Of a stretch of 64,000 nucleotides of DNA, positions 1 through 64,000 are shown piece after piece. The DNA lies in NCBI RefSeq assembly GCF_012927045.1, contig NZ_JABBFW010000004.1:62001-126000 (forward strand), read 5' to 3'. Both the position numbers and the translations under genes were made by a program. Below the pieces are notes generated by a model. It was given only the letters and a program-made list of their open reading frames with translations. It did not search any database and was not told the origin of the DNA. This DNA is from Azohydromonas caseinilytica. GTDB taxonomy: Bacteria; Pseudomonadota; Gammaproteobacteria; Burkholderiales; Burkholderiaceae_C. Position 1 is the stretch's first letter. The number at the start of each line of letters is the position of its first letter.

Positions 1-1303
1 GGCGCAGGCCTTCAAGAGCTGGTCGCTCACCGGGCCCGCCGAGCGCCGCGCCCTGCTGTCCAAGGCCGCCGACGCGCTGGAGGCGCAGGGTGAAGCCTTC
101 GCCCAGGCCATGGCCGCCGAGACGGGCTCGTCCGCGATCTGGGCCGGCTTCAACGTGCACCTGGCGGCGGACATGCTGCGCGAGGCCGCGGCCATCACCA
201 CGCAGATCGGCGGCGAGGTGATCCCGTCCAACGTGCCGGGCAGCGTGTCGATGGCGGTGCGCCAGAGCGCGGGCGTGGTGCTGGCCATCGCGCCGTGGAA
301 CGCGCCGGTGATCCTGAGCGTGCGCGCCATCGCCGTGGCGCTGGCCTGCGGCAACACCGTGGTGCTCAAGGGCAGCGAGATCTGCCCGGCCACGCATGGG
401 CTGATCGTCAAGGCCTGCCAGCAGGCCGGCTTCCCGCGCGGGGTGGTGAACTTCGTCACCAACGCCCCGGCCGACGCCGGAAAGATCGTCGAGGCCATGG
501 TCGCGCACCCGGCGGTGCGGCGCGTGAATTTCACGGGCTCCACGCGGGTGGGAAAACTCATCGCCGCGACCTGCGCCAAGCACCTGAAGCGCAGCGTGCT
601 GGAGCTGGGCGGCAAGGCGCCGCTGGTGGTGCTGGACGATGCCGACATCGACGCGGCGGTGGCGGCCGCCACCTTCGGCGCCTTCGCCAACTCGGGGCAG
701 ATCTGCATGTCCACCGAGCGGCTTATCGTGGACGAGGCGGTGGCCGACGAGTTCGTGGCCAAGCTCGCGGCGCGTGCCCGGGCGCTGCCGCTGGGCGATC
801 CGCGCCAGGGGCCGGTGGTGCTGGGCTCGGTGGTGGACATGGCGACAGTGCACCGTTGCAACGAGCTGATCGATGACGCCCTGGCCAAGGGCGCCAAGCT
901 GGTGTGCGGCGGCAAGGCCGACAGCACGCTCATGCCCGCGACGCTGCTGGACCACGTGACGCGCGAGATGCGCCTCTACCACGAGGAGAGCTTCGCGCCG
1001 GTGAAGGCCATCGTGCGGGTGAAGGGCGTGGACGCGGCGGTGGACTGCGCCAACGACAACGACTACGGGCTGTCGGCGGCGGTGTTCGGGCGCGACATCG
1101 CACGCGCGATGCAGGTGGCGCAGCGCATCGAAAGCGGCATCTGCCACGTCAACGGCCCGACGGTGCACGACGAGGCGCAGATGCCCTTCGGCGGCGTCAA
1201 GGGCAGCGGCTGGGGCCGCTTCGGCGGCAAGGCCGGCATCGACGAGTTCACCGAGCTGCGCTGGATCACGGTGCAGACGGGGCCGCGGCAGTACCCGTTC
1301 TGA
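1..1303 (+). CDS. NAD(P)-dependent aldehyde dehydrogenase, 5' end outside window
   Basis: The reading frame is open from the first bases of the window, with typical aldehyde dehydrogenase sequence (AQAFKSWSLTGPAERRALL) before the first ATG at 110, so the true start lies upstream. Family landmarks are the cofactor-binding FTGSTRVG, the general-base Glu in LELGGKAP and the catalytic Cys in GQICMSTER. The tail (MPFGGVKGSGWGRFGG, then TVQTGPRQYPF) resembles aromatic aldehyde dehydrogenases of the vanillin/salicylaldehyde/benzaldehyde type. It oxidises an aldehyde to the carboxylic acid in the cytoplasm. The substrate is not fixed by sequence; vanillate genes lie 35 kb away, so no operon link is claimed. 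A Bug-family binding protein follows after 128 nt on the same strand. Confidence 0.93.
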   Translation, partial: AQAFKSWSLTGPAERRALLSKAADALEAQGEAFAQAMAAETGSSAIWAGFNVHLAADMLREAAAITTQIGGEVIPSNVPGSVSMAVRQSAGVVLAIAPWNAPVILSVRAIAVALACGNTVVLKGSEICPATHGLIVKACQQAGFPRGVVNFVTNAPADAGKIVEAMVAHPAVRRVNFTGSTRVGKLIAATCAKHLKRSVLELGGKAPLVVLDDADIDAAVAAATFGAFANSGQICMSTERLIVDEAVADEFVAKLAARARALPLGDPRQGPVVLGSVVDMATVHRCNELIDDALAKGAKLVCGGKADSTLMPATLLDHVTREMRLYHEESFAPVKAIVRVKGVDAAVDCANDNDYGLSAAVFGRDIARAMQVAQRIESGICHVNGPTVHDEAQMPFGGVKGSGWGRFGGKAGIDEFTELRWITVQTGPRQYPF

Positions 1304-1343
1304 GTTCTCCCAGCGCTGGCTCGGGGCCGCACCCTCACCCCAG

Positions 1344-1369
1344 CCCCTCTCCCGCGAGCGGGCGAGGGG
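1344..1369. repeat. GC-rich intergenic hairpin (CCCTCTCCC type)
   Basis: The aldH-tctC gap carries CCCCTCTCCCG facing CGGGCGAGGGG around a CGAG loop, with one mismatch, preceded by CCCTCACCCCAG. The same CCCTCACCCCA..CCCTCTCCCG theme is a common dispersed element in proteobacterial genomes. It may damp read-through into the next gene, but there is no U-tract, so a terminator role is only a possibility. Confidence 0.5.
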
Positions 1370-1431
1370 AGGCAACGACCCGGCTCCGGGCCACGTTGGC
1401 AGGCATCACACAGACAACAAGGAGACCACCC

Positions 1432-2406
1432 ATGACCAAGCGCATCCGCACCCTGGCCCTGGCCGCCGCCTGCGCCTTCGCCGGCGCCGCCGCCTGGGCG
1501 CAAGGCCCGCAGTGGCCGAGCAAGCCGGTGAAGATGATCGTGAACTTCCCGCCCGGCGGCGCGGCGGACCAGATCGGGCGCGCCATCGCGCAACCGCTGC
1601 AGGAGGCAGTGGGCCAGCCGGTGGTGGTGGAGAACCGCGGCGGCTCGGGCGGCAACCTCGGCGGCGACGCCGTCGCCAAGGCGCCGCCCGACGGCTACAC
1701 GATCCTCATGAGCTCGGGCGGCATGGTGTCGGTGAACCCGCACATCTACCCGAAGATGAGCTTCGACCCGGCCAAGGACCTCACGCCCGTGGCCGCCGCG
1801 GCGCGGGTGCTGGTGTTCCTGGTGGTACGCCAGGACAGCCCGATCAAGGACTTCAAGGGCTTCATCGCCGATCTCAAGGCGAATCCGGGCAAGCGCAGCT
1901 ACGGCTCGCCGGGCAACGGCAGCTCGCCGCACCTGGCCGCCGAGATGATGAAGAGCCAGGCCGGCGTGTTCGCCACCCACGTGCCCTACCGCGGCGCGGC
2001 GCCGGCGCTGACCGACCTGCTGGGCGGGCAGGTGGACTTCCTGTTCGATCCGGGCGTGGCGATTCCGCACATCAAGTCCGGCAAGCTGCGCGTGCTGGCC
2101 GTGGGCAGCCCGAAACGCTCGCCGCTGTTCCCGGACGTGCCCACGCTGGACGAGGCGGGGTTGAAAGGCTTCAACGCCGACAGCTACTTCGGGATCTACG
2201 CGCCCGCGGGCACGCCGGCGGAGGTGGTGAACCGCCTGAACACCGAGGTCAACAAGATCATCGCCACGCCGGCTTTCAGGGAGCGCATCGCCCAGCTCGG
2301 CGGCATTCCCGCGCCCATGACGCCGGCGCAGTTCGGCGCCACGGCGGCGGAGGATTCCAAGCGCTTCGGGGCAATCATCAAGGAGCGCCACATCGTGGGC
2401 GATTGA
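1432..2406 (+). CDS. Bug-family (TctC-like) periplasmic solute-binding protein
   Basis: 324 residues starting at an ATG with AAGGAG about 8 nt upstream. A Sec signal peptide (about residues 1-25, cut after AWA) is followed by the Bug/TctC hallmark pattern: WPSKPVKMIVNFPPGG near the mature N-terminus, then VVVENRGGSGG and a DGYTILMSS segment. Such proteins bind carboxylates or related small organic molecules in the periplasm, classically for tripartite tricarboxylate transporters. No tctA/tctB membrane genes are nearby, the usual situation in Burkholderiales, where dozens of orphan Bug proteins occur. Its position after an aldehyde dehydrogenase suggests the ligand feeds that pathway, but the ligand cannot be named. 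Confidence 0.9.
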   Translation: MTKRIRTLALAAACAFAGAAAWAQGPQWPSKPVKMIVNFPPGGAADQIGRAIAQPLQEAVGQPVVVENRGGSGGNLGGDAVAKAPPDGYTILMSSGGMVSVNPHIYPKMSFDPAKDLTPVAAAARVLVFLVVRQDSPIKDFKGFIADLKANPGKRSYGSPGNGSSPHLAAEMMKSQAGVFATHVPYRGAAPALTDLLGGQVDFLFDPGVAIPHIKSGKLRVLAVGSPKRSPLFPDVPTLDEAGLKGFNADSYFGIYAPAGTPAEVVNRLNTEVNKIIATPAFRERIAQLGGIPAPMTPAQFGATAAEDSKRFGAIIKERHIVGD

Positions 2407-2444
2407 GCGCCCCGCGCGCCGTGGCCGGCCCGGGAGGGTCGGCC

Positions 2445-2469
2445 GCGGGGCTGTTCAGAACAGCCCCGC
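2445..2469. terminator. Perfect hairpin between convergent genes
   Basis: GCGGGGCTGTT pairs perfectly with AACAGCCCCGC around a CAG loop: an 11-bp stem between the convergent tctC-like and DUF1345 genes, overlapping the stop codon of the latter. There is no long U-run on either side, so it is a probable bidirectional barrier rather than a textbook intrinsic terminator. Confidence 0.55.
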
Positions 2470-3114
2470 CGCGATGTTCACGCTCAGCGCCAGCACGGTG
2501 GTGTTGAAGGCGAAAGCCAGGATGCAGTGCAGCGTGCCGATGCGGCGCAGCGCGGAGCTGGTGAAGGCCACGTCCGCCGTCTGGCCCGAGGTGCCGATGA
2601 CGCAGGCGAAGTAGAAGAAGTCGCCGTAGTCCGGGTCGGGCGTGCCGGGGAACTGCAGCAGGTCGGGCTGCTTGCGCTCGCGCGCGGCGTAGAAGTCATG
2701 CGCGTAGTGCAGGGCGAACATCGCCTGGGTGAACAGCCAGGAGCTCAGGACGGTGAGCACCGTCAGCGCCAGGTGCGGCAGCCGCTCGATGGCGGGAAGG
2801 CTCTTCACAGCGGCCAGCTGGCTGGCGATGGCCATCATCACCGCCACCGCGGCCAGCACCACGCCGGTGAGCACCAGCAGCCGACCCTCGTCCTGCTGCA
2901 GCGCGCGTCGCCGCATGGTCGCGGCATGGGCGCCGCTCATCATTTCCCAGGCCAACCCCAGGTACAGCAGCGCGCCGGCGTTCCAGCCGATGAGCGCGCG
3001 CGAGGCCGGGGTCGCCACCCAGGCATCGGGCAGCAGCAGGTACACCGCCGCGCCCGCCGCCAGTGACGACCACAAGCGGGGATGGGCGCGCAGGACGCGG
3101 AGGGTGCGGGACAT
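2455..3114 (-). CDS. DUF1345-family integral membrane protein
   Basis: 219 residues from the ATG at 3114; an in-frame ATG at 3141 would add nine residues, and neither has a convincing ribosome site. Several hydrophobic segments are visible (near residues 17-31, 39-55, 80-102, 115-135 and the C-terminus). The signature stretch YGDFFYFACVIGTSGQTADVAFTS is typical of DUF1345 inner-membrane proteins and resembles the pore region of ion channels. No function is established for the family. It lies downstream of and co-directional with the xdh cluster but separated by 215 nt, so co-transcription is doubtful. Confidence 0.8.
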   Translation of the reverse strand: MSRTLRVLRAHPRLWSSLAAGAAVYLLLPDAWVATPASRALIGWNAGALLYLGLAWEMMSGAHAATMRRRALQQDEGRLLVLTGVVLAAVAVMMAIASQLAAVKSLPAIERLPHLALTVLTVLSSWLFTQAMFALHYAHDFYAARERKQPDLLQFPGTPDPDYGDFFYFACVIGTSGQTADVAFTSSALRRIGTLHCILAFAFNTTVLALSVNIAAGLF

Positions 3115-3329
3115 GAGCGGCGGGCGAAGGAAGGCCGACATTGTGGTGCCGGCCTCCGCGCTGGCCGGGTCAAGCCAGTGGCGCGGTTTTCGGCCATTGC
3201 GCCAGAACCGCGCCACTTGAATGGCGCGATTCGTGCCAGTCGGTCACCGATCGCGCCGGATGCCGGCTCGACCATGGTGCTGTTGGAATTCATCCCGGCC
3301 CGTCTTGCCGTGCTGATTTCCCCTTGGGT

Positions 3330-3716
3330 TCAACAGCCGGCAGCCAGCACGGCCAGCGCTTTGTCGGCCCGGGCCGCCGGCACGAACAGGTGGCCGTGGT
3401 GGTAGCCGGCCACCGCATTGCAGGAGATACCAGCCGCGGCCAGCCGGGCGCTGACCGCCGCCAGGAAGCCCACCGCCTCCAGCGCCGAATGCACCGTCAG
3501 CGTGACGCGGCGCGATTCGAAGGTGAAGGGCAGGCCGGCGCGTTCGGCTGCCTCTTGCTCGACGATGAGCGTGAGGCCTTCTTCCTCGCGGAAAGTGCAG
3601 ATCAGCTCCAGCCCTTCCGGCACGTGGCCGTCCGGCAGGCAGACGTAGACCCAGGTCTGCGGATGCAGCTGCGGCGCCATGTGGCGCAGCAGGCGGTCCA
3701 GGTCGCGCTCGGCCAT
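3330..3716 (-). CDS. ACT-domain protein (COG3602-like), last gene of the xdh cluster
   Basis: 128 residues; the ATG at 3716 lies 3 nt after the xdhC stop, so it is almost certainly co-transcribed. The sequence (HPQTWVYVCLPDG, then VTLTVHSALEAVGFLAAVSARLAAAGISCN) reads as paired ACT-type ligand-binding folds such as those in the small stand-alone ACT proteins of proteobacteria. These bind amino acids or other small effectors, with no known enzyme activity. Placement directly behind xdhABC suggests a regulatory or sensing role in purine catabolism, which is inference. Confidence 0.8.
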   Translation of the reverse strand: MAERDLDRLLRHMAPQLHPQTWVYVCLPDGHVPEGLELICTFREEEGLTLIVEQEAAERAGLPFTFESRRVTLTVHSALEAVGFLAAVSARLAAAGISCNAVAGYHHGHLFVPAARADKALAVLAAGC

Positions 3717-3719
3717 GAC

Positions 3720-4529
3720 TCAGCTCCGTGCCGAGCCCACCTGCAGCAACTGCGCTACCACCGACACCGCGATCACCTCCGGCTCCTTGCCGGTGATGCC
3801 CGGGACGCCGATCGGGCAGGTCATCCGCCCCAGCATCTCCGGCGCGATCCCCCGCGCCTCGAAGCGGTGCAGAAACCGCGCCCGTTTCGTTTGCGAGCCG
3901 ATCAGCCCGAGAAAACCGAAATCCCCGCGCCGCAGCACCGCCTCGGTGATGCGCATGTCCAGGTCGTGGCTGTGCGTGAGCACCAGGTAGAAGGCGCCCG
4001 GCGCGGCGGTATCCACTTCGCCCTCGACCGCATCCACGCACACCTTCTCGATGTGCGGCGGCAGCGGGCCGTCCGGGAATTCCGCGTCGCGCTCGTCGAT
4101 CCACTGCACCTCGCAGTCGAGCCCGGACAGCAGGTTCACGATGGCCCGGCCCACGTGGCCCGCGCCGTAGAGCTGCAGGTGGAAGCGGGGCCGCGGCGCC
4201 GGCCAGCGCGCCAGCACGGCATCGGTCAGCGGCTTGAAGGCCAGCGTCACCGCGCCGCCGCAGCACTGGCCCAGCGCCGGGCCCAGCGGGTAGTGCTTCT
4301 CGCGCGGCAGCGTTTCATGGGCGGCCAGCATGCCGCGTGCCAATTCGATAGCCTGCAGCTCCAGGTGGCCGCCGCCCACGGTGCCGGCCACCGCGCGCTC
4401 ACTCACCAGCATGCGTGCGCCGGCCTCGCGCGGCGCCGAGCCGCGCGCCTGCGCCACGCGCACCTCGATGGCCGGCTCGCCGCGCGCGAGCCAGTCGCGC
4501 GCCGTGGCCCGCAGCGCGGCGCCGCTCAC
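3720..4529 (-). CDS. xdhC: Xanthine dehydrogenase accessory protein XdhC
   Basis: 269 residues read from a GTG start that overlaps the xdhB stop by four bases (GTGA), implying translational coupling. XdhC inserts the sulfurated molybdenum cofactor into apo-xanthine dehydrogenase. Diagnostic features are the N-terminal segment ARMLVSERAVAGTVGGGHLE, the QCCGG motif that carries the cysteines, and a C-terminal Rossmann fold with LYGAGHVGRAIV. The CPIGVPGITGKEPEVIAVS tail is also typical. The GTG is favoured because no ATG lies near the conserved N-terminus. Gene order xdhA-xdhB-xdhC is the usual one. Confidence 0.95.
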   Translation of the reverse strand: MSGAALRATARDWLARGEPAIEVRVAQARGSAPREAGARMLVSERAVAGTVGGGHLELQAIELARGMLAAHETLPREKHYPLGPALGQCCGGAVTLAFKPLTDAVLARWPAPRPRFHLQLYGAGHVGRAIVNLLSGLDCEVQWIDERDAEFPDGPLPPHIEKVCVDAVEGEVDTAAPGAFYLVLTHSHDLDMRITEAVLRRGDFGFLGLIGSQTKRARFLHRFEARGIAPEMLGRMTCPIGVPGITGKEPEVIAVSVVAQLLQVGSARS

Positions 4530-6922
4530 ACCGCCCCCGCGGTCTCGGCCGCGGCCGGCTCGGCGGCCGGCGTCGCGGCGGCGCGCACGGCGTCCACCGC
4601 GTCCAGCACGGCCTCGGCCGTGGCCGGGGCGCGCAGCGGCGGGTCGATGCGGTGTTCGCCCACCGAGGACACCGCGTCGCGGATCGCGTGCCAGACGCTG
4701 AAGCCCAGCAGCAGCGGCGGCTCGCCCACGGCCTTGCTGCGGTGGATGCTGTCGGCCACGTTGCTGTTGTCGAAGAGACGCGTGTTGAACACGGCCGGCG
4801 CGTCGTTGGCGGTGGGGATCTTGTAGGTGCTGGGCGCGTGGGTGAGCAGGGCGCCGGTCTTGGGATGCCAGACCAGCTCCTCCATCGTCAGCCAGCCCAT
4901 GCCCTGGATGAAGCCGCCTTCCACCTGCCCCAGGTCGATGGCCGGATTGAGCGACTTGCCCACGTCGTGCAGCAGGTCCGCGCGCAGCAGCCTGGATTCG
5001 CCGGTGAGCGTGTCCACCACCACCTCCGACACCGCCGCGCCGAAGGCGAAGTAGTAGAAGGGCCGGCCCTTCATGGCCTTGGCGTCCCAGTGCAGGCCCG
5101 GCGTGACATAGAAACCGTCGCTCCACAGCTGCACCCGCGCCAGATACGCCTGCAGCAGCAGCTCCTGCAGCGGCACGGACTGGCCGTTGACCTCGACCTG
5201 GTCGTTGGCGAAGCGCACGTCCTCGGCCGTGCCGCCCCACTTGCCGGCGGCGAAGGCCGCCAGCCGTTCGCGGATCTGCCGCGCCGCGTCCTGCGCCGCC
5301 TTGCCGTTGAGGTCGCTGCCGGTGGACGCCGCCGTGGCCGAGGTGTTCACCACCTTGAAGGTGTCGGTCGCGGTGACGCGGATGTTGCTGAAACTCAGGC
5401 CCAGCTCCTGCGCCACCACCTGCGCCACCTTGGTGTTCAGGCCCTGGCCCATCTCGGTGCCACCGTGGTTCACCAGCGCGGAGCCGTCGGTGTAGAGGTG
5501 CACCAGCGCGCCGGCCTGGTTCAGGTGCTGCACGTTGAAGGAGATGCCGAACTTCACCGGCGTCAGCGCCAGGCCGCGCTTCAGCACCGGGCTTTGCGCG
5601 TTCCAGGCCGCGATCTCGGCGCGGCGCGCCTGGTAGCCCGAGCTGGCTTCCAGCTCCGCCACCAGCGGCGCGATGACGTTGCCTTCCACCTTCTGCTCAT
5701 AGGGCGTCACGTCGCGCTCGCCCACGCCGTAGAAATTGGCGCGCCGCACTTCCAGCGGGTCGCGGCCCAGGCGGCGCGCGAGGGTGTCGATCACATGCTC
5801 GATGGCATAGGCGCCCTGCGGGCCGCCGAAGCCGCGGAAGGCGGTGTTGCTCTGCGTATTCGTGCGCGCGCAGTAGCCGTGCATGGCCACATGCGGCAGC
5901 CAGTAGGCGTTGTCGAAGTGGCAGATGGCCCGACCCATCACGGCCGCGGAGAGGTCGGCGCTCCAGCCGGCGTTGGTCAGCATCTCCACTTCCACGCCGA
6001 GGATGTGGCCCTCGTCGTCGTAGCCCACCTCCACGTCGAACTCGAAGCCGTGGCGCCGGCCGGTGATCATGAAGTCATCGTCCCGGTCCGGCCGCAGCTT
6101 CACGGGCCGGCCCAGCTTGAACGCCGCCAGTGAGGCGATGCTGGCGAACACGGCGGACTGGGACTCCTTGCCGCCGAAGCCGCCGCCCATGCGCCGGCAC
6201 TCGACCTGCACGTGGTGCTTGAGCTTGCCCAGCACATGCGCGATCACGTGCTGCATCTCGCTGGGGTGCTGCGTCGAGCAGTGCACCTTGAGCGTGCCGT
6301 CCTCCTGCGGGACGGCGTAGCTGATCTGGCCCTCCAGGTAGAACTGCTCCTGGCCGCCCAGCGTGAAGCGGTCCTTCAGCCGGCGCGGCGCGGCCTCGAT
6401 GGCGGCGCGGGCGTCGCCGCGCACCAGGTGCGCCGGCGGCACCACGTACTGGCCCAGCGCATGGGCCTCGCGCGCGGTGAGCACGGCGGGCAGCGGCTCG
6501 ATGTCCAGCACCTTCCTGGCCAGCGCGGCGGCGCGGCGCGCCAGCTCGCGCTCGGTGGCGATGACGGCGAACACCGGCTGCCCCAGGTACTGCACCTCGC
6601 CCTGCGCCAGGATCGGCTCGTCGTGGACGATGGCGCCGCAGTCGTTGGCGCCCGGGATGTCCGCGGCGCTGAGCACCGCCACCACGCCGGGCTGCGCGCG
6701 CAGCGCCTCCAGGTCGATGGCGCGCAGCCGGCCATGCGCCACGGGCGACAGGCCCAGCGCCGCGTGCAGCGTGCCGATGACCTCGGGGATGTCGTCCACG
6801 TAGGGCGCCGCGCCCGCCACGTGCAGGTGCGCGGACTCGTGCGGACGCGGTACGCCCACGCGCGCGGCGCTGTGGGCGGCGGCGGGGTCGCTGGCCAGGA
6901 AGCTTTCGACGGCTCGGTTCAT
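4526..6922 (-). CDS. xdhB: Xanthine dehydrogenase, molybdopterin-binding subunit XdhB
   Basis: 798 residues from an ATG with GAGGA upstream, normal for the large subunit of bacterial two-subunit xanthine dehydrogenases. It hydroxylates hypoxanthine to xanthine and xanthine to urate, passing electrons to the XdhA FeS/FAD chain. Visible landmarks: N-terminal SAHLHVAGAAPYVDDIPE, the cofactor-pocket QEQFYLEGQ and GGGFGGKESQ, the FRGFGGPQG loop, and the C-terminal KAVGEPPLLLG whose Glu corresponds to the catalytic glutamate of the family. It is separated from xdhA by 131 nt containing a palindromic repeat, which is unusual within this operon. Confidence 0.97.
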   Translation of the reverse strand: MNRAVESFLASDPAAAHSAARVGVPRPHESAHLHVAGAAPYVDDIPEVIGTLHAALGLSPVAHGRLRAIDLEALRAQPGVVAVLSAADIPGANDCGAIVHDEPILAQGEVQYLGQPVFAVIATERELARRAAALARKVLDIEPLPAVLTAREAHALGQYVVPPAHLVRGDARAAIEAAPRRLKDRFTLGGQEQFYLEGQISYAVPQEDGTLKVHCSTQHPSEMQHVIAHVLGKLKHHVQVECRRMGGGFGGKESQSAVFASIASLAAFKLGRPVKLRPDRDDDFMITGRRHGFEFDVEVGYDDEGHILGVEVEMLTNAGWSADLSAAVMGRAICHFDNAYWLPHVAMHGYCARTNTQSNTAFRGFGGPQGAYAIEHVIDTLARRLGRDPLEVRRANFYGVGERDVTPYEQKVEGNVIAPLVAELEASSGYQARRAEIAAWNAQSPVLKRGLALTPVKFGISFNVQHLNQAGALVHLYTDGSALVNHGGTEMGQGLNTKVAQVVAQELGLSFSNIRVTATDTFKVVNTSATAASTGSDLNGKAAQDAARQIRERLAAFAAGKWGGTAEDVRFANDQVEVNGQSVPLQELLLQAYLARVQLWSDGFYVTPGLHWDAKAMKGRPFYYFAFGAAVSEVVVDTLTGESRLLRADLLHDVGKSLNPAIDLGQVEGGFIQGMGWLTMEELVWHPKTGALLTHAPSTYKIPTANDAPAVFNTRLFDNSNVADSIHRSKAVGEPPLLLGFSVWHAIRDAVSSVGEHRIDPPLRAPATAEAVLDAVDAVRAAATPAAEPAAAETAGAV

Positions 6923-6943
6923 GGTGATGTCCTCAACAGATTT

Positions 6944-7043
6944 CCGTTCGGGCTGAGCCTGTCGAAGCTCTCTTGGCGAGTCGGCCTGCAGGCCCTTCGA
7001 CAGGCTCAGGGCGAACGGGGAAATACAGGCTCAGGGCGAACGG
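6944..7043. repeat. Palindromic repeat (family 1) between xdhA and xdhB
   Basis: Left arm 6944-6967 begins CCGTTCGGGCTGAG and ends CCTGTCGAAG; the right arm 6995-7018 is its near-perfect inverse and ends GGGCGAACGG. The last 19 bases of the right arm are repeated at 7025-7043. The same element recurs near 10.9, 17.4 and 22.2 kb. It fills most of the intergenic gap and could form a strong mRNA hairpin between the two cistrons. Confidence 0.85.
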
Positions 7044-7053
7044 AGAAAGGGTT

Positions 7054-8538
7054 TCAGGCCGCCTGCCACACGCTGCCGGCCGCGACGGGCAGCGGCGCCT
7101 CGGGGCGGGTCTGCAGCCAGAGTTTCAGCAGCAGGTTCTGCGCGACGCGCAGGCGGTAGTCGGCGCTGGCGCGCTGGTCGGTGAGGGGGGTGAAGTCGCG
7201 CGTGAGCGCGTCCATGGCGGCGCGCGCCGTGGCTTCGGTCCAGGGCTGGCCGACGACGGCGGCTTCCGCATGGGCCGCGTGCTTCACGATGGCGGCCATG
7301 CCACCGAAGACGAAGCGCGCTTCCCTGACGCGCCCGCCGTCCAGCGCCAGCAGGAAGGCGCCGCACACGGCGGAGATGTCGCTGTCGTAGCGCTTGGAAA
7401 TCTTCCAGACGCGCACGGCGGCGTCGGGGGCGGGGCGCGGCACCTCGATGGCCTGCAGGAATTCGCCCGGCTCCAGGCGGTTCTTCATGTAGTCCACGTA
7501 GAAATCGCGCAGCGGCAGCCGGCGCTCGCGCTCGCCCTGGCGCAGCACCAGCGTGGCGCCCAGGGCGATCAGCACCGGCGCGCCGTCGCCGATGGGCGAG
7601 CCGTTGGCGACGTTGCCGCCCAGCGTGCCCGCATGCCGCACCGGCGGCGAGGCGAAGCGCAGCCACACCTCGCGCAGCTCCGGTACCGCGTCCGCCAGCG
7701 CGGTCCAGGCGTCCTCCAGCGAGGCGCCGGCGCCGATGCGCAGGCCGCCGTCCATCTCCTCGATGCGCTGCAGTTCCTTCACCTCGCCCACGTACAGCAG
7801 CTGCGGCAGCGGGCGGAATTGCTTGTTGTTCCACAGGCCGATGTCGGTGGCCCCGGCCAGCAGCGTGGCTTGCGGCTGGGCCTGGCGCAGCGCGGCCAGG
7901 TCATCCAGCGTGCGCGGCGCCTCGAAGCCGGGCAGTGACAGGGCGGGCTCGGCCTGCAGCGACTGCAGGGCCTGCACGATGGGCGCCGTGTCCAGGCGCA
8001 CCGTGCCCAGGTCGAACATCTTCTGGCCGGCGTCGAGGATGGGCCGGTAGCCGGTGCAGCGGCACAGGTTGCCCGAGAGCTCGTCGGCCAGTTCCTGGCG
8101 CGTGGGGCGGGTGCCGGCCTCGCAGTGGCGCTCGTAGCAGGCGGTGAGCGACATGGCGAAGCCCGGCGTGCAGAAGCCGCATTGCGAGCCGTGGCAGTCC
8201 ACCAGCGCCTGCTGCACCGGGTGCAGCGCGCCGCCGGCGGCGGGCTTGAGGTCTTCCACCGTCAGCAGCGCCTTGCCGTCGAGCGTGGGCAGGAAGCGGA
8301 TGCAGGCGTTGACGCTGCGCAGGCGCAGGCCGCCGACCACGTCGGGGCCGGGGCCGTCGGCCAGCTCGCCGACCAGCACGGTGCAGGCGCCGCAGTCGCC
8401 CTCGTTGCAGCCTTCCTTGGTGCCGGTGCAGGCCTCGTCTTCGCGCAGCCACTGCAGCACGGTGCGCGTGGGGGTGGAGGCGTCCACCGACACGGTACGG
8501 CCGCGGTGGAAGAAGCGGATGGGGCGCGGGGTGTTCAT
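7054..8538 (-). CDS. xdhA: Xanthine dehydrogenase, iron-sulfur/FAD subunit XdhA
   Basis: 494 residues from an ATG at 8538. The N-terminal plant-type ferredoxin domain has CTGTKEGCNEGDCGAC (Cys44, Cys49 and Cys52 by count). A second 2Fe-2S helical domain carries CGFCTPGF and NLCRCTGYRP, and the FAD-binding domain starts near TLLAGATDIGLW. The subunit takes electrons from the molybdenum centre in XdhB and delivers them to NAD+. First gene of xdhABC-ACT, divergent from a lysR gene with only 71 bp between them, so the LysR protein is the natural candidate regulator. Confidence 0.97.
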   Translation of the reverse strand: MNTPRPIRFFHRGRTVSVDASTPTRTVLQWLREDEACTGTKEGCNEGDCGACTVLVGELADGPGPDVVGGLRLRSVNACIRFLPTLDGKALLTVEDLKPAAGGALHPVQQALVDCHGSQCGFCTPGFAMSLTACYERHCEAGTRPTRQELADELSGNLCRCTGYRPILDAGQKMFDLGTVRLDTAPIVQALQSLQAEPALSLPGFEAPRTLDDLAALRQAQPQATLLAGATDIGLWNNKQFRPLPQLLYVGEVKELQRIEEMDGGLRIGAGASLEDAWTALADAVPELREVWLRFASPPVRHAGTLGGNVANGSPIGDGAPVLIALGATLVLRQGERERRLPLRDFYVDYMKNRLEPGEFLQAIEVPRPAPDAAVRVWKISKRYDSDISAVCGAFLLALDGGRVREARFVFGGMAAIVKHAAHAEAAVVGQPWTEATARAAMDALTRDFTPLTDQRASADYRLRVAQNLLLKLWLQTRPEAPLPVAAGSVWQAA

Positions 8539-8609
8539 GGCCGCAAAGGTACACGCTGCAGACCGGTGCTCTATACGATCAGGCGCATCTCATCTATGGC
8601 TCCAGGCGT

Positions 8610-9614
8610 ATGGCGCAGGCATCTCCTTTGGACAAGATCGAGCTCCAACTCGTCAAGGTCCTGCACACCGTGATCACCGAACGCAGCGTTTCGCGCGCAG
8701 CCCTGAAGCTGGGCAGCGCCCAGCCGGCCGTCAGCGCGCAGCTGCGGCGGCTGCGCCACCTGGTGGGCGATCCGCTGCTGGTGCGCGCGGGCAACGGCAT
8801 GGCGCCCACGCCGCTGGCGCTGGAGCTGCTGGAGCCCGCGAGCGAGCTGCTGCGCCATGCCGCGACGCTGTTCGGCGGCGCCCATGCCCGCGCCTTCGAG
8901 CCGGCCACGGCGCGGCAGTCCTTCCGCATCGCCGCCAGCGACTACCTCGACCCGCTGTTCCTGCCCGCGCTGGTGGAACGGCTCAAGACCGAGGCGCCCG
9001 GCGTGGAGCTGGAGATCCACGCGCTGTCCTCCACCTACGACTACCGCCGCGCCCTGGCGCGCGGCGAGGTGGAGCTCGTCATCGGCAACTGGCTGCAGCC
9101 GCCGGGCGAGCTGCACCTGGCGCGGCTCTTCGCCGACGAGGTGGTGTGCCTGGTGGCGCAGGACCACCCCGCCGTGCGCAGCCCGCGCGGCTGGAACGCC
9201 GAGCGCTATCTCGCCGCCGAGCACGTGGCGCCGACGGCGCTGCACCCGGGCGCGCGCGGCGTGATCGACGAGTTCTTGGATGCCCAGGGCCTGACGCGGC
9301 ACATCGCCGTGCGCAGCCCGTACTTCGGCCTGGCGCCGCTGATGGTGGCGCGCTCGCACCTGGTGCTGACCACCGGGCGCCTGTTTTGCAGCCGCTACGC
9401 CGAGCGGCTGGCGGTGCGCGTCGTGAAGTGCCCGGTGGACTTTCCGCCGCTGAGCTACTACCAGCTCTGGCACGACGCCACGCACGCTTCCGCCTCCGCG
9501 CGCTGGCTGCGCGAGCAGGTGCGCGACGTGGTGCGCACGCTGGTCGCGCAGGCGCAGCAGGCGGCGCGGCGCCGCACTTCACAACCCCCCGATTCCCAAG
9601 AGGAAACCCCATGA
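8610..9614 (+). CDS. LysR-family regulator, likely of xdh and guaD
   Basis: 334 residues. Winged helix-turn-helix at about residues 9-68 (LVKVLHTVITERSVSRAALK, then AQPAVSAQLRRLRHLVGDPLLVR), followed by a periplasmic-binding-protein-like effector domain. Divergent from xdhA and overlapping guaD by four bases (ATGA), so it is transcribed and translated with guanine deaminase. That arrangement makes a purine or a purine breakdown product the likely co-inducer. It belongs to the LysR group with a YDYRRALARGEVELVIGNW effector segment, seen near catabolic genes. The effector identity is inference. Confidence 0.92.
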   Translation: MAQASPLDKIELQLVKVLHTVITERSVSRAALKLGSAQPAVSAQLRRLRHLVGDPLLVRAGNGMAPTPLALELLEPASELLRHAATLFGGAHARAFEPATARQSFRIAASDYLDPLFLPALVERLKTEAPGVELEIHALSSTYDYRRALARGEVELVIGNWLQPPGELHLARLFADEVVCLVAQDHPAVRSPRGWNAERYLAAEHVAPTALHPGARGVIDEFLDAQGLTRHIAVRSPYFGLAPLMVARSHLVLTTGRLFCSRYAERLAVRVVKCPVDFPPLSYYQLWHDATHASASARWLREQVRDVVRTLVAQAQQAARRRTSQPPDSQEETP

Positions 9615-10903
9615 CCCGTCGCCTGGCCCTGCGTGCCGACCTGCTGGACATCACGGACGACCCCGGCCTCGGCGCCGTGGACTCGCCCGTGGTGCGCTTC
9701 GACCCCGACTGCTGGCTGCTGGTCGAGGGCGGCCGCATCGCCGGCCGCACCCGCGAGACACCCGGCGAGGACTGGGACAAGCGCGACTACTCGGGCCGGC
9801 TGCTCATGCCCGGCTTCATCGACACCCACGTGCACTGCCCGCAGCTGGACGTGATCGCCAGCCATGGCGAGGCGCTGCTGCCCTGGCTGGAGCGCTACGT
9901 GTTCCCGGCCGAGCGCCGCTTCGAGGAGGCCGTCGCGGCGCGCGAGGGCGCCGACCGCTTCCTGGACCTGCTGCTGGCGCACGGCACCACGGCGGCGGTG
10001 GTGTTCCCGACCGTGCACAAGGTGTCGGTGCAGGCGCTGTTCGAGGCCGCCGAGGGGCACCAGATGCGCCTGATCACCGGCAAGGTGCTGATGGACCGCC
10101 ACGTGCCGGACTACCTCCGCGACGACGTGGAAGGCGCCGAGCGCGACTGCACCGAGCTGATCGAGCGCTGGCACGGCCGAGGCCGGGCGGCCTACGCGCT
10201 CACGCCGCGCTTCGCGCCCACCAGCACGCCGGCGCAGCTGGAGATGGCCGGGCGGCTGCTGGCGCGCTATCCCGGCACCTACATGCACACGCACGTGGCC
10301 GAGAACCGCGACGAGGTGCAGTGGGTGGCCGAGCTGTTCCCGCAGGCGCGCAGTTACCTCGACGTCTACGCCGCGCACGGCCTGCTGGGCCCGCGCTCGG
10401 TGCTGGCGCACGGCATCTGGCTGGACGACGCCGACCGCCGCCTGCTGGCCGAGACCGGCGCGCATGTGGCGCATTGCCCGACTTCCAACCTGTTCCTGGG
10501 CAGCGGGCTGCTGGATTGGGCCAAGCTGCAGGAAGCCGGCGTGGGCGTGTCGCTGGCCACCGACGTGGGCGCGGGCACCACGCTGTCGATGCCGCGCACC
10601 CTGGCCGAGGCCTACAAGGTGCAGGCGCTGCAGGGCGTGAAGCTCAGCGCCTGGAAGGCGATCTACGCCGCCACGCGCGGCGCGGCGCGCGCGCTGCGGC
10701 TGGAGCACGAGATCGGCTCGCTGGACGTGGGCGCCAGCGCCGACCTGGCGGTGTGGGACTGGGCCCATGGCGCGCTGGCGCTGCACCGGGATCGCCTGGC
10801 GCGCGAGCTGCACGAACGCGTCTTCGCCTGGATGACGCTGGGCGACGAACGCAACCTGGTGTCGGCCTGGGTGGCCGGCACGCAGCGCTGGCACCGCCCT
10901 TGA
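9611..10903 (+). CDS. guaD: Guanine deaminase
   Basis: 430 residues from the ATG that overlaps the lysR stop (ATGA). Amidohydrolase-superfamily enzyme converting guanine to xanthine and ammonia. The metal site is visible as DTHVHCPQ (His73, His75), TYMHTHVAEN, SVLAHGIWL and the aspartate in ATDVGAGTT. The segment after HVHCPQ (DVIASHGEALLPWLERYVFPAERRF) is characteristic of guanine deaminases rather than other amidohydrolases. Its product is the substrate of the divergently encoded xanthine dehydrogenase, which explains the gene arrangement. Length is normal for the family. Confidence 0.96.
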   Translation: MTRRLALRADLLDITDDPGLGAVDSPVVRFDPDCWLLVEGGRIAGRTRETPGEDWDKRDYSGRLLMPGFIDTHVHCPQLDVIASHGEALLPWLERYVFPAERRFEEAVAAREGADRFLDLLLAHGTTAAVVFPTVHKVSVQALFEAAEGHQMRLITGKVLMDRHVPDYLRDDVEGAERDCTELIERWHGRGRAAYALTPRFAPTSTPAQLEMAGRLLARYPGTYMHTHVAENRDEVQWVAELFPQARSYLDVYAAHGLLGPRSVLAHGIWLDDADRRLLAETGAHVAHCPTSNLFLGSGLLDWAKLQEAGVGVSLATDVGAGTTLSMPRTLAEAYKVQALQGVKLSAWKAIYAATRGAARALRLEHEIGSLDVGASADLAVWDWAHGALALHRDRLARELHERVFAWMTLGDERNLVSAWVAGTQRWHRP

Positions 10904-10924
10904 GGCGGATGGTCATGCGCAGTC

Positions 10925-10999
10925 CCGTTCGGGCTGAGCCGGTCGAAGCCCTGCCGCACCACCGTGCCGCGGGCCCTTCGACGGGCTCGGGGCGAGCGG
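10925..10999. repeat. Palindromic repeat (family 1) between guaD and the permease gene
   Basis: Left arm 10925-10948 (CCGTTCGGGCTGAGCC then GGTCGAAG) and right arm 10976-10999 (CTTCGACGGGCTC then GGGGCGAGCGG) form a 24-bp imperfect stem with a 27-nt loop. It fills half of the guaD-permease gap and could act as a transcript-stabilising or terminating hairpin. Confidence 0.8.
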
Positions 11000-11063
11000 G
11001 TTAGCTCACAGAGCGCTACAGAAGCGCCGCAACCCGTCCTCCGGGACAAACAGGAGACAACCC

Positions 11064-12467
11064 ATGGCCTTACCTGACTCCACCTTGCACGGTGGGCGCA
11101 TCGTCACGCCTGTCGCACCACCTTCGGAAGCCGCCATGCCCGATACCACCGCCGTTGGCCTCAATCGTTCGCTCGTGGAGCGGCTGTTCCGCCTGCGCGA
11201 GCACGACACGAACGTGCGCACCGAGCTCATCGCCGGGCTGACCACGTTCCTGACGATGGCCTACATCATCTTCGTGAATCCGGCGATCCTGGGCGACGCC
11301 GGCATGCCGCGCGAGGCGGTGTTCGTCGCCACCTGCCTGATCGCGGCGCTGGGCACGCTGGTGATGGGCCTGTTCGCCAATTACCCGATCGCCATGGCGC
11401 CGGGCATGGGCCTCAACGCCTACTTCGCCTACGTGGTGGTGCAGGGCATGGGCTACACGTGGCAGGTGGCGCTGGGGGCGGTGTTCATCTCCGGCAGCCT
11501 GTTCCTGGCGGTGACGCTGCTGCGTGTGCGGGAGCTGATCATCCGCGGCATCCCGCACTCGCTGCGCGTGGCCATCACGGTGGGCATCGGCATGTTCCTG
11601 GCGCTGATCGCGCTCAAGAGCGCGGGCATCGTGGCGGCCTCGCCGGCCACCTTCGTGACGTTGGGCGACGTGCACCAGACGCCGGTGCTGCTGGCAGTGC
11701 TGGGCTTCATCCTCATCGTGGTGCTGGACCGCTTCAAGGTGCGCGGCGCCATCCTCATCGGCATCGTGGCCGTGACGGCGCTGTCCTTTCTCGTCGGCGG
11801 CAACCACTTCAAGGGCGTGTTCTCGGCGCCGCCTTCCATCGCGCCGACCTTCCTGCAGCTGGACGTGAAGGGCGCGCTGGCCGCGGGCGTGCTCAACGTG
11901 GTGCTGGTGTTCTTCCTGGTCGAGCTTTTCGACGCCACCGGCACGCTGATGGGCGTGGCCAAGCGCGCCGGGCTGCTGCAGCCCGGGAAGATGGAGCGCA
12001 TGAACAAGGCGCTGCTGGCCGACAGCGCGGCGATCTTCGGCGGCTCGCTGCTGGGCACCTCCAGCACCACGGCCTACGTGGAGAGCGCCACCGGCGTGCA
12101 GGCCGGCGGGCGCACGGGCCTGACGGCGGTGACGGTGGCGGCGCTGTTCCTGTCGTGCCTGTTCATCGCCCCGCTGGCCGGCGCGGTGCCGGCCTACGCG
12201 ACGGCGCCGGCGCTGTTCTTCGTGGCCTGCCTGATGCTGCGCGAGCTTACCGAGCTGGACTGGAACGACAGCACCGAGATCGTCCCGGCCGCCGTGACGG
12301 CGCTGGCGATGCCCTTCACGTACTCCATCGCCAACGGCCTGGCCTTCGGCTTCATCACCTACGCCGCGCTCAAGCTGTTCACGGGGCAGGTGAAGCAGGT
12401 GCACTTCATGAGCTGGCTGATCGCGGGCGTGTTCCTGTTCAAGTTCGTGTGGCTGGGGGGGCATTGA
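11064..12467 (+). CDS. NCS2-family purine permease (AzgA/guanine-hypoxanthine type)
   Basis: 467 residues; the ATG at 11064 has a good AGGAG, preferred over the internal ATG at 11136. The profile is a polytopic inner-membrane protein with about 12-14 hydrophobic segments. Early motif RTELIAGLTTFLTMAYIIFV, then APGMGLNAYFAY and the GTSSTTAYVESATG loop are hallmarks of the adenine/guanine/hypoxanthine proton symporter branch. It would supply guanine or hypoxanthine to guaD and xdh next door. Which base is preferred cannot be read from sequence. Confidence 0.93.
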   Translation: MALPDSTLHGGRIVTPVAPPSEAAMPDTTAVGLNRSLVERLFRLREHDTNVRTELIAGLTTFLTMAYIIFVNPAILGDAGMPREAVFVATCLIAALGTLVMGLFANYPIAMAPGMGLNAYFAYVVVQGMGYTWQVALGAVFISGSLFLAVTLLRVRELIIRGIPHSLRVAITVGIGMFLALIALKSAGIVAASPATFVTLGDVHQTPVLLAVLGFILIVVLDRFKVRGAILIGIVAVTALSFLVGGNHFKGVFSAPPSIAPTFLQLDVKGALAAGVLNVVLVFFLVELFDATGTLMGVAKRAGLLQPGKMERMNKALLADSAAIFGGSLLGTSSTTAYVESATGVQAGGRTGLTAVTVAALFLSCLFIAPLAGAVPAYATAPALFFVACLMLRELTELDWNDSTEIVPAAVTALAMPFTYSIANGLAFGFITYAALKLFTGQVKQVHFMSWLIAGVFLFKFVWLGGH

Positions 12468-12539
12468 GCCCACCCCACCCCGGCACAAAAGCTGCAACCC
12501 GCAACCCCCGCGGCGTGCGCAACCTGCCACGCCGCGCCG

Positions 12540-12555
12540 GCCCGGTGCACCGGGC
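12540..12555. promoter_or_regulatory. Perfect 16-bp palindrome upstream of the ABC importer
   Basis: GCCCGGTGCACCGGGC reads the same on both strands and sits 85 bp before the ATPase start, in a 172-bp gap. Downstream GCACAATC near 12582-12589 resembles a minus-10 region. Possible operator or cruciform; no regulator is assigned. Confidence 0.4.
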
Positions 12556-12639
12556 TGGTGCCGGGGAGGGCTTCCGGCCATAGCACAATCACGCCTTTTG
12601 CCGGCGCTCCCGCCGGTCAACCAGGGAGATTCACCGTCC

Positions 12640-14166
<1,527 letters not shown>

Positions 14167-14182
14167 CTTTGCATCGAATCCC

Positions 14183-15286
14183 ATGTTGAAACTCGAAGCC
14201 CGGCCGCAGCCGTCCGGCCTCATGTCCTGGGCCTCGCCGCTGCTGGCGCTGGCCCTCACGGTGCTCATCGGCATCGGCCTGTTCGTGCTGCTGGGCAAGG
14301 ACCCGGTGCGCGGCCTGCAGCTCTTCTTCCTCGAACCCATCAAGGACGCGCGCGCCTGGGCCGAGCTCAGCATCAAGGCCGTGCCGCTGGTGCTGATCGC
14401 GCTGGGGCTGGCGCTGTGCTTCCGCTCCAACGTCTGGAACATCGGCGCCGAGGGCCAGTTCATCGTCGGCGCGCTGGCCGCAGGCTGGGTGGCGATGCAG
14501 GCCGGCCCCGACAGCAGCCGCTGGATCGTGCTGCCCATCCTGCTGGCCGGCGTGCTCGGCGGCATGGCGTGGGCCGGCATCACGGCCTTGCTGCGCGACC
14601 GCTTCAATGCCAACGAGATCCTGGTCAGCCTGATGCTGGTGTACGTGGCCGAGCTGCTGCTGGGCTACCTGGTCTACGGCCCGTGGAAGGACCCGATGGG
14701 CTTCAATTTCCCGCAGACCGTCACCTTTGCCGCCGCGACCAAGATCCCGCGCCTGTTCGACGGCCTGCGCGCCAACATCGGCGTGCTGATCGCGCTGGGT
14801 GCCGTCGTGGCGGCATGGCTGTTCATGTTCCGCACCTACGCCGGCTACCAGTTGCAGGTGGGCGGGCTGGCGCCGCTGGCCGCGCGCTATGCCGGCTTCT
14901 CCTCGCGCGGCGCGCTGTGGACGGCGCTGCTGATCTCCGGCGGCGTGGCCGGCCTGGCCGGCGCGCTGGAGGCGGCCGGGCCGCTGGGCCAGCTCACGCC
15001 GCACGTGCCCGCGGGCTACGGCTTCGCCGCGATCATCGTCGCCTTCGTCGGGCGGCTGCACCCGGGCGGCATCACGCTGTCCGCCATCCTGATGAGCATG
15101 TTCTTCATCGGCGGGGAACTGGCGCAGTCGCGCCTGGGCTTGCCCAAGTCCATCACCGGCGTGTTCCAGGGCCTGCTGCTGTTCAGCCTGCTGGCCTGCG
15201 ACACGCTCATCCACTACCGGTTGCGCTGGCAACGCGGCGCGCGCGCGGCAGCCGCGGCGGGCGTCACAGCCCAAGGGAGCGCCTGA
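14183..15286 (+). CDS. ABC importer permease 1, BMP/nucleoside family
   Basis: 367 residues with about nine hydrophobic segments. The pattern ALCFRSNVWNIGAEGQFIVGALAAG and the later EILVSLMLVYVAELLLGYLV identify the BPD_transp_2 permease partner found with BMP-type nucleoside or purine importers. It lies 16 nt after the ATPase gene and overlaps the second permease by one base (TGATG), so the proteins are made in step. The ribosome site is weak, which also suggests coupling. Confidence 0.94.
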   Translation: MLKLEARPQPSGLMSWASPLLALALTVLIGIGLFVLLGKDPVRGLQLFFLEPIKDARAWAELSIKAVPLVLIALGLALCFRSNVWNIGAEGQFIVGALAAGWVAMQAGPDSSRWIVLPILLAGVLGGMAWAGITALLRDRFNANEILVSLMLVYVAELLLGYLVYGPWKDPMGFNFPQTVTFAAATKIPRLFDGLRANIGVLIALGAVVAAWLFMFRTYAGYQLQVGGLAPLAARYAGFSSRGALWTALLISGGVAGLAGALEAAGPLGQLTPHVPAGYGFAAIIVAFVGRLHPGGITLSAILMSMFFIGGELAQSRLGLPKSITGVFQGLLLFSLLACDTLIHYRLRWQRGARAAAAAGVTAQGSA

Positions 15287-16206
15287 TGGACGCGATGGCT
15301 CTCCTCTTGGCCGCCACGCTCAACGCCGGCACGGTGCTGGCGATCGCGGCGCTGGGCCTGTTGATCAACGAGCGCGCGGGCATCGTCAACCTCGGCGCCG
15401 AAGGGATGATGCTGGTGGCGGCCATCGCCGGCTTCGCCACCGCGGTGCACACCGGCTCCGACGTGCTGGCCTTCGCGGCCGGCGCCGGCGCCGGCGCGCT
15501 GCTGGCCGCGGCCTTCGGCGCGCTGGTGATCTGGCTCAACACCAACCAGTACGCCACCGGCCTGGCATTGAGCCTGTTCGGCGCCGGCTTCTCGGCCTTC
15601 GTGGGCATCCGCTACACGCAGGAGAAGCTGCCCGAGCGCATGCGCTTCGAGATCCCCGGACTGGCCGACGTTCCTTTCATCGGCCCGGCCTTCTTCAGGC
15701 AGCACCCGATGGTCTACATCGCCATCGCGCTGGCGCTGGGGCTGGGCTGGTTCTTGTACCGCTCGCGCGCCGGGCTGGTGCTGCGCGCGGTGGGCGAGTC
15801 GCCCGAGTCGGCGCATGCGCTGGGCTACCCGGTGCGGCGCATCCGGCTGGCCGCGGTGATGGCCGGCGGCGCGCTGTGCGGGCTGGCGGGCGCCTACGTG
15901 TCCATCATCTACACGCCGCTGTGGGTGGAAGGGATGATTGCCGGCAAGGGCTGGATCGCGCTGGCGCTGACCACCTTCGCCACTTGGCGCCCGGCGCGCG
16001 TGCTGCTCGGGGCCTACCTGTTCGGCGGCGTCACCATGCTGCAGTTCCACCTGCAGGGGCAGGGCGTGGAGGTGGCCAGCCAGCTGCTGACCATGCTGCC
16101 CTACCTGGCGACCATCGTCGTGCTGGTGCTGATCTCGCGCAACCCGGCCTGGATTCGCGCCAACATGCCGGCCTCGCTGGGCAAGCCCTTCTTCCCCGGG
16201 TCCTGA
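15286..16206 (+). CDS. ABC importer permease 2, BMP/nucleoside family
   Basis: 306 residues; ATG at 15286 shares its A with the preceding TGA. Hydrophobic throughout. The motif LINERAGIVNLGAEGMMLVAA mirrors the equivalent segment of permease 1, as expected for paired BPD_transp_2 subunits. The conserved cytoplasmic segment LRAVGESPESAHALGYPVRRIR contacts the ATPase. It forms the heterodimeric channel with permease 1 in the inner membrane. Confidence 0.94.
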   Translation: MDAMALLLAATLNAGTVLAIAALGLLINERAGIVNLGAEGMMLVAAIAGFATAVHTGSDVLAFAAGAGAGALLAAAFGALVIWLNTNQYATGLALSLFGAGFSAFVGIRYTQEKLPERMRFEIPGLADVPFIGPAFFRQHPMVYIAIALALGLGWFLYRSRAGLVLRAVGESPESAHALGYPVRRIRLAAVMAGGALCGLAGAYVSIIYTPLWVEGMIAGKGWIALALTTFATWRPARVLLGAYLFGGVTMLQFHLQGQGVEVASQLLTMLPYLATIVVLVLISRNPAWIRANMPASLGKPFFPGS

Positions 16207-16266
16207 AGCCCGGCTCCCTGATCGACCTCACCACACAACCCTCGAAATTCACAGGAGAGGACATTC

Positions 16267-18662
<2,396 letters not shown>

Positions 18663-18680
18663 GCGCACACTGCACGGAAA

Positions 18681-18703
18681 ACGGCCCGCTCGGCGGGCCG
18701 TTT
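18681..18703 (+). terminator. Intrinsic terminator after the deaminase gene
   Basis: AACGGCCCGC pairs perfectly with GCGGGCCGTT around a TCG loop, followed by TCCATTTCC. It marks the end of the purine-import transcript and isolates the metalloprotease leader downstream. Confidence 0.75.
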
Positions 18704-18786
18704 CCATTTCCGTACAGAGGCAAGGATTGCTTACAGAAAGCTGCCCTTCGCTCACTTGTTCAGGGTTGGCTTTCGCCTTCTTGCGA

Positions 18787-18900
18787 TTGGAGGCAACGGG
18801 AATACTGCCAGAGGGTCCACAGCTTGATGGACCGCAAGCAGGCTCGCCGGGATCGCGCCGGTGACGGGGTCCGGCGCAGCCTCCAACATCCCGCAGGAGG
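18787..18900 (+). ncRNA. Structured 5' leader with competing Shine-Dalgarno pairing (candidate RNA switch)
   Basis: TTGGAGGC (18787-18794) is perfectly complementary to GCCTCCAA (18879-18886), an 8-bp closing stem. Inside lie two hairpins: GGTCCA/TGGACC (18814-18819 with 18828-18833) and GCGCCGG/CCGGCGC (18855-18861 with 18871-18877). This makes a three-helix junction of about 100 nt. The 3' strand of the closing stem, GCCTCC, is also complementary to the Shine-Dalgarno GGAGG at 18896-18900. The two pairings exclude one another: closing stem formed leaves the ribosome site free, closing stem open lets GCCTCC mask it. This is the layout of a translational riboswitch or thermosensor; ligand unknown. 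Confidence 0.5.
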
Positions 18901-18904
18901 TAAC

Positions 18905-19648
18905 GTGAACAAAACCCTGATGCGCCTTGCGCTGACGGCCGCACTGGCCTTGCCAGGCTGGGCATCGGCTTACGTGGTCGGTCCCACCAGCCCCGGCAAA
19001 TGGGGCAGTCCGACGCCGGGCACCGGCGCCACCGTGACCTGGAGCCTGATGGGCAGCGGCGTGAGCTGCGCCGCGGAGTACTCGGGCTGCGCCACCACCG
19101 CGCTGAACTCGCTGCTGCCCACGGGCTTCCTCACGCAGATCCAGCTGGCCTTCGAGGCCTGGTCGTCGGTTGCCAACATCAACTTCGTGCAGGTGGCCGA
19201 CGATGGCGCGGCCTTCGACCTGCCCACCCGCTCGGGCGACATCCGCATCGGCGCCCATGCCATGGACGGCGCGCTGGGCACCCTGGCCTACAGCTACTTT
19301 CCGCCGCTCAACGGCACCAGCGGTGCCGGTGACATCTTCCTGGACACCGCCGAGAGCTGGACCATCGGCTTCGACGGCCCGGGCTACGACATCTTCCAGG
19401 TCATGGCGCACGAGATCGGCCATGCCATCGGCCTGGAACACACCAGCAACACCGACTCCCTGATGAACGCCTGGTACCAGGAGAGATTCCGCGGTCCGCA
19501 GGCCGATGACATCGAGGGCGTGCGCCACCTCTACGGCGTGCGCGCGCCCGAGCCCGTGCCCGAGCCGGCCTCGCTGCTGCTGTTTGCCGCCGGGCTGGCC
19601 GGCGTGGCCGTGACGCGGCGCAGGGGGCGCAGCCTGGTCCAGGGCTGA
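18905..19648 (+). CDS. Matrixin-type zinc metalloprotease with PEP-CTERM tail (copy 1)
   Basis: 247 residues from a GTG with AGGAGG at 18895-18900; the next ATG (18920) is too far from that site and would shorten the signal peptide. Signal peptide about residues 1-22 (cut after ASA). Zinc site HEIGHAIGLEH fits the metzincin HExxHxxGxxH pattern, and SLMNAWY is a plausible Met-turn. The C-terminus has the PEP-CTERM tripartite tail: VPEPASLLLF, a hydrophobic stretch, then TRRRGRS. It would be exported, handled by an exosortase (none in the window) and act at the cell surface or in exopolysaccharide. Tandem paralogue at 19.96 kb. Preceded by an unusual leader RNA. Confidence 0.9.
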   Translation: MNKTLMRLALTAALALPGWASAYVVGPTSPGKWGSPTPGTGATVTWSLMGSGVSCAAEYSGCATTALNSLLPTGFLTQIQLAFEAWSSVANINFVQVADDGAAFDLPTRSGDIRIGAHAMDGALGTLAYSYFPPLNGTSGAGDIFLDTAESWTIGFDGPGYDIFQVMAHEIGHAIGLEHTSNTDSLMNAWYQERFRGPQADDIEGVRHLYGVRAPEPVPEPASLLLFAAGLAGVAVTRRRGRSLVQG

Positions 19649-19653
19649 GGCCC

Positions 19654-19688
19654 ATGCCGGCCGCCGCCATGCCGGCGGCGGCCGGCAT
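19654..19688 (+). terminator. Long perfect hairpin after metalloprotease copy 1
   Basis: ATGCCGGCCGCCGCC pairs with GGCGGCGGCCGGCAT (15 bp, ATGCC loop) 6 nt after the stop codon, followed by TCCCGTTCTCC. A strong transcription barrier that separates the two metalloprotease genes. Confidence 0.7.
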
Positions 19689-19854
19689 TCCCGTTCTCCC
19701 CCATGCTCCATAGCGGGCCCGCGCGGCCGATGGCGTGAAATGCGACGCGCAAAACGCGTCCGCAACACCGATCCGTGACCGCACCCGGGTTAACAGGACT
19801 CAAACCCAGGGCAATCCGTCCGTAACAGGAGTTTGCAGTCCCGGTTTTCAAGGC

Positions 19855-19946
19855 GCACACCCTTGATCTTTCGATGGAGGGGCCTGGAAGCCGCACCAGC
19901 AGGAGTGCCGGACCGGCCCGGATGCGAACCGGGTTTTCTCGTGTGC
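19855..19946 (+). ncRNA. Possible second leader structure, upstream of metalloprotease copy 2
   Basis: The 310-nt gap between the two metalloprotease genes holds the terminator at 19654-19688, no gene, and this leader candidate. GCACAC (19855-19860) can pair with GTGTGC (19941-19946), enclosing 80 nt with a hairpin at 19861-19880 and CCCGG..CCGGG near 19917-19933. A segment around CCGCACCAGCAGG..GCCGGACC resembles CCGCAAGCAGG..GCCGGGAT in the leader of copy 1. The closing stem is only 6 bp, so the case is weaker than for copy 1. Confidence 0.3.
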
Positions 19947-19958
19947 AGGGGGAGAAGC

Positions 19959-20687
19959 ATGAAAAAGACCCTGGCCCGCGCGGTTCTGGCCGCCGCGCTC
20001 GTGACGCCGATGGCGGCATCGGCCTACGTGATCGGCAGCACCTCGCCGGGCAAGTGGGGCGATCCCACGCCGGGTACCGGGGCCACCATCACCTGGAGCC
20101 TGATGGGCGGCGGCGTGAGCTGCGCGCTGGAGTTCGCGGGTTGCCGCACCACCGCACTGAGCGCGTTCCTGCCCGGCGGGTACCTCAACGAGATCGAGCG
20201 CGCCTTTGCCGCCTGGTCGGCGGTGGCGAATCTCAGCTTCGTGCAGGTGGCCGACGATGGCGCGGCCTTCGGCGCCAACACGACTTCGGGCGACATCCGC
20301 ATCGGCGCCCATTACCTGGACGGGGCCTACAACACCCTGGCGCACGGCTACTACCCGCCGGAGAACTACGGCTCCGCGGCGGGCGACATCCATCTCGACA
20401 CCTCCGAGAACTGGACCATCGGCTATGCCGGATCGGGCATCGACATCTTCCAGGTGCTGACGCACGAGATCGGCCATGCGCTGGGCCTGAAGCATTCCGG
20501 CGACGGCGGCGCGCTGATGGCGCCGACCTACAACGAGGCCTTCGTCGGGCCGCAGGCGGACGACATCGCGGGCATCCAGTACCTTTACGGCGCGCCCCTC
20601 ACGGCGGCGGTGCCCGAGCCCTCCACGCTGGCCCTGCTGGGCCTGGGAGCGGTGGGCCTGGTGCGGCGGCGCAAGATCAAGGCCTGA
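19959..20687 (+). CDS. Matrixin-type zinc metalloprotease with PEP-CTERM tail (copy 2)
   Basis: 242 residues; ATG with GGGGGAG upstream. Signal peptide about residues 1-23 (cut after ASA), zinc motif [11 protein letters not shown] (third His as in metzincins), Met-turn candidate ALMAPTY, and a PEP-CTERM tail ([13 protein letters not shown], then VRRRKIKA). Nearly collinear with copy 1, sharing YV(V/I)G(P/S)TSPGKWG, WSLMG(S/G)GVSCA and [11 protein letters not shown], and even an identical DNA stretch there. So this is a tandem duplication. Eighteen nucleotides separate it from the next small exported protein, so the two form a likely operon. Confidence 0.9.
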
Positions 20688-20705
20688 ACCGGAAGGAGCC
20701 GCGGC

Positions 20706-21167
20706 ATGCGCAACAACGCTTTCATCCTCGCGACCGGGCGCCGGCGCGTGCTGCGGCTGGGCGGCCTGCTGGGGCTGCTGGCCATCGGGCCGGCGCGGGC
20801 GATGTGGGCCCGCATGACCGAGGCCGAGCTGGTGCGGCACTCCGAGCTGATCGTGGTCGGCGAGTGGGTGAGCGACGCGCCGGCGCCGCTGCCGGACACG
20901 CCGGCGCAGGCCGTGGGCCGCATCGCCGTCAGCGAGGTCTGGAAGGGCCCGCCGGGCCTGAAGAGCGTGCAGGTGGTGGTGCCGTCGGGCCTGCTGGCGG
21001 CCAGCGACGCCATCACCTACCGCCGCGGCGACCGCGGCCTGTGGCTGCTGCGGCCCTGGCAGGGCGGCGCCGGCCTCTATGCCGCGGACAGCCCGCAGCG
21101 CTTCGTGCGCGAGGGCAGCGATGCCGCGCTGGTGAAGGCGCTGCGGCAGGAGCTGGGCCGGCGCTGA
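20706..21167 (+). CDS. Small exported protein of unknown function, in operon with metalloprotease copy 2
   Basis: 153 residues; ATG with AAGGAG upstream, 18 nt after the metalloprotease stop. The N-terminus has an RRRVLRLGG..LAIGPARA signal, possibly with twin-arginine character, cut about residue 32. The remainder (SELIVVGEWVSD, VSEVWKGPPGLKSVQVVV, YRRGDRGLWLLRPWQG) reads as a compact beta-rich domain. I do not recognise a named family. The operon position suggests a partner, inhibitor or substrate of the metalloproteases, which is inference. Confidence 0.75.
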   Translation: MRNNAFILATGRRRVLRLGGLLGLLAIGPARAMWARMTEAELVRHSELIVVGEWVSDAPAPLPDTPAQAVGRIAVSEVWKGPPGLKSVQVVVPSGLLAASDAITYRRGDRGLWLLRPWQGGAGLYAADSPQRFVREGSDAALVKALRQELGRR

Positions 21168-21177
21168 GCACCGGCCC
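21155..21177. terminator. Hairpin between convergent transcripts
   Basis: GGGCCGG pairs with CCGGCCC around a 9-nt loop, spanning the stop codon of the exported protein and the 16-nt gap to the convergent Bug gene. Possible two-way terminator without a U-tract. Confidence 0.35.
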
Positions 21178-21183
21178 GGCGGC

Positions 21184-22170
21184 TCAATCCGCCGAGATCT
21201 TCGACGCCTTCACCACCTGGCCCCAGCGCGCGAGCTCGGCGCGGCTGTAGTCGCCCAGCTGCTGCGGGCTCATGTAGTCGGCCGTTGCGCCCTGCTCGGC
21301 GGCCTTCTGCTTGAACGCGGGCGTGGCCATCACCTTGGCGATCTCGGCGCTGAGCTTGTCGATCACCGGCTGCGGCGTCTTGGCCGGCGCGAACACGGCG
21401 AACCACGAGGTGGCGTCCAGCTTGGGCAGCCCGGCCTCGGCCGCGGTGGGCACATTGGGCAGCGAGGGCAGCCGCGCCTTGCCCGTCACGGCCAGCGCGC
21501 GCAGCTTGCCGCTGGCGATGTGCGGCATGTACGGCGGCGGGGTGCCGAAGGTCAGATCGACCTGGCTGCCCAGCAGGTCCTGCAGTGCCGGGCCCGTGCC
21601 CTTGTAGGGGATGTGGTTCATCTGGATGCCGGCCTGCTGCTCCAGCATCGCGCCCGTGACGTGCTGCAGCGAGCCGTTGCCCGAGGACGCGTAATTCAGC
21701 TTGCCCGGATTGGCCTTGGCATAGGCGATGAGCTCGGCCATGGTCTTCACCGGCAGGCCCTCGCGCACCACGATCACCTGCGGCGCGCTCAGCACGTTGG
21801 CCACCGGGCGCAGGTCCTCGGCGCTCCACTGCGCCGGCTGCGTGCTCACGTGCGGCGTGATGACGTGATAGCCCGAGTACTGCATCAGCAGCGTGTAGCC
21901 GTCGGCCTCGGCGCGCTTGACGGCCACCGCCGCCACGGCGCCGTTGGCGCCGCCGCGGTTGTCCACCACCACGGTCTGCCCCAGCGCCTTGCCCAGTGGG
22001 TCGGCCAGCATGCGCGCGGCGATGTCGGTGGTGCCGCCCGGCGCGGTGGGCACGATCAGGGTGATGGGGCGGCTCGGGTAGTTGCCGCCTTGCGCGGCGG
22101 CCGGGCCGGCGGCCAGCGTGGCGGCGGCGGCCAGGGCCAGCAGGGGAAAGTGGCGTCGGCGAATCGTCAT
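21184..22170 (-). CDS. Bug-family (TctC-like) periplasmic solute-binding protein, organic-acid operon
   Basis: 328 residues from ATG at 22170. Signal peptide to about AAA/QGG at residue 26, then the Bug pattern YPSRPITLIVPTAPGGTTD, VVVDNRGGANG, DGYTLLMQYSG and FAPAKTPQPVI. It should capture a carboxylate in the periplasm. It is the last gene of lysR-caiB-lyase-bug, separated from the lyase gene by a 94-nt gap holding a palindromic repeat. The neighbouring CoA-transferase and HMG-CoA-lyase-like enzyme suggest a branched 3-hydroxy dicarboxylate such as 3-hydroxy-3-methylglutarate as ligand. That is inference. Confidence 0.9.
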   Translation of the reverse strand: MTIRRRHFPLLALAAAATLAAGPAAAQGGNYPSRPITLIVPTAPGGTTDIAARMLADPLGKALGQTVVVDNRGGANGAVAAVAVKRAEADGYTLLMQYSGYHVITPHVSTQPAQWSAEDLRPVANVLSAPQVIVVREGLPVKTMAELIAYAKANPGKLNYASSGNGSLQHVTGAMLEQQAGIQMNHIPYKGTGPALQDLLGSQVDLTFGTPPPYMPHIASGKLRALAVTGKARLPSLPNVPTAAEAGLPKLDATSWFAVFAPAKTPQPVIDKLSAEIAKVMATPAFKQKAAEQGATADYMSPQQLGDYSRAELARWGQVVKASKISAD

Positions 22171-22211
22171 GGTTGTCTCCTTGGGTTTCTCTTGGTCTTG
22201 CGAGAGGTTTT

Positions 22212-22251
22212 CCGTTCGGGCTGAGCTTGTCGAAGGGCTCGGGGCGAACGG
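22212..22251. repeat. Collapsed copy of the family 1 palindrome
   Basis: A full left arm (22212-22235, CCGTTCGGGCTGAGC then TTGTCGAAG) runs directly into the last part of a right arm (22236-22251, GGCTCGGGGCGAACGG). The loop and the inner part of the right arm are missing, as if an internal deletion had occurred. Confidence 0.7.
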
Positions 22252-22264
22252 TCAATGCAGTAGC

Positions 22265-23248
22265 TCACCCGCGCGCCAGCGCCCGCTCGCGGATGGCGTC
22301 GAAGTCCGCCGGGCGCGGGTGCAAATCCAGCCGGCGGCCGGCCGCGACGATCTGGCTGGGGATGCCATGCCCCACCAGCGCGGGCAGGCGACGCGCGGCC
22401 TCGATCAGCCGCTCCAGGTCCACGCCGGTGTCGTAGCCCATGAGCTGCAGGGCATGCACGATCTCCTCGCTGCACACGTTGCCCGTGGCCCCGGGCGCGT
22501 AGGGGCAGCCGCCCAGGCCGCCCAGCGAGGCGTCGAAGCGGTCCGCGCCGGCGTCGATGGCGGCCAGCACGTTGGCCAGGCCCAGGCCGCGCGTGTTGTG
22601 GAAGTGCAGCGTCAGCTCGGTGCCGGGCCAGCGCGCGCGGAAGGCGCGCACCAGCGCCGCGACCTGGCCCGGGTAGGCCATGCCGGTGGTGTCGCACAGC
22701 GTCACGCCGCGCGCGCCCAGCTCCTCGACGAAGCGCGCGCACCAGCCCAGCACCACGTCTTCCGGCACGTCGCCCTCCATCGGGCAGCCGAAGCTGCACG
22801 ACAGCGACACGTTCACCGGCTTGCCCGCCGGCCGCGCGATGGCGTTGACGGCCGACAGCGCCTTGAACGACTGCTCGCGCGTCATGCGCAGGTTGGCCAG
22901 GTTGTGGCTCTCGCTGGCCGACATCACCAGGTTCAGCTCGTCGGCGTGCGCGTCGATGGCGCGCTCGGCGCCGCGCACGTTGGGCACCAGCGCGCTGTAG
23001 ACCACGCCCGGCACGCGCTCGATCTCGCGCAGCACCTGCTCGGCGTCGCGCAGCGCCGGAATCGCCTGCGGCGAGACGAAGGCCGTGACCTCGATCTTGG
23101 CCAAGCCGGCGTGCGACAGCGCGTTGACCAGCGCGATCTTGTCCTCGGTCGGCACGAAGGCGGGCTCGACCTGCAGCCCGTCGCGGGTGCCCACTTCCTG
23201 CATGTGGATGCGCCGCCCGGCGCCGTTCCAGACTTCGTTGTTGCTCAT
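22265..23248 (-). CDS. HMG-CoA-lyase-like pyruvate carboxyltransferase-family enzyme
   Basis: 327 residues; ATG overlaps the CoA-transferase stop (ATGA). TIM-barrel lyase of the DRE-TIM group: QEVGTRDGLQ carries the metal/catalytic Asp-Arg, LHFHNTRGLG the histidine metal ligands, and GGLGGCPYAPGATGN the catalytic cysteine loop of HMG-CoA lyases. The expected reaction is cleavage of a 3-hydroxy-3-methyl acyl-CoA, classically HMG-CoA to acetyl-CoA and acetoacetate. The upstream CaiB enzyme would make the CoA ester. No leucine-degradation genes are adjacent, so a leucine role is less likely than catabolism of an imported acid. Confidence 0.9.
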   Translation of the reverse strand: MSNNEVWNGAGRRIHMQEVGTRDGLQVEPAFVPTEDKIALVNALSHAGLAKIEVTAFVSPQAIPALRDAEQVLREIERVPGVVYSALVPNVRGAERAIDAHADELNLVMSASESHNLANLRMTREQSFKALSAVNAIARPAGKPVNVSLSCSFGCPMEGDVPEDVVLGWCARFVEELGARGVTLCDTTGMAYPGQVAALVRAFRARWPGTELTLHFHNTRGLGLANVLAAIDAGADRFDASLGGLGGCPYAPGATGNVCSEEIVHALQLMGYDTGVDLERLIEAARRLPALVGHGIPSQIVAAGRRLDLHPRPADFDAIRERALARG

Positions 23249-24453
23249 GCCACCACCTTGCGTTCGCGCAGCGCCGCGATCTGTTGTTCCGTGAGCCCGA
23301 TCTCGCGCAGCACCGCGTCGGTGTCGTCGCCCAGCTTGGGCGCGGGCGTGCGCAGGCTGCCCGGCGTGCCCAGCAGCTTGGGCACCACGCCCGGCACGGC
23401 CACCACGTGGCCGTCGCGCGTGGGCTGCTCCAGGATCATGTCGCGCGCCCGGTAGTGCGGGTCCTCGGCGATGTCTTTCGCCGTGTAGACCTTGCCCACC
23501 GGCACGCGCGCGCCGTTGAGCACCTCCATCACCTCGGCCACGCTGCGCGGGCTGGTCCAGTCCTCGATGGCGGCGTCGATCTCGGCCACGCGCTTGACGC
23601 GGCCGGCGTTGTCGGCCAGCGCCGGGTCGTTGCCCAGGTCGTCCCGGCCGATGGCCGCCATCAGCCGCTTGAAGATGCTGTCGCCGTTGCCCGCCACCAG
23701 CACGTAGCCGTCATTGCAGCGGTAGGCGTTGGAGGGCGCGATGCCGGGCAGGGCGCTGCCCGCGGCCTCGCGCACGGCGCCGAAGGCGCTGTACTCGGGA
23801 ATGAGGCTTTCCATCACGTTGAACACCGCCTCGTGCAGCGCCACGTCGATGACTTGCCCCTTTCCGCCATGCGCCTGGCGGTGGTAGAGCGCCAGCAGCA
23901 CGCCGATGGTCCCGTGCAGCGCCGCCAGCGTGTCGCCGATGGAGATGCCGCAGCGCACCGGCACCCGGCCCGGCTCGCCGGTGAGGTGGCGCAGCCCGCC
24001 CATGGCCTCGCCGATGGCACCGAAGCCCGGCAGGTCGCGGTACGGGCCGGTCTGCCCGTAGCCGGAGATGCGCAGCATGATCAGCCCCGGGTTGAGCGCG
24101 CTCAGGGCCTCGTACGACATGCCCCAGCCTTCGAGCGTGCCGGGCCGGAAGTTCTCGATCAGGACGTCAGCTTCCGCAATCAGCTGGCGCGCGATGTCCT
24201 GTCCCTCGTCGCTGCGCAGGTCCAGCGCGATGGAGCGCTTGTTGCGCGACTGCACCTGCCACCACACCGAGGTGCCGTCCTGGATCAGGCGCCAGTTGCG
24301 CAGCGGGTCGCCACTGCCGGGCGCCTCGATCTTGATGACCTCGGCGCCGAAGTCGGCCAGGGTCTTGCCGGCAAAGGGCCCGGCGATCAACTGGCCCATC
24401 TCGATGACGCGCACGCCCTGCAGCGCGCTGGGCGGGATCGATGTGGTGGTCAT
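23245..24453 (-). CDS. CaiB/BaiF-family CoA-transferase
   Basis: 402 residues, ATG with AGGAG upstream. Class III CoA-transferase: GVRVIEMGQLIAGPFAGKTLADFGAEVIKIE at the N-terminus, SRNKRSIALDLRSDEGQ and the catalytic aspartate region with ENFRPGTLEGWGMSYE are all recognisable. It moves CoA from a donor acyl-CoA to a carboxylic acid. Coupled (ATGA) to the lyase gene and preceded by lysR, it probably activates the acid that the lyase then cleaves. The promoter region holds a perfect palindrome at 24553-24573. Confidence 0.92.
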   Translation of the reverse strand: MTTTSIPPSALQGVRVIEMGQLIAGPFAGKTLADFGAEVIKIEAPGSGDPLRNWRLIQDGTSVWWQVQSRNKRSIALDLRSDEGQDIARQLIAEADVLIENFRPGTLEGWGMSYEALSALNPGLIMLRISGYGQTGPYRDLPGFGAIGEAMGGLRHLTGEPGRVPVRCGISIGDTLAALHGTIGVLLALYHRQAHGGKGQVIDVALHEAVFNVMESLIPEYSAFGAVREAAGSALPGIAPSNAYRCNDGYVLVAGNGDSIFKRLMAAIGRDDLGNDPALADNAGRVKRVAEIDAAIEDWTSPRSVAEVMEVLNGARVPVGKVYTAKDIAEDPHYRARDMILEQPTRDGHVVAVPGVVPKLLGTPGSLRTPAPKLGDDTDAVLREIGLTEQQIAALRERKVVA

Positions 24454-24552
24454 GGGTGTCTCCTGAAAGGAAGTCCGCGGGTCGCAGCCTGCGGTGCGGA
24501 TGCCATTGTGGGAAGGGCGGCCTTCGTGGGGAATGACAACTGGGTGACTTGA

Positions 24553-24573
24553 GCTTTCGCAACTTGCGAAAGC
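24553..24573. promoter_or_regulatory. Perfect inverted repeat, probable LysR-type operator
   Basis: GCTTTCGCAA-C-TTGCGAAAGC lies between the lysR stop and the CoA-transferase start, 100 bp upstream of the latter. A one-base centre cannot form a hairpin loop of that length, so a protein-binding dyad is more likely than a terminator. It contains T-N11-A spacing (TTCGCAACTTGCGAA) as expected for LysR-family sites. The adjacent LysR protein is the obvious candidate binder. Confidence 0.6.
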
Positions 24574-24582
24574 AACTGCGGG

Positions 24583-25500
24583 TCAACCCGGAGGCGGTCG
24601 CGGCGGGCGCCGCTGCAGCAGGTGGTCCATCAGCAGCCGCGCCGGGCGCGGCAGCGCGGCGAAGTCGCGCGCGCCGATGAGCAGCTGGCGCCGCACCCAG
24701 GCGTCGCGCAGCGTGATCCGGCGCAGCCCCATGGAGCGCAAATGCGGCTGCACCGCGGCCTCGGGCAGCACCGCCACGCCCAGCCCGGCGGCCACCATCT
24801 GGCACATGGCGTCGAAGCTGCGCACCTGGATGCGCAGCTTGAGCCGCCGCCCCAGCGCGCTGGATTCCAGCTGCAGCCGCTGCGCCAGCGAGGTGCTGGA
24901 CGACAGGCTGACGAACTCGCAGTCGCAGGCTTCCACGAAATCGATGGCCTCGCGCTGCGCCAGCGGGTGCTCCTCGGGCGCGACCAGCACCAGCCGGTCC
25001 TGGCGGTAGGGCAGCGACTGCAGCCCCAGCGGCGGCGTGCGCTCGGCAAACAGGCCCAGGTCGGCGCGGCCGTCGGCCACGGCCAGCACCACGTCCGAGC
25101 TGTCGCGCTCCTCCAGCTCGATGCGGATGCCGGGGTTCTCGGCCACGAAGGACGCGACGTCGGTGGGCAGGAACTGGATGACGGCGGAGGTGTTGGCCCA
25201 CAGCCGCACCACGCCGACCACGCCGGCGGCGAAGTCGGAGAGCTCGGCGGCGAGCTGGTCCACGTCGCCCAGGATGCGCTGCGCATGCCGCTGCAGCGCC
25301 TGCCCGGCCGGGGTGAGCGTGACGCCGCGCGAATGCCGCTCCAGCAGCGGCGTGCCCACGGCGGCCTCCAGATCGGAGATGCGCTTGCTGGCCGCGCCCA
25401 CCGCCAGGTGCGCCAGCTCGGCGCCGCGGCTGATGCTGCCGCTGCGCGCGACCAGGCCGAACAGCGCCAGCGAGACGAGATCGAGTCGGTGCAGGTTCAC
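24583..25500 (-). CDS. LysR-family regulator of the CoA-transferase/lyase operon
   Basis: 305 residues from a GTG start (no ATG lies near the conserved N-terminus MNLHRLDLVSLALF). Helix-turn-helix at about residues 18-60 (GSISRGAELAHLAVGAASKRI), then an effector-binding domain with VVRLWANTSAVIQFLP. It is upstream of and co-directional with caiB rather than divergent, which is less common for this family. The palindrome at 24553-24573 in the gap is its likely target. Confidence 0.92.
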   Translation of the reverse strand: MNLHRLDLVSLALFGLVARSGSISRGAELAHLAVGAASKRISDLEAAVGTPLLERHSRGVTLTPAGQALQRHAQRILGDVDQLAAELSDFAAGVVGVVRLWANTSAVIQFLPTDVASFVAENPGIRIELEERDSSDVVLAVADGRADLGLFAERTPPLGLQSLPYRQDRLVLVAPEEHPLAQREAIDFVEACDCEFVSLSSSTSLAQRLQLESSALGRRLKLRIQVRSFDAMCQMVAAGLGVAVLPEAAVQPHLRSMGLRRITLRDAWVRRQLLIGARDFAALPRPARLLMDHLLQRRPPRPPPG

Positions 25501-25599
25501 GGCGGGGCGCGGGCAGGGCGGCGGAAGGCTCCGATTCTGCCCGGCGCTGCAGGGCGCCCGACCGGCGCCGGCCGGCCGGTCAGGCGCGGGTGCCCGGCT

Positions 25600-25959
25600 T
25601 CAGGCCGAGGCGCGGGCCGGGGCGTTCTTGCGCCGCAGCAGCTTCACCGCCACGGTCAGCAGCGCCGCGCCGATGAGCACGAAGCTGGCGCACAGCGCGA
25701 AGAAGATCCAGGCCACCACCGGCGCAGCGGCACCGGCCCAGCCCAGCATCCACTGCGCGACGTCCACCGCCCAGGCCAGCAGCTGCTCCCAGCCGGGGAA
25801 AAGGTCGTCCAGCCATTGCTGGTAGGGCAGCCGCTGCGCCAGGCCGGGCAGGTCGCCCAGCCAGGACGGGTCCATGCGCAGCAGCGCGTACAGCGCCCAG
25901 GACAGCAGCGCGCACATTGCCAGCCCCAGGGCGGCGAGGGTCCAGATCAGCAGCAGCAT
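25600..25959 (-). CDS. Small inner-membrane protein, unknown function
   Basis: 119 residues. Two hydrophobic segments: an N-terminal one (about residues 2-27, MLLLIWTLAALGLAMCALLS) and one near residues 80-107, with a tryptophan-rich amphipathic stretch between them (WLDDLFPGWEQLLAWAVDVAQW) and a basic tail (KLLRRKNAP). No family recognised with certainty. It is divergent from the second BMP gene with a 149-bp gap. Confidence 0.7.
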   Translation of the reverse strand: MLLLIWTLAALGLAMCALLSWALYALLRMDPSWLGDLPGLAQRLPYQQWLDDLFPGWEQLLAWAVDVAQWMLGWAGAAAPVVAWIFFALCASFVLIGAALLTVAVKLLRRKNAPARASA

Positions 25960-26029
25960 GGAAAAACCTTCCTCTTGGTCGTGATGCGGGATTGGAGAGG
26001 GCTCGCCGGCCCCGGTTCCGCCCGCTGCC

Positions 26030-26035
26030 TACAAT
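26030..26035 (+). promoter_or_regulatory. Possible minus-10 element (TACAAT) for the second BMP gene
   Basis: TACAAT stands out in a GC-rich gap 73 bp upstream of the start at 26109. No good minus-35 box is seen at the standard distance, so the assignment is tentative. Confidence 0.3.
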
Positions 26036-26108
26036 TCCGGCTTCTCCCACGCGCCGCGCGCCACCCGCGGCGCGTTTGTTTTTGCCGGTGGCCATGTCGA
26101 GGACAACC

Positions 26109-27203
26109 ATGTTCAAAAACCTCTGGCGCGGCGCGCTGCTCGCCGCGTGCGTCGCTGCCTCTCCCGCCTTCGCCCAGACCTCCAAGCCGTTCGCCGCGCC
26201 GCTGAAGGCCGCATTCGTCTACGTCACGCCCGTGGGCCAGGCCGGCTGGACTTTTCAACATGAGCAGGGCCGCCTGGCCATGGAAAAGGCGCTGGGCGCG
26301 GCCGTGAAGAGCACCGTGGTCGAGGCCGTGCCCGAAGGGCCCGACAGCGAGCGCGTGATGCGCGACCTCGCCGCCCAGGGCCACCAGCTGATCTTCGCCA
26401 CCAGCTTCGGCTACCTGGAGCCCGCGCTGCGCGTGGCGGGCGAGTTCCCGAACGTGAAGTTCGAGCATGTCGGCGGCTACAAGACCGCCGCCAACCTGGG
26501 CACCTACAACGCCCGCTTCTACGAGGGCCGCTGGCTCGCCGGCTACCTCGCGGGCAAGGTCAGCAAGAGCGGCACGGCCGGCTACGTGGCGGGTTTCCCA
26601 TTGCCGGAAGTGATCCAGGGCATCAACGCCTTCGCGCTGGGCATGCAGGCCGCCAATCCCAAGGCGCAAGTGAAGGTGATGTGGCTCAACACCTGGTTCG
26701 ACCCGGCCAAGGAGCGCGAGGCGGCGCTGTCGCTGGTCAACGCCGGCGCGGACGTGCTGACCCCGCACAGCGCCTCGCCCGCGGTGCCGCAGGCGGCCGA
26801 GGAGAAGGGCGTGCACCTGCTCGCCTTCCACAGCGACATGAGCCGCTTCGCCCCGCACGCGCAGCTCGCCGCGGTGGTGGCCAACTGGGGCGGCTACTAC
26901 ACGCAGGTCGCGAAAGCGGTGATGGCGCAGCGCTGGCAGCCCACGCCGGTGTGGGGCGGCATCAAGGACGGCATGGTCGAGCTGGCCGCGCTGAACCCCG
27001 CGCTGCCCAAGGCGCTGCGCGACGAGGTGCAGGCCAGGCAGCGCGCCATCGCCCAGGGCAAGTTGATTCCCTTCGGCGGCCGGCTGGTGGACCAGGACGG
27101 CCGCGTGCGCCAGGACAAGGGCGCCCTGGACGACGCCGCCATCGCGCGCATGGACTGGTTCGTGCAGGGCGTGCAGGGGACGCTGCCGTCGGCGGCGAAG
27201 TGA
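26109..27203 (+). CDS. Orphan BMP-family periplasmic binding protein
   Basis: 364 residues; the ATG at 26109 is preceded by GAGGA. An in-frame ATG at 26094 is possible but poorly placed. A normal Sec signal (cut after AFA, about residue 22) replaces the lipobox of the paralogue at 16.3 kb. BMP-fold landmarks: AAFVYVTPVGQAGWTF, FATSFGYLEPA, HVGGYKTAANLGTY and NAGADVLTPHSASPAV. There are no ABC partners next to it, so it may share the importer at 12.6-16.2 kb or bind a different ligand for another system. Ligand-pocket residues differ (for example MQNTDSAAV becomes TPHSASPAV). Confidence 0.9.
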   Translation: MFKNLWRGALLAACVAASPAFAQTSKPFAAPLKAAFVYVTPVGQAGWTFQHEQGRLAMEKALGAAVKSTVVEAVPEGPDSERVMRDLAAQGHQLIFATSFGYLEPALRVAGEFPNVKFEHVGGYKTAANLGTYNARFYEGRWLAGYLAGKVSKSGTAGYVAGFPLPEVIQGINAFALGMQAANPKAQVKVMWLNTWFDPAKEREAALSLVNAGADVLTPHSASPAVPQAAEEKGVHLLAFHSDMSRFAPHAQLAAVVANWGGYYTQVAKAVMAQRWQPTPVWGGIKDGMVELAALNPALPKALRDEVQARQRAIAQGKLIPFGGRLVDQDGRVRQDKGALDDAAIARMDWFVQGVQGTLPSAAK

Positions 27204-27252
27204 GCGCGGGCGGGGCCCGGCCTTGGCGGAACACCTCTTGCCACCCCCCGGC

Positions 27253-28332
27253 ATGGACATCGTGACCAGCCGCCCCGCCTCGCTGCTGCGGGTCAAGACC
27301 ATCTACCTGGAGCCGGCGGTGGCGCAGTACGCCCGCGGGCGCGAGATCCTGGCGCGCTTCCCCGAGGCCGAGCGCATCGAAGTCCCCTCGCACTGGAACA
27401 TCCCCGGCCTGCACGGCAACGAGGGTTTGGTAGGCGAGTGGCTGCGCACCAAGCGCGACGTGCTGGTGCTGGGCGTGCGCAAGTCGATGAGCTGCCGCCC
27501 CAACGGCCGCAGCGCCGACTGGATCGCGCCGGGCAGCTCCAACGGCTGCGCCATGGCCTGCGCCTACTGCTACGTGCCGCGCCGCAAGGGCTACGCGAAT
27601 CCGATCACGGTGTTCGTCAACATCGAGCAGATCGCCGAGGCGCTGGAGAAGCACGCCAGGAAGCTCGGCCCCAAGACCGAGCCGAACCAGGTCGATCCGG
27701 CGTACTGGGTCTATGACATCGGCGAGAACGGCGACCTCTCCGCCGACGCGCTGGTGTCGGACAACGTGCGCGACCTGGTGGCCCTGTACCGCCGCATTCC
27801 CAATGCCAAGGGCTCGTTCGCCACCAAGTACGTGAACCGCGAACTGCTGGACTACGACCCGCAGGGCAAGACGCGCATCCGCTTCTCGCTCATGCCGCAG
27901 CGCGCGGCCAAGGTGGTGGACGTGCGCACCTCGCCGGTGGCCGAGCGCATCGCCGCCATCAACGACTTCGTGGACGCCGGCTACGAGGTGCACCTGAACT
28001 TCAGCCCGGTGATCGTCTACGAGGGCTGGCGCGCCGACTACGCCGAGCTGTTCGCGCAGGTGGCGGATGCGCTGTCGCCCAGGGCGCGGGCGCAGATCGC
28101 GGCCGAGGTGATCTTCCTCACCCACAACGAGGCGCTGCACGAGGTGAACCTGGGCTGGCACCCGAAGGCCGAGGCCATGCTGTGGGTGCCCAAGCTCCAG
28201 GAGAGCAAGCGCAGCGAGAACGGCGCGGACAACGTGCGCTACCGCACGGGGCTCAAGGGGAAGATGGTCGCGATCTTCAAGGAACTGCTGGAGCAGGGAC
28301 TGCCGGGGTGTCCGATTCGGTACGCGTTTTGA
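27253..28332 (+). CDS. Spore-photoproduct-lyase-family radical SAM protein
   Basis: 359 residues from the ATG at 27253; a TTG at 27223 is the only longer option. The radical SAM cluster motif is CAMACAYC (C-x3-C-x2-C, from residue 99), in the context SSNGCAMACAYCYVPRRKGY typical of the SPL family. Other family segments are WVYDIGENGDLSAD, ATKYVN and EVIFLTHNEALHEVN. In Bacillus the enzyme repairs the UV lesion spore photoproduct. This organism shows no sign of sporulation, so the proteobacterial homologue may repair another thymine lesion or have another substrate. It converges with the dioxygenase gene, their ends 1 nt apart. Confidence 0.88.
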   Translation: MDIVTSRPASLLRVKTIYLEPAVAQYARGREILARFPEAERIEVPSHWNIPGLHGNEGLVGEWLRTKRDVLVLGVRKSMSCRPNGRSADWIAPGSSNGCAMACAYCYVPRRKGYANPITVFVNIEQIAEALEKHARKLGPKTEPNQVDPAYWVYDIGENGDLSADALVSDNVRDLVALYRRIPNAKGSFATKYVNRELLDYDPQGKTRIRFSLMPQRAAKVVDVRTSPVAERIAAINDFVDAGYEVHLNFSPVIVYEGWRADYAELFAQVADALSPRARAQIAAEVIFLTHNEALHEVNLGWHPKAEAMLWVPKLQESKRSENGADNVRYRTGLKGKMVAIFKELLEQGLPGCPIRYAF

Positions 28333-28333
28333 G

Positions 28334-29176
28334 TCAAACGGCCAACGCCTCCCGCAGCCTCTCCGCCTCCGCCCCGAACCCATACGCATCCATCCCCAGC
28401 GCGCCGTAGGTGTGGCTCTCATGCAGCCGCAGCGGCGCCGTGTCGCGCCCGCCCGCGCCGGCAGCCACGTACCAGGGCAGCAGGTGCTCGTCGGTGGGGT
28501 GCATCAGCGCGGCATGCGGCGCCTGGGCGCGGTAGTCGAACAGCGCGTCCCAATCCCGCGCCGCGGCGCGCTCGGCGAACCACTCGCGGAACGCCTTGCT
28601 CTCGGCCTTTTCCGGCGCGTCGATGGGCGCGCGGCCGGTGAAGGTGGACAGCAGCCGCAGGTTGTGCGTGATCGAGCCGCTGCCCATCACCAGCACGCCG
28701 CGCGCGCGCAGCGCGGCCAGGGCCTCACCGAGGGCGAACTGCTGCGCCGGCGGCGCCATCGGCATCCAGGCCAGCGGCAGCACCGGCACGTCGGCCTGCG
28801 GATAGACGTAGCGCAGCGGCGTCCAGATGCCGTGGTCCAGGCCGCCTTCGGCCAGCACATGCGCCGTCACGCCGGACTGCGCCAGCAGCGCCTTCACCTC
28901 CTCGGCCAGCGCCGGCGCGCCGGGCGCGTCGTAGCGCATCTCGTACAGCGCCTGCGGGAAGCCGCCGAAGTCGGGCACGGCCTCATGGCGCTCGGCGGCC
29001 AGCAGCACCGGCTCGCGCGTGAGCGTATGCGCCGACACGGCCAGGATCGCGCGCGGGCGGCCGAAAACGGCGTCGATGGCCGGGCCCAGGCGCTCCATGA
29101 AGGCGCCCGCCGCGCCGGGCTCCAGCGCGATCATGGGCGAGCCGTGGGACAGGAAAAGCGAAGGCAGCGTGTTCAT
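28334..29176 (-). CDS. ygiD: LigB/DODA-type extradiol dioxygenase, YgiD-like
   Basis: 280 residues from the ATG at 29176 (an ATG at 29185 would add three residues). Class III extradiol ring-cleavage fold: PSLFLSHGSPMIAL at the start, GLDHGIWTPLRYVYP, the GSGSITHNLR metal-ligand segment and PTDEHLLPWYVA near the end match the 4,5-DOPA-dioxygenase/YgiD group. It cleaves a catechol using a non-haem metal in the cytoplasm; the natural substrate of bacterial members is uncertain. It is divergent from the FtsX-type permease gene with 94 bp between. Confidence 0.9.
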   Translation of the reverse strand: MNTLPSLFLSHGSPMIALEPGAAGAFMERLGPAIDAVFGRPRAILAVSAHTLTREPVLLAAERHEAVPDFGGFPQALYEMRYDAPGAPALAEEVKALLAQSGVTAHVLAEGGLDHGIWTPLRYVYPQADVPVLPLAWMPMAPPAQQFALGEALAALRARGVLVMGSGSITHNLRLLSTFTGRAPIDAPEKAESKAFREWFAERAAARDWDALFDYRAQAPHAALMHPTDEHLLPWYVAAGAGGRDTAPLRLHESHTYGALGMDAYGFGAEAERLREALAV

Positions 29177-29270
29177 GCGCTCCATTGAAGCAGCCCGCCG
29201 CGGCGCGGGCGTTGCAGGGCTTTGCACCCGGCATTCAGCCGGCTGAACCGGCTCGGTTATCGTCCCCGCC

Positions 29271-31886
29271 ATGACCCCCGACGCCCCGTCCTCCGCCGCG
29301 GTCGCGGCGACCACTTCCCACGGCCCGGCCGCCTCCACCCCGGCCAGCGCCCCGCTGTCGCCCTCCATCGTGAAGCTGGCCTGGCGCCAGACCTGGCGCG
29401 ACCTGCGCGCCGGCGAGCTGCGGCTGCTGGTGGTGGCGGTGCTGCTGGCGGTGGCGGCGCTCACCGCCGTGGGCTTCTTCGCCAACCGGCTCAATGCCGG
29501 CCTGGCGCGCGACGCCGGGGCGCTGCTGGGCGGCGACGCGTTGGTGGCGGCCGACCACCCGCTGCCGCCGGCCTTCGAGGCCCAGGCGCGCGCGCTGGGC
29601 CTGCGCGTCACGCAGCACGCCACCTTCCCCAGCATGGCGCTGGCGCCGGAGGAGCAGGGCGGCGCCACGCGGCTGGTGGCGGTGAAGGCGGTGGGCGAGG
29701 GCTACCCCTTGCGCGGCGCGGTGCGGGTGCGCGAGCAACCGGATGCGGCGGCGCGGGCGGCCACGGCCATCCCGTCGCCGGGCAGCGTGTGGGTGGACGC
29801 CGCGGTGCTGGACGCGCTGCAGCTGCGCGTGGGCGATGCGCTGCTGCTGGGCGAGTCGCGGCTGCGCATCGAGCGCGTCATCGCCTTCGAGCCGGACCGT
29901 GGCGCCGGCTTCCTGGCCTTCGCGCCGCGGGTGATGCTGCGGCAGTCGGACCTGGCGGCCACGCAGCTGATCCAGCCCGCCAGCCGCGTCACCTACCGCC
30001 TGGCCGTGGCGGCGCCGGGCGACAGCGGCGCGGCGGTGCGCCGCTTCACCGACTGGGCCCAGGAGCAGATCCGCAGCCAGAACCTGCGCGGCCTGCGCGT
30101 GGAGTCGCTGGAGGCCAGCCGCCCGGAGATGCGCCAGACGCTGGAGCGGGCCAACAAGTTCCTCAACCTCGTGGCGCTGCTGGCGGCGCTGCTGGCCGCC
30201 GTGGCGGTGGCCATCGCCGCGCGCGACTTCGCGCAGCGCCACCTCGACGACTGCGCGCTGCTGCGCGTGCTGGGCCTGCCGCAGCGCGCCATCGCCTCGG
30301 CCTACGTGCTGGAGTTCGGCGCCGTGGGCCTGCTGGCCAGCGCGCTGGGCGTGGCCGCGGGCTGGGGCATCCACCATGTGTTCGTGCTGCTGCTGGGCGC
30401 GCTGGTGGAGGCCGAGCTGCCCGGCGCCGGCTGGCAGCCCGCCGCCTTCGGATTGGGCGTCGGTTTCACGCTGCTGTTCGGCTTCGGGCTGCCCCCTGTT
30501 CTTCAATTGGCCCGCGTGCCGGCCTTGCGCGTCATCCGGCGCGACGTGGGGCAGTTGAAGGCGGCCTCGCTGGTGGTGCTGCTGGCCGGGGCGCTGGGCT
30601 TCGCGGCGCTGCTGGTGGCCGCCTCGTCGGACCTGAAGATGGGCCTGATCGCCGTGGGCGGCTTCGCCGGCGCGGTGGCGCTGTTCGCGCTCATCGCCTG
30701 GGGCGCGGTGCTGCTGCTGCGCCGCGCGGTGCCGCGCGCGCGCAAGGCGCCGCGCTGGCTGGTGCTGGCCACGCGCCAGGTGGCGGCGCGGCCGGGCTTC
30801 GCGGTGCTGCAGGTGTCGGCGCTGGCCGTGGGGCTGCTGGCGCTGGTGCTGCTGGTGCTGCTGCGCACGGACCTGATCGACAGCTGGCGCCAGGCCACGC
30901 CGCCCAATGCGCCCAACCGCTTCGTCATCAACCTGCAGCCCGACCAGGCGGAGCCATTCCGCCGCATGCTCAGCGAGGCCGGCGTGCAGGGCTATGACTG
31001 GTACCCGATGTTCCGCGGCCGGCTGGTGGCCATCAACGGCCGCAACGTCAAGGGCGAGGAGTGGAGCGAGGAGCGCGCGCAGCGCCTGGCCGAGCGCGAG
31101 TTCAACCTCAGCCACGACGCGCAGATGCCCGGGCACAACCAGGTCGCGGCGGGCAAGTGGACGCCCGACGAGCCCGATGCCGTGAGCGTGGAGGAGGGAC
31201 TGGCGCAGACGCTGGGCTTGAAGCTGGGCGACCGGCTGCGCTTCGACGTGGCCGGCGTGATGCACGAGGGCCGCATCACCAGCCTGCGCAAGGTGGACTG
31301 GGGCTCGATGCGGGTGAACTTCTTCGTGATGTTCCCGCGCGAGCGCATGGACGAGGTGCCCGCCACCTTCATTTCCGCCTTCCGCGCGCCGGCCGTGCCG
31401 GGCTTCGACAACCGGCTGGTGCGCGAATTTCCCAACGTCACCAACATCGACATTTCCGCCTCGCTGGCGCAGGTGCAGGCGGTGCTGGACCAGGTGATCC
31501 GCGCCGTGGAGTTCCTGTTCGGCTTCACGCTGGCGGCCGGGCTGGTGGTGCTTTTTGCCGCCGTGACGGCCACGCGCGAGGCGCGCGAGCGCGAGTACGC
31601 GGTGATGCGCGCCCTGGGCGCGGGCCGCGCGCTGCTGCAGCGCGTGCAGCGCGCCGAGCTGCTGGGCGTGGGCGCGCTGGCGGGCTTCCTGGCCTCGGTG
31701 GCGGCGGTGGCGGTCGGCTGGGCGCTGGCGAAGTACGCCTTCGAGTTCACGTGGCGGCCCTCGCCGCTGGTGCCGCTGGCCGGCACCGCCGCCGGCGCGC
31801 TGCTGGCGCTGGCCGCGGGCTGGTGGGGCCTGCGCGGCGTGCTGCGCCGGCCGGTGGTGCAGACGCTGCGCAGGGCGGCGGAGTAG
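29271..31886 (+). CDS. FtsX/MacB-type ABC transporter permease (YbbP-like), no ATPase alongside
   Basis: 871 residues. A cytoplasmic N-terminal tail leads to a transmembrane segment (about residues 60-75), a periplasmic MacB-like domain, a core FtsX domain (LNLVALLAALLAAVAVAIAARDF near residues 297-320), a second periplasmic domain and a final FtsX domain (EYAVMRALGAGRALLQRVQ). This duplicated architecture matches YbbP-type permeases, which normally lie next to a YbbA-like ATPase and an esterase. Neither is present here, so the ATPase must be encoded elsewhere. The role is probably extraction or release of envelope lipophilic molecules; the substrate is unknown. Confidence 0.88.
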   Translation: MTPDAPSSAAVAATTSHGPAASTPASAPLSPSIVKLAWRQTWRDLRAGELRLLVVAVLLAVAALTAVGFFANRLNAGLARDAGALLGGDALVAADHPLPPAFEAQARALGLRVTQHATFPSMALAPEEQGGATRLVAVKAVGEGYPLRGAVRVREQPDAAARAATAIPSPGSVWVDAAVLDALQLRVGDALLLGESRLRIERVIAFEPDRGAGFLAFAPRVMLRQSDLAATQLIQPASRVTYRLAVAAPGDSGAAVRRFTDWAQEQIRSQNLRGLRVESLEASRPEMRQTLERANKFLNLVALLAALLAAVAVAIAARDFAQRHLDDCALLRVLGLPQRAIASAYVLEFGAVGLLASALGVAAGWGIHHVFVLLLGALVEAELPGAGWQPAAFGLGVGFTLLFGFGLPPVLQLARVPALRVIRRDVGQLKAASLVVLLAGALGFAALLVAASSDLKMGLIAVGGFAGAVALFALIAWGAVLLLRRAVPRARKAPRWLVLATRQVAARPGFAVLQVSALAVGLLALVLLVLLRTDLIDSWRQATPPNAPNRFVINLQPDQAEPFRRMLSEAGVQGYDWYPMFRGRLVAINGRNVKGEEWSEERAQRLAEREFNLSHDAQMPGHNQVAAGKWTPDEPDAVSVEEGLAQTLGLKLGDRLRFDVAGVMHEGRITSLRKVDWGSMRVNFFVMFPRERMDEVPATFISAFRAPAVPGFDNRLVREFPNVTNIDISASLAQVQAVLDQVIRAVEFLFGFTLAAGLVVLFAAVTATREAREREYAVMRALGAGRALLQRVQRAELLGVGALAGFLASVAAVAVGWALAKYAFEFTWRPSPLVPLAGTAAGALLALAAGWWGLRGVLRRPVVQTLRRAAE

Positions 31887-32066
31887 GGTGCGGGCGGCAG
31901 CTCTGGCAGCCGGGGATTGGTCAGAATTTCTGGATAAGAACCTCAATATTTGAGGTAACTGTCCAGGTGGGTTGAACAATATCGGCTCGAGCCTGTAGAA
32001 CCAGCGGCGGCGCGGCTCCCCCATCCGGGGCCGGCCGCGCGCCCGCCGTTTGCTGCGGGGCAGGCC

Positions 32067-33041
32067 ATGAAGCCCACCATCCGTGCCCGCATCCCCGGAG
32101 ACAAGCTGCATCACGCCGTGCCGCGCGCCTATCACGAGGCGCTGCGCAAGGCCACGCGCCCCGAGGCGCAGTACTCGCTGCTGCTGTTCGCGCATGCGCC
32201 GCGCGACGTGGTGCCCTCGCCGCCGGTGCGCAAGGCGTTGCGCCGGCTGGGCGAGCCCGCGCCCGACGGCGTGGTGGCCGTGGGCACGGTGTTCACCGAG
32301 GAGGCGCTGAAGCTGCTCGACGAGGCCGGCGCCCGGGTGGTGGCCTACCGCAAGTCGCGCTGGACCGACGAGTCGGCGCGCCAGCGGCAACTCAAGCCCG
32401 GCGGCATCGGCCCCGCGCCGCAGGGCAAAGGCGAGCTGCACCCCCCCGCGCTGCCGCCCTGCCTGGACGACGCCGCGCTGCATTCATGCGAGCTGGTGCT
32501 GGCCCATGCCTGCGCCTACACGGATGCCGCGGCGCCCGACGAGGAGCCGGGCGGCGTGCCGGCCGAGGCCGACCCGATGGCGCCGGCCGATGCCGACGAC
32601 CTGCTGGCCGGCTACGCCAACACGAATTACTTCGTTGCCGGGCTGGACGCGCCGCTGCACCCGGGCGACCGCAACCCAGCGCTGGCGGGCTTCCTGGCGG
32701 GGCAGGGCGCGCGCTCGCTGGCCGTGCTCACGGCCTACAACCCGCGCAGCCAGATGCTGTCGCTGGAGGAGAACGCGCGGCGCCAGGGCGCGCTGCGCGC
32801 CGCGCTGGAGGCGGCCGGGCTGCGTTGCGTCGAGGCCGAGGGCCGGGCCCGCGACGGCAGCGCGCGGCCGGTGGAGCCGCTGCTGGCCGTCTTCGACGCG
32901 CCGCCGCTGCTGCTGCAGCGGCTGATGGAGGAGTTCGGCCAGAACGCGGTGCTGCTGGCCGCGGCCGATGCGCCGCCGCGCCTGTGGCTGCGGCCGACCT
33001 TCATGCGCGAGCTGGCGCGCGAGGAGTACGCCAGCAGCTGA
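32067..33041 (+). CDS. DUF3293-domain protein with an unrecognised N-terminal domain
   Basis: 324 residues. The C-terminal part (about residues 175-315) is a DUF3293 domain: GYANTNYFVAG, GDRNPALAGFLAGQGA, VLTAYNPRSQMLSLEEN and FGQNAVLLA. The first ~110 residues (QYSLLLFAHAPRDVVPSPPV, VVAVGTVFTEEALKLLDEAG) form a separate globular domain that I cannot assign. A Pro/Gly-rich linker joins them. Stand-alone DUF3293 proteins are usually near 140 residues, so this is a fusion. The function of both parts is unknown. It converges with a chemoreceptor gene 10 nt away. Confidence 0.8.
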   Translation: MKPTIRARIPGDKLHHAVPRAYHEALRKATRPEAQYSLLLFAHAPRDVVPSPPVRKALRRLGEPAPDGVVAVGTVFTEEALKLLDEAGARVVAYRKSRWTDESARQRQLKPGGIGPAPQGKGELHPPALPPCLDDAALHSCELVLAHACAYTDAAAPDEEPGGVPAEADPMAPADADDLLAGYANTNYFVAGLDAPLHPGDRNPALAGFLAGQGARSLAVLTAYNPRSQMLSLEENARRQGALRAALEAAGLRCVEAEGRARDGSARPVEPLLAVFDAPPLLLQRLMEEFGQNAVLLAAADAPPRLWLRPTFMRELAREEYASS

Positions 33042-33051
33042 GGCGCCCAGG

Positions 33052-34851
33052 TCAGAAGTTGACCCACTCCGCGGCGTCGGCCTCCTCGCGGGCCGTGCGC
33101 GCGGCCGGGGCAGCGGGGGCCATGGGAGCCGCCAGGGCGGTGTGCACCGGCGCCGCCTTGCGCATGGATGCGCTCGGCATGGGCGCCGCGGCGGCGCGGG
33201 GCTCGGCCGGGGCCGCGACCGGAGCTGCGGCCGGTGCCGGAGGGAACTGGAAGTCCACCGGGGCCACCAGGCGGCTGGTCGCCGGGGTGCCGGCGGCCTG
33301 GTAGCCGTCGAGCTTGAAGCCGTGCACGACCTGCGCCAGGCGGGCGGCCTGCTGGTTCAGGCTCTCGGCGGCGGCGGCGCTTTGCTCCACCAGCGCGGCG
33401 TTCTGCTGCGTCACCTGGTCCAGCTGCGACACCGCGTCGCCCACCTGGTTGATGCCCTGGCTCTGCTCGGTGCTGGCCGCGGCGATCTCGTTGATGAGGT
33501 CGCTGACGCGGCGCACCTGGCTCACGATCTCGTGCATGGTGCGGCCGGCGTCGTCCACCAGGTGCGAGCCGGTTTCCACCTTCTGCACGCTGGAGCCGAT
33601 GAGGGACTTGATTTCCTTGGCCGCCTCGGCGCTGCGCTGCGCCAGGCTGCGCACCTCGCCGGCCACCACGGCGAAGCCGCGGCCCTGCTCGCCGGCGCGC
33701 GCGGCTTCCACCGCGGCGTTGAGCGCCAGGATGTTGGTCTGGAAGGCGATGCCGTCGATCACGCCGATGATGTCGGCGATCTTGCGCGAGCCCGCGCTGA
33801 TCTCCTCCATGGTGGACACCACGCGCGTCATCACCGCGCCGCCTTCCGCGGCGGCATGGCTGGCGCTGTGGGCCAGCTGCGTGGCCTGCGCGGCGGTGTC
33901 GGCGTTGTGCTTGACGGTGGAGGTGAGCTGCTCCATCGAGGCCGCGGTCTGCTGCAGGTTGGAGGCCTGCTCCTCGGTGCGCTGGCTCAGGTCGGCGTTG
34001 CCGGTGGCGATCTGCTGGCTGCCCGTGGCGATGGAGTCGCTGCTCTGGCGCACGCGGGCCACGATGTCCTGGAGGCTGTGGTTCATGGTGTCCAGCGCCT
34101 GCAGCAGCTCGCCGGTCTCGTCCTGGCGCGTGACCTGCACGCGCGAGGTCAGGTCGCCGGCGGCCACGGTCTTGGCCACCTTCACCGCCTGCAGGATGGG
34201 TGCCGTGATGGTGCGGGTGAGCCACCAGGCGAAGCCCGCGCCCACCACCAGCGCGATCACGCCCAGCACCAGGATCTCCACGCGGGCGGAAGAGATGTCG
34301 CCGGTGACCTGCTCGTTGCTGGCCGCCATGAGCCCCTTCTGCAGCTCGGAGAAGACTTCCACCTCGTTCTGCAGCCGGTCGATGGCCGGCAGCGTCTCGG
34401 CGGTGAGCAGCGCCGAGGCCTCGTCGCGCTGGCCCTTGCCCAGCAGCTGCTCCACCTTGGTGAAGGAGGCGACGTAGGCGGCGCGGTATTCCTTGATCCG
34501 GCCGATGATGGCCTTGCCCTGGTCGGTGTAGGCCAGCCGGTCCATCGTCTCCAGCGACTCGCTCACCTTCTGCTTGTTGGAGGCGATGTGCTGCTTGATC
34601 CGCTGCAGGTCAGCTTCGTCCTTGGCGAAGAACAGCTCCATGGTGCGGCGGGCGTTGGCGCGGGTGTAGGCGTTGAGCGTGGCCGTGGCCTCGGACTTCA
34701 CCCAGTCCACCTCGATGGCGCGGTCGGACGCGGCGCCGACCTTGTTGAGGTTGACCAGGGCGGTCACGACGATGCCGAGCATCAGCACCAGCACGGCGGC
34801 GAAGCCCATGCCCAGGCGCGAACCGAGTCGGAGCTTGTTGAAGGAAATCAT
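33052..34851 (-). CDS. Methyl-accepting chemotaxis protein with C-terminal EWVNF
   Basis: 599 residues. Transmembrane segment 1 at about 10-32, a four-helix-bundle periplasmic sensor ([20 protein letters not shown]), transmembrane segment 2 near 190-210 ([19 protein letters not shown]), HAMP, and the signalling hairpin with the invariant tip [20 protein letters not shown]. The protein ends AEWVNF, an xWxxF-type tether like the NWETF motif that binds CheR/CheB in enteric receptors. It stands alone, away from the che operon; a weak sigma-28-like site lies at 34910-34936. Confidence 0.95.
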
Positions 34852-34909
34852 GGCTTGGTCTTTCAGGCACCCGAGGCTTCCGGGCGCACGCTTGAGCTGC
34901 GATAACTGC

Positions 34910-34936
34910 TCATCGGGATGTCACGGATGGACTGAA
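34910..34936 (-). promoter_or_regulatory. Weak sigma-28-like promoter upstream of the lone chemoreceptor
   Basis: On the minus strand TTCAGTCC - 11 nt - CCCGATGA, 59 bp before the start at 34851. The minus-10 box matches GCCGATAA at six of eight positions; the minus-35 match is poor. Reported only because chemoreceptors are normally FliA-dependent. Confidence 0.3.
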
Positions 34937-35090
34937 GGGTCCAGAGCTGTAACGGCGTGCCGGACTCCACGTCGATTGATCCATCTCAAGCATGACCATT
35001 CGGAGGATGGCGGCTGGCATGGGAAGCGCGCCGGGCGCTGCGTGCAGAATTCGCGCTTCCCAGGCCGTTGCCCCCGCCGCCCTTTTCGCC

Positions 35091-35603
35091 ATGCCTTCCG
35101 ACGCCGCCCCGCCCGCCGATCTCCTGGCCATCGAGCTCTATGACCAGCCCGGGCACCTGATCCGGCGCGCGCAGCAGATCGCCGTGTCGGTGTTCTACGA
35201 GGAGGTCGGGCGCGAGGTGACGCCGATCCAGTATTCGGTGCTGCGCATGCTCCAGGAGAAGCCCGGGCTGGACCAGGTGCGGCTGGCGCAGGAGGTGGCG
35301 CTGGACACCTCCACCGCCGCCGAGATCGCCGCGCGGCTGGAGAACAAGGGCTGGATCACGCGCGAGGTGCTGCCGCGGCGCCAGCGCCGGCTGCTGCTCA
35401 CGGCCGAGGGCGAGGCGGTGCTGGCGCGCACCGTGCCCGGCGTGCGGCGCATGCAGCAGGCGCTGCTGTCGCACCTGGAGGCCGACGAGCAGCGCGAGTT
35501 CCTGCGCCTGCTGCGCAAGTTCGTGGACCTGGGCAACGAGTACAGCCGCGCGCCGCTGCGCTCGGGCAGCGCGAGCGAGGCGCTGGCGCCGCAGGAAACC
35601 TGA
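35091..35603 (+). CDS. MarR-family transcriptional regulator
   Basis: 170 residues from the ATG at 35091. A winged-helix core is visible: TPIQYSVLRMLQEKPGLDQVRLAQEVALDTSTAAEIAARLENKG-type recognition region, then the wing REVLPRRQRRLLLTAEGE. MarR dimers usually repress until a phenolic or other small ligand binds. It lies 1.1 kb from vanA and points towards it, with a DUF2272 gene between on the other strand. An inverted repeat in the vanA promoter (36522-36540) is a plausible target. That link is inference. Confidence 0.92.
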   Translation: MPSDAAPPADLLAIELYDQPGHLIRRAQQIAVSVFYEEVGREVTPIQYSVLRMLQEKPGLDQVRLAQEVALDTSTAAEIAARLENKGWITREVLPRRQRRLLLTAEGEAVLARTVPGVRRMQQALLSHLEADEQREFLRLLRKFVDLGNEYSRAPLRSGSASEALAPQET

Positions 35604-35621
35604 GCCCGCGCGCGCCGCGGC

Positions 35622-36416
35622 TCAGGGCAGGTGGTTGCGCAGCACCACGATCCACGGCCGCTGCGGCGAGGGCTCCAGCAAGCCGCCTTCGCGCAGCCGC
35701 ACGCGCGTCCAGGTGACGGCGTCGCGCACGTTGCCGCCGATGGCGCCCAGCGTGCCGTTGCCGATCTCCACCACCACGTCGCAGTGGTAGCCGCCGCGGC
35801 TGTCGGGGTCGGCCAGCTGCGCGAAGGACCACACCCGCAGCGCGGTCGCGTCGCGCGGGGCGCAGATCAGGTCGCCCACCGCCGGCGGCGTCGTGGCGGC
35901 GTCCAGCGCCTCGAAGCCCTGCGGGTCGGGCGCGTCGTGGATGTGCTTGATGTAGTGCCAGTGCAGCGCGCTGCCCGGGAAGCGCTCGGCGCCGATGCCC
36001 GCGGCCTTCACGAGAAAGCTGATGAACACCGCCGACCACGGGATCAGGGAGCCGTCGCCGTACTGCGCCTCCTCGGCCTGCAACCCGGCGCCGTTGTCGA
36101 GGGCCTGCCAGTACAGCAGCACGCGGCTGCTGAAGTCCGGGACATGCTCGCGCCCCGGCGCCGTGGCGGCGGGCCATTCGTAGGTGTCGGTGGCCGCGTC
36201 CCACACGCCGCGGCCCCACAGCGCCCATTCCTGCCGGGCGGTGAAGACCAGGCGCTGCCGCGGCGTGGGCAGCGTGACGACCCGGCCGCCGGCCCCGGTG
36301 GGTGCCGTCTGCTGTTCGCCTGAAGCCTCGCCCGGGGGCTCGACCGGCGTGCTGCAGCCGCCCAGCAGCAGGAGGACCGTGGCGGTCAAGGTGATGAGGA
36401 AAGTGCGGATCGGCAT
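35622..36416 (-). CDS. DUF2272-domain lipoprotein
   Basis: 264 residues. Lipoprotein signal with lipobox LLGGC (Cys21). The body matches DUF2272: RQEWALWGRGVWD, RVLLYWQAL, SLIPWSAVFISFLVKAAGI, HWHYIKHI and YHCDVVVEIGNGTLGAIGGNV. This domain belongs to the CHAP/NlpC-P60 hydrolase neighbourhood, so a peptidoglycan-related role is possible, though no activity is proven. It converges with the MarR gene (18 nt) and is divergent from vanA with 254 bp between. Confidence 0.85.
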   Translation of the reverse strand: MPIRTFLITLTATVLLLLGGCSTPVEPPGEASGEQQTAPTGAGGRVVTLPTPRQRLVFTARQEWALWGRGVWDAATDTYEWPAATAPGREHVPDFSSRVLLYWQALDNGAGLQAEEAQYGDGSLIPWSAVFISFLVKAAGIGAERFPGSALHWHYIKHIHDAPDPQGFEALDAATTPPAVGDLICAPRDATALRVWSFAQLADPDSRGGYHCDVVVEIGNGTLGAIGGNVRDAVTWTRVRLREGGLLEPSPQRPWIVVLRNHLP

Positions 36417-36521
36417 GGTTGCGGGGCCTTGAGCAAGCGGCTTGCGTGTCTATCGACCGGGCCACGGATTAGGGAAAGCCCTGAGCCGCACCGTCTTCCC
36501 CGAGAAAGCCACGATCCGTAC

Positions 36522-36553
36522 ACTGAATGACATATTCAGTGCTCTGAATGACA
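36522..36553. promoter_or_regulatory. Inverted repeat plus direct repeat upstream of vanAB: probable operator
   Basis: ACTGAAT-GACAT-ATTCAGT is a perfect 7-bp inverted repeat (36522-36540). The decamer CTGAATGACA at 36523-36532 recurs at 36544-36553, exactly 21 bp or two helical turns downstream. The region is AT-richer than its surroundings and lies 118-149 bp upstream of vanA. Spacing and symmetry suit a MarR- or GntR-type dimer binding two neighbouring sites. Confidence 0.6.
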
Positions 36554-36670
36554 GGGGCGCCCGTACCGATCGCGGCGCCTGCCGAGCCGGCGCACGGCTT
36601 GCCGCGACCCGGGGCGGGACGTGGCGCGATGCGTCCACCGACTGGCTGGAATCCCAGAGGAGATACACAC

Positions 36671-37750
36671 ATGTTCCCCAAGAACACCTGGTACGTCGCC
36701 TGCACGCCCGACGAGATCGAGGGCAAGCCGCTGGGCCGCAAGGTCTGCAATGAGGCCATCGTCTTCTACCGCCAGGCCGACGGCAGTCCGGCCGCGGTGG
36801 AGGACTTCTGCCCGCACCGCGGCGCGCCGCTGTCGCTGGGCTACGTGTCCGACGGCAAGCTCGTGTGCGGCTACCACGGCCTGGAGATGGGCTGTGACGG
36901 CAAGGCCGTCGCCATGCCGGGCCAGCGTGTGCGCGGCTTCCCGTGCATCAAGAGCTACGCCACGGTGGAGCGCCACGGCTTCATCTGGGTGTGGCCCGGC
37001 GACAAGGACCAGGCCGACCCCGCGCTCATCCCGGACCTGCACTGGGCCCACGATCCCGAGTGGGCCTACGGCGGCGGCTACTACCACGTCAGGTGCGACT
37101 ACCGGCTCATGATCGACAACCTGATGGACCTCACGCACGAGACCTACGTGCACTCCACGTCCATCGGCCAGAAGGAGATCGACGAGACGCCGTGCACCAC
37201 GAAGGTCGAGGGCGACCACGTCATCACCAGCCGCTTCATGAACGAGCTGCCCGAGGCGCCGCCGTTCTGGAAGCTGGCGCTGCGCGGCCACGGGCTGCCC
37301 GATGACCAGCGCGTGGACCGCTGGCAGATCTGCCACTTCAACCCGCCCACGCACGTGATGATCGAGGTGGGCGTGGCGCTGGCCGGCCACGGCGGCTACG
37401 ACGCGCCGGCGGACAAGAAGGTCTACGCCATCGTGGTGGACTTCATCACGCCCGAGACCGAGACCTCGCATCACTACTTCTGGGGCATGGCGCGGCACTT
37501 CAAGCCGCAGGACCCGGCGCTGACCGTGGCCATCCGCGAGGGCCAGCGCAAGGTCTTCGGCGAGGACCTGCAGATGCTGGAGCGCCAGCAGGCCAACCTC
37601 AGCACCTGGCCCGAGAGGAAGCTGCTGATGCTCAACATCGACGCCGGCGGCGTGCAGTCGCGCCGTGTCATCGACCGCGTCCTGGCCGCCGAGCGCAGCG
37701 CGTCGGCCGACCGGCTCGCCGCTGCCTCCACCGCGGAGATGGCGAAATGA
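36671..37750 (+). CDS. vanA: Vanillate O-demethylase oxygenase component
   Basis: 359 residues; the ATG at 36671 has AGAGGAGA upstream. The Rieske cluster is CPHR..CGYHG (Cys47, His49, Cys66, His69) and the mononuclear iron site is in DNLMDLTHETYVHS. The opening FPKNTWYVACTPDEIEGKPLGR is the VanA-family signature. It removes the methyl group of vanillate as formaldehyde, giving protocatechuate, using electrons from VanB. Coupled to vanB by ATGA overlap. Related methoxybenzoate demethylases share the fold, so substrate range may be wider than vanillate. Confidence 0.93.
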   Translation: MFPKNTWYVACTPDEIEGKPLGRKVCNEAIVFYRQADGSPAAVEDFCPHRGAPLSLGYVSDGKLVCGYHGLEMGCDGKAVAMPGQRVRGFPCIKSYATVERHGFIWVWPGDKDQADPALIPDLHWAHDPEWAYGGGYYHVRCDYRLMIDNLMDLTHETYVHSTSIGQKEIDETPCTTKVEGDHVITSRFMNELPEAPPFWKLALRGHGLPDDQRVDRWQICHFNPPTHVMIEVGVALAGHGGYDAPADKKVYAIVVDFITPETETSHHYFWGMARHFKPQDPALTVAIREGQRKVFGEDLQMLERQQANLSTWPERKLLMLNIDAGGVQSRRVIDRVLAAERSASADRLAAASTAEMAK

Positions 37751-38718
37751 GCACCGGCCCCACCCTGAGCGTGCGCGTGGCGCGCAAGGCGGTCGAAGCC
37801 GCCGACATCTGCAGCCTGGAGCTGGTGGCCGCCGACGGCAGCACGCTGCCGGGCTTCTCGGCCGGCTCGCACATCGACGTGCACCTGCCCGGCGGCATCG
37901 TGCGCCAGTACTCGCTGTGCAACGACCCGGCCGAGACGCACCGCTACCTCATTGCCGTGCTGCGCGACCCGGGCTCGCGCGGCGGCTCCATCGCCGTGCA
38001 CGACGCGGTGCAGGAGGGCGACGAGCTGTGCATCAGCGCGCCCAAGAACCACTTCGCGCTGGCCCACGAGGCCAAGAAGAGCCTGCTGCTGGCCGGGGGC
38101 ATCGGTGTCACGCCGATCCTGTGCATGGCCGAGCGCCTGGCAGTGATGGGCGCCTCCTTCGAGATGCACTACGCCGCGCGCTCACGCGAGCGCACCGCCT
38201 TCGTGGACCGAATCCAGGGCGCGGCCTTTGCCGACAAGGTGCAATTTCACTTCGATGACGGCGACGCCGAGCAGCGCCTGGACCTGCCCGGGCTGCTGAT
38301 GCAGGCGCAGCCCGGCACGCACCTCTACGTCTGCGGGCCCAAGGGCTTCATGGACGCGGTGCTGGGCACGGCGCGGGCGCAGGGCTGGGGCGAGGCGCAG
38401 CTGCACTGGGAGTTCTTCTCCGGCGCCGACGCCGCGCCGCGCGCCGACGACGGCAGCTTCGAGGTGCAGCTCGCCAGCTCGGGCCGCGTCATCGCCATCG
38501 CCCCGGACAAGACCGTGACGCAGGCGCTGGCCGAGGCGGGCGTGGAGATCCTGGTGTCGTGCGAGCAGGGCGTGTGCGGCACCTGCCTCACGCGCGTGCT
38601 GCAGGGCGAGGTGGACCACCGCGACGCCTACCTCACGCCCGAGGAGCAGGCGGCCAACGACCAGTTCACGCCCTGCTGCTCGCGCGCCAAGTCGCCGCGG
38701 CTGGTGCTGGATTTGTGA
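37747..38718 (+). CDS. vanB: Vanillate O-demethylase reductase component
   Basis: 323 residues, start overlapping the vanA stop. Phthalate-dioxygenase-reductase architecture: flavin domain (IDVHLPGGIVRQYSLCND), NAD domain (LLLAGGIGVTPILCMAERL, LYVCGPKGFMDAVL) and a C-terminal plant-type 2Fe-2S ferredoxin with CEQGVCGTCLTRVL and a last Cys in FTPCCSRAKS. It passes electrons from NADH to the Rieske centre of VanA. A strong hairpin lies 16 nt after its stop. Confidence 0.94.
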   Translation: MSTGPTLSVRVARKAVEAADICSLELVAADGSTLPGFSAGSHIDVHLPGGIVRQYSLCNDPAETHRYLIAVLRDPGSRGGSIAVHDAVQEGDELCISAPKNHFALAHEAKKSLLLAGGIGVTPILCMAERLAVMGASFEMHYAARSRERTAFVDRIQGAAFADKVQFHFDDGDAEQRLDLPGLLMQAQPGTHLYVCGPKGFMDAVLGTARAQGWGEAQLHWEFFSGADAAPRADDGSFEVQLASSGRVIAIAPDKTVTQALAEAGVEILVSCEQGVCGTCLTRVLQGEVDHRDAYLTPEEQAANDQFTPCCSRAKSPRLVLDL

Positions 38719-38733
38719 ATAGGCGTCGCCGTT

Positions 38734-38765
38734 GATATTCCCGGGATATTTGTCCCGGGAATATC
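38734..38765. terminator. Perfect 13-bp hairpin after vanB (terminator or operator)
   Basis: GATATTCCCGGGA-TATTTG-TCCCGGGAATATC is a perfect stem. A third copy of the core, CCTCCCGGGAAC, lies at 38786-38797. No U-run follows, and the core TTCCCGGGA/TCCCGGGAA occurs three times, so a regulator-binding site for the downstream lipoprotein gene is as likely as a terminator for vanAB. The 236-nt gap shows no other gene. Confidence 0.5.
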
Positions 38766-38954
38766 CAGGCGCGAATGGTATTTTCCTCCCGGGAACACCG
38801 CATATGGCCAGGCTCACCTTTAGAGTCGGCCTCGCCGCAGCGCAAGGGGTCATCGGAAGTATCTTCGGGAATTTCTTTTCCCCTCGATTGCGGGTGCCGG
38901 CATCGGGTTTGCACTAGACCTGGCCAATGCCGTGATCTTGAGGAGAAAATCCCA

Positions 38955-39083
38955 ATGTCCAAACGCGTGATCGCCGTCGTGCTGATGGCCGCCTTTTCCC
39001 TCATCGGTTGCAGCAAACCCGTGGGCAATATGGCCGGCACCGACCAGGAATACGAAGCCCATACCCCGGACTGGCGCACCTAA
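38955..39083 (+). CDS. Tiny lipoprotein, 42 residues
   Basis: ATG with AGGAGA 9 nt upstream. The protein starts MSKRVIAVVLMAAFSLIGC, a clean lipoprotein signal with Cys19 as the lipidated residue, and continues for only 23 polar residues ending DWRT. Short entericidin-like or unknown lipoproteins of this size are common and often missed. Function unknown. It converges with the che operon end and is preceded by an AT-rich leader with an unusual hairpin. Confidence 0.7.
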   Translation: MSKRVIAVVLMAAFSLIGCSKPVGNMAGTDQEYEAHTPDWRT

Positions 39084-39159
39084 ATATTCACGGGGCCGGG
39101 CTTTATGGGGCGGGCACGCCGGGGCGCCGCCCCTGTTCGGGGTGAGGAACGGCGCCGGC

Positions 39160-41082
39160 TCAGGCCTGCCGCGGCGCCAGGCGGAAGACGCTGACCGACT
39201 CCACCAGGCGCTGCGCCTGCTGCTGCAGGCTCTCGGCCGCGGCGGCGCTTTCCTCCACCAGCGCGGCGTTCTGCTGCGTGACCTGGTCGAGCTGGCTCAC
39301 GGCGTCGCCGACCTGGCTGATGCCGCTGCTCTGCTCCTGCGTCGCGGTACTGATGCGCTCGATGAGCGCGTGCACCTGCTGCACGCGCGCGACGATTTCC
39401 TCCATGCCGCGGCCGGCGTCGTGCACCAGCGCGCTGCCGGTCTCGACCTTGGAAGTGCTCTCGGTGATGAGCGCCTTGATCTCGCGCGCGGCCTCTGCGC
39501 TGCGCTGCGCCAGGTGGCGCACCTCGCCGGCCACCACGGCGAAGCCGCGGCCCTGCTCGCCGGCGCGCGCGGCCTCCACCGCGGCATTGAGCGCCAGGAT
39601 GTTGGTCTGGAAGGCGATGGCGTCGATGGTGCCGATGATGTCGACGATGCGGTGGCTGGAGGTGGTGATCTCGTCCATGGTGCTCACCACCCGGCGCACC
39701 ACCGCGCCGCCCGCGCCCGCGGCGTCCTGCGCCGCGCGGGCGAGCTCGCTGGCCTGCAGCGCGCTCTCGGCGTTGGTCTGCACCATGCCGCGCAGCTGCT
39801 CCATCGAGGCCGCGGTCTGCTGCAGGTTGGAGGCCTGCTCCTCGGTGCGCTGGCTCAGGTCCAGGTTGCCGTGCGCGATCTGCACCGCCGCGGTGCTCAC
39901 CGACTCGCTGCTGCGGCGGATGCCCACCACCATGCCCGAGAGCGAGTGCATGGCGTGCTGCAGCGCCTGCGACAGCCGGCCGACCTCGTCGTGCGAGTGC
40001 ACCTGCACCACGTGGTGCAGCTCGCCGCGCTCCAACGCCTTGGCCGCGGCCTCGGCCTCCCGCACCGCGCGCCGCGTGGTGCGGGTGACGAACACCAGCA
40101 GCGCCACGCCCAGGCCGCCGAACAGCGTGACCAGGCCGTTGACCAGCAGCAGCAGCCGGCGCTGCGCGGCCACGCGCTCGGCCAGCGCCGTGTCCAGCGC
40201 GCCGAAGGCGGACTGCGCCAGCGCGAACTGCGCGTCGATCACGCGCGTGATGGCGGCGAAGTACTCCGGTGCCGGAAGGTTGAGGGTTTCGGGCTGCACC
40301 ACGCCGTCGTCGATGAGCTTCAGGCCCGTGTCGAAGGCCGACAGCGCCGCCTGCAGCGGGGCCTGCAGGGCGGCCTGCACCTGGGCATCGGTGGCGCCGG
40401 CCTTGCCGAAGGCGCCGCGCGCGGCCCTGAGGTGGTCGCGCGCGACCTCGGCCAGCGAGGCCAGGGCGGCGCGCTCGCCGGCCGAGGCCTGGCCCTGCGC
40501 CAGCAGCGCCGCGCCGCGCGCGCGGGCCTGGCCCAGCCGCTCGGTGAGCTGGGGCAGGTGGGTGAGCGTGCCCATGACCAGGTGGTAGCTGCGCGCCTCG
40601 GTGTCCAGCGACAGCCCGCTGCCGTCGGCAATGGCCTCCAGCAGCGCCAGCTGCGTCTCCACCAGCGCCGTGTGGCGCCTGAAGCTCTCGGGCTTGGCCA
40701 TGCCGGGCAGGGCCTGCACCAGTGCCTGCCAGTCACGTCCGAGCGCTTCGGCCTGGGACGCCAGCGCGCCCTGGCCGGCCAGCGCGGCCTGCGTCGCCGC
40801 CAGCGCGGCGGCCACCTCGGCCTGCTTGGCCGCGCGGGCGCCGCGGCCGGCCGCGTCGTCCTGCGTGGCGGCCACCGTGCCGCGGTGCTGCTGCGTCAGC
40901 CGCACCAGCTTGAGCAGCTCGCCGGCCTGGGCCAGCCCGGCCGCTTCCGAGCGCAGCTCCTGCAGCGCCTGCCACTGCTGCTGCAGCAGCAGCGTCGCGG
41001 GGACCGCCACCATGGCCAGGGCCAGCAATCCCACCAGCACGAACTTGCGTGCCATGGGCAGATCCGCGATCCAGCGTGTCAT
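39160..41082 (-). CDS. Methyl-accepting chemotaxis protein, last gene of the che operon
   Basis: 640 residues from the ATG at 41082, which has GGGAGG upstream; an ATG at 41112 would add ten residues. Transmembrane segment 1 at about 14-34, a long helical periplasmic domain of about 270 residues ([32 protein letters not shown]), transmembrane segment 2 near 305-330, HAMP and the signalling domain with [20 protein letters not shown]. Unlike the other three receptors here it ends RLAPRQA with no xWxxF tether. The sensor resembles nitrate-sensor-like or all-helical bundles; the ligand is unknown. Confidence 0.94.
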
Positions 41083-41128
41083 CGACCCTCCCGGGTACTG
41101 CTTGAAGGGCAACGGGCCCGGGAATGCG

Positions 41129-41668
41129 TCAGCGCACCGAGTCGATCAGGCCCATGTCGGAGCTGCTCATCAGCGCCTCGATGTCCATGAGGATGAGCAT
41201 GCGCTCGCCCACGCCGCCGATGCCGGTGATGAAGCTCGCGTCCACGGTGGCGTTCATCTCCGGCGCCGGGCGGATCTGCTCGCGGCTGAGCTGCAGCACG
41301 TCCGACACCGAGTCCACCACCGCGCCCACGATGCGCCCGCGCACGTTGAGCACGATCACCACCGTGAAGCTGTTGTACTCGGCGCTGTCGCAGCCCAGCT
41401 TCAGGCGCAGGTCCACCACCGGCACGATCACGCCGCGCAGGTTGACCACGCCCTTCATGAACGCCGGCGCGTTGGCGATGCGCGTGGGCTGCTCGTAGGA
41501 GCGGATCTCCTGCACGCGCAGGATGTCGATGCCGTACTCCTCCGCACCGAGGCGGAAGGTCAGGTATTCGCCGCCGCGCGGCTCGGCGGTGGCCACGGGG
41601 GCGGCGCCGCGCTGCACGACCTGGAGGGCGCCACCGGTGGCGGGCGCGGGGTTGTTGATCAGTTCCAT
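41129..41668 (-). CDS. cheW: Chemotaxis adaptor protein CheW
   Basis: 179 residues. After a 30-residue leader the CheW beta-barrel is clear: [70 protein letters not shown]. It bridges the receptors and CheA in the polar signalling arrays. It sits between two receptor genes in the che operon, 46 nt before the last one. Confidence 0.97.
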
Positions 41669-41768
41669 GCGTCACTCCTGCATGAGGTGCGGCCGCTGCC
41701 GCACGGGGTGTTGAGGGAGCTCCCGTGCGGCGGGCAGCCGGCGCGGGGCAGAGGGGTTTTCAGGGACT

Positions 41769-43514
41769 TCAGAACTGCTCCCATTCGCCGTCGTCGCCGG
41801 AGGCGGCCGGGGCGGGGGACGGGGCGGCCGCGGGCTTGGGCGCGGGCGCGGCCTTGGACTGGGGCCGGGGCTGGAGTGAGGACGGGGGCGCTGCCCGAAC
41901 CGCCACGCGCCCGATCAGCGCCGCGGCCTGTGTCCGGGCATCGGTGCGGACCGCGGGCAGGTGCTCCATGCCTTCGAGCCGGAACACCGCCGCAGCCGAC
42001 TCCAGCCGCTGCGCCTGCTCGCGCAGGTGCTGCGCCGCGGCGGCGGTTTCCTCCACCAGCGAGGCGTTCTGCTGGGTGTGGGTGTCGAGCTGGCCCACGG
42101 CGTCGCGCGCCTGGGCGATACCCTCGGCCTGCTGCTGCAGCGACACGCCCACGTCGCCGATGAGCTGCGCCACGCGGCGCACCTGCGACACGATCTCGTC
42201 CATGGTCCCGCCGGCCTCGGTGACGAGCCGGCTGCCGGCCTCCACCTTGTCCACGCTGCCGCCGATGAGGTCCTTGATCTCGCGCGCGGCGGCGGCCGAG
42301 CGCTGCGCCAGGGCGCGCACCTCGCCGGCCACCACCGCGAAGCCGCGGCCGGCCTCGCCGGCGCGCGCGGCTTCCACCGCGGCATTGAGCGCCAGGATGT
42401 TGGTCTGGAAGGCGATGCCGTCGATGGTGCCGGTGATCTCGGCAATGCGCCGCGAGCCGGCCTGGATCTCGTCCATGGTGGCCACCACGCGGTGCACCAC
42501 CTCGCCGCCGCGCTGCGCCACGTCGGCGGCGCCGGCGGCCAGCGCGTGCGCGCTGGTGGCCGACTCGGCGCTGGCCTGCACGCCGCCGGCGAGTTGCTGC
42601 ATGCTCGCGGCGCTGCGCTGCAGCTCGCTGGCGGCCTGCTCGGTGCGGCTGGCCAGGTCCGCGTTGCCGCTGGCGATCTGCGCGCAGGCGCCGCCGATGC
42701 CGTCGCTGCCGGCGCGCACCTGCGCCACCATGCGGCCCAGGTCCTGGCGCATGCGCTCCAGCGCCTGCAGCAGCCGCCCGATCTCGTCGGCGCGCCCGGC
42801 GCTCACCGGCCGCGTCAGGTCGCCGCCGGCGATGGCCTGCAGCGCCTGCTGCGCGTTGTCGAGCCGGCGCTGCAGCCCGTTGGCCATGCGCTGCACGAAG
42901 GCGAGCACCACCAGGCCCACCACCAGCGCCGTGGCCAGGCTCACCGCGGCAAAGCGCCACGCCGCGGCGCGCACCTCGTCCGTGTACACGCCCGAGCCGA
43001 TCACCCAGTTCCAGGGCGCGAAGCCCGCCACGTAGGAGCGCTTGGGGCTGTTGGCCTGCTCGCCGGGCTTGGGCCACAGGTAGTCCACGTAACCGGAGCC
43101 GTTGCGTTTGACGGTTTCCACGAACTCCATGAACAGCCGCTTGCCGTCGGGGTCCTGGGTCTGCGACATGTCCTTGCCTTCGAGCTCGGGCTTGATCGGG
43201 TGCGCCACCATGCGCGCCACCATGTCGTTGATCCAGACATATTCCTTGCCGTCGTAGCGGATGGCGCGGATCTCGTCCATGGCGTGCTGCTGGGCCTGCG
43301 CGCGCGAGACCTTGCCGGTGGCCTCCTGCTCCTGCCAGCGCTGGGCGATGGACAGCGACTGCTGCACCACCGCGCGCGTGGCGCCCAGGCGCAGGTCCAG
43401 CGCGGCATCGTGGAACGCCACGCCGGTGTAGGCGCCCAGGCCCAGCAGGGCCAGCGTCACGGCCAGCGCCATCAGGCGCAGCCGCGCGGCCAGCGAGAGA
43501 ACGACTTTCGACAT
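41769..43514 (-). CDS. Methyl-accepting chemotaxis protein with single-Cache sensor, C-terminal EWEQF
   Basis: 581 residues from the ATG at 43514 (a TTG just before it is less likely). Transmembrane segment 1 near 10-30, then a single-Cache periplasmic domain with the diagnostic GKEYVWINDMVARMVAHPIKPELEGKD and RSYVAGFAPWNWVIGSGVY, transmembrane segment 2 near 190-212, HAMP and the signalling hairpin with [20 protein letters not shown]. Such Cache domains often bind small carboxylates. The last residues GEWEQF form a tether motif for CheR/CheB. Confidence 0.95.
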   Translation of the reverse strand: MSKVVLSLAARLRLMALAVTLALLGLGAYTGVAFHDAALDLRLGATRAVVQQSLSIAQRWQEQEATGKVSRAQAQQHAMDEIRAIRYDGKEYVWINDMVARMVAHPIKPELEGKDMSQTQDPDGKRLFMEFVETVKRNGSGYVDYLWPKPGEQANSPKRSYVAGFAPWNWVIGSGVYTDEVRAAAWRFAAVSLATALVVGLVVLAFVQRMANGLQRRLDNAQQALQAIAGGDLTRPVSAGRADEIGRLLQALERMRQDLGRMVAQVRAGSDGIGGACAQIASGNADLASRTEQAASELQRSAASMQQLAGGVQASAESATSAHALAAGAADVAQRGGEVVHRVVATMDEIQAGSRRIAEITGTIDGIAFQTNILALNAAVEAARAGEAGRGFAVVAGEVRALAQRSAAAAREIKDLIGGSVDKVEAGSRLVTEAGGTMDEIVSQVRRVAQLIGDVGVSLQQQAEGIAQARDAVGQLDTHTQQNASLVEETAAAAQHLREQAQRLESAAAVFRLEGMEHLPAVRTDARTQAAALIGRVAVRAAPPSSLQPRPQSKAAPAPKPAAAPSPAPAASGDDGEWEQF

Positions 43515-43571
43515 CAATGACTTTCTTCAGGGTCCCGGCATGTCCGGCGCGTCAGGCCGGGGCCTGTTGAT

Positions 43572-45335
43572 TCAGAAACTTTCCCACTCGCCGGCGTCGG
43601 TTGCCGGCGCCTTGGCCGCGCTCGCCACCGGCGCGCCCTGGCGCGCGCGCCCCGGCGTGGCCCGGGCCAGGGCCTTGGACGACAGGGGAGGAGTGGCGGC
43701 CGCCGGGGCACGGGCCGGCGCCGCGCCGCGCACCGGCTCGGCCAGCGCCACGGCGCCGGGCGCGTCCCGCTCGGCGCGGCCGGTGCGGAAGCGCGCCACC
43801 ACTTCCGACAGCCGCACGGCCTGCTCGCTCAGGCTCTGGGCGGCAGCGGCGCTCTCTTCCACCAGCGCGGCGTTCTGCTGCGTCATGCGGTCGAGCTCGA
43901 CCACGGCGGTGTTGACCTGGCCGATGCCGCCGCTTTGCTCGGCGGCGGCGGCGCTGATCTCGCCGATCACGTCCGACACGCGCCGCACGCCCTGCACGAT
44001 CTCGTCCATGGTGCGGCCCGCGTCCTGCACCAGCGCCGAGCCGTTTTCCACCTGCGCCACGCTCTGGCCGATGAGCGCCCGGATCTCGCGCGCGGCCTCG
44101 GCGCTGCGCTGCGCCAGGTGGCGCACCTCGCCGGCCACCACCGCGAAGCCGCGGCCGGCCTCGCCCGCGCGCGCGGCCTCCACCGCGGCGTTGAGCGCCA
44201 GGATGTTGGTCTGGAAGGCGATGCCGTCGATGGTGCCGACGATGTCGCCGATGCGCCGGCTCGCGGCCTGGATGCCGTCCATGGTGCTCACCACCTGGCT
44301 GACCACCTCGCCGCCGCGCTGCGCCACCTCGGAGGCCGAGTGGGCGAGCTGGTTGGCGGTGGCGGCGGCCTCGGCGCTGGCGCGCACGGTGGAGGTGAGC
44401 TGCTGCATGCTCGACGCCGTCTGCTGCAGGCTCGACGCGGCCTGCTCGGTGCGGTTGGAGAGGTCGCTGTTGCCCGAGGCCACCTCGGAGCTGGCAAGCT
44501 GCACCGACGCGGCGGTCTGGCGCACCTCGCCCACCAGCGACTGCAGCGCGCGCTGCATGCTCGCCAGCGCGCGCTGCAGCGCCGCGGTCTCGTCCTTGCC
44601 GCTGACCTCGATGTCCTGCGACAGCTCGCCCGTGGCGATGCGCTCGGCCACGGCCTGCGCCTGCGCCAGCGGCGTGCAGATCGACACCATGTTGGCCAGC
44701 GTCAGCGGCACCACCACGACCATGGCCAGCACCACCGCCGTGCCGAAGAGCAGGTTGGCCACATGCGAGGCCTCGTCGAGCTCGGCCGCGGCGGCGGCCT
44801 GCTGCGCGCTCACGTGGGCCGCGAGCTTGCCCGCCTCGATCTCGGTGGCATGGATGGCGTCCTTGGCCGGGCCCAGCAGGCGGTTGGCCACCGTGGCGGT
44901 GTCGTAGGCGGTGGCGGCCAGTTGCTTCATCACCGGTTCGGCCTTGGCGGCGTAGTCGGTGATCGCGGCGGCAATCGCCGCCGCCGCGGCGGTGCCGGGG
45001 TCGGCCGGGCCCTGGCCGAGCTCCTGCGCGATCCGGGTCGCCTGCTGGATCGCGGCCATCCACTTCGCGTGGTACTGGGCGACGACCTCGGGCTTCTCGT
45101 AATTGATGACCTGGTCCTTCTCGAAGCGCCGGATCGCGCCGAGCTGCTCCTGCAGCGCGGCCGCCTTCGTGGCCTGGACGTGCGCGCCGTGGAGGAACCC
45201 GTCGCCCACGGCGTGCACCTTGGTCAGCCCCCAGAGGCCCGCCCCGCACACCACGGCCAGCAGGGCCAGCACCATCGCGATGGCGCTGATCATGCGGAAG
45301 CGGATGGAAAAGCTGCGAATCCAGCCGTTGATCAT
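43572..45335 (-). CDS. Methyl-accepting chemotaxis protein, C-terminal EWESF
   Basis: 587 residues. Transmembrane segments near 13-35 and 190-215 flank a four-helix-bundle-like sensor ([27 protein letters not shown]). HAMP and the signalling domain carry [21 protein letters not shown] 60-residue Ala/Pro-rich linker ends in GEWESF, nearly the enteric NWESF tether for methylation enzymes. It is the receptor nearest to cheA, 46 nt after it, so it is likely the most abundant of the operon. Confidence 0.95.
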
Positions 45336-45381
45336 TCAGGTCCCCAGAACTGCTATTGGTTGCTTGATCAGCGGCTGGCCG

Positions 45382-47577
45382 TCAGGCGTGGCCGTCCATG
45401 AGCCGGTTGCGCGAGCGGCGCACCAGGCCGCCCACGTCCAGGATCAGCGCCACGCGGCCGTCGCCCAGGATGGTCGCGCCGGAGATGCCGTCCACGCGGC
45501 GGTAGTTGGCCTCCAGGTTCTTGACCACGACCTGCTGCTGGCCGAGCAGCTCGTCCACCAGCAGCGCCACGCGCCCGCCGTCGGCCTCGACCACCACCAT
45601 CATGTCGCTGGGGTTCTCCATGCCCGGACGCGGCACGTCGAACATGCGCTGCATGTCCACCACCGGCATGTACTCCTGGCGCACCTCGACCACGCGCGCC
45701 CCGGCCAGGCCGCGGATCATGCCGGGCTTGACCTGGAAGGACTCGACCACGCTGGCCAGCGGGACGATGTAGCACTCCTGGCCGATGCCCACGCTCATGC
45801 CGTCCATGATGGCCAGCGTCAGCGGCAGCCGCACCTTCACGCTCATGCCCTGGCCCGGCGCGGAGTCGATCTCCACCGTGCCGCCCAGCGCGGTGATGTT
45901 CTTCTTGACCACGTCCATCCCGACGCCGCGGCCGGAGACGTCGGTGACCACCTCGGCGGTGGAGAAGCCCGGCGCGAAGATCAGGCCCCACACCTCGGCG
46001 TCGCTGAGCGTGTCGGGCGCGTCCAGGCCGCGCTCGCGCGCCTTCCTGAGCAGCTTGTCGCGGTCCAGGCCGCGGCCGTCGTCGCGCACCTCGATGACGA
46101 TGTTGCCGCCCTGGTGGCTGGCCACCAGGGTGATGCTGCCATGCTCGGCCTTGCCGCGCGCCTTGCGCTCGGCGGGCAGCTCGATGCCGTGGTCGGCGCT
46201 GTTGCGCACCAGGTGCGTGAGCGGGTCGGTGATCTTCTCCACCAGCCCCTTGTCGAGCTCGGTGGCCTCGCCCTGGGTGTGCATCTCGATGCGCTTGCCC
46301 AGCTTGGATTCCAGGTCGCGCAGCATGCGCGGGAAGCGGCTGAAGACGACCGACATCGGAATCATGCGGATCGACATCACCGATTCCTGCAGGTCGCGCG
46401 TGTTGCGCTCCAGCGCGGCCAGCCCGGCCACGAGCTGCTGGTGCAGCGCGCCGTCGAGCTGCTTGCTGTTCTGCGCCAGCATGGCCTGCGTGATGACGAG
46501 CTCGCCCACCAGGTTGATGAGCTGGTCCACCTTCTCCACCGACACGCGCAGCGTCGAGGACTCGCCCTTGTCCACGCGCGGCACCGCCGCGGGCTTGGGG
46601 CCGGCGGCGGGCGTGGGCACGGTGATCTCGGCGGGCGCGGCCGGGGTGACGGCGGTGCCGGTGGCGGGCGCCGGCACCGGGGCCGCCGCGCCGGGGGCGC
46701 CGGGGGCGTCGTCGTAGAAGCCGTAGCCCTCGCAGTGCGGCTCGGGCGGCGGCGCGCCGGGGGCGTCGTCGTGGAAGCCGTAGCCCTTGTGCATGGGCGC
46801 CAGGCGCATCGACTCGCGCGCGACGTGGAAGGTGAACAGGTCCAGCAGCTCGTCGTCGCTGCTGGTGGTCAGCACCTTGAAGCGGCGCATGCCGTCGGCG
46901 GCGTGGCCGCCGTCCAGCGGCTCCAAGAGCCCCAAGTCGGGAATCTCCTTGAACAGCTCGGCCAGGTTGTCGGCCTGCTCGGGCTGCTGCAGCGGCCCGA
47001 CCGTGAGCTCGAGCTCGCGCACCGGGCAGGGCTTGGCGTCAACGGCCGGCGCGGCCTCGACCACCTCGGCCGGGGCGGCCTCGACCACGGGCGCGGGGGC
47101 CGGGGCGGGCGGGGCCACCGGGGCCGGCGCGGCCGCGGCCGGTGCCGGGGCGCCGCGGCCCTCGGCCATGGCGCGGATGCGCTGGCGCAGCTCGGTGGTG
47201 TCCACCGGGTCGCCGGCGCCGCCGGCCTCGTGGCGCGCGAGCTGCGCGCGCAGCGCGTCGCCGGACTGCAGCAGCACGTCCACCATCGCGTTGTCGGGCT
47301 GGAGCTCGTGGCGGCGCAGCCGGTCCAGCAGCGTTTCCATCTGGTGCGTGAGTTCGGCCACGTCGTTGAAGCCGAAGGTCGCGGCGCCGCCCTTGACCGA
47401 GTGCGCGCAGCGGAAGATCGCGTTGAGCGCCTCGTCGTCGGCGGCCGTGATGTCCACTTCCAGGAGCATCTGCTCCATGCGCTCCAGGTTCTCCAGCGCC
47501 TCCTCGAAGAAGACTTGGTAGAACTGGCTCAGGTCGATGCCGGCGTCCAGGCTGTTGTCGGATGTTGTCTCGCCCAT
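45382..47577 (-). CDS. cheA: Chemotaxis histidine kinase CheA
   Basis: 731 residues; ATG at 47577 with GGAGAG upstream, chosen because the Hpt domain starts directly after. Domains in order: Hpt (phosphorylated His59 in CAHSVKGGAATFG), an Ala/Pro linker, a P2-like region around 185-260 (RFKVLTTSSDDELLDLFTFHV), a second linker with two copies of GYGFxDDAPGAP, dimerisation helices (SVEKVDQLINLVGELVITQ), the ATPase domain (HLVRNSADHGIE, DDGRGL, GRGVGMDVVKKNI) and the CheW-like P5 domain. It autophosphorylates under receptor control and passes phosphate to CheY. Confidence 0.97.
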   Translation of the reverse strand: MGETTSDNSLDAGIDLSQFYQVFFEEALENLERMEQMLLEVDITAADDEALNAIFRCAHSVKGGAATFGFNDVAELTHQMETLLDRLRRHELQPDNAMVDVLLQSGDALRAQLARHEAGGAGDPVDTTELRQRIRAMAEGRGAPAPAAAAPAPVAPPAPAPAPVVEAAPAEVVEAAPAVDAKPCPVRELELTVGPLQQPEQADNLAELFKEIPDLGLLEPLDGGHAADGMRRFKVLTTSSDDELLDLFTFHVARESMRLAPMHKGYGFHDDAPGAPPPEPHCEGYGFYDDAPGAPGAAAPVPAPATGTAVTPAAPAEITVPTPAAGPKPAAVPRVDKGESSTLRVSVEKVDQLINLVGELVITQAMLAQNSKQLDGALHQQLVAGLAALERNTRDLQESVMSIRMIPMSVVFSRFPRMLRDLESKLGKRIEMHTQGEATELDKGLVEKITDPLTHLVRNSADHGIELPAERKARGKAEHGSITLVASHQGGNIVIEVRDDGRGLDRDKLLRKARERGLDAPDTLSDAEVWGLIFAPGFSTAEVVTDVSGRGVGMDVVKKNITALGGTVEIDSAPGQGMSVKVRLPLTLAIMDGMSVGIGQECYIVPLASVVESFQVKPGMIRGLAGARVVEVRQEYMPVVDMQRMFDVPRPGMENPSDMMVVVEADGGRVALLVDELLGQQQVVVKNLEANYRRVDGISGATILGDGRVALILDVGGLVRRSRNRLMDGHA
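46699..46787 (-). repeat. Duplicated 32-bp unit in the cheA linker
   Basis: 46699-46730 and 46756-46787 differ at one base and are 57 nt apart (19 codons, in frame). They encode GYGFYDDAPGAP and GYGFHDDAPGAP. Strong conservation of both copies within an otherwise low-complexity Ala/Pro linker suggests a functional short motif rather than chance. Confidence 0.85.
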
Positions 47578-47600
47578 GAGGTGACTCTCCGGGGGGGCGT

Positions 47601-47963
47601 TCAGCGAATGACCTTGCCGATCACTTCGATCAGCTTGGCGGGGTCGAAGGGCTTCACCATCCAGCCGGTGGCCCCGGCCTCGCGGCCGGCGCGCTTCATC
47701 TCGTCGCTGGACTCGGTGGTGAGGATGAGGATGGGCGTGCGGCCGAACTTGGGGTGCTGGCGCAGCTTGCGCGTGAGCGTGATGCCGTCCATGCGCGGCA
47801 TGTTGTGGTCGGTCAGGACGAGGTCGAAGTTGCGGCTGTCGGCCTTGTCCCAGGCATCCAGGCCGTCCACCGCCTCGACCACCTGGAAGCCGGCGTTCTT
47901 CAACGTGAAGGACACCATCTGGCGCATCGAGGTCGAGTCGTCGACGGCAAGAATCGAAGGCAT
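47601..47963 (-). CDS. cheY: Chemotaxis response regulator CheY
   Basis: 120 residues, a bare receiver domain: acidic pocket DD (8-9), phosphorylated Asp52 in LVLTDHNMPRMDG, Thr82/83 and Lys104 in WMVKPFD. Phospho-CheY binds the N-terminal motif of FliM in the flagellar switch. First gene of cheY-cheA-mcp-mcp-cheW-mcp, 23 nt ahead of cheA, with GGAGA before its start and a sigma-28 promoter upstream. Confidence 0.96.
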   Translation of the reverse strand: MPSILAVDDSTSMRQMVSFTLKNAGFQVVEAVDGLDAWDKADSRNFDLVLTDHNMPRMDGITLTRKLRQHPKFGRTPILILTTESSDEMKRAGREAGATGWMVKPFDPAKLIEVIGKVIR

Positions 47964-47993
47964 GCGTTATTTCTCCATGGCAGGCTGGACGGT

Positions 47994-48020
47994 CTATCGG
48001 CGTACGCGGGCCTGACTTAA
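47994..48020 (-). promoter_or_regulatory. Sigma-28 (FliA) promoter of the che operon
   Basis: On the minus strand TTAAGTCA - 11 nt - GCCGATAG, compared with the FliA consensus TAAAGTTT - N11 - GCCGATAA. The minus-10 box matches at seven of eight positions and the spacer is exact. The box ends 31 nt before the cheY start. It ties chemotaxis expression to completion of the flagellar hook. Confidence 0.8.
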
Positions 48021-48207
48021 GTTGGCAGCAGCGGCCAACGGCGCTGGCGGCCCGCGCAGTGGCGCGTACCGCGTCGTATGTCACGCCGCGCGCGCCACAG
48101 CGCCCGGCTCGTCGATTCTTGGGGCGCCGCGGCGGGTCCGGTGCCCGGATGACGGGGCGCAACCGGGTCCAATTCCGCTGTTACGGCCTTTGCGATACTC
48201 CAGCCGC

Positions 48208-49326
48208 ATGACATCCCGTTGCCTGCGCGTGCTGCACATCGAGGACGCCGAGCTCGACCACGAGCTGGCGTTGGCGCACCTGCGCCACGGCGGCCTGGCC
48301 GTGCAGACGCTGCGCGTGGAGACCGAGCCCGCCTACCGGCAGGCGCTGCAGCAGCCCTGGGACGTGGTGCTGTCGGACTTCATGCTGCCCGGCGGCTTCA
48401 CGGGGCTGCGCGCGCTGGAGATCCTCAAGGAGGACGGCGCCCGGGTGCTGCCCTTCATCCTGGTCTCGGGCGCCATCGGCGAGGACGTGGCGGTGGAGGC
48501 CATGCGCAACGGCGCCAGCGACTACCTGCTCAAGCACAACCTGGCGCGGCTGGCGCCGGCGGTGGACAACGCCATCCAGGCCGCCGAGATGCGCCGCGCC
48601 AAGCTGCGCGCCGACGAGCTGCTGGCGCGCTCGCAGCGCCAGCTGCGCGAGCTGGCGCAGCACCTGCAGACCAGCGTGGAGGCCGAGCGCGTGGCCATCG
48701 CGCGCGAGATCCACGACGACGTGGGGGGCTCGCTCACCGCGCTGCGCTTCGAGCTGGCCTGGCTGGAGCGGCACAACGCCAACCCCGAGGCGCAGGCGCA
48801 CCTGGCCTCCGCGCGCGAGAGCCTCACCCATGCCATCGAGGCCAGCAAGCGCATCATGCAGAACCTGCGCCCGGCCATCCTGGAGCAGGGCCTGGTGGCG
48901 GCGCTGCAGTGGATGGTGCAGGGCTTCGCGCGGCGCACCGGCATCGAGTGCAGCCTGCGCACCAGCCACGACAGCCTGCAGCTGCCCGCGGGCGTGCCGC
49001 TGGTGGCCTACCGCACGGCGCAGGAGGCGCTGACCAACATCCACAAGCACGCCCGGGCCGGCCATGTCTGGATCGACCTGGCGCTGGGCGCGGGGGTGCT
49101 GTCGCTGGAGATCAGCGACGACGGGCGCGGCCTCAGCCGCGAGGACCTGGCCAAGGCGCAGAGCTTCGGCATCCGCGGCCTGCACGAGCGCGCGGGCACC
49201 GTCGGCGGCTGGATCGACCTCGGCCCCCGTCCCGGCGGCGGCACCACGCTCATCCTGTCCATTCCATTGGCCGCCCAGAGCGGCGACGACGCGGCCGACG
49301 AGGCCGCGCCCTGGGGAGTTCCATGA
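48208..49326 (+). CDS. NarL-type sensor histidine kinase with N-terminal receiver domain
   Basis: 372 residues. An N-terminal receiver domain (phospho-acceptor Asp57 in VVLSDFMLPGG, Lys109 in YLLKHN) is followed by a coiled linker and a HisKA_3 dimerisation domain (His169 in AREIHDDVGGSLTALRFELAWL). The C-terminal ATPase has YRTAQEALTNIHKHA and SDDGRGLS. There are no transmembrane segments, so it is cytoplasmic and would take phosphate or signals from another system through its receiver. It is divergent from the che operon and coupled to its own response regulator. The signal and targets are unknown. Confidence 0.92.
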   Translation: MTSRCLRVLHIEDAELDHELALAHLRHGGLAVQTLRVETEPAYRQALQQPWDVVLSDFMLPGGFTGLRALEILKEDGARVLPFILVSGAIGEDVAVEAMRNGASDYLLKHNLARLAPAVDNAIQAAEMRRAKLRADELLARSQRQLRELAQHLQTSVEAERVAIAREIHDDVGGSLTALRFELAWLERHNANPEAQAHLASARESLTHAIEASKRIMQNLRPAILEQGLVAALQWMVQGFARRTGIECSLRTSHDSLQLPAGVPLVAYRTAQEALTNIHKHARAGHVWIDLALGAGVLSLEISDDGRGLSREDLAKAQSFGIRGLHERAGTVGGWIDLGPRPGGGTTLILSIPLAAQSGDDAADEAAPWGVP

Positions 49327-49958
49327 TCAAGGTGATTCTGTGCGACGACCACGCGCTCATCCGGCGCGGCATCCGCGACACGCTCTCCGATGCGTCCGAC
49401 ATCGAGGTCGTGGGCGAGGCGGCCGACTACGGCGAGCTGCGCGCGCTCATGCGCCACACCACCTGCGACGTCCTGGTGCTCGACATCAACCTGCCCGGGC
49501 GCAGCGGCCTGGACGTGCTGCACGCGCTCAAGGACGAGGGCAGCCCGGTGCGCGTGCTCATCGTGAGCATGTACCCCGAGGACCAGTACGCCATCCGCGC
49601 GCTGCGCGCGGGCGCCTACGGCTACGTCAACAAGGGCGGCGACCCGCAGCAGATCGTGCAGGCCGTGCGCACCGTGGCCCAGGGCCGCAAGAACGTCACG
49701 CCCGAGATCGCGCACATGCTCATCGAAAGCCTGACCACGCCCGCGGCGGAGCAGGCGCACGAGAAGCTCTCCGACCGCGAGCTGCAGACGCTGGTGATGA
49801 TCGCCTCGGGCAAGCGCCTGTCGGACATCGCCGAGGAGCTCATGCTCAGCCCCAAGACCGTCAGCGTCTACCGCGCCCGGGTGCTGGAGAAGCTGGGGCT
49901 GTCCAACAACTCCGAGCTCACCGTCTACGCCATCCGCAACGGGCTGGTGGGGCAGTGA
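49323..49958 (+). CDS. NarL/FixJ-family response regulator
   Basis: 211 residues; ATG overlaps the kinase stop (ATGA). Receiver domain with phospho-acceptor Asp54 in LVLDINLPGRSG and a C-terminal LuxR-type helix-turn-helix: KLSDRELQTLVMIASGKRLSDIAEELMLSPKTVSVYRARVLEKLG. Cognate partner of the kinase immediately upstream. Its position between che and fli genes makes motility or surface-behaviour control plausible, but no target site was identified. Confidence 0.95.
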   Translation: MIKVILCDDHALIRRGIRDTLSDASDIEVVGEAADYGELRALMRHTTCDVLVLDINLPGRSGLDVLHALKDEGSPVRVLIVSMYPEDQYAIRALRAGAYGYVNKGGDPQQIVQAVRTVAQGRKNVTPEIAHMLIESLTTPAAEQAHEKLSDRELQTLVMIASGKRLSDIAEELMLSPKTVSVYRARVLEKLGLSNNSELTVYAIRNGLVGQ

Positions 49959-49998
49959 GCGGCCGCCGGCCCGGCGACGCGGCCGCGCGCGCAAAAAA

Positions 49999-50021
49999 GG
50001 GCGGCCCCGGCGGGGCCGCCC
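49999..50021 (-). terminator. Intrinsic terminator of the serine protease gene
   Basis: GGGCGGCCCC-GGC-GGGGCCGCCC, a 10-bp perfect stem preceded on the plus strand by six A (49993-49998). Read on the minus strand this is a GC hairpin followed by a U-tract, 34 nt after the protease stop. It also lies in the convergent gap after the response regulator and may stop that transcript too. Confidence 0.88.
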
Positions 50022-50055
50022 CATCTCCCTCCGCTTGTATTGCTGGTGCGGGGCT

Positions 50056-51183
50056 TCAGCAGGCCCAGCTGTAGGCGGTGCAGGTGGCGCTGAGCATGGA
50101 GCCCCAGCTGCTGTCGAACTGCGAGCCGCCCTGCACCTGCACGGTGGGCGAGGTGTAGCCCCAGGAGACGTTGCTGACCAGGCGCACGGCGCCGTTGTCC
50201 TGCGTGGAAGTGGTCAGGCCCACGTAGTCCTGGCGGAAGTTGAGCACCACCGGGCCGCCGCTGGAGCCGCCGGTCATGTCCGAGCCCCAGATGCCGTTGT
50301 TGGTGCCGCCGTTGTTGGCCATGCTCTCCACGCGGTGCATCTGCGTGCCGCCGTCGAGGTTGGCCGGGTAGCCCAGCACCGTGAGGTGGCGCCCGATCAT
50401 CGACGGGTACTGGTAGCCCATGAAGCCGGTGTAGTCGCCGATGCGCTTGCCGTTGGCGTCGCGGTTGAAGACGATCAGCGCCCAGTCGCCGGCATTGGGG
50501 ACGGTGCCGCCGCCGTTGGCCCAGGCCGCGGTGGTGCGCACGTTGGCCCAGTTGCTCCAGGTGCCGAAGGGACGGGTCTCGGTGGTGCCCACGCGGCTGT
50601 AGCCGGGGATGAACACGAAGCTGTTGTACCAGCCGCCGGGCCGGCCGCTGTGCACGCAGTGGCCGGCGGTGGCCACGACGCCGGGGCGGATCATCGCGCC
50701 CGAGCAGATGTAGGAGTAACCGGCGGCGTCCTTGAAGAACAGCTTGCCCACGGTGCTGCTGGGGTAGGTCCAGTCCTGGGCGCGCGGATAGGTGCGCGTG
50801 GAGGTGAAGTGGATGCCGCCCGTGCCCACGGCCTCGGGGCGCACCTCGTCATCGACCTGCGCCGCCGCCAGCGCCGCGGCGCTGATCTGGCGCCGCGTCA
50901 TCAGGCCCTGGGCCGAGGCCACCGGGCGCTTGCCGGGCTTGTCCACTGCCACGCCGCGGCTCTGGGCCTCGGCGGCGGCGGCGTTGTAGTCGAAGGCCGA
51001 GGCCGGCAGGTACCTGACCTTGGGCATGGGCGACTTGGCCGACAGCAGCTCCGCGTCGCTGAACTCGGCCGCGGCCTGCACCTGCGCGCCGCGCGTCAGG
51101 GCAACGGACTGGGCCTGCGCCGTGTGGGCGGCGAAGACGGCGAGGCTGGCGGCGGCAACGGCGGTGATGGAAGCAGCGTTCAT
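50056..51183 (-). CDS. Exported trypsin-like (S1 family) serine protease
   Basis: 375 residues. Signal peptide about 1-24 (cut after AQA), a propeptide-like region of about 100 residues (SAKSPMPKVRYLPAS, LMTRRQISAAALAAAQ), then a chymotrypsin-fold protease. The triad is His in VVATAGHCVHS, Asp in NAGDWALIVF and Ser in MTGGSSGGPVV. The conserved Cys residues near the His and at the end may form disulfides. Related to glutamyl-endopeptidase/V8-like bacterial S1 enzymes. It is probably secreted, with no evident link to the flagellar genes on either side. Own terminator downstream. Confidence 0.9.
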   Translation of the reverse strand: MNAASITAVAAASLAVFAAHTAQAQSVALTRGAQVQAAAEFSDAELLSAKSPMPKVRYLPASAFDYNAAAAEAQSRGVAVDKPGKRPVASAQGLMTRRQISAAALAAAQVDDEVRPEAVGTGGIHFTSTRTYPRAQDWTYPSSTVGKLFFKDAAGYSYICSGAMIRPGVVATAGHCVHSGRPGGWYNSFVFIPGYSRVGTTETRPFGTWSNWANVRTTAAWANGGGTVPNAGDWALIVFNRDANGKRIGDYTGFMGYQYPSMIGRHLTVLGYPANLDGGTQMHRVESMANNGGTNNGIWGSDMTGGSSGGPVVLNFRQDYVGLTTSTQDNGAVRLVSNVSWGYTSPTVQVQGGSQFDSSWGSMLSATCTAYSWAC

Positions 51184-51406
51184 TTGGAAGACCTCTTTGT
51201 TGCTCAGGGGGGTGGAAGCGGTCCGGTGACTTCAGCGAGGGGCGATGCGTACCGAACTGGCCTGAAGATTAGGTATTGACGTCTCGCGGCGCGTCCCTCC
51301 TGGGAGCGGCTGGCATGGGGGCGCGCGCGGGGGGGAGGACGGGGGAGGCGCGGGGGGGAGGGCCGGCCGAATGGGGGAGGCGCCCGGCACGGCGGGGCGA
51401 AAAAAA

Positions 51407-51423
51407 GCGGCCTCGGGGGCCGC
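51407..51423 (-). terminator. Intrinsic terminator of the flagellar operon
   Basis: On the minus strand GCGGCC-CCCGA-GGCCGC is followed by seven U (A-run at 51400-51406), 24 nt after the fliR stop. This is a textbook terminator closing fliF-R. The remaining gap up to 51183 is very G-rich and shows no gene. Confidence 0.9.
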
Positions 51424-51446
51424 GGGATCGGCTCAGGCGCGCCGGC

Positions 51447-52208
51447 TCACTGGAAGCGCGCGAGCATGCGTTCCAGCGTCAGCATGAACGGCTGCTCCAG
51501 CAGCGGCAGCGTCGCCAGCATGCCCAGCAGCCCCACGCCCAGCGTGATGGGAAAGCCGATTGAGAACACGTTGAGCTGCGAGGCCACGCGCGAGATCACG
51601 CCCAGCACCAGGTTGACGAACAGCAGCATCGCGATCATCGGCAGCGCGATCCACAGCCCCAGCGTGAAGATCTCCGTGCCCCACGCGTGCGGTTGCAGCC
51701 GCACCAGGAAGGCGAAGGGCTGGTCGCCGACCGGGAAGGCCTCGAAGCTGCGCACCAGCGCCGCCAGCACCACCAGGTGGCCGTTGACCACCACGAACAG
51801 CCACGCCACCAGCGTGCCGAACAGCCGTCCCGTGGCCGTGCCCGCGCTGGCGCTGACCGGGTCGAAGTAGCCCGCGAAGTTCAGGCCCATCTGCAGGCCC
51901 ATCACCTCGCCGGCGAACTCCACCGCGGCGAACACGATGCGCACCGCGAAGCCCAGCGTGATGCCCACCAGCAGCTGCTGCACCACCAGCGTGACGGCCA
52001 GGGGCGAGTCCAGCGGCACCGGCGCCATCGGCGGCAGGCCGGCCTGCGCCGCCAGCGCCAGCAGCAGCGCCAGCCCCACGCGCACCCGCGCGGGCACCAT
52101 GCGCGTGCCCAGCACCGGCATGGCCGACAGCAGCGCCAGCGCGCGCAGCAGCGGCCACAGCAGCGGCGTGAGCCACTGCAGCAGCTGGGCTTCGGTGAAG
52201 GTGATCAA
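51447..52208 (-). CDS. fliR: Flagellar export apparatus protein FliR
   Basis: 253 residues from a TTG start at 52208 with AGGAA upstream. The nearby ATG at 52217 is out of frame and stops at once, so TTG is preferred and gives the expected N-terminus (ITFTEAQLLQWLTPLLWPLLRAL). About six hydrophobic segments. FliR forms the export gate with FliP and FliQ in the inner membrane. Last gene of the operon; a 161-nt gap with palindromic repeats separates it from fliQ. Confidence 0.95.
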   Translation of the reverse strand: MITFTEAQLLQWLTPLLWPLLRALALLSAMPVLGTRMVPARVRVGLALLLALAAQAGLPPMAPVPLDSPLAVTLVVQQLLVGITLGFAVRIVFAAVEFAGEVMGLQMGLNFAGYFDPVSASAGTATGRLFGTLVAWLFVVVNGHLVVLAALVRSFEAFPVGDQPFAFLVRLQPHAWGTEIFTLGLWIALPMIAMLLFVNLVLGVISRVASQLNVFSIGFPITLGVGLLGMLATLPLLEQPFMLTLERMLARFQ

Positions 52209-52243
52209 CGGCTCATTCCTATGCTGCTCGCCCGCGAGGTATT

Positions 52244-52339
52244 CCGTTCGTTCTGAGGTATCGAAGGATGAACGGCCCTCGCTGTGCAGTTGCCATGGCA
52301 GCCGCGCGGATTCACCCTTCGATACCTCAGGGCGAACGG
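52244..52339. repeat. Palindromic repeat (family 2) between fliQ and fliR
   Basis: CCGTTCGTTCTGAGG.TATCGAAGG at 52244-52267 faces CCCTTCGATACCTCAGGGCGAACGG-type sequence at 52315-52339, with a shorter internal AACGG echo at 52271-52275. The core TGAGGTATCGAAGG differs from family 1 (TGAGCCTGTCGAAG), but the flanking CCGTTCG is shared. Confidence 0.85.
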
Positions 52340-52369
52340 TTCAACTCGCCAGCGGGACGAAAGACTGAA

Positions 52370-52639
52370 TCAGCCCACCGCGCTCGGAATCGACTGCAGC
52401 GTGCGCTGCAGGAAGTCCACCAGCGTGGTCATCATCCACGGGCCCGCGACGGCCAGCACCGCCACCGCCGCCACGATCTTGGGCACGAAGGACAGCGTGG
52501 CCTCGTTGATCTGCGTGGCCGCCTGCAGCACGCTCACCACCACGCCCACCGCCAGGATCACCAGCAGGATGGGCGCGCACACCATCAGCAGCGTGAAGAG
52601 GGCCTGCTGCCCGACCGTGAAGACCTGGGTTGCATCCAT
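52370..52639 (-). CDS. fliQ: Flagellar export apparatus protein FliQ
   Basis: 89 residues, the family's usual size. Two transmembrane helices (about 14-36 and 50-73) flank a short cytoplasmic stretch (QAATQINEATLSFVPKI), the diagnostic FliQ segment. Four copies join the FliP/FliR export gate. It follows fliP by 73 nt. Confidence 0.96.
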   Translation of the reverse strand: MDATQVFTVGQQALFTLLMVCAPILLVILAVGVVVSVLQAATQINEATLSFVPKIVAAVAVLAVAGPWMMTTLVDFLQRTLQSIPSAVG

Positions 52640-52712
52640 GGTTGCGCTTTCAATCAGTGTGGGGTTGCCGCCTGCGCGCCGGTCCCGTCGCGGAGCCGGC
52701 GCGCGCGGGAAG

Positions 52713-53489
52713 TCATTGGGCGAAGGACGCCGCCAGCGAGCCCAGCAGCAGGTTCCAGCCGTCGGCCAGCACGAACAGCATGAGCTTGAAGGGCAGCGCC
52801 ACCAGCACGGGGCTGAGCATCATCATGCCCAGGCTCATGAGCACGCTGGCCACGACCATGTCGATGATCAGGAAGGGGATGAAGATCAGGAAGCCGATCT
52901 GGAAGGCGCTCTTGAGCTCGCTGGTGACGAAGGCCGGCACCAGCACCCGCAGCGGCAGCTGCGCCGCCGGGGTGCCCTCGGGCAGCTTGGCCATGCGCGA
53001 GAACAGCTGCACGTCGCTGTGGCGCGTCTGCTTGAGCATGAACGCACGCAGCGGCTCCTGCCCGCGCTCCATCGCCTGCACCATCGTGATCTCGCCGGCG
53101 CTGTAGGGCTGCCAGGCCTGCTCGTAGATGCGGTCCAGCGTCGGGCTCATCACGAAGAAGGTCAGGAACAGGCTCATGCCGATGATGACCTGGTTGGGCG
53201 GCGTGGCCTGCGTGCCCAGCGCCTGGCGCAGCAGCCCCAGCACGATGACGATGCGCGTGAAGCCCGTCATCAGCAGCAGCATCGCGGGCAGGAAGCTCAG
53301 CGCGGTGAAGAACAGCAGCGTCTGGATCGGCACCGAGTAGCTCGTGCCGCCCGCGCCCTGGCCGATGACCAGCGGCAGCGTGCCGGGCGCGCCCTGCTGC
53401 TGCGCCAGGGCGGGCAGCGCCGCGCCGGCCAGCAGCAGCGCCGTGGCGGCCAGCGCCTGGCGGCACCGGCGGGAGAGGTGGACTTTCAT
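52713..53489 (-). CDS. fliP: Flagellar export apparatus protein FliP
   Basis: 258 residues with a cleavable signal peptide (cut after ALA, about residue 30), as usual for FliP. The family segments [46 protein letters not shown] and [19 protein letters not shown]-type C-terminal helices are all present. It is the core ring of the flagellar type III export gate. Short 10-nt gap after fliO. Confidence 0.97.
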
Positions 53490-53499
53490 GGTGGGGCGG

Positions 53500-53835
53500 T
53501 CAGTCGCGGGAGCGCAGCTGGCGCAGCAGCTGCGCGAAGGAGGCGGGCGCGGGCGGCGCGGCGGCGGGGGCGTCGGCCTGCGGCGCCATGGTGTGCAGCG
53601 TGCTGATCTGCTGCGCCGTCACGCCCAGCACCAGCCAGCGCCGCTCCTCGCCGCTGCCCACCTCCACCGTCACCAGGCGCTGGCCGGGGGACAGCGGCAG
53701 CACGGCCACGGTGCGCATCACGCCGGGCGTGCCCGCGCCCTGCGCCAGCGGCGTGCGCTTGAGCAGCCACAGCGCCACGGGAATGAGCGCCAGCACGGCC
53801 AGGAACCACAACAGCGACAGCCATCCGGTGTTCAT
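53500..53835 (-). CDS. fliO: Flagellar biosynthesis protein FliO
   Basis: 111 residues from the ATG at 53835. One N-terminal transmembrane helix ([21 protein letters not shown]), then the soluble FliO domain ([41 protein letters not shown]) and a Pro/Ala tail. It assists FliP ring assembly. Identity rests on domain and position between fliN and fliP. It is separated from fliN by 309 nt filled with repeats. Confidence 0.9.
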
Positions 53836-53940
53836 GGAAAACCTGCTTTCATGCAGACGACGAGCCGGGTACAGAGGCCGGGAAGCGGCGTGGCGCCGCG
53901 GCCTCGTGCGGAACTCGCGGAGTTCCCGGACCCTGTTGAC

Positions 53941-54111
53941 CCGTTCGTCCTGAGGTATCGAAGGACGAATCCGACAGGCCGCAATGCAGCCCGTCAGCTT
54001 TGTTGGTTCACGGTCACGTTCGCCCTGAGGTATCGAAGGGCGAATCCGGAAGGCTCTTGCGACCTGCCGCACGGCAGGGGCCGTTCATCCTTCGATACCT
54101 CAGGACGAACG
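53941..54111. repeat. Cluster of three family 2 palindromic repeats between fliN and fliO
   Basis: The 309-nt gap (53836-54144) contains no gene but three repeat units: 53941-53970 and 54017-54044 in one orientation (CCGTTCGTCCTGAGG / TATCGAAGGACGAAT type) and 54081-54111 inverted (CCGTTCATCCTTCG / ATACCTCAGGACGAACGG). Units 1 and 3 or 2 and 3 can fold into long stems. This is unusual inside a flagellar operon whose other gaps are short or overlapping. Confidence 0.88.
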
Positions 54112-54144
54112 GAATACGGAGTTCCAAAGATCGGCGGGCTCGCC

Positions 54145-54594
54145 TCAGCTGCGGCTGAGCCGGCGCACGCGCTCGCTGGGCGTGACGATGTCGGTGAGGC
54201 GGATGCCGAACTTCTCGTTGACCACCACCACCTCGCCCTGCGCGATGAGGTAGCCGTTGACCAGCACGTCCATGGGCTCGCCGGCCATGGCCTCCAGCTC
54301 CACCACGGAGCCCTGGGCCAGCTGCAGGATGTGCTTGATGGGAATCCGCGTGCGGCCCAGCTCCACGGTGAGCTGCACCGGGATGTCCAGGATCATGTTG
54401 ATGTCGTTGATCCCGGCCGGGCTCTGCATCTCGGCGGCGCCGAAGTCGGCGAAGGAGGCGGGCTTGGCCTGGGGCATCGGCACCTCCTCCTGGGCGGTGA
54501 CGGCGGCCGTGTCGGAGCGGGCCTCGGCCAGCGCGGCCTCCCACTCGGCGGCCATGCGGTCCTCCTCGGACAGGGTTGCTTGTTCAACTGCCAT
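54145..54594 (-). CDS. fliN: Flagellar motor switch protein FliN
   Basis: 149 residues. A variable acidic N-terminal half leads to the conserved SpoA domain: NMILDIPVQLTVELGRTRIPIKHILQLAQGSVVELEAMAGEPMDVLVNGYLIAQGEVVVVNEKFGIRLTDIV-type sequence covers about residues 65-140. It forms the C-ring base with FliM and docks FliH for export. Its start overlaps the fliM stop by 11 nt. Confidence 0.97.
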   Translation of the reverse strand: MAVEQATLSEEDRMAAEWEAALAEARSDTAAVTAQEEVPMPQAKPASFADFGAAEMQSPAGINDINMILDIPVQLTVELGRTRIPIKHILQLAQGSVVELEAMAGEPMDVLVNGYLIAQGEVVVVNEKFGIRLTDIVTPSERVRRLSRS

Positions 54595-55591
54595 GTTGTT
54601 GGTCTCCGATCCAGCTGATGGTGGAGCTGGAGATGAGTCGTTCGACCTTGATGGCGTACTTGCCGTTGCGCGTGCCGCACTGGGCCTCGAGCACCGGCAC
54701 GCCGTCCACCTTGGCCTGGATGAGGGGCGTGCGGTCGAGCTCGATGAAGTCGCCCGCCTTGAGCGACAGCAGCTGCTCGACCGTGGCCGGCGCGTGGGCG
54801 AGCTCGGCCACCAGATCCACCTCCGCGGCCTGCAGCTGCGTCTTGAGCAGGTTCACCCAGCGCCGGTCGGGCTCGGTGGAGTCGCCCTGCACCGACGAGT
54901 ACAGCACGTCGCGGATGGGCTCCAGCGTGGAGTAGGGAATGCAGAAATGGATGGAGCCGGCGGTGGTGCCGATCTCCAGCGTGAAGCTCGTGGCCACCAC
55001 GATCTCGCTGGGCGTGGCGATGTTGGCGAACTGCGGCTGCATCTCCGAGCGCTGGTACTCCAGCTCCAACGGGTAGATGCCCGTCCACGCCTTCTTGTAC
55101 TCGGTGATGATCACCTCCAGCAGCCGCGTGATGACGCGGTGCTCGGTGGGGCTGAAGTCGCGGCCCTCGATGCGGGTGTGGAAGCGCCCCGTGCCGCCGA
55201 ACAGCGCGTCGATCACGGCGAACACCAGGTTGGGCTCGCACACGATCAGCCCCGAGCCGCGCAGCGGCCGCACCGAGACGATGTTGATGTTGGTGGGCAC
55301 CACGATCTCGCGCAGGAAGGCGCTGTACTTCTGCACCTTGATGCCGCCGATGGCCACCTCGGGGCTCTTGCGGATGAAGTTGAACAGCCCCACGCGCACG
55401 TTGCGCGCGAAACGCTCGTTGATGATCTCCATCGTGGGCATGCGCCCACGCACGATGCGTTCCTGGCTGGCGATGTCGTAGGTGCGCACCGCTCCGGTGG
55501 GCGCCTCCTCCTGCTCCAGCTTCTGGCTCTCGCCGGTGATGCCCTGCAGCAGCGCATCGACTTCGTCCTGGGAGAGGAACTGCTGGTTCAT
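54584..55591 (-). CDS. fliM: Flagellar motor switch protein FliM
   Basis: 335 residues. The extreme N-terminus has the CheY-P binding motif LSQDEVDALLQGI, followed by the CheC-like middle domain (RGSGLIVCEPNLVFAVIDALFGG) and the C-terminal SpoA domain (VPVLEAQCGTRNGKYAIKVERLI). It links phospho-CheY, made from the operon at 45-48 kb, to rotation switching. Overlaps fliN, 7 nt after fliL. Confidence 0.97.
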   Translation of the reverse strand: MNQQFLSQDEVDALLQGITGESQKLEQEEAPTGAVRTYDIASQERIVRGRMPTMEIINERFARNVRVGLFNFIRKSPEVAIGGIKVQKYSAFLREIVVPTNINIVSVRPLRGSGLIVCEPNLVFAVIDALFGGTGRFHTRIEGRDFSPTEHRVITRLLEVIITEYKKAWTGIYPLELEYQRSEMQPQFANIATPSEIVVATSFTLEIGTTAGSIHFCIPYSTLEPIRDVLYSSVQGDSTEPDRRWVNLLKTQLQAAEVDLVAELAHAPATVEQLLSLKAGDFIELDRTPLIQAKVDGVPVLEAQCGTRNGKYAIKVERLISSSTISWIGDQQHGS

Positions 55592-55598
55592 CCCTGCC

Positions 55599-56201
55599 TC
55601 ACTGGACGATGAAGTTGGAGAAGTGCACGGCCTTGATCGGCAGTGCCATGAGCCGGCGCGGCTTGCGCGGCCGGCTGCCTGCGGGCGCGCTGGCGCCGGG
55701 GGCGGGCTCCTCGACCAGGTCGTCGGGATTGACCTCGTAGCCCAGCGGGCGCAGCGCCTGCGCGCGCAGCTCGGCGGCCAGGCGGCGCTTGCCCGGCTCG
55801 TCGCGCACGGACGCCGAGCTCTTGTTCGACAGCACCAGCAGGATGTTGTTGCGGATCACGGGCATGAAGGCCTTGATCTGCTCGACCGCCTTCTGGTCCT
55901 CCACCTCCAGCGTCACGCCCACCTGCGCGAAGCGGTCGGTGTCGCGGTCGGCGAGGTTGACGGTGAAGACCTCCAGCTGCACGAACACGGGCGCGCTCCT
56001 GGGGTCGTACTGCTCGGCGTCCGCGTCCTCGGGCGCGTCCTGGACCTCGACCTCGACCTCCTCGTCATCGGCCGACATCGAGCGGTTGATGAGGTAGGCC
56101 GCACCGCCGCCCAGCAGCAACAACACCGCTGCCGCGATGAGGACGATCTTGATGCGGCCCTTCTTCAGCGAGGCTCCCAGGGCGGCGACGGCAGCGGACA
56201 T
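55599..56201 (-). CDS. fliL: Flagellar basal-body protein FliL
   Basis: 200 residues. A short cytoplasmic start, one transmembrane helix (about 19-40, KIVLIAAAVLLLLGGGAAYLI), an acidic linker (DDEEVEVEVQDAPEDADAEQ), then the FliL stomatin-like periplasmic domain (FVQLEVFTVNLADRDTDRFAQVG, MPVIRNNILLVLSNKS). It is longer than many FliL proteins because of a Pro/Ala-rich insertion near the C-terminus. It supports stator function at the motor. Confidence 0.93.
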   Translation of the reverse strand: MSAAVAALGASLKKGRIKIVLIAAAVLLLLGGGAAYLINRSMSADDEEVEVEVQDAPEDADAEQYDPRSAPVFVQLEVFTVNLADRDTDRFAQVGVTLEVEDQKAVEQIKAFMPVIRNNILLVLSNKSSASVRDEPGKRRLAAELRAQALRPLGYEVNPDDLVEEPAPGASAPAGSRPRKPRRLMALPIKAVHFSNFIVQ

Positions 56202-56315
56202 TCAGGCTCCAGTGGACGGCGGATTCCGGGCGGGGCCCGGTCGGTGCGTGGCCCGGATTATTCGGTTCCATGCTCCGGGACGAAGGCGGAAATAGCAGGG
56301 AAAACGACAGCTAAA

Positions 56316-56338
56316 CGGCCCAGCGGCGGGCTGGGCCG
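56316..56338 (-). terminator. Hairpin between fliK and fliL
   Basis: CGGCCCAGC pairs with GCTGGGCCG (9 bp, 5-nt loop), 28 nt after the fliK stop; on the minus strand it is followed by TTTAGC. It may attenuate read-through and divide fliF-K from fliL-R. No promoter for fliL was convincingly found in the 164-nt gap. Confidence 0.45.
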
Positions 56339-56365
56339 GCGGTACCCGCGCGGCGGCGGCGAGGC

Positions 56366-58606
56366 TCAGGCGTACATGTCGAGCCCGCCGCGCCCGCGTC
56401 CGGCAGGCGGTGCGGCCACCGGCGCGGGGGCCGGTGCCCCGGCGCCGCGCGCCGCGGCCAGGCCCGTGTTGTCCGGGCGCGGCCGTCCGTCCGGCGCGTT
56501 CTGGCCGCCACCGCCACCGCCGGCCTGGCGCTCCGACACGCCGCCGCCCGAGAGCGTGAAGCCGCCCTCGCGCAAGGCGGCCGCCAGCGTCGGCAGGCTG
56601 TCCTGCAGCGCCGCGCGCGTGGCGGCGAGGTCGGCGCCGAACTCCACATGCGCCTGCTGGCCATCGAGCTCGATGCGCACCGACACCGGGCCCATGTCGG
56701 CCGGGTTGAGCTCCAGCTGCGCCTGGCCGATGCCTTCGCGCACCAGCATCCGCAGCTGCGTGCCCAGCGCCGGCGCGAAGGCCGGCGAGCCCAGCGTCGC
56801 GGCCAGGTACGCGGAGAAGGGCGTGCCGGGCGTGTCCTGCGGCACCGGCGCGGCGGCCGTCGTGGCGGCGTCGGCCGTGGCCACCGGCAGCGCCACCGGC
56901 GCGGTCGGCTGCAACGGGGGCTGCTCGGCCGCGGGCGTGCGGTCCAGGCCTGCCGCGGGCGCAGTAGCCGGGGCACCCGCGCCGGGCGCCACGGACACCG
57001 CGGCCGGCACCGAGCCGCCCGCGTCGCCGCCCGCGCGTGCACCGGCGCCCGCCTGGGCCGGGGCCTGGAAGGGCGGTACGGCGCGCAGGCCACGCTCGGC
57101 CCCGGGGTTGGCGCGCGCGCCTGCCGGCGGCGCCTGCGGGCCGCTGCGGTTCGGTGCGGCTGCAGCCATGGCCGTGGCGCCGATGGCGGCCGACACCACC
57201 GCTTCGGCGGCGGCTTCGGGGCGCGGCGCGGCCTGGGCGGCCGGCGCTGTCGTCCTGGCTGGCGTTGCCGCGGCGGTCACGGTGGCCGTTGCTGCCGTGG
57301 CAAGCCCCGCCGCCGTGCCGGCGGGTTCGGTGGGCTGCCGGGCGGTTTCCGGTACGGCGCGCGCCGGCCGGACCGTGCCTTGCGGCGCTTGAGCCGCTGC
57401 TGTTTCCGTTGCGTCTTGCCGGGTGGCCGGGGCCGCCTGCGCGACCGCGCTCCGGCGGCCGGCGGCCGGCGCGACGGCGGTGCCGAAGCTCGCCTGGGCC
57501 AGCCCCGGACCGGTGGCGCCGACGGCGGCGGGCAGGGCGCCGGTGACGGCCGCCCCGGAGCCGGGAGTCACGGCCGCCGTGCCGGCGAGCGCAGGGGCGC
57601 CGCCGGAGATGGCGCTGCCGGCGCGCGTGGGCACGTCGGCCGCGGCACCGGTGACGGCATGGGCCGCGCCAATGGTGGCCGTGGCCGGATGGGCCGGGGC
57701 CATCGCCGCGGTGCCCGTGAGGGTGGGGGCGTCGCCGATGGCGGCGCTGCCGGCACGCGTGGGCAGGTTGGCCGCGGCACCGGTGGCGGCGCTGCCTGAA
57801 TGCGCCGGGGCGGTTGCTGCGGCGGGAGACGAGGCGGCGGCCCGGCTGCCGGCCGCCGTGCCGGAACGCACCGGCGCGGCGACCGTGGTCCCTGTGGCGC
57901 CGGCTGCCGTGCCGGTGGCGGCCCCGCGGGAGCCCGCCGGGGTGGCGGCTGCGCTGCCGGGCCGGGTGGACTGGGTGCCGGTGGCCGGGACACCAGCGGA
58001 CGCCGGGGCGGCTGCCGTCGTGGCGCCGCGGCCCATGGCGGGAGCCGCGAGGCCGGGGGCCATGCCGGCAGGTGGGGCGGCGTTGCGGGTGGCCGCGGCG
58101 GCGGCGGTGTCCGTTGCCGTGACAGGGGCGGTGCTGCCCGTGGCCGTCGTGGCGGTGACGGCGGCGCCGCCGGTGGTACTGGTGGTGCCGATGGCGCTGT
58201 GGCCGCCGGCGGCTTCCGGCACCGCGTCCGCAGCCGCGGACGGGCCGACCGGCGCTTCGGCCGGGCGGCCGAACTGCGCCAGCAGCGCCGGCAGGCCCGG
58301 CGCCGTCGCGGTGTCCGCAGCGGGCAGGGCGGGCGGGGTGGCCTGGACCGCGGCGGCTGCCGCGAGTTCGGGCGCCGTCGCGATGTCCTCCGCCTTGCGC
58401 CGCGCCGCGCCGCGCCGGGGCGCCGCATCGGTGTCGTCGCCGGCCACGGCGTCCTGCTGCAGCCCGGCCGCCTGCAGGGCGCGCTTGAAATCCGTGTCGC
58501 CGGCCTGGCCGGCGCGCGGCATGCCCGCAGGGGCGGCCTTGCCGGGGCGGCCCGCGGCGGCTGCCGCGAGGGGCGTGGAAGGCAACTTGTTCACTGAGGT
58601 GCTCAT
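56366..58606 (-). CDS. fliK: Flagellar hook-length control protein FliK, unusually long and repetitive
   Basis: 746 residues from the ATG at 58606, which overlaps the fliJ stop (ATGA). The N-terminal part (DTDFKRALQAAG) precedes about 450 residues of Ala/Thr/Pro/Gly low complexity with loose repeats (such as PTRAGSA, ITGAAA, TGTAA). The C-terminal hook domain (about 570-690) is well formed: LRMLVREGIGQAQLELNPADMGPVSVRIELDGQQAHVEFG. The protein is secreted during hook assembly and acts as the ruler that triggers the export switch. Enteric FliK is near 400 residues, so the spacer here is much longer. Confidence 0.93.
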   Translation of the reverse strand: MSTSVNKLPSTPLAAAAAGRPGKAAPAGMPRAGQAGDTDFKRALQAAGLQQDAVAGDDTDAAPRRGAARRKAEDIATAPELAAAAAVQATPPALPAADTATAPGLPALLAQFGRPAEAPVGPSAAADAVPEAAGGHSAIGTTSTTGGAAVTATTATGSTAPVTATDTAAAAATRNAAPPAGMAPGLAAPAMGRGATTAAAPASAGVPATGTQSTRPGSAAATPAGSRGAATGTAAGATGTTVAAPVRSGTAAGSRAAASSPAAATAPAHSGSAATGAAANLPTRAGSAAIGDAPTLTGTAAMAPAHPATATIGAAHAVTGAAADVPTRAGSAISGGAPALAGTAAVTPGSGAAVTGALPAAVGATGPGLAQASFGTAVAPAAGRRSAVAQAAPATRQDATETAAAQAPQGTVRPARAVPETARQPTEPAGTAAGLATAATATVTAAATPARTTAPAAQAAPRPEAAAEAVVSAAIGATAMAAAAPNRSGPQAPPAGARANPGAERGLRAVPPFQAPAQAGAGARAGGDAGGSVPAAVSVAPGAGAPATAPAAGLDRTPAAEQPPLQPTAPVALPVATADAATTAAAPVPQDTPGTPFSAYLAATLGSPAFAPALGTQLRMLVREGIGQAQLELNPADMGPVSVRIELDGQQAHVEFGADLAATRAALQDSLPTLAAALREGGFTLSGGGVSERQAGGGGGGQNAPDGRPRPDNTGLAAARGAGAPAPAPVAAPPAGRGRGGLDMYA

Positions 58607-59073
58607 GCGAGCGCTCCACTGGGGTGGTTCCAGGACCCGAGGCCCGCGGTACGGCCGGCGGCCTCGTCGTTGCGCTTTTGCTCGCGCCGGTCCTCGGCCA
58701 GGCGTGCCTGTGCCTGCCGGCGCGCGATCAACTTGCTGACGGCCGCCACGCGCGTCTCCTGCGCCAGCAGCGCCTGGCGCGCGCGGTCGAACTGCGTCTG
58801 CGCCAGGTTGCGGATGTGCTCCTGCTGCGTCACCGCCTGCTCCAGCCGGTCGCCGAAGCTCTGGTAGCACTGCAGCGTCGCCATGTCCGTGCCCGCGGTG
58901 CTGAATTGCGCGGACCAGCGCTGCTGGTAGTCGCCGCGGTACTGGTCCAGCTGCTCGGCCTGGGCCTGGGCCTGCTGCAGCCGCGACTGCACCTGGCGCA
59001 GATGCGCCAGCGCCTGGTCGCGCCGGCGCTCCTCAAGCTCCAGCAGGGTGTGCAGGGAACGCAGCTCGCTCAT
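58603..59073 (-). CDS. fliJ: Flagellar export chaperone FliJ
   Basis: 156 residues, almost wholly alpha-helical coiled coil rich in Gln, Arg and Ala (LLELEERRRDQALAHLRQVQSRL, QARLAEDRREQKRNDE). Size and position between fliI and fliK identify FliJ, the stalk protein that inserts into the FliI hexamer and links it to FlhA. Start ATG at 59073; 128-nt gap to fliI. Confidence 0.93.
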   Translation of the reverse strand: MSELRSLHTLLELEERRRDQALAHLRQVQSRLQQAQAQAEQLDQYRGDYQQRWSAQFSTAGTDMATLQCYQSFGDRLEQAVTQQEHIRNLAQTQFDRARQALLAQETRVAAVSKLIARRQAQARLAEDRREQKRNDEAAGRTAGLGSWNHPSGALA

Positions 59074-59201
59074 CGGGGCATGTCGCCGCGGCCACGGCCG
59101 GCGGCATTGGAAGGGTCGGAGGGCATCCGGTCGAGTGTCTGGTGCGCGGGGGCGGCGTGATGCGCGGAAAAGGCGGGGGACTGGGGTGCATTCGCGCCGT
59201 C

Positions 59202-60626
59202 TCAGCCGCCCACCAGGGCCGTGAGCTGCTGCTTGCCCAGCTCCAGCGGCGCGTGCTCCTGGATGCCCTGCTGCAGCAGCGCCATGAGCTGCGGGTGCAG
59301 CCGCACCGCCAGGTCGAGCTCGGCGTCGTGCCCGGGGGTGTAGGCCCCGAGCTGGATCAGGTCGCGCGCGCGGTTGTAGCGCGCCAGCAGCTGGCGCGCG
59401 CGCCGTGCGGCGTCGAGGTGCGCCTTGTCGGCCACGCTGGTCATGACACGCGACACCGACTTCTCCACGTCGATGGCCGGGTAGTGCCCGCCCTCGGCCA
59501 GCTCGCGCGACAGCACGATGTGCCCGTCCAGGATGCCGCGCGCCGCGTCGGCGATCGGGTCCTGCTGGTCGTCGCCCTCGGACAGCACCGTGTAGAACGC
59601 GGTGATCGAGCCCACGCCGTGCAGGCCGTTGCCGCTGCGCTCCACCAGCTGCGGCAGCTTGGTGAAGCAGCTGGGCGGGTAGCCCTTGGTGGCCGGGGGC
59701 TCGCCGATGGCCAGCGCGATCTCGCGCTGCGCCATGGCGTAGCGGGTGAGGCTGTCCATCAGCAGCAGCACATGCCGGCCCTGGTCGCGGAAGTGCTCGG
59801 CGATGGCGGTGGCGTAGGTGGCGCCCTGCATGCGCACCAGCGCCGGCGAGTCCGCGGGCGCGGCCACCACCACCGAGCGCGCCAGGCCTTCCTCGCCCAG
59901 GATGTCCTCGATGAACTCCTTGACCTCGCGGCCGCGCTCGCCGATGAGGCCCACCACGATCACGTCGGCCGTGGTGTAGCGCGCCATCATGCCCAGCAGC
60001 ACCGACTTGCCCACGCCGGTGCCGGCGAACAGGCCCAGGCGCTGGCCGCGCCCGACGGTGAGCATGGTGTTGATGGCGCGCACGCCCGTGTCCAGCGGCT
60101 GGCGCACCGGGGCGCGGTCCATGGCGTTGATGGGTCGGCGCGCCAGCGGCGCCACGGCGCAGGCCGCCAGCGGCCCGCGGCGGTCCATGGGCTGGCCATG
60201 CGGGTCCACCACCCGCCCGAGCAGCCCCGGCCCCACCGGCAGCAGCAGGCCGCGATCCTCGCTGCGGCGCCAGGGATGCGCGTCCTTGCCCAGCTGCGGC
60301 ACGGCGATGGGCGCGGGCCGCGGCAGCACGCGCGCGCCGCTGGCCAGCCCGTGCAGCTCGCCGGTGGGCATCAGGAATGCGCGGTCGCCGTTGAAGCCCA
60401 CCACCTCGGCCTGCACCGGCGCCTCGTGGTCCATGCGCACCTCGCAGGCCGCGCCCAGCGGCAGCCGCAGCCCGGCGGCTTCCAGCACCAGCCCCGTGAC
60501 GCGCAGCAGCGTGCCCTCGGCCGGCAGCGGCTGCGGCTGGTCGGCGAAGTCCGGCAGCCGCGACAGGAAGCGGTCCCAGCGCTGGGCGCGCGCGGCCTGG
60601 GCGGCCTCGATGAATTCGGTGCTCAT
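59202..60626 (-). CDS. fliI: Flagellar export ATPase FliI
   Basis: 474 residues. Walker A AGTGVGKS (about 201-208), Walker B region [35 protein letters not shown], and the C-terminal helical domain. The [13 protein letters not shown] stretch is diagnostic of the FliI/type III secretion ATPase group. It forms a hexamer at the base of the export gate, powering substrate delivery with FliH and FliJ. 26 nt after fliH. Confidence 0.97.
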
Positions 60627-60652
60627 GGCTCGCTTGGCGGAAGGGGCGGGCC

Positions 60653-61471
60653 TCAGGCCCGGGGCGCGGCGCCGACCGCGCCGGGCAGCTCCAGCTCGAA
60701 CTCGGGCTCCGGCCGGGCCGGGGCGGGTGCGGCCGCGGTCGCCGCCGGGGCGGGAGGCGGCGGCTCCCAGGGCACGGGCGTGCCCAGCAGCTGCGTCGCC
60801 TGGGCCCAGCGCTGCTCGATGCGCGCATCGACGCGGCCCAGCTCCGACTCCACCACGCAGCCGCCGCGCGCCATGCCGGCGCTGGCGACCAGGCGCGCGC
60901 CGCGCGCCTCCAGCAGCGCGCCGGCGCCGGCGGCCACCAGCGGCTCGTCCTCGGGATGCACCGTCACGCGCAGCTGGCGCGCGCCGGCCAGCATCGCGCC
61001 CACGGCCTCCATCGCCACGTGCCTCACCAGCTCGGGCCGGGTGTCGAGTTCGGTGCGCAGCACCGCGCGCGCCAGCCGCGTGGCCGCCTCGGCCACGGCC
61101 TGCGCCATGGGCTGCTCCATCGCCTGGAACTGCTGGTCGATGGACTGCAGCAGCGCGCCCACCTGCGCCGCCATCTGCGCGCTGTGGTGCTGCTTGAAGC
61201 TCTCCAGCGCCGCCAGCCCGTCGCGGTAACCGTCCTCGTAGCCCTGGCGCTGGCCCTCGGCGCGGCCTTCCTCGCGCGCCGCGGCGCGCGCGGCCTCCAG
61301 CAGCGACACGTGCTCGGCATGCTTGAGGTCGGGCGGCGGCGCGGCCGGGGGCCTGGCCGTGGGCTCGAAGCTGCCCGGCATCCAGGTCTTGAAGCTGTGC
61401 AGCTCCTCGCGCGGGATGAAGCGCGAGTACAGGCTGCCCGGGCGCGGCGGGCGGTCAGATGTACTGGTCAT
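60653..61471 (-). CDS. fliH: Flagellar export regulator FliH
   Basis: 272 residues from the ATG at 61471 (a GTG at 61477 would add two residues). The start lies inside the end of fliG, a 17-nt overlap. A variable N-terminus with [15 protein letters not shown] leads into a heptad-rich middle ([27 protein letters not shown]), where Ala/Gly spacing resembles the GxxxG repeat segment of FliH. The C-terminal domain ([33 protein letters not shown]) is V-ATPase-E-subunit-like. It regulates FliI and tethers it to FliN. Confidence 0.93.
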
Positions 61472-62453
61472 CGGCACCCGCGCCCAGCACGATCACGCCC
61501 TCGTCGGCCAGGCGGCGCACGGTCTTGAGCATGTCCTTCTGCTGCGCCTCCACCTCGGACAGCCGCACCGGCCCGCGCGCTTCGAGCTCTTCCTTGAGCA
61601 TCTCGGCGGCGCGGGTGGACATGTTCTTGAAGATCTTGTCGCGCAGCTCCGGCGAGGCGCCCTTGAGCGCCACCACCAGCTCGCTGGACTGCACTTCCTT
61701 GAGCAGCGCCTGCATGCCCCGGTCGTCGATCTTCACCAGATCGTCGAAGGTGAACATGTTGTCCATGATCTTCTGCGCCAGGTCCGCGTCGGTCTCGCGC
61801 ACGTAGTCCAGCACCGAGGCCTCGACCGAGCCGCCGAGCATGTTGAGGATCTCCGCGGCGGTCTTGACGCCGCCCAGGCTGGACTTGCGCGTGGCGCGAT
61901 CGCCGCCGGCGAGCACGCGGCCCATGACCTCGTTGAGGTCCTTGAGCGCGCTGGGCTGGATGCCGTCGAGCGTGGCGATGCGCACCAGCACCTCGTTGCG
62001 CTGGCGGTCCGGAAAGCACTTGAGCACGCCGCTGGCCTGCTCGTAGTCCAGGTGCACCAGGATGGCGGCGGCGATCTGCGGGTGCTCGTTGCGCATGAGC
62101 TCCGCCACCGAGGGCGGGTCCATCCACTTCAGGCTCTCGATGCCGGTGATGTCGCTGGCCTGCATGATGCGTTCGATCAGCAGGTTGGCCTTGTCCTCGC
62201 CCAGCGCGCGGCGCAGCACGCCCTTGACGTACTCGTCGTTGTCGGGCACCAGCAGGCTGTGGCTGTTGGCTTCCTCGGCGAAGCGGTGCAGCACGCCGTC
62301 GAGCTTCTCGCGCGACACGGGCTTCATGCGCGTGATGGTCTCGCCCAGGCGCTGCACCTCTTTAGGGGCGAGGTGCTTGAACACGGCCGCCGCCTCTTCC
62401 TCGCCCAGCGTCATGAGCATGATCGCGGCGTCTTCCAGTCCCTGATCGTCCAT
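61455..62453 (-). CDS. fliG: Flagellar motor switch protein FliG
   Basis: 332 residues. Three armadillo-like domains: an N-terminal FliF-binding part (AAIMLMTLGEEEAAAVFKHL), a middle domain with the FliM-binding EHPQ motif (MRNEHPQIAAAILVHL), and the C-terminal torque domain (FTFDDLVKIDDRGMQALLKEV) carrying charged residues that face the stator. It starts 6 nt after the fliF stop. Length is normal. Confidence 0.97.
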   Translation of the reverse strand: MDDQGLEDAAIMLMTLGEEEAAAVFKHLAPKEVQRLGETITRMKPVSREKLDGVLHRFAEEANSHSLLVPDNDEYVKGVLRRALGEDKANLLIERIMQASDITGIESLKWMDPPSVAELMRNEHPQIAAAILVHLDYEQASGVLKCFPDRQRNEVLVRIATLDGIQPSALKDLNEVMGRVLAGGDRATRKSSLGGVKTAAEILNMLGGSVEASVLDYVRETDADLAQKIMDNMFTFDDLVKIDDRGMQALLKEVQSSELVVALKGASPELRDKIFKNMSTRAAEMLKEELEARGPVRLSEVEAQQKDMLKTVRRLADEGVIVLGAGADDQYI

Positions 62454-62459
62454 CGCGGG

Positions 62460-64000
62460 TCAGCTTTCCTTGTTGAACCAGCCGCGCAGGATGTTGGCCA
62501 CCACCGCCGGGTTCTCCCGGGTCAGCGCGCGCATCTGGTCCAGCGACGAGGCATTGGCCGTTTCGGCCACCAGCGCCGGCGGCGGCATCATCGACACCCT
62601 GGGCTTGGGCGGCACGGGCTCGGGCAGGGCCTGCGGGTCATCGACCACGGCGTCGAGCCGCGTGCCCGGCGCCGGGGTGCGCTGCAGCGCGCGCAGCGCC
62701 GGGCGCACCAGGCCCAGCAGCAGCATCAGCGCCACCAGCGTCAGCGCCACGGGCATGCCCGCGCTGCGCAGCAGCTCCTGCAGCCAGGACTGCTGCCACA
62801 GCGGCAGCGCCTCGGGCTGCGCGGAGGCGGGCGCCTGGAACGGCGCGCTGACCACCCGCACCGAGTCGCCGCGGTCCTTGCTGAAGCCGATGCTCTCCTG
62901 CACCAGCGCGGTGAGCTTTTCCAGCTCCTCCACCGACGGCGCCAGGGTGGTGGTCTTGCCCCGGGGGTCGGTGCTGGTGCGGTGGTTGATCACCACCGCC
63001 GCATTGAGCCGCTTGACCATGCCGGTGGCGTTGCGCGTCACGCGCACGGTCTTGTCCAGCTCGTAATTGACCACGCTCTCGCGGCGCGCGCCGTTGGCCA
63101 GGGCGCTGCCCGCGGTCCCGCCGGTGGCGGTGCCGGAGTTGGGCTGCGTGGGCTGCAGCGGCGCCGAGGCGCCGTTGACGGGGGCGCTGGGCGCCTGCGG
63201 CGGCTGGTTGCTCACGGCCCCGGGCACGCCCGTGGGGGGCGTCCCGCCCGCGCCGGCGCCCACCTCGTTGCTGTGCATGCTGCGCACCGCGGCGGGCTCG
63301 CCGCCCTGGTTGGGCTTGTAGAGCTCGGCGGTGGACTCCGTCTGCGAGAAGTCCAGCTCCGCCGTCACCGTGGCGCGCAGGTTCTCGCGGCCCACCAGCG
63401 GCTCCAGGATGTCGATGACGCGCTGCTGCAGGCTGCGCTCGACCTGCTGCACGTAGGCCAGCTGCTGCGCGTCCAGCCCGGGCTGCTGCCCCGAGCCCTC
63501 GGGGCTCGACAGCAGCGCGCCGCTCTGGTCCAGCACGCTCACCGCCTTGGGATTCATCTCCGGCACCGACGCGGCCACCAGGTGCACGATGCCGGCGATC
63601 TGCGCGCGCTCCAGCGTCTGCCCCGGCCGCAGCGTCAGCAGCACCGAGGCGCTGGGCTTCTGGCTCTCGCGGAAGAAGCCCGTCTGCTGCGGCAGCGCCA
63701 GGTGCACGCGCGCGGCCTCCACCGCGCCCAGCGACATGATCGAGCGCGTGAGCTCGCCCTCGAGCCCGCGCTGGAAGCTCACGCGCTCCTGGAACTGCGT
63801 CTGGCCGAAGCGGGCGTTGTCCATCAGCTCGAAGCCCACGATGCCGCCCTTGGGCAGCCCGGCCGAGGCCAGCTTGAGCCGCACGTCGTGCACCTTGTCC
63901 GCGGGCACCAGCAGCGTGCCGCCCTCGCCGTGGCGGTAGGGCACGTTCATCTGCGCCAGCTGCGCCAGCACGGCGCCGCCGTCCTTGTCCGACAGGTTGG
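62460..64000 (-). CDS. fliF: Flagellar MS-ring protein FliF, N-terminus outside window
   Basis: The frame is open to the window edge: codons at 63972-64000 read NLSDKDGGAV, continuing into LAQLAQMNVPYRHGEGGTLLVPADKVHDVRLKLASAGLPKGG, the conserved first ring-building motif. A further RBM3 and a Pro/Asn/Gly-rich loop follow, then a transmembrane helix near the C-terminus (GMPVALTLVALMLLLGLVRPAL). The last residues (LTRENPAVVANILRGWFNKES) are the FliG-binding tail. About 513 residues are visible; the N-terminal signal/transmembrane part is missing. First visible gene of the operon. Confidence 0.96.
   Translation of the reverse strand, partial: NLSDKDGGAVLAQLAQMNVPYRHGEGGTLLVPADKVHDVRLKLASAGLPKGGIVGFELMDNARFGQTQFQERVSFQRGLEGELTRSIMSLGAVEAARVHLALPQQTGFFRESQKPSASVLLTLRPGQTLERAQIAGIVHLVAASVPEMNPKAVSVLDQSGALLSSPEGSGQQPGLDAQQLAYVQQVERSLQQRVIDILEPLVGRENLRATVTAELDFSQTESTAELYKPNQGGEPAAVRSMHSNEVGAGAGGTPPTGVPGAVSNQPPQAPSAPVNGASAPLQPTQPNSGTATGGTAGSALANGARRESVVNYELDKTVRVTRNATGMVKRLNAAVVINHRTSTDPRGKTTTLAPSVEELEKLTALVQESIGFSKDRGDSVRVVSAPFQAPASAQPEALPLWQQSWLQELLRSAGMPVALTLVALMLLLGLVRPALRALQRTPAPGTRLDAVVDDPQALPEPVPPKPRVSMMPPPALVAETANASSLDQMRALTRENPAVVANILRGWFNKES

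Follow-up and report, generated by a model that had tools for sequence, protein, structure and literature searches.

The PEP-CTERM protease gene and its leader

The window, i.e., the whole stretch of 64,000 nucleotides of Azohydromonas caseinilytica DNA analyzed here, contains a gene for a PEP-CTERM matrixin-type metalloprotease, whose product matched the Peptidase_M10 (5.7e-28) and PEP-CTERM (1.5e-06) domains; PEP-CTERM matches numbered 50 in the genome. The open reading frame (ORF) preceding the protease gene ends at position 18662 and presumably encodes an adenosine deaminase, judging from its motifs, and another gene for a matrixin-type PEP-CTERM protease starts at 19959. After the end of the upstream ORF, a terminator-like hairpin was noticed by eye at approximately 18679–18703; a terminator scan of the region listed none, this hairpin included. 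The gap before the second protease gene (19649–19958, about 310 nt) was observed by eye to have short stretches in common with its counterpart in the congener G246 (locus L041), such as GTAACA and AGTCCCGGT.

The features of the leader are compiled in Table 1. All the elements named in an initial annotation of this DNA (the two closing-stem strands at 18787–18794 and 18879–18886, both hairpins and GGAGG at 18896–18900) were found where it had placed them, and GCCTCC is, as it had pointed out, complementary to the Shine-Dalgarno (SD) core GGAGG.

Table 1. Coordinates of the protease gene and of the observed or predicted elements of its leader
Feature	Position	Strand	Remarks
CACTTGTTCAGGGTT, upstream element	18753–18767	+	Candidate activator site, found in three of the four congeners
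CTTCTT, -35-like box	18777–18782	+	By eye from the printed sequences
TTGGAGGC, proposed 5′ strand of the closing stem	18787–18794	+	In the presumed promoter spacer; excluded from the element
AATACT, -10-like box	18801–18806	+	ATACT in 4 of 4 congeners
Predicted transcription start	18812–18814	+	Inferred from the -10-like box
Leader hairpin 1, GGTCCA/TGGACC	18814–18833	+	Modelled probability 0.97–0.99
Leader hairpin 2, GCGCCGG-TGACGGGGT-CCGGCGC	18855–18877	+	Probability ~0.2 in transcripts from 18808–18814
GCCTCCAA, proposed 3′ strand of the closing stem	18879–18886	+	
GCCTCC, anti-SD strand	18879–18884	+	4 of 4 leaders
GGAGGT, SD (GGAGG, 18896–18900)	18896–18901	+	4 of 4 leaders; pairs with 18879–18884
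PEP-CTERM matrixin-type metalloprotease gene	18905–19648	+	247 aa; GTG start at 18905

The Shine-Dalgarno sequence and its complement in congeneric leaders

A protein search of 399 genomes of the family returned matches at E up to 0.001 in 52 of them, with near-full-length homologues in eight, namely A. caseinilytica, three congeners (G052, G246 and G168) and four genomes from three other genera (G233, G339, G278 and G205). The end of the upstream gene is the same in the congeners. Next to the four homologues outside the genus (L014–L017), no leader similar to that of A. caseinilytica was seen by eye, and the GCCTCC/GGAGGT pair was absent. When positions 18780–18960 were searched as DNA against 150 genomes of the family (A. 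caseinilytica included), seven matched, and the six matches in other genomes were short (24–38 nt). The comparison of leaders was made with the four Azohydromonas genomes only.

These four leaders have diverged from one another and align poorly. Over the 200 nt upstream of the start codon, only two 6-mers are common to all of them, GCCTCC and GGAGGT, i.e., the SD and its own complement, which supports the masking of the SD proposed in the initial annotation. In each leader, GCCTCC begins 26–29 nt upstream of the start codon and 17–20 nt upstream of GGAGGT; the distance between CCTCC and GGAGG varies (11, 11, 12 and 14 nt), which indicates that the pair has been kept and the loop has not. Among 3000 sets of shuffled leaders, any shared 6-mer arose in 4.8%, and in none did one sit at a matching distance (to within 3 nt), in a control that treats the four leaders as unrelated and that is made too generous by their kinship. 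In shuffles of single leaders, CCTCC fell within the 35 nt before the SD in 7–14% of cases.

The arrangement is also rare in the genome. The pattern GCCTCC-N8-16-GGAGG-N3-6-RTGA, whose RTGA end was picked from the known starts, had a single match in A. caseinilytica, at the protease gene. Across the four genomes it had 11 matches, comprising the four orthologous leaders and seven sites elsewhere in the congener genomes, with one match for the reversed-pattern control. Among 30 of the 50 PEP-CTERM loci of the genome, with starts guessed by script that may be wrong for some of the long proteins, GCCTCC-N8-18-GGAGG preceded the start of the protease gene only. When the loci of the relatives were added in a second scan (the best 80 of 193 were kept, giving 158 loci in all), GCCTCC-N8-18-GGAGGT was confined to the four leader loci and a single site at L112, on the strand opposite its homologue. 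The pair was likewise absent from 19649–19958 and from its G246 counterpart. As a separate observation, a further two PEP-CTERM genes of this genome (L130 and L144) appeared by eye, with guessed starts, to carry short SD hairpins of different sequence, GCTCC-CAAA-GGAGC and CTCCA-GGC-TGGAG. On the strength of the two shared 6-mers and the single pattern match in the A. caseinilytica genome, a conserved SD-masking hairpin in the four Azohydromonas leaders is likely.

An N-terminal extension of the protease was also considered. Frame 0 is open over 31–41 codons in the four leaders, and an in-frame start is found at -78 in A. caseinilytica (ATG) and G246 (GTG), others in G052 (-69 and -54) and none in G168. 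This candidate was informally rejected, as G246 differs by 1 nt in its anti-SD/SD spacing and the frame is thereby broken.

Predicted folding of the leader

GCCTCC and GGAGGT pair through five Watson–Crick pairs and one G-U pair, and across the four species the calculated energy of the isolated hairpin ranged from -8.0 to -8.8 kcal/mol. In modelled transcripts from the predicted start, the probability of an unpaired SD was 0.09 in A. caseinilytica, 0.04 in G052, 0.01 in G246 and 0.08 in G168, and the local hairpin had probabilities of 0.78, 0.00, 0.99 and 0.51, respectively; the short G052 transcript favors another fold, in which the SD is masked too. Masking is hence predicted in all four leaders, by the local hairpin in three and by the other fold in G052, and the anti-SD strand lies at about the same place in each, as in an SD-sequestering hairpin. 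With the promoter spacer included, the local hairpin reached 0.26 in A. caseinilytica, 0.97 in G052, 0.98 in G246 and 0.03 in G168. For the A. caseinilytica leader, 5′ ends at 18808–18814 gave an anti-SD/SD pairing of 0.66–0.78 and an unpaired SD of 0.09–0.13; the corresponding values were 0.43 and 0.22 for a 5′ end at 18816, and 0.22 and 0.34 for one at 18795.

The consensus fold of the four leaders has 31 pairs, four of them with a two-sided change, and includes the SD hairpin; its covariation term is unfavorable (+0.81, for the whole fold and four sequences). The MAFFT alignment offset G052 by one column at GCCTCC, and the near-invariance of the SD strand prevents covariation from proving this pairing. 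The columns of hairpin 2 are paired in the consensus, two of the pairs having a two-sided change in one sequence, and the sequence of hairpin 1 differs among the congeners.

It is possible, though we doubt it, that no regulation is involved at all, the SD hairpin being incidental in a GC-rich leader, or GCCTCC being kept for another reason (e.g., as a DNA site). Occlusion of the SD is indeed frequent in the window, where four of 26 ORFs have a lower predicted SD accessibility than the protease gene and one has an equal value. Moreover, the z value for the fold of the whole segment 18780–18920 is only -1.27, 22 of 200 shuffles being at least as stable, and the leaders are kin, so that the shuffle controls overstate significance. 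Such an explanation has to contend, however, with the restriction of the 6-mers common to 200 nt of all four leaders to the SD and its own complement, as well as with a pattern that the A. caseinilytica genome contains just once.

Known RNA thermometers usually have the SD sequestered in a hairpin close to the start codon, as is predicted for the protease SD, and heat would then melt the hairpin and release the SD. We nevertheless consider this improbable, given that the SD of the four leaders remained masked in the model from 15 to 60 °C (unpaired at most 0.19) and that the six-pair core stem comprises four G-C, one A-U and one G-U pair with no mismatches.

Proposed closing stem and three-helix junction, and putative promoter

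The initial annotation had proposed, in addition, a translational riboswitch in which GCCTCC can pair with either TTGGAGGC or GGAGG, closing of the TTGGAGGC/GCCTCCAA stem completing a ligand-binding three-helix junction and leaving the SD free. What recommends this reading is the stem itself, since the best duplex between the GCCTCC region and the sequence upstream scores 8.0 in A. caseinilytica, a value that only 2.2% of the shuffled versions of the same leader attain for this 8-bp stem. In G246, seven base pairs, two of them G-U, can form at a similar place (GGGGGGC/GCCTCCT), but with a score that 40% of the shuffles also attain. The relatives, however, are without a comparable stem: their best duplexes score 5.0, 6.0 and 5.0, values attained in 82%, 40% and 82% of the shuffles, and a comparable counterpart of TTGGAGGC was sought in the three congeners and not found. 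Comparison of the leaders upheld one half of the proposed switch, the anti-SD complementarity kept in all four, and confined the other, the 8-bp closing stem, to A. caseinilytica.

Nor did closing, for the most part, free the SD in the folding model. For transcripts beginning at 18753 and 18769, the closing stem formed at 0.96 and the SD stayed paired (unpaired 0.00); with the other two 5′ ends it was partly free, at 0.30 for 18781 (closing 0.63) and 0.38 for 18787 (closing 0.94). A transcript beginning at 18781 populates both states (0.63 versus 0.24).

The three-helix layout was also counted across the window. Perfect 8-bp stems whose strands lie 60–120 nt from each other, and which contain two or more perfect 6-bp hairpins, numbered 16 on the plus strand and 21 on the minus strand (overlapping registers included). 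As 30 Markov simulations averaged 9.1 per strand, the layout alone is ordinary in this window. Adding the criterion, set after the case was seen, that the 3′ strand complements a following GGAGG or AGGAG left one instance on the plus strand, none on the minus strand and none in the 30 simulations.

The position of TTGGAGGC adds a further argument, as it lies between two promoter-like boxes. ATACT is present in all four congeners, where it anchors the comparison by construction, and no other 5-mer was found at a constant offset from it within the 75 nt upstream in the four leaders. By eye, -35-like boxes (CTTCTT, CTTCAT or CTTCTG) stand 18 nt before the second box in three leaders, and TTTCAT stands 19 nt before it in G246. 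Furthermore, CACTNNTTCAGGGTT occurs once per genome in three genomes, always before the protease gene, and is absent from G246, the reversed control of this pattern giving 0 matches. A scan of 18650–18920 with the sigma-70 consensus returned 0 promoters. Taken as sequence features, the boxes and the upstream site resemble a promoter, with a transcription start probably near 18812, and CACTTGTTCAGGGTT may be a private activator site. If the promoter reading is right, the closing strand falls outside the RNA, and TTGGAGGC would probably be left untranscribed. The relatives do not preserve the larger switch-like fold, which is probably not transcribed either; the case illustrates how a striking alternative pairing in a GC-rich leader can dissolve on comparison with relatives.

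A sigma-54 promoter was rejected, the strict consensus being missing before the protease gene; within 250 nt upstream, it was found at one of 30 PEP-CTERM genes examined (of 50). In Aquincola, one PEP-CTERM gene is reported to be RpoN-dependent (PMC9850573).

Known and new riboswitch classes

The Rfam 15 library (4227 families) gave 0 matches in the window at the gathering score, and four weak matches in 18600–19000 at E up to 10 (E 0.63–5.8) all lie outside 18780–18905. The c-di-GMP-I family (RF01051), to which the initial annotation had likened the leader, was found neither in the window at the gathering score nor among these four weak matches; c-di-GMP-II (RF01786) was covered as part of the 4227-family scan. 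A search of the whole genome with RF01051 at E up to 10, with 150 of 220 candidates scored, detected only two sites, both on contig C19. A c-di-GMP-I or other known aptamer was consequently not supported, and the real c-di-GMP-I riboswitches of this genome lie elsewhere.

The two C19 matches are at 25379–25465 (+) and 28339–28422 (-), with 82.6 and 36.8 bits, and precede two convergent genes (L001, L002, L137), one PEP-CTERM and one subtilase-like; the latter we take from its motifs to be a subtilase-like protease. One c-di-GMP-I match each was also observed in two of the three congeners.

The initial annotation had left room for a new or divergent class. Between the predicted start and GCCTCC, the longest run of invariant columns in the alignment of the four leaders is four (GGCT), and no conserved ligand-binding core was found, there being no further 6-mer common to the four congeneric leaders. 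A metabolite riboswitch is disfavored by the lack of a conserved core, and a new aptamer class appears unlikely on this comparison because no 6-mer is conserved in the genus from the predicted start to GCCTCC. The leader is, in our best reading, not a new riboswitch class. The lack of a conserved core, together with the missing Rfam match, the absence of comparable stems in the relatives, the place of TTGGAGGC between the boxes and the SD that stays paired on closing for 5′ ends at 18753 and 18769, makes the ligand-operated switch described above very improbable.

Proposed mechanism and comparison with known systems

On balance, we lean towards a 5′ untranslated region of approximately 90 nt that ends in the GCCTCC/GGAGGT hairpin and hides the protease SD. 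The putative promoter boxes would give rise to this short leader, GCCTCC would pair with GGAGGT, and the hairpin, if it forms in the cell, would lower translation of the protease; whatever opens it, be it a protein, a small RNA or the ribosome, may then set the amount of protease, with no part played by TTGGAGGC or the three-helix junction. A lineage-specific hairpin that keeps translation of the PEP-CTERM matrixin-type protease low is our best reading, held with moderate confidence, mainly because masked SDs are common in the window. Within it, we favor constitutive damping with possible control in trans. A more elaborate version, namely a genus-specific riboregulator with a fixed hairpin and a fast-evolving upstream sensing part, in which a dedicated small RNA or an RNA-binding protein does the opening in place of a metabolite, strikes us as rather unlikely. 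If the hairpin is conserved and masks the SD, a surface-sorted protease would be controlled at translation.

With regard to known systems, c-di-GMP-I riboswitches precede PEP-CTERM genes elsewhere, including one in the same genome, and a study on Methylophaga strain GP59 places c-di-GMP riboswitches at the flanks of PEP-CTERM genes (PMC12530212). The protease leader differs in that it fails the RF01051 model, the two matches of the genome being on another contig. RNA thermometers (ROSE, fourU and simple SD hairpins) likewise mask the SD next to the start codon, whereas the core stem of the protease leader is G-C rich, mismatch-free and unmelted in the model up to 60 °C. The resemblance extends to SD-sequestering leader hairpins as a general class, in which a short anti-SD strand just upstream similarly pairs with the SD; in the protease leader this pair is kept in the four congeners, and a described family to which it belongs was not found.
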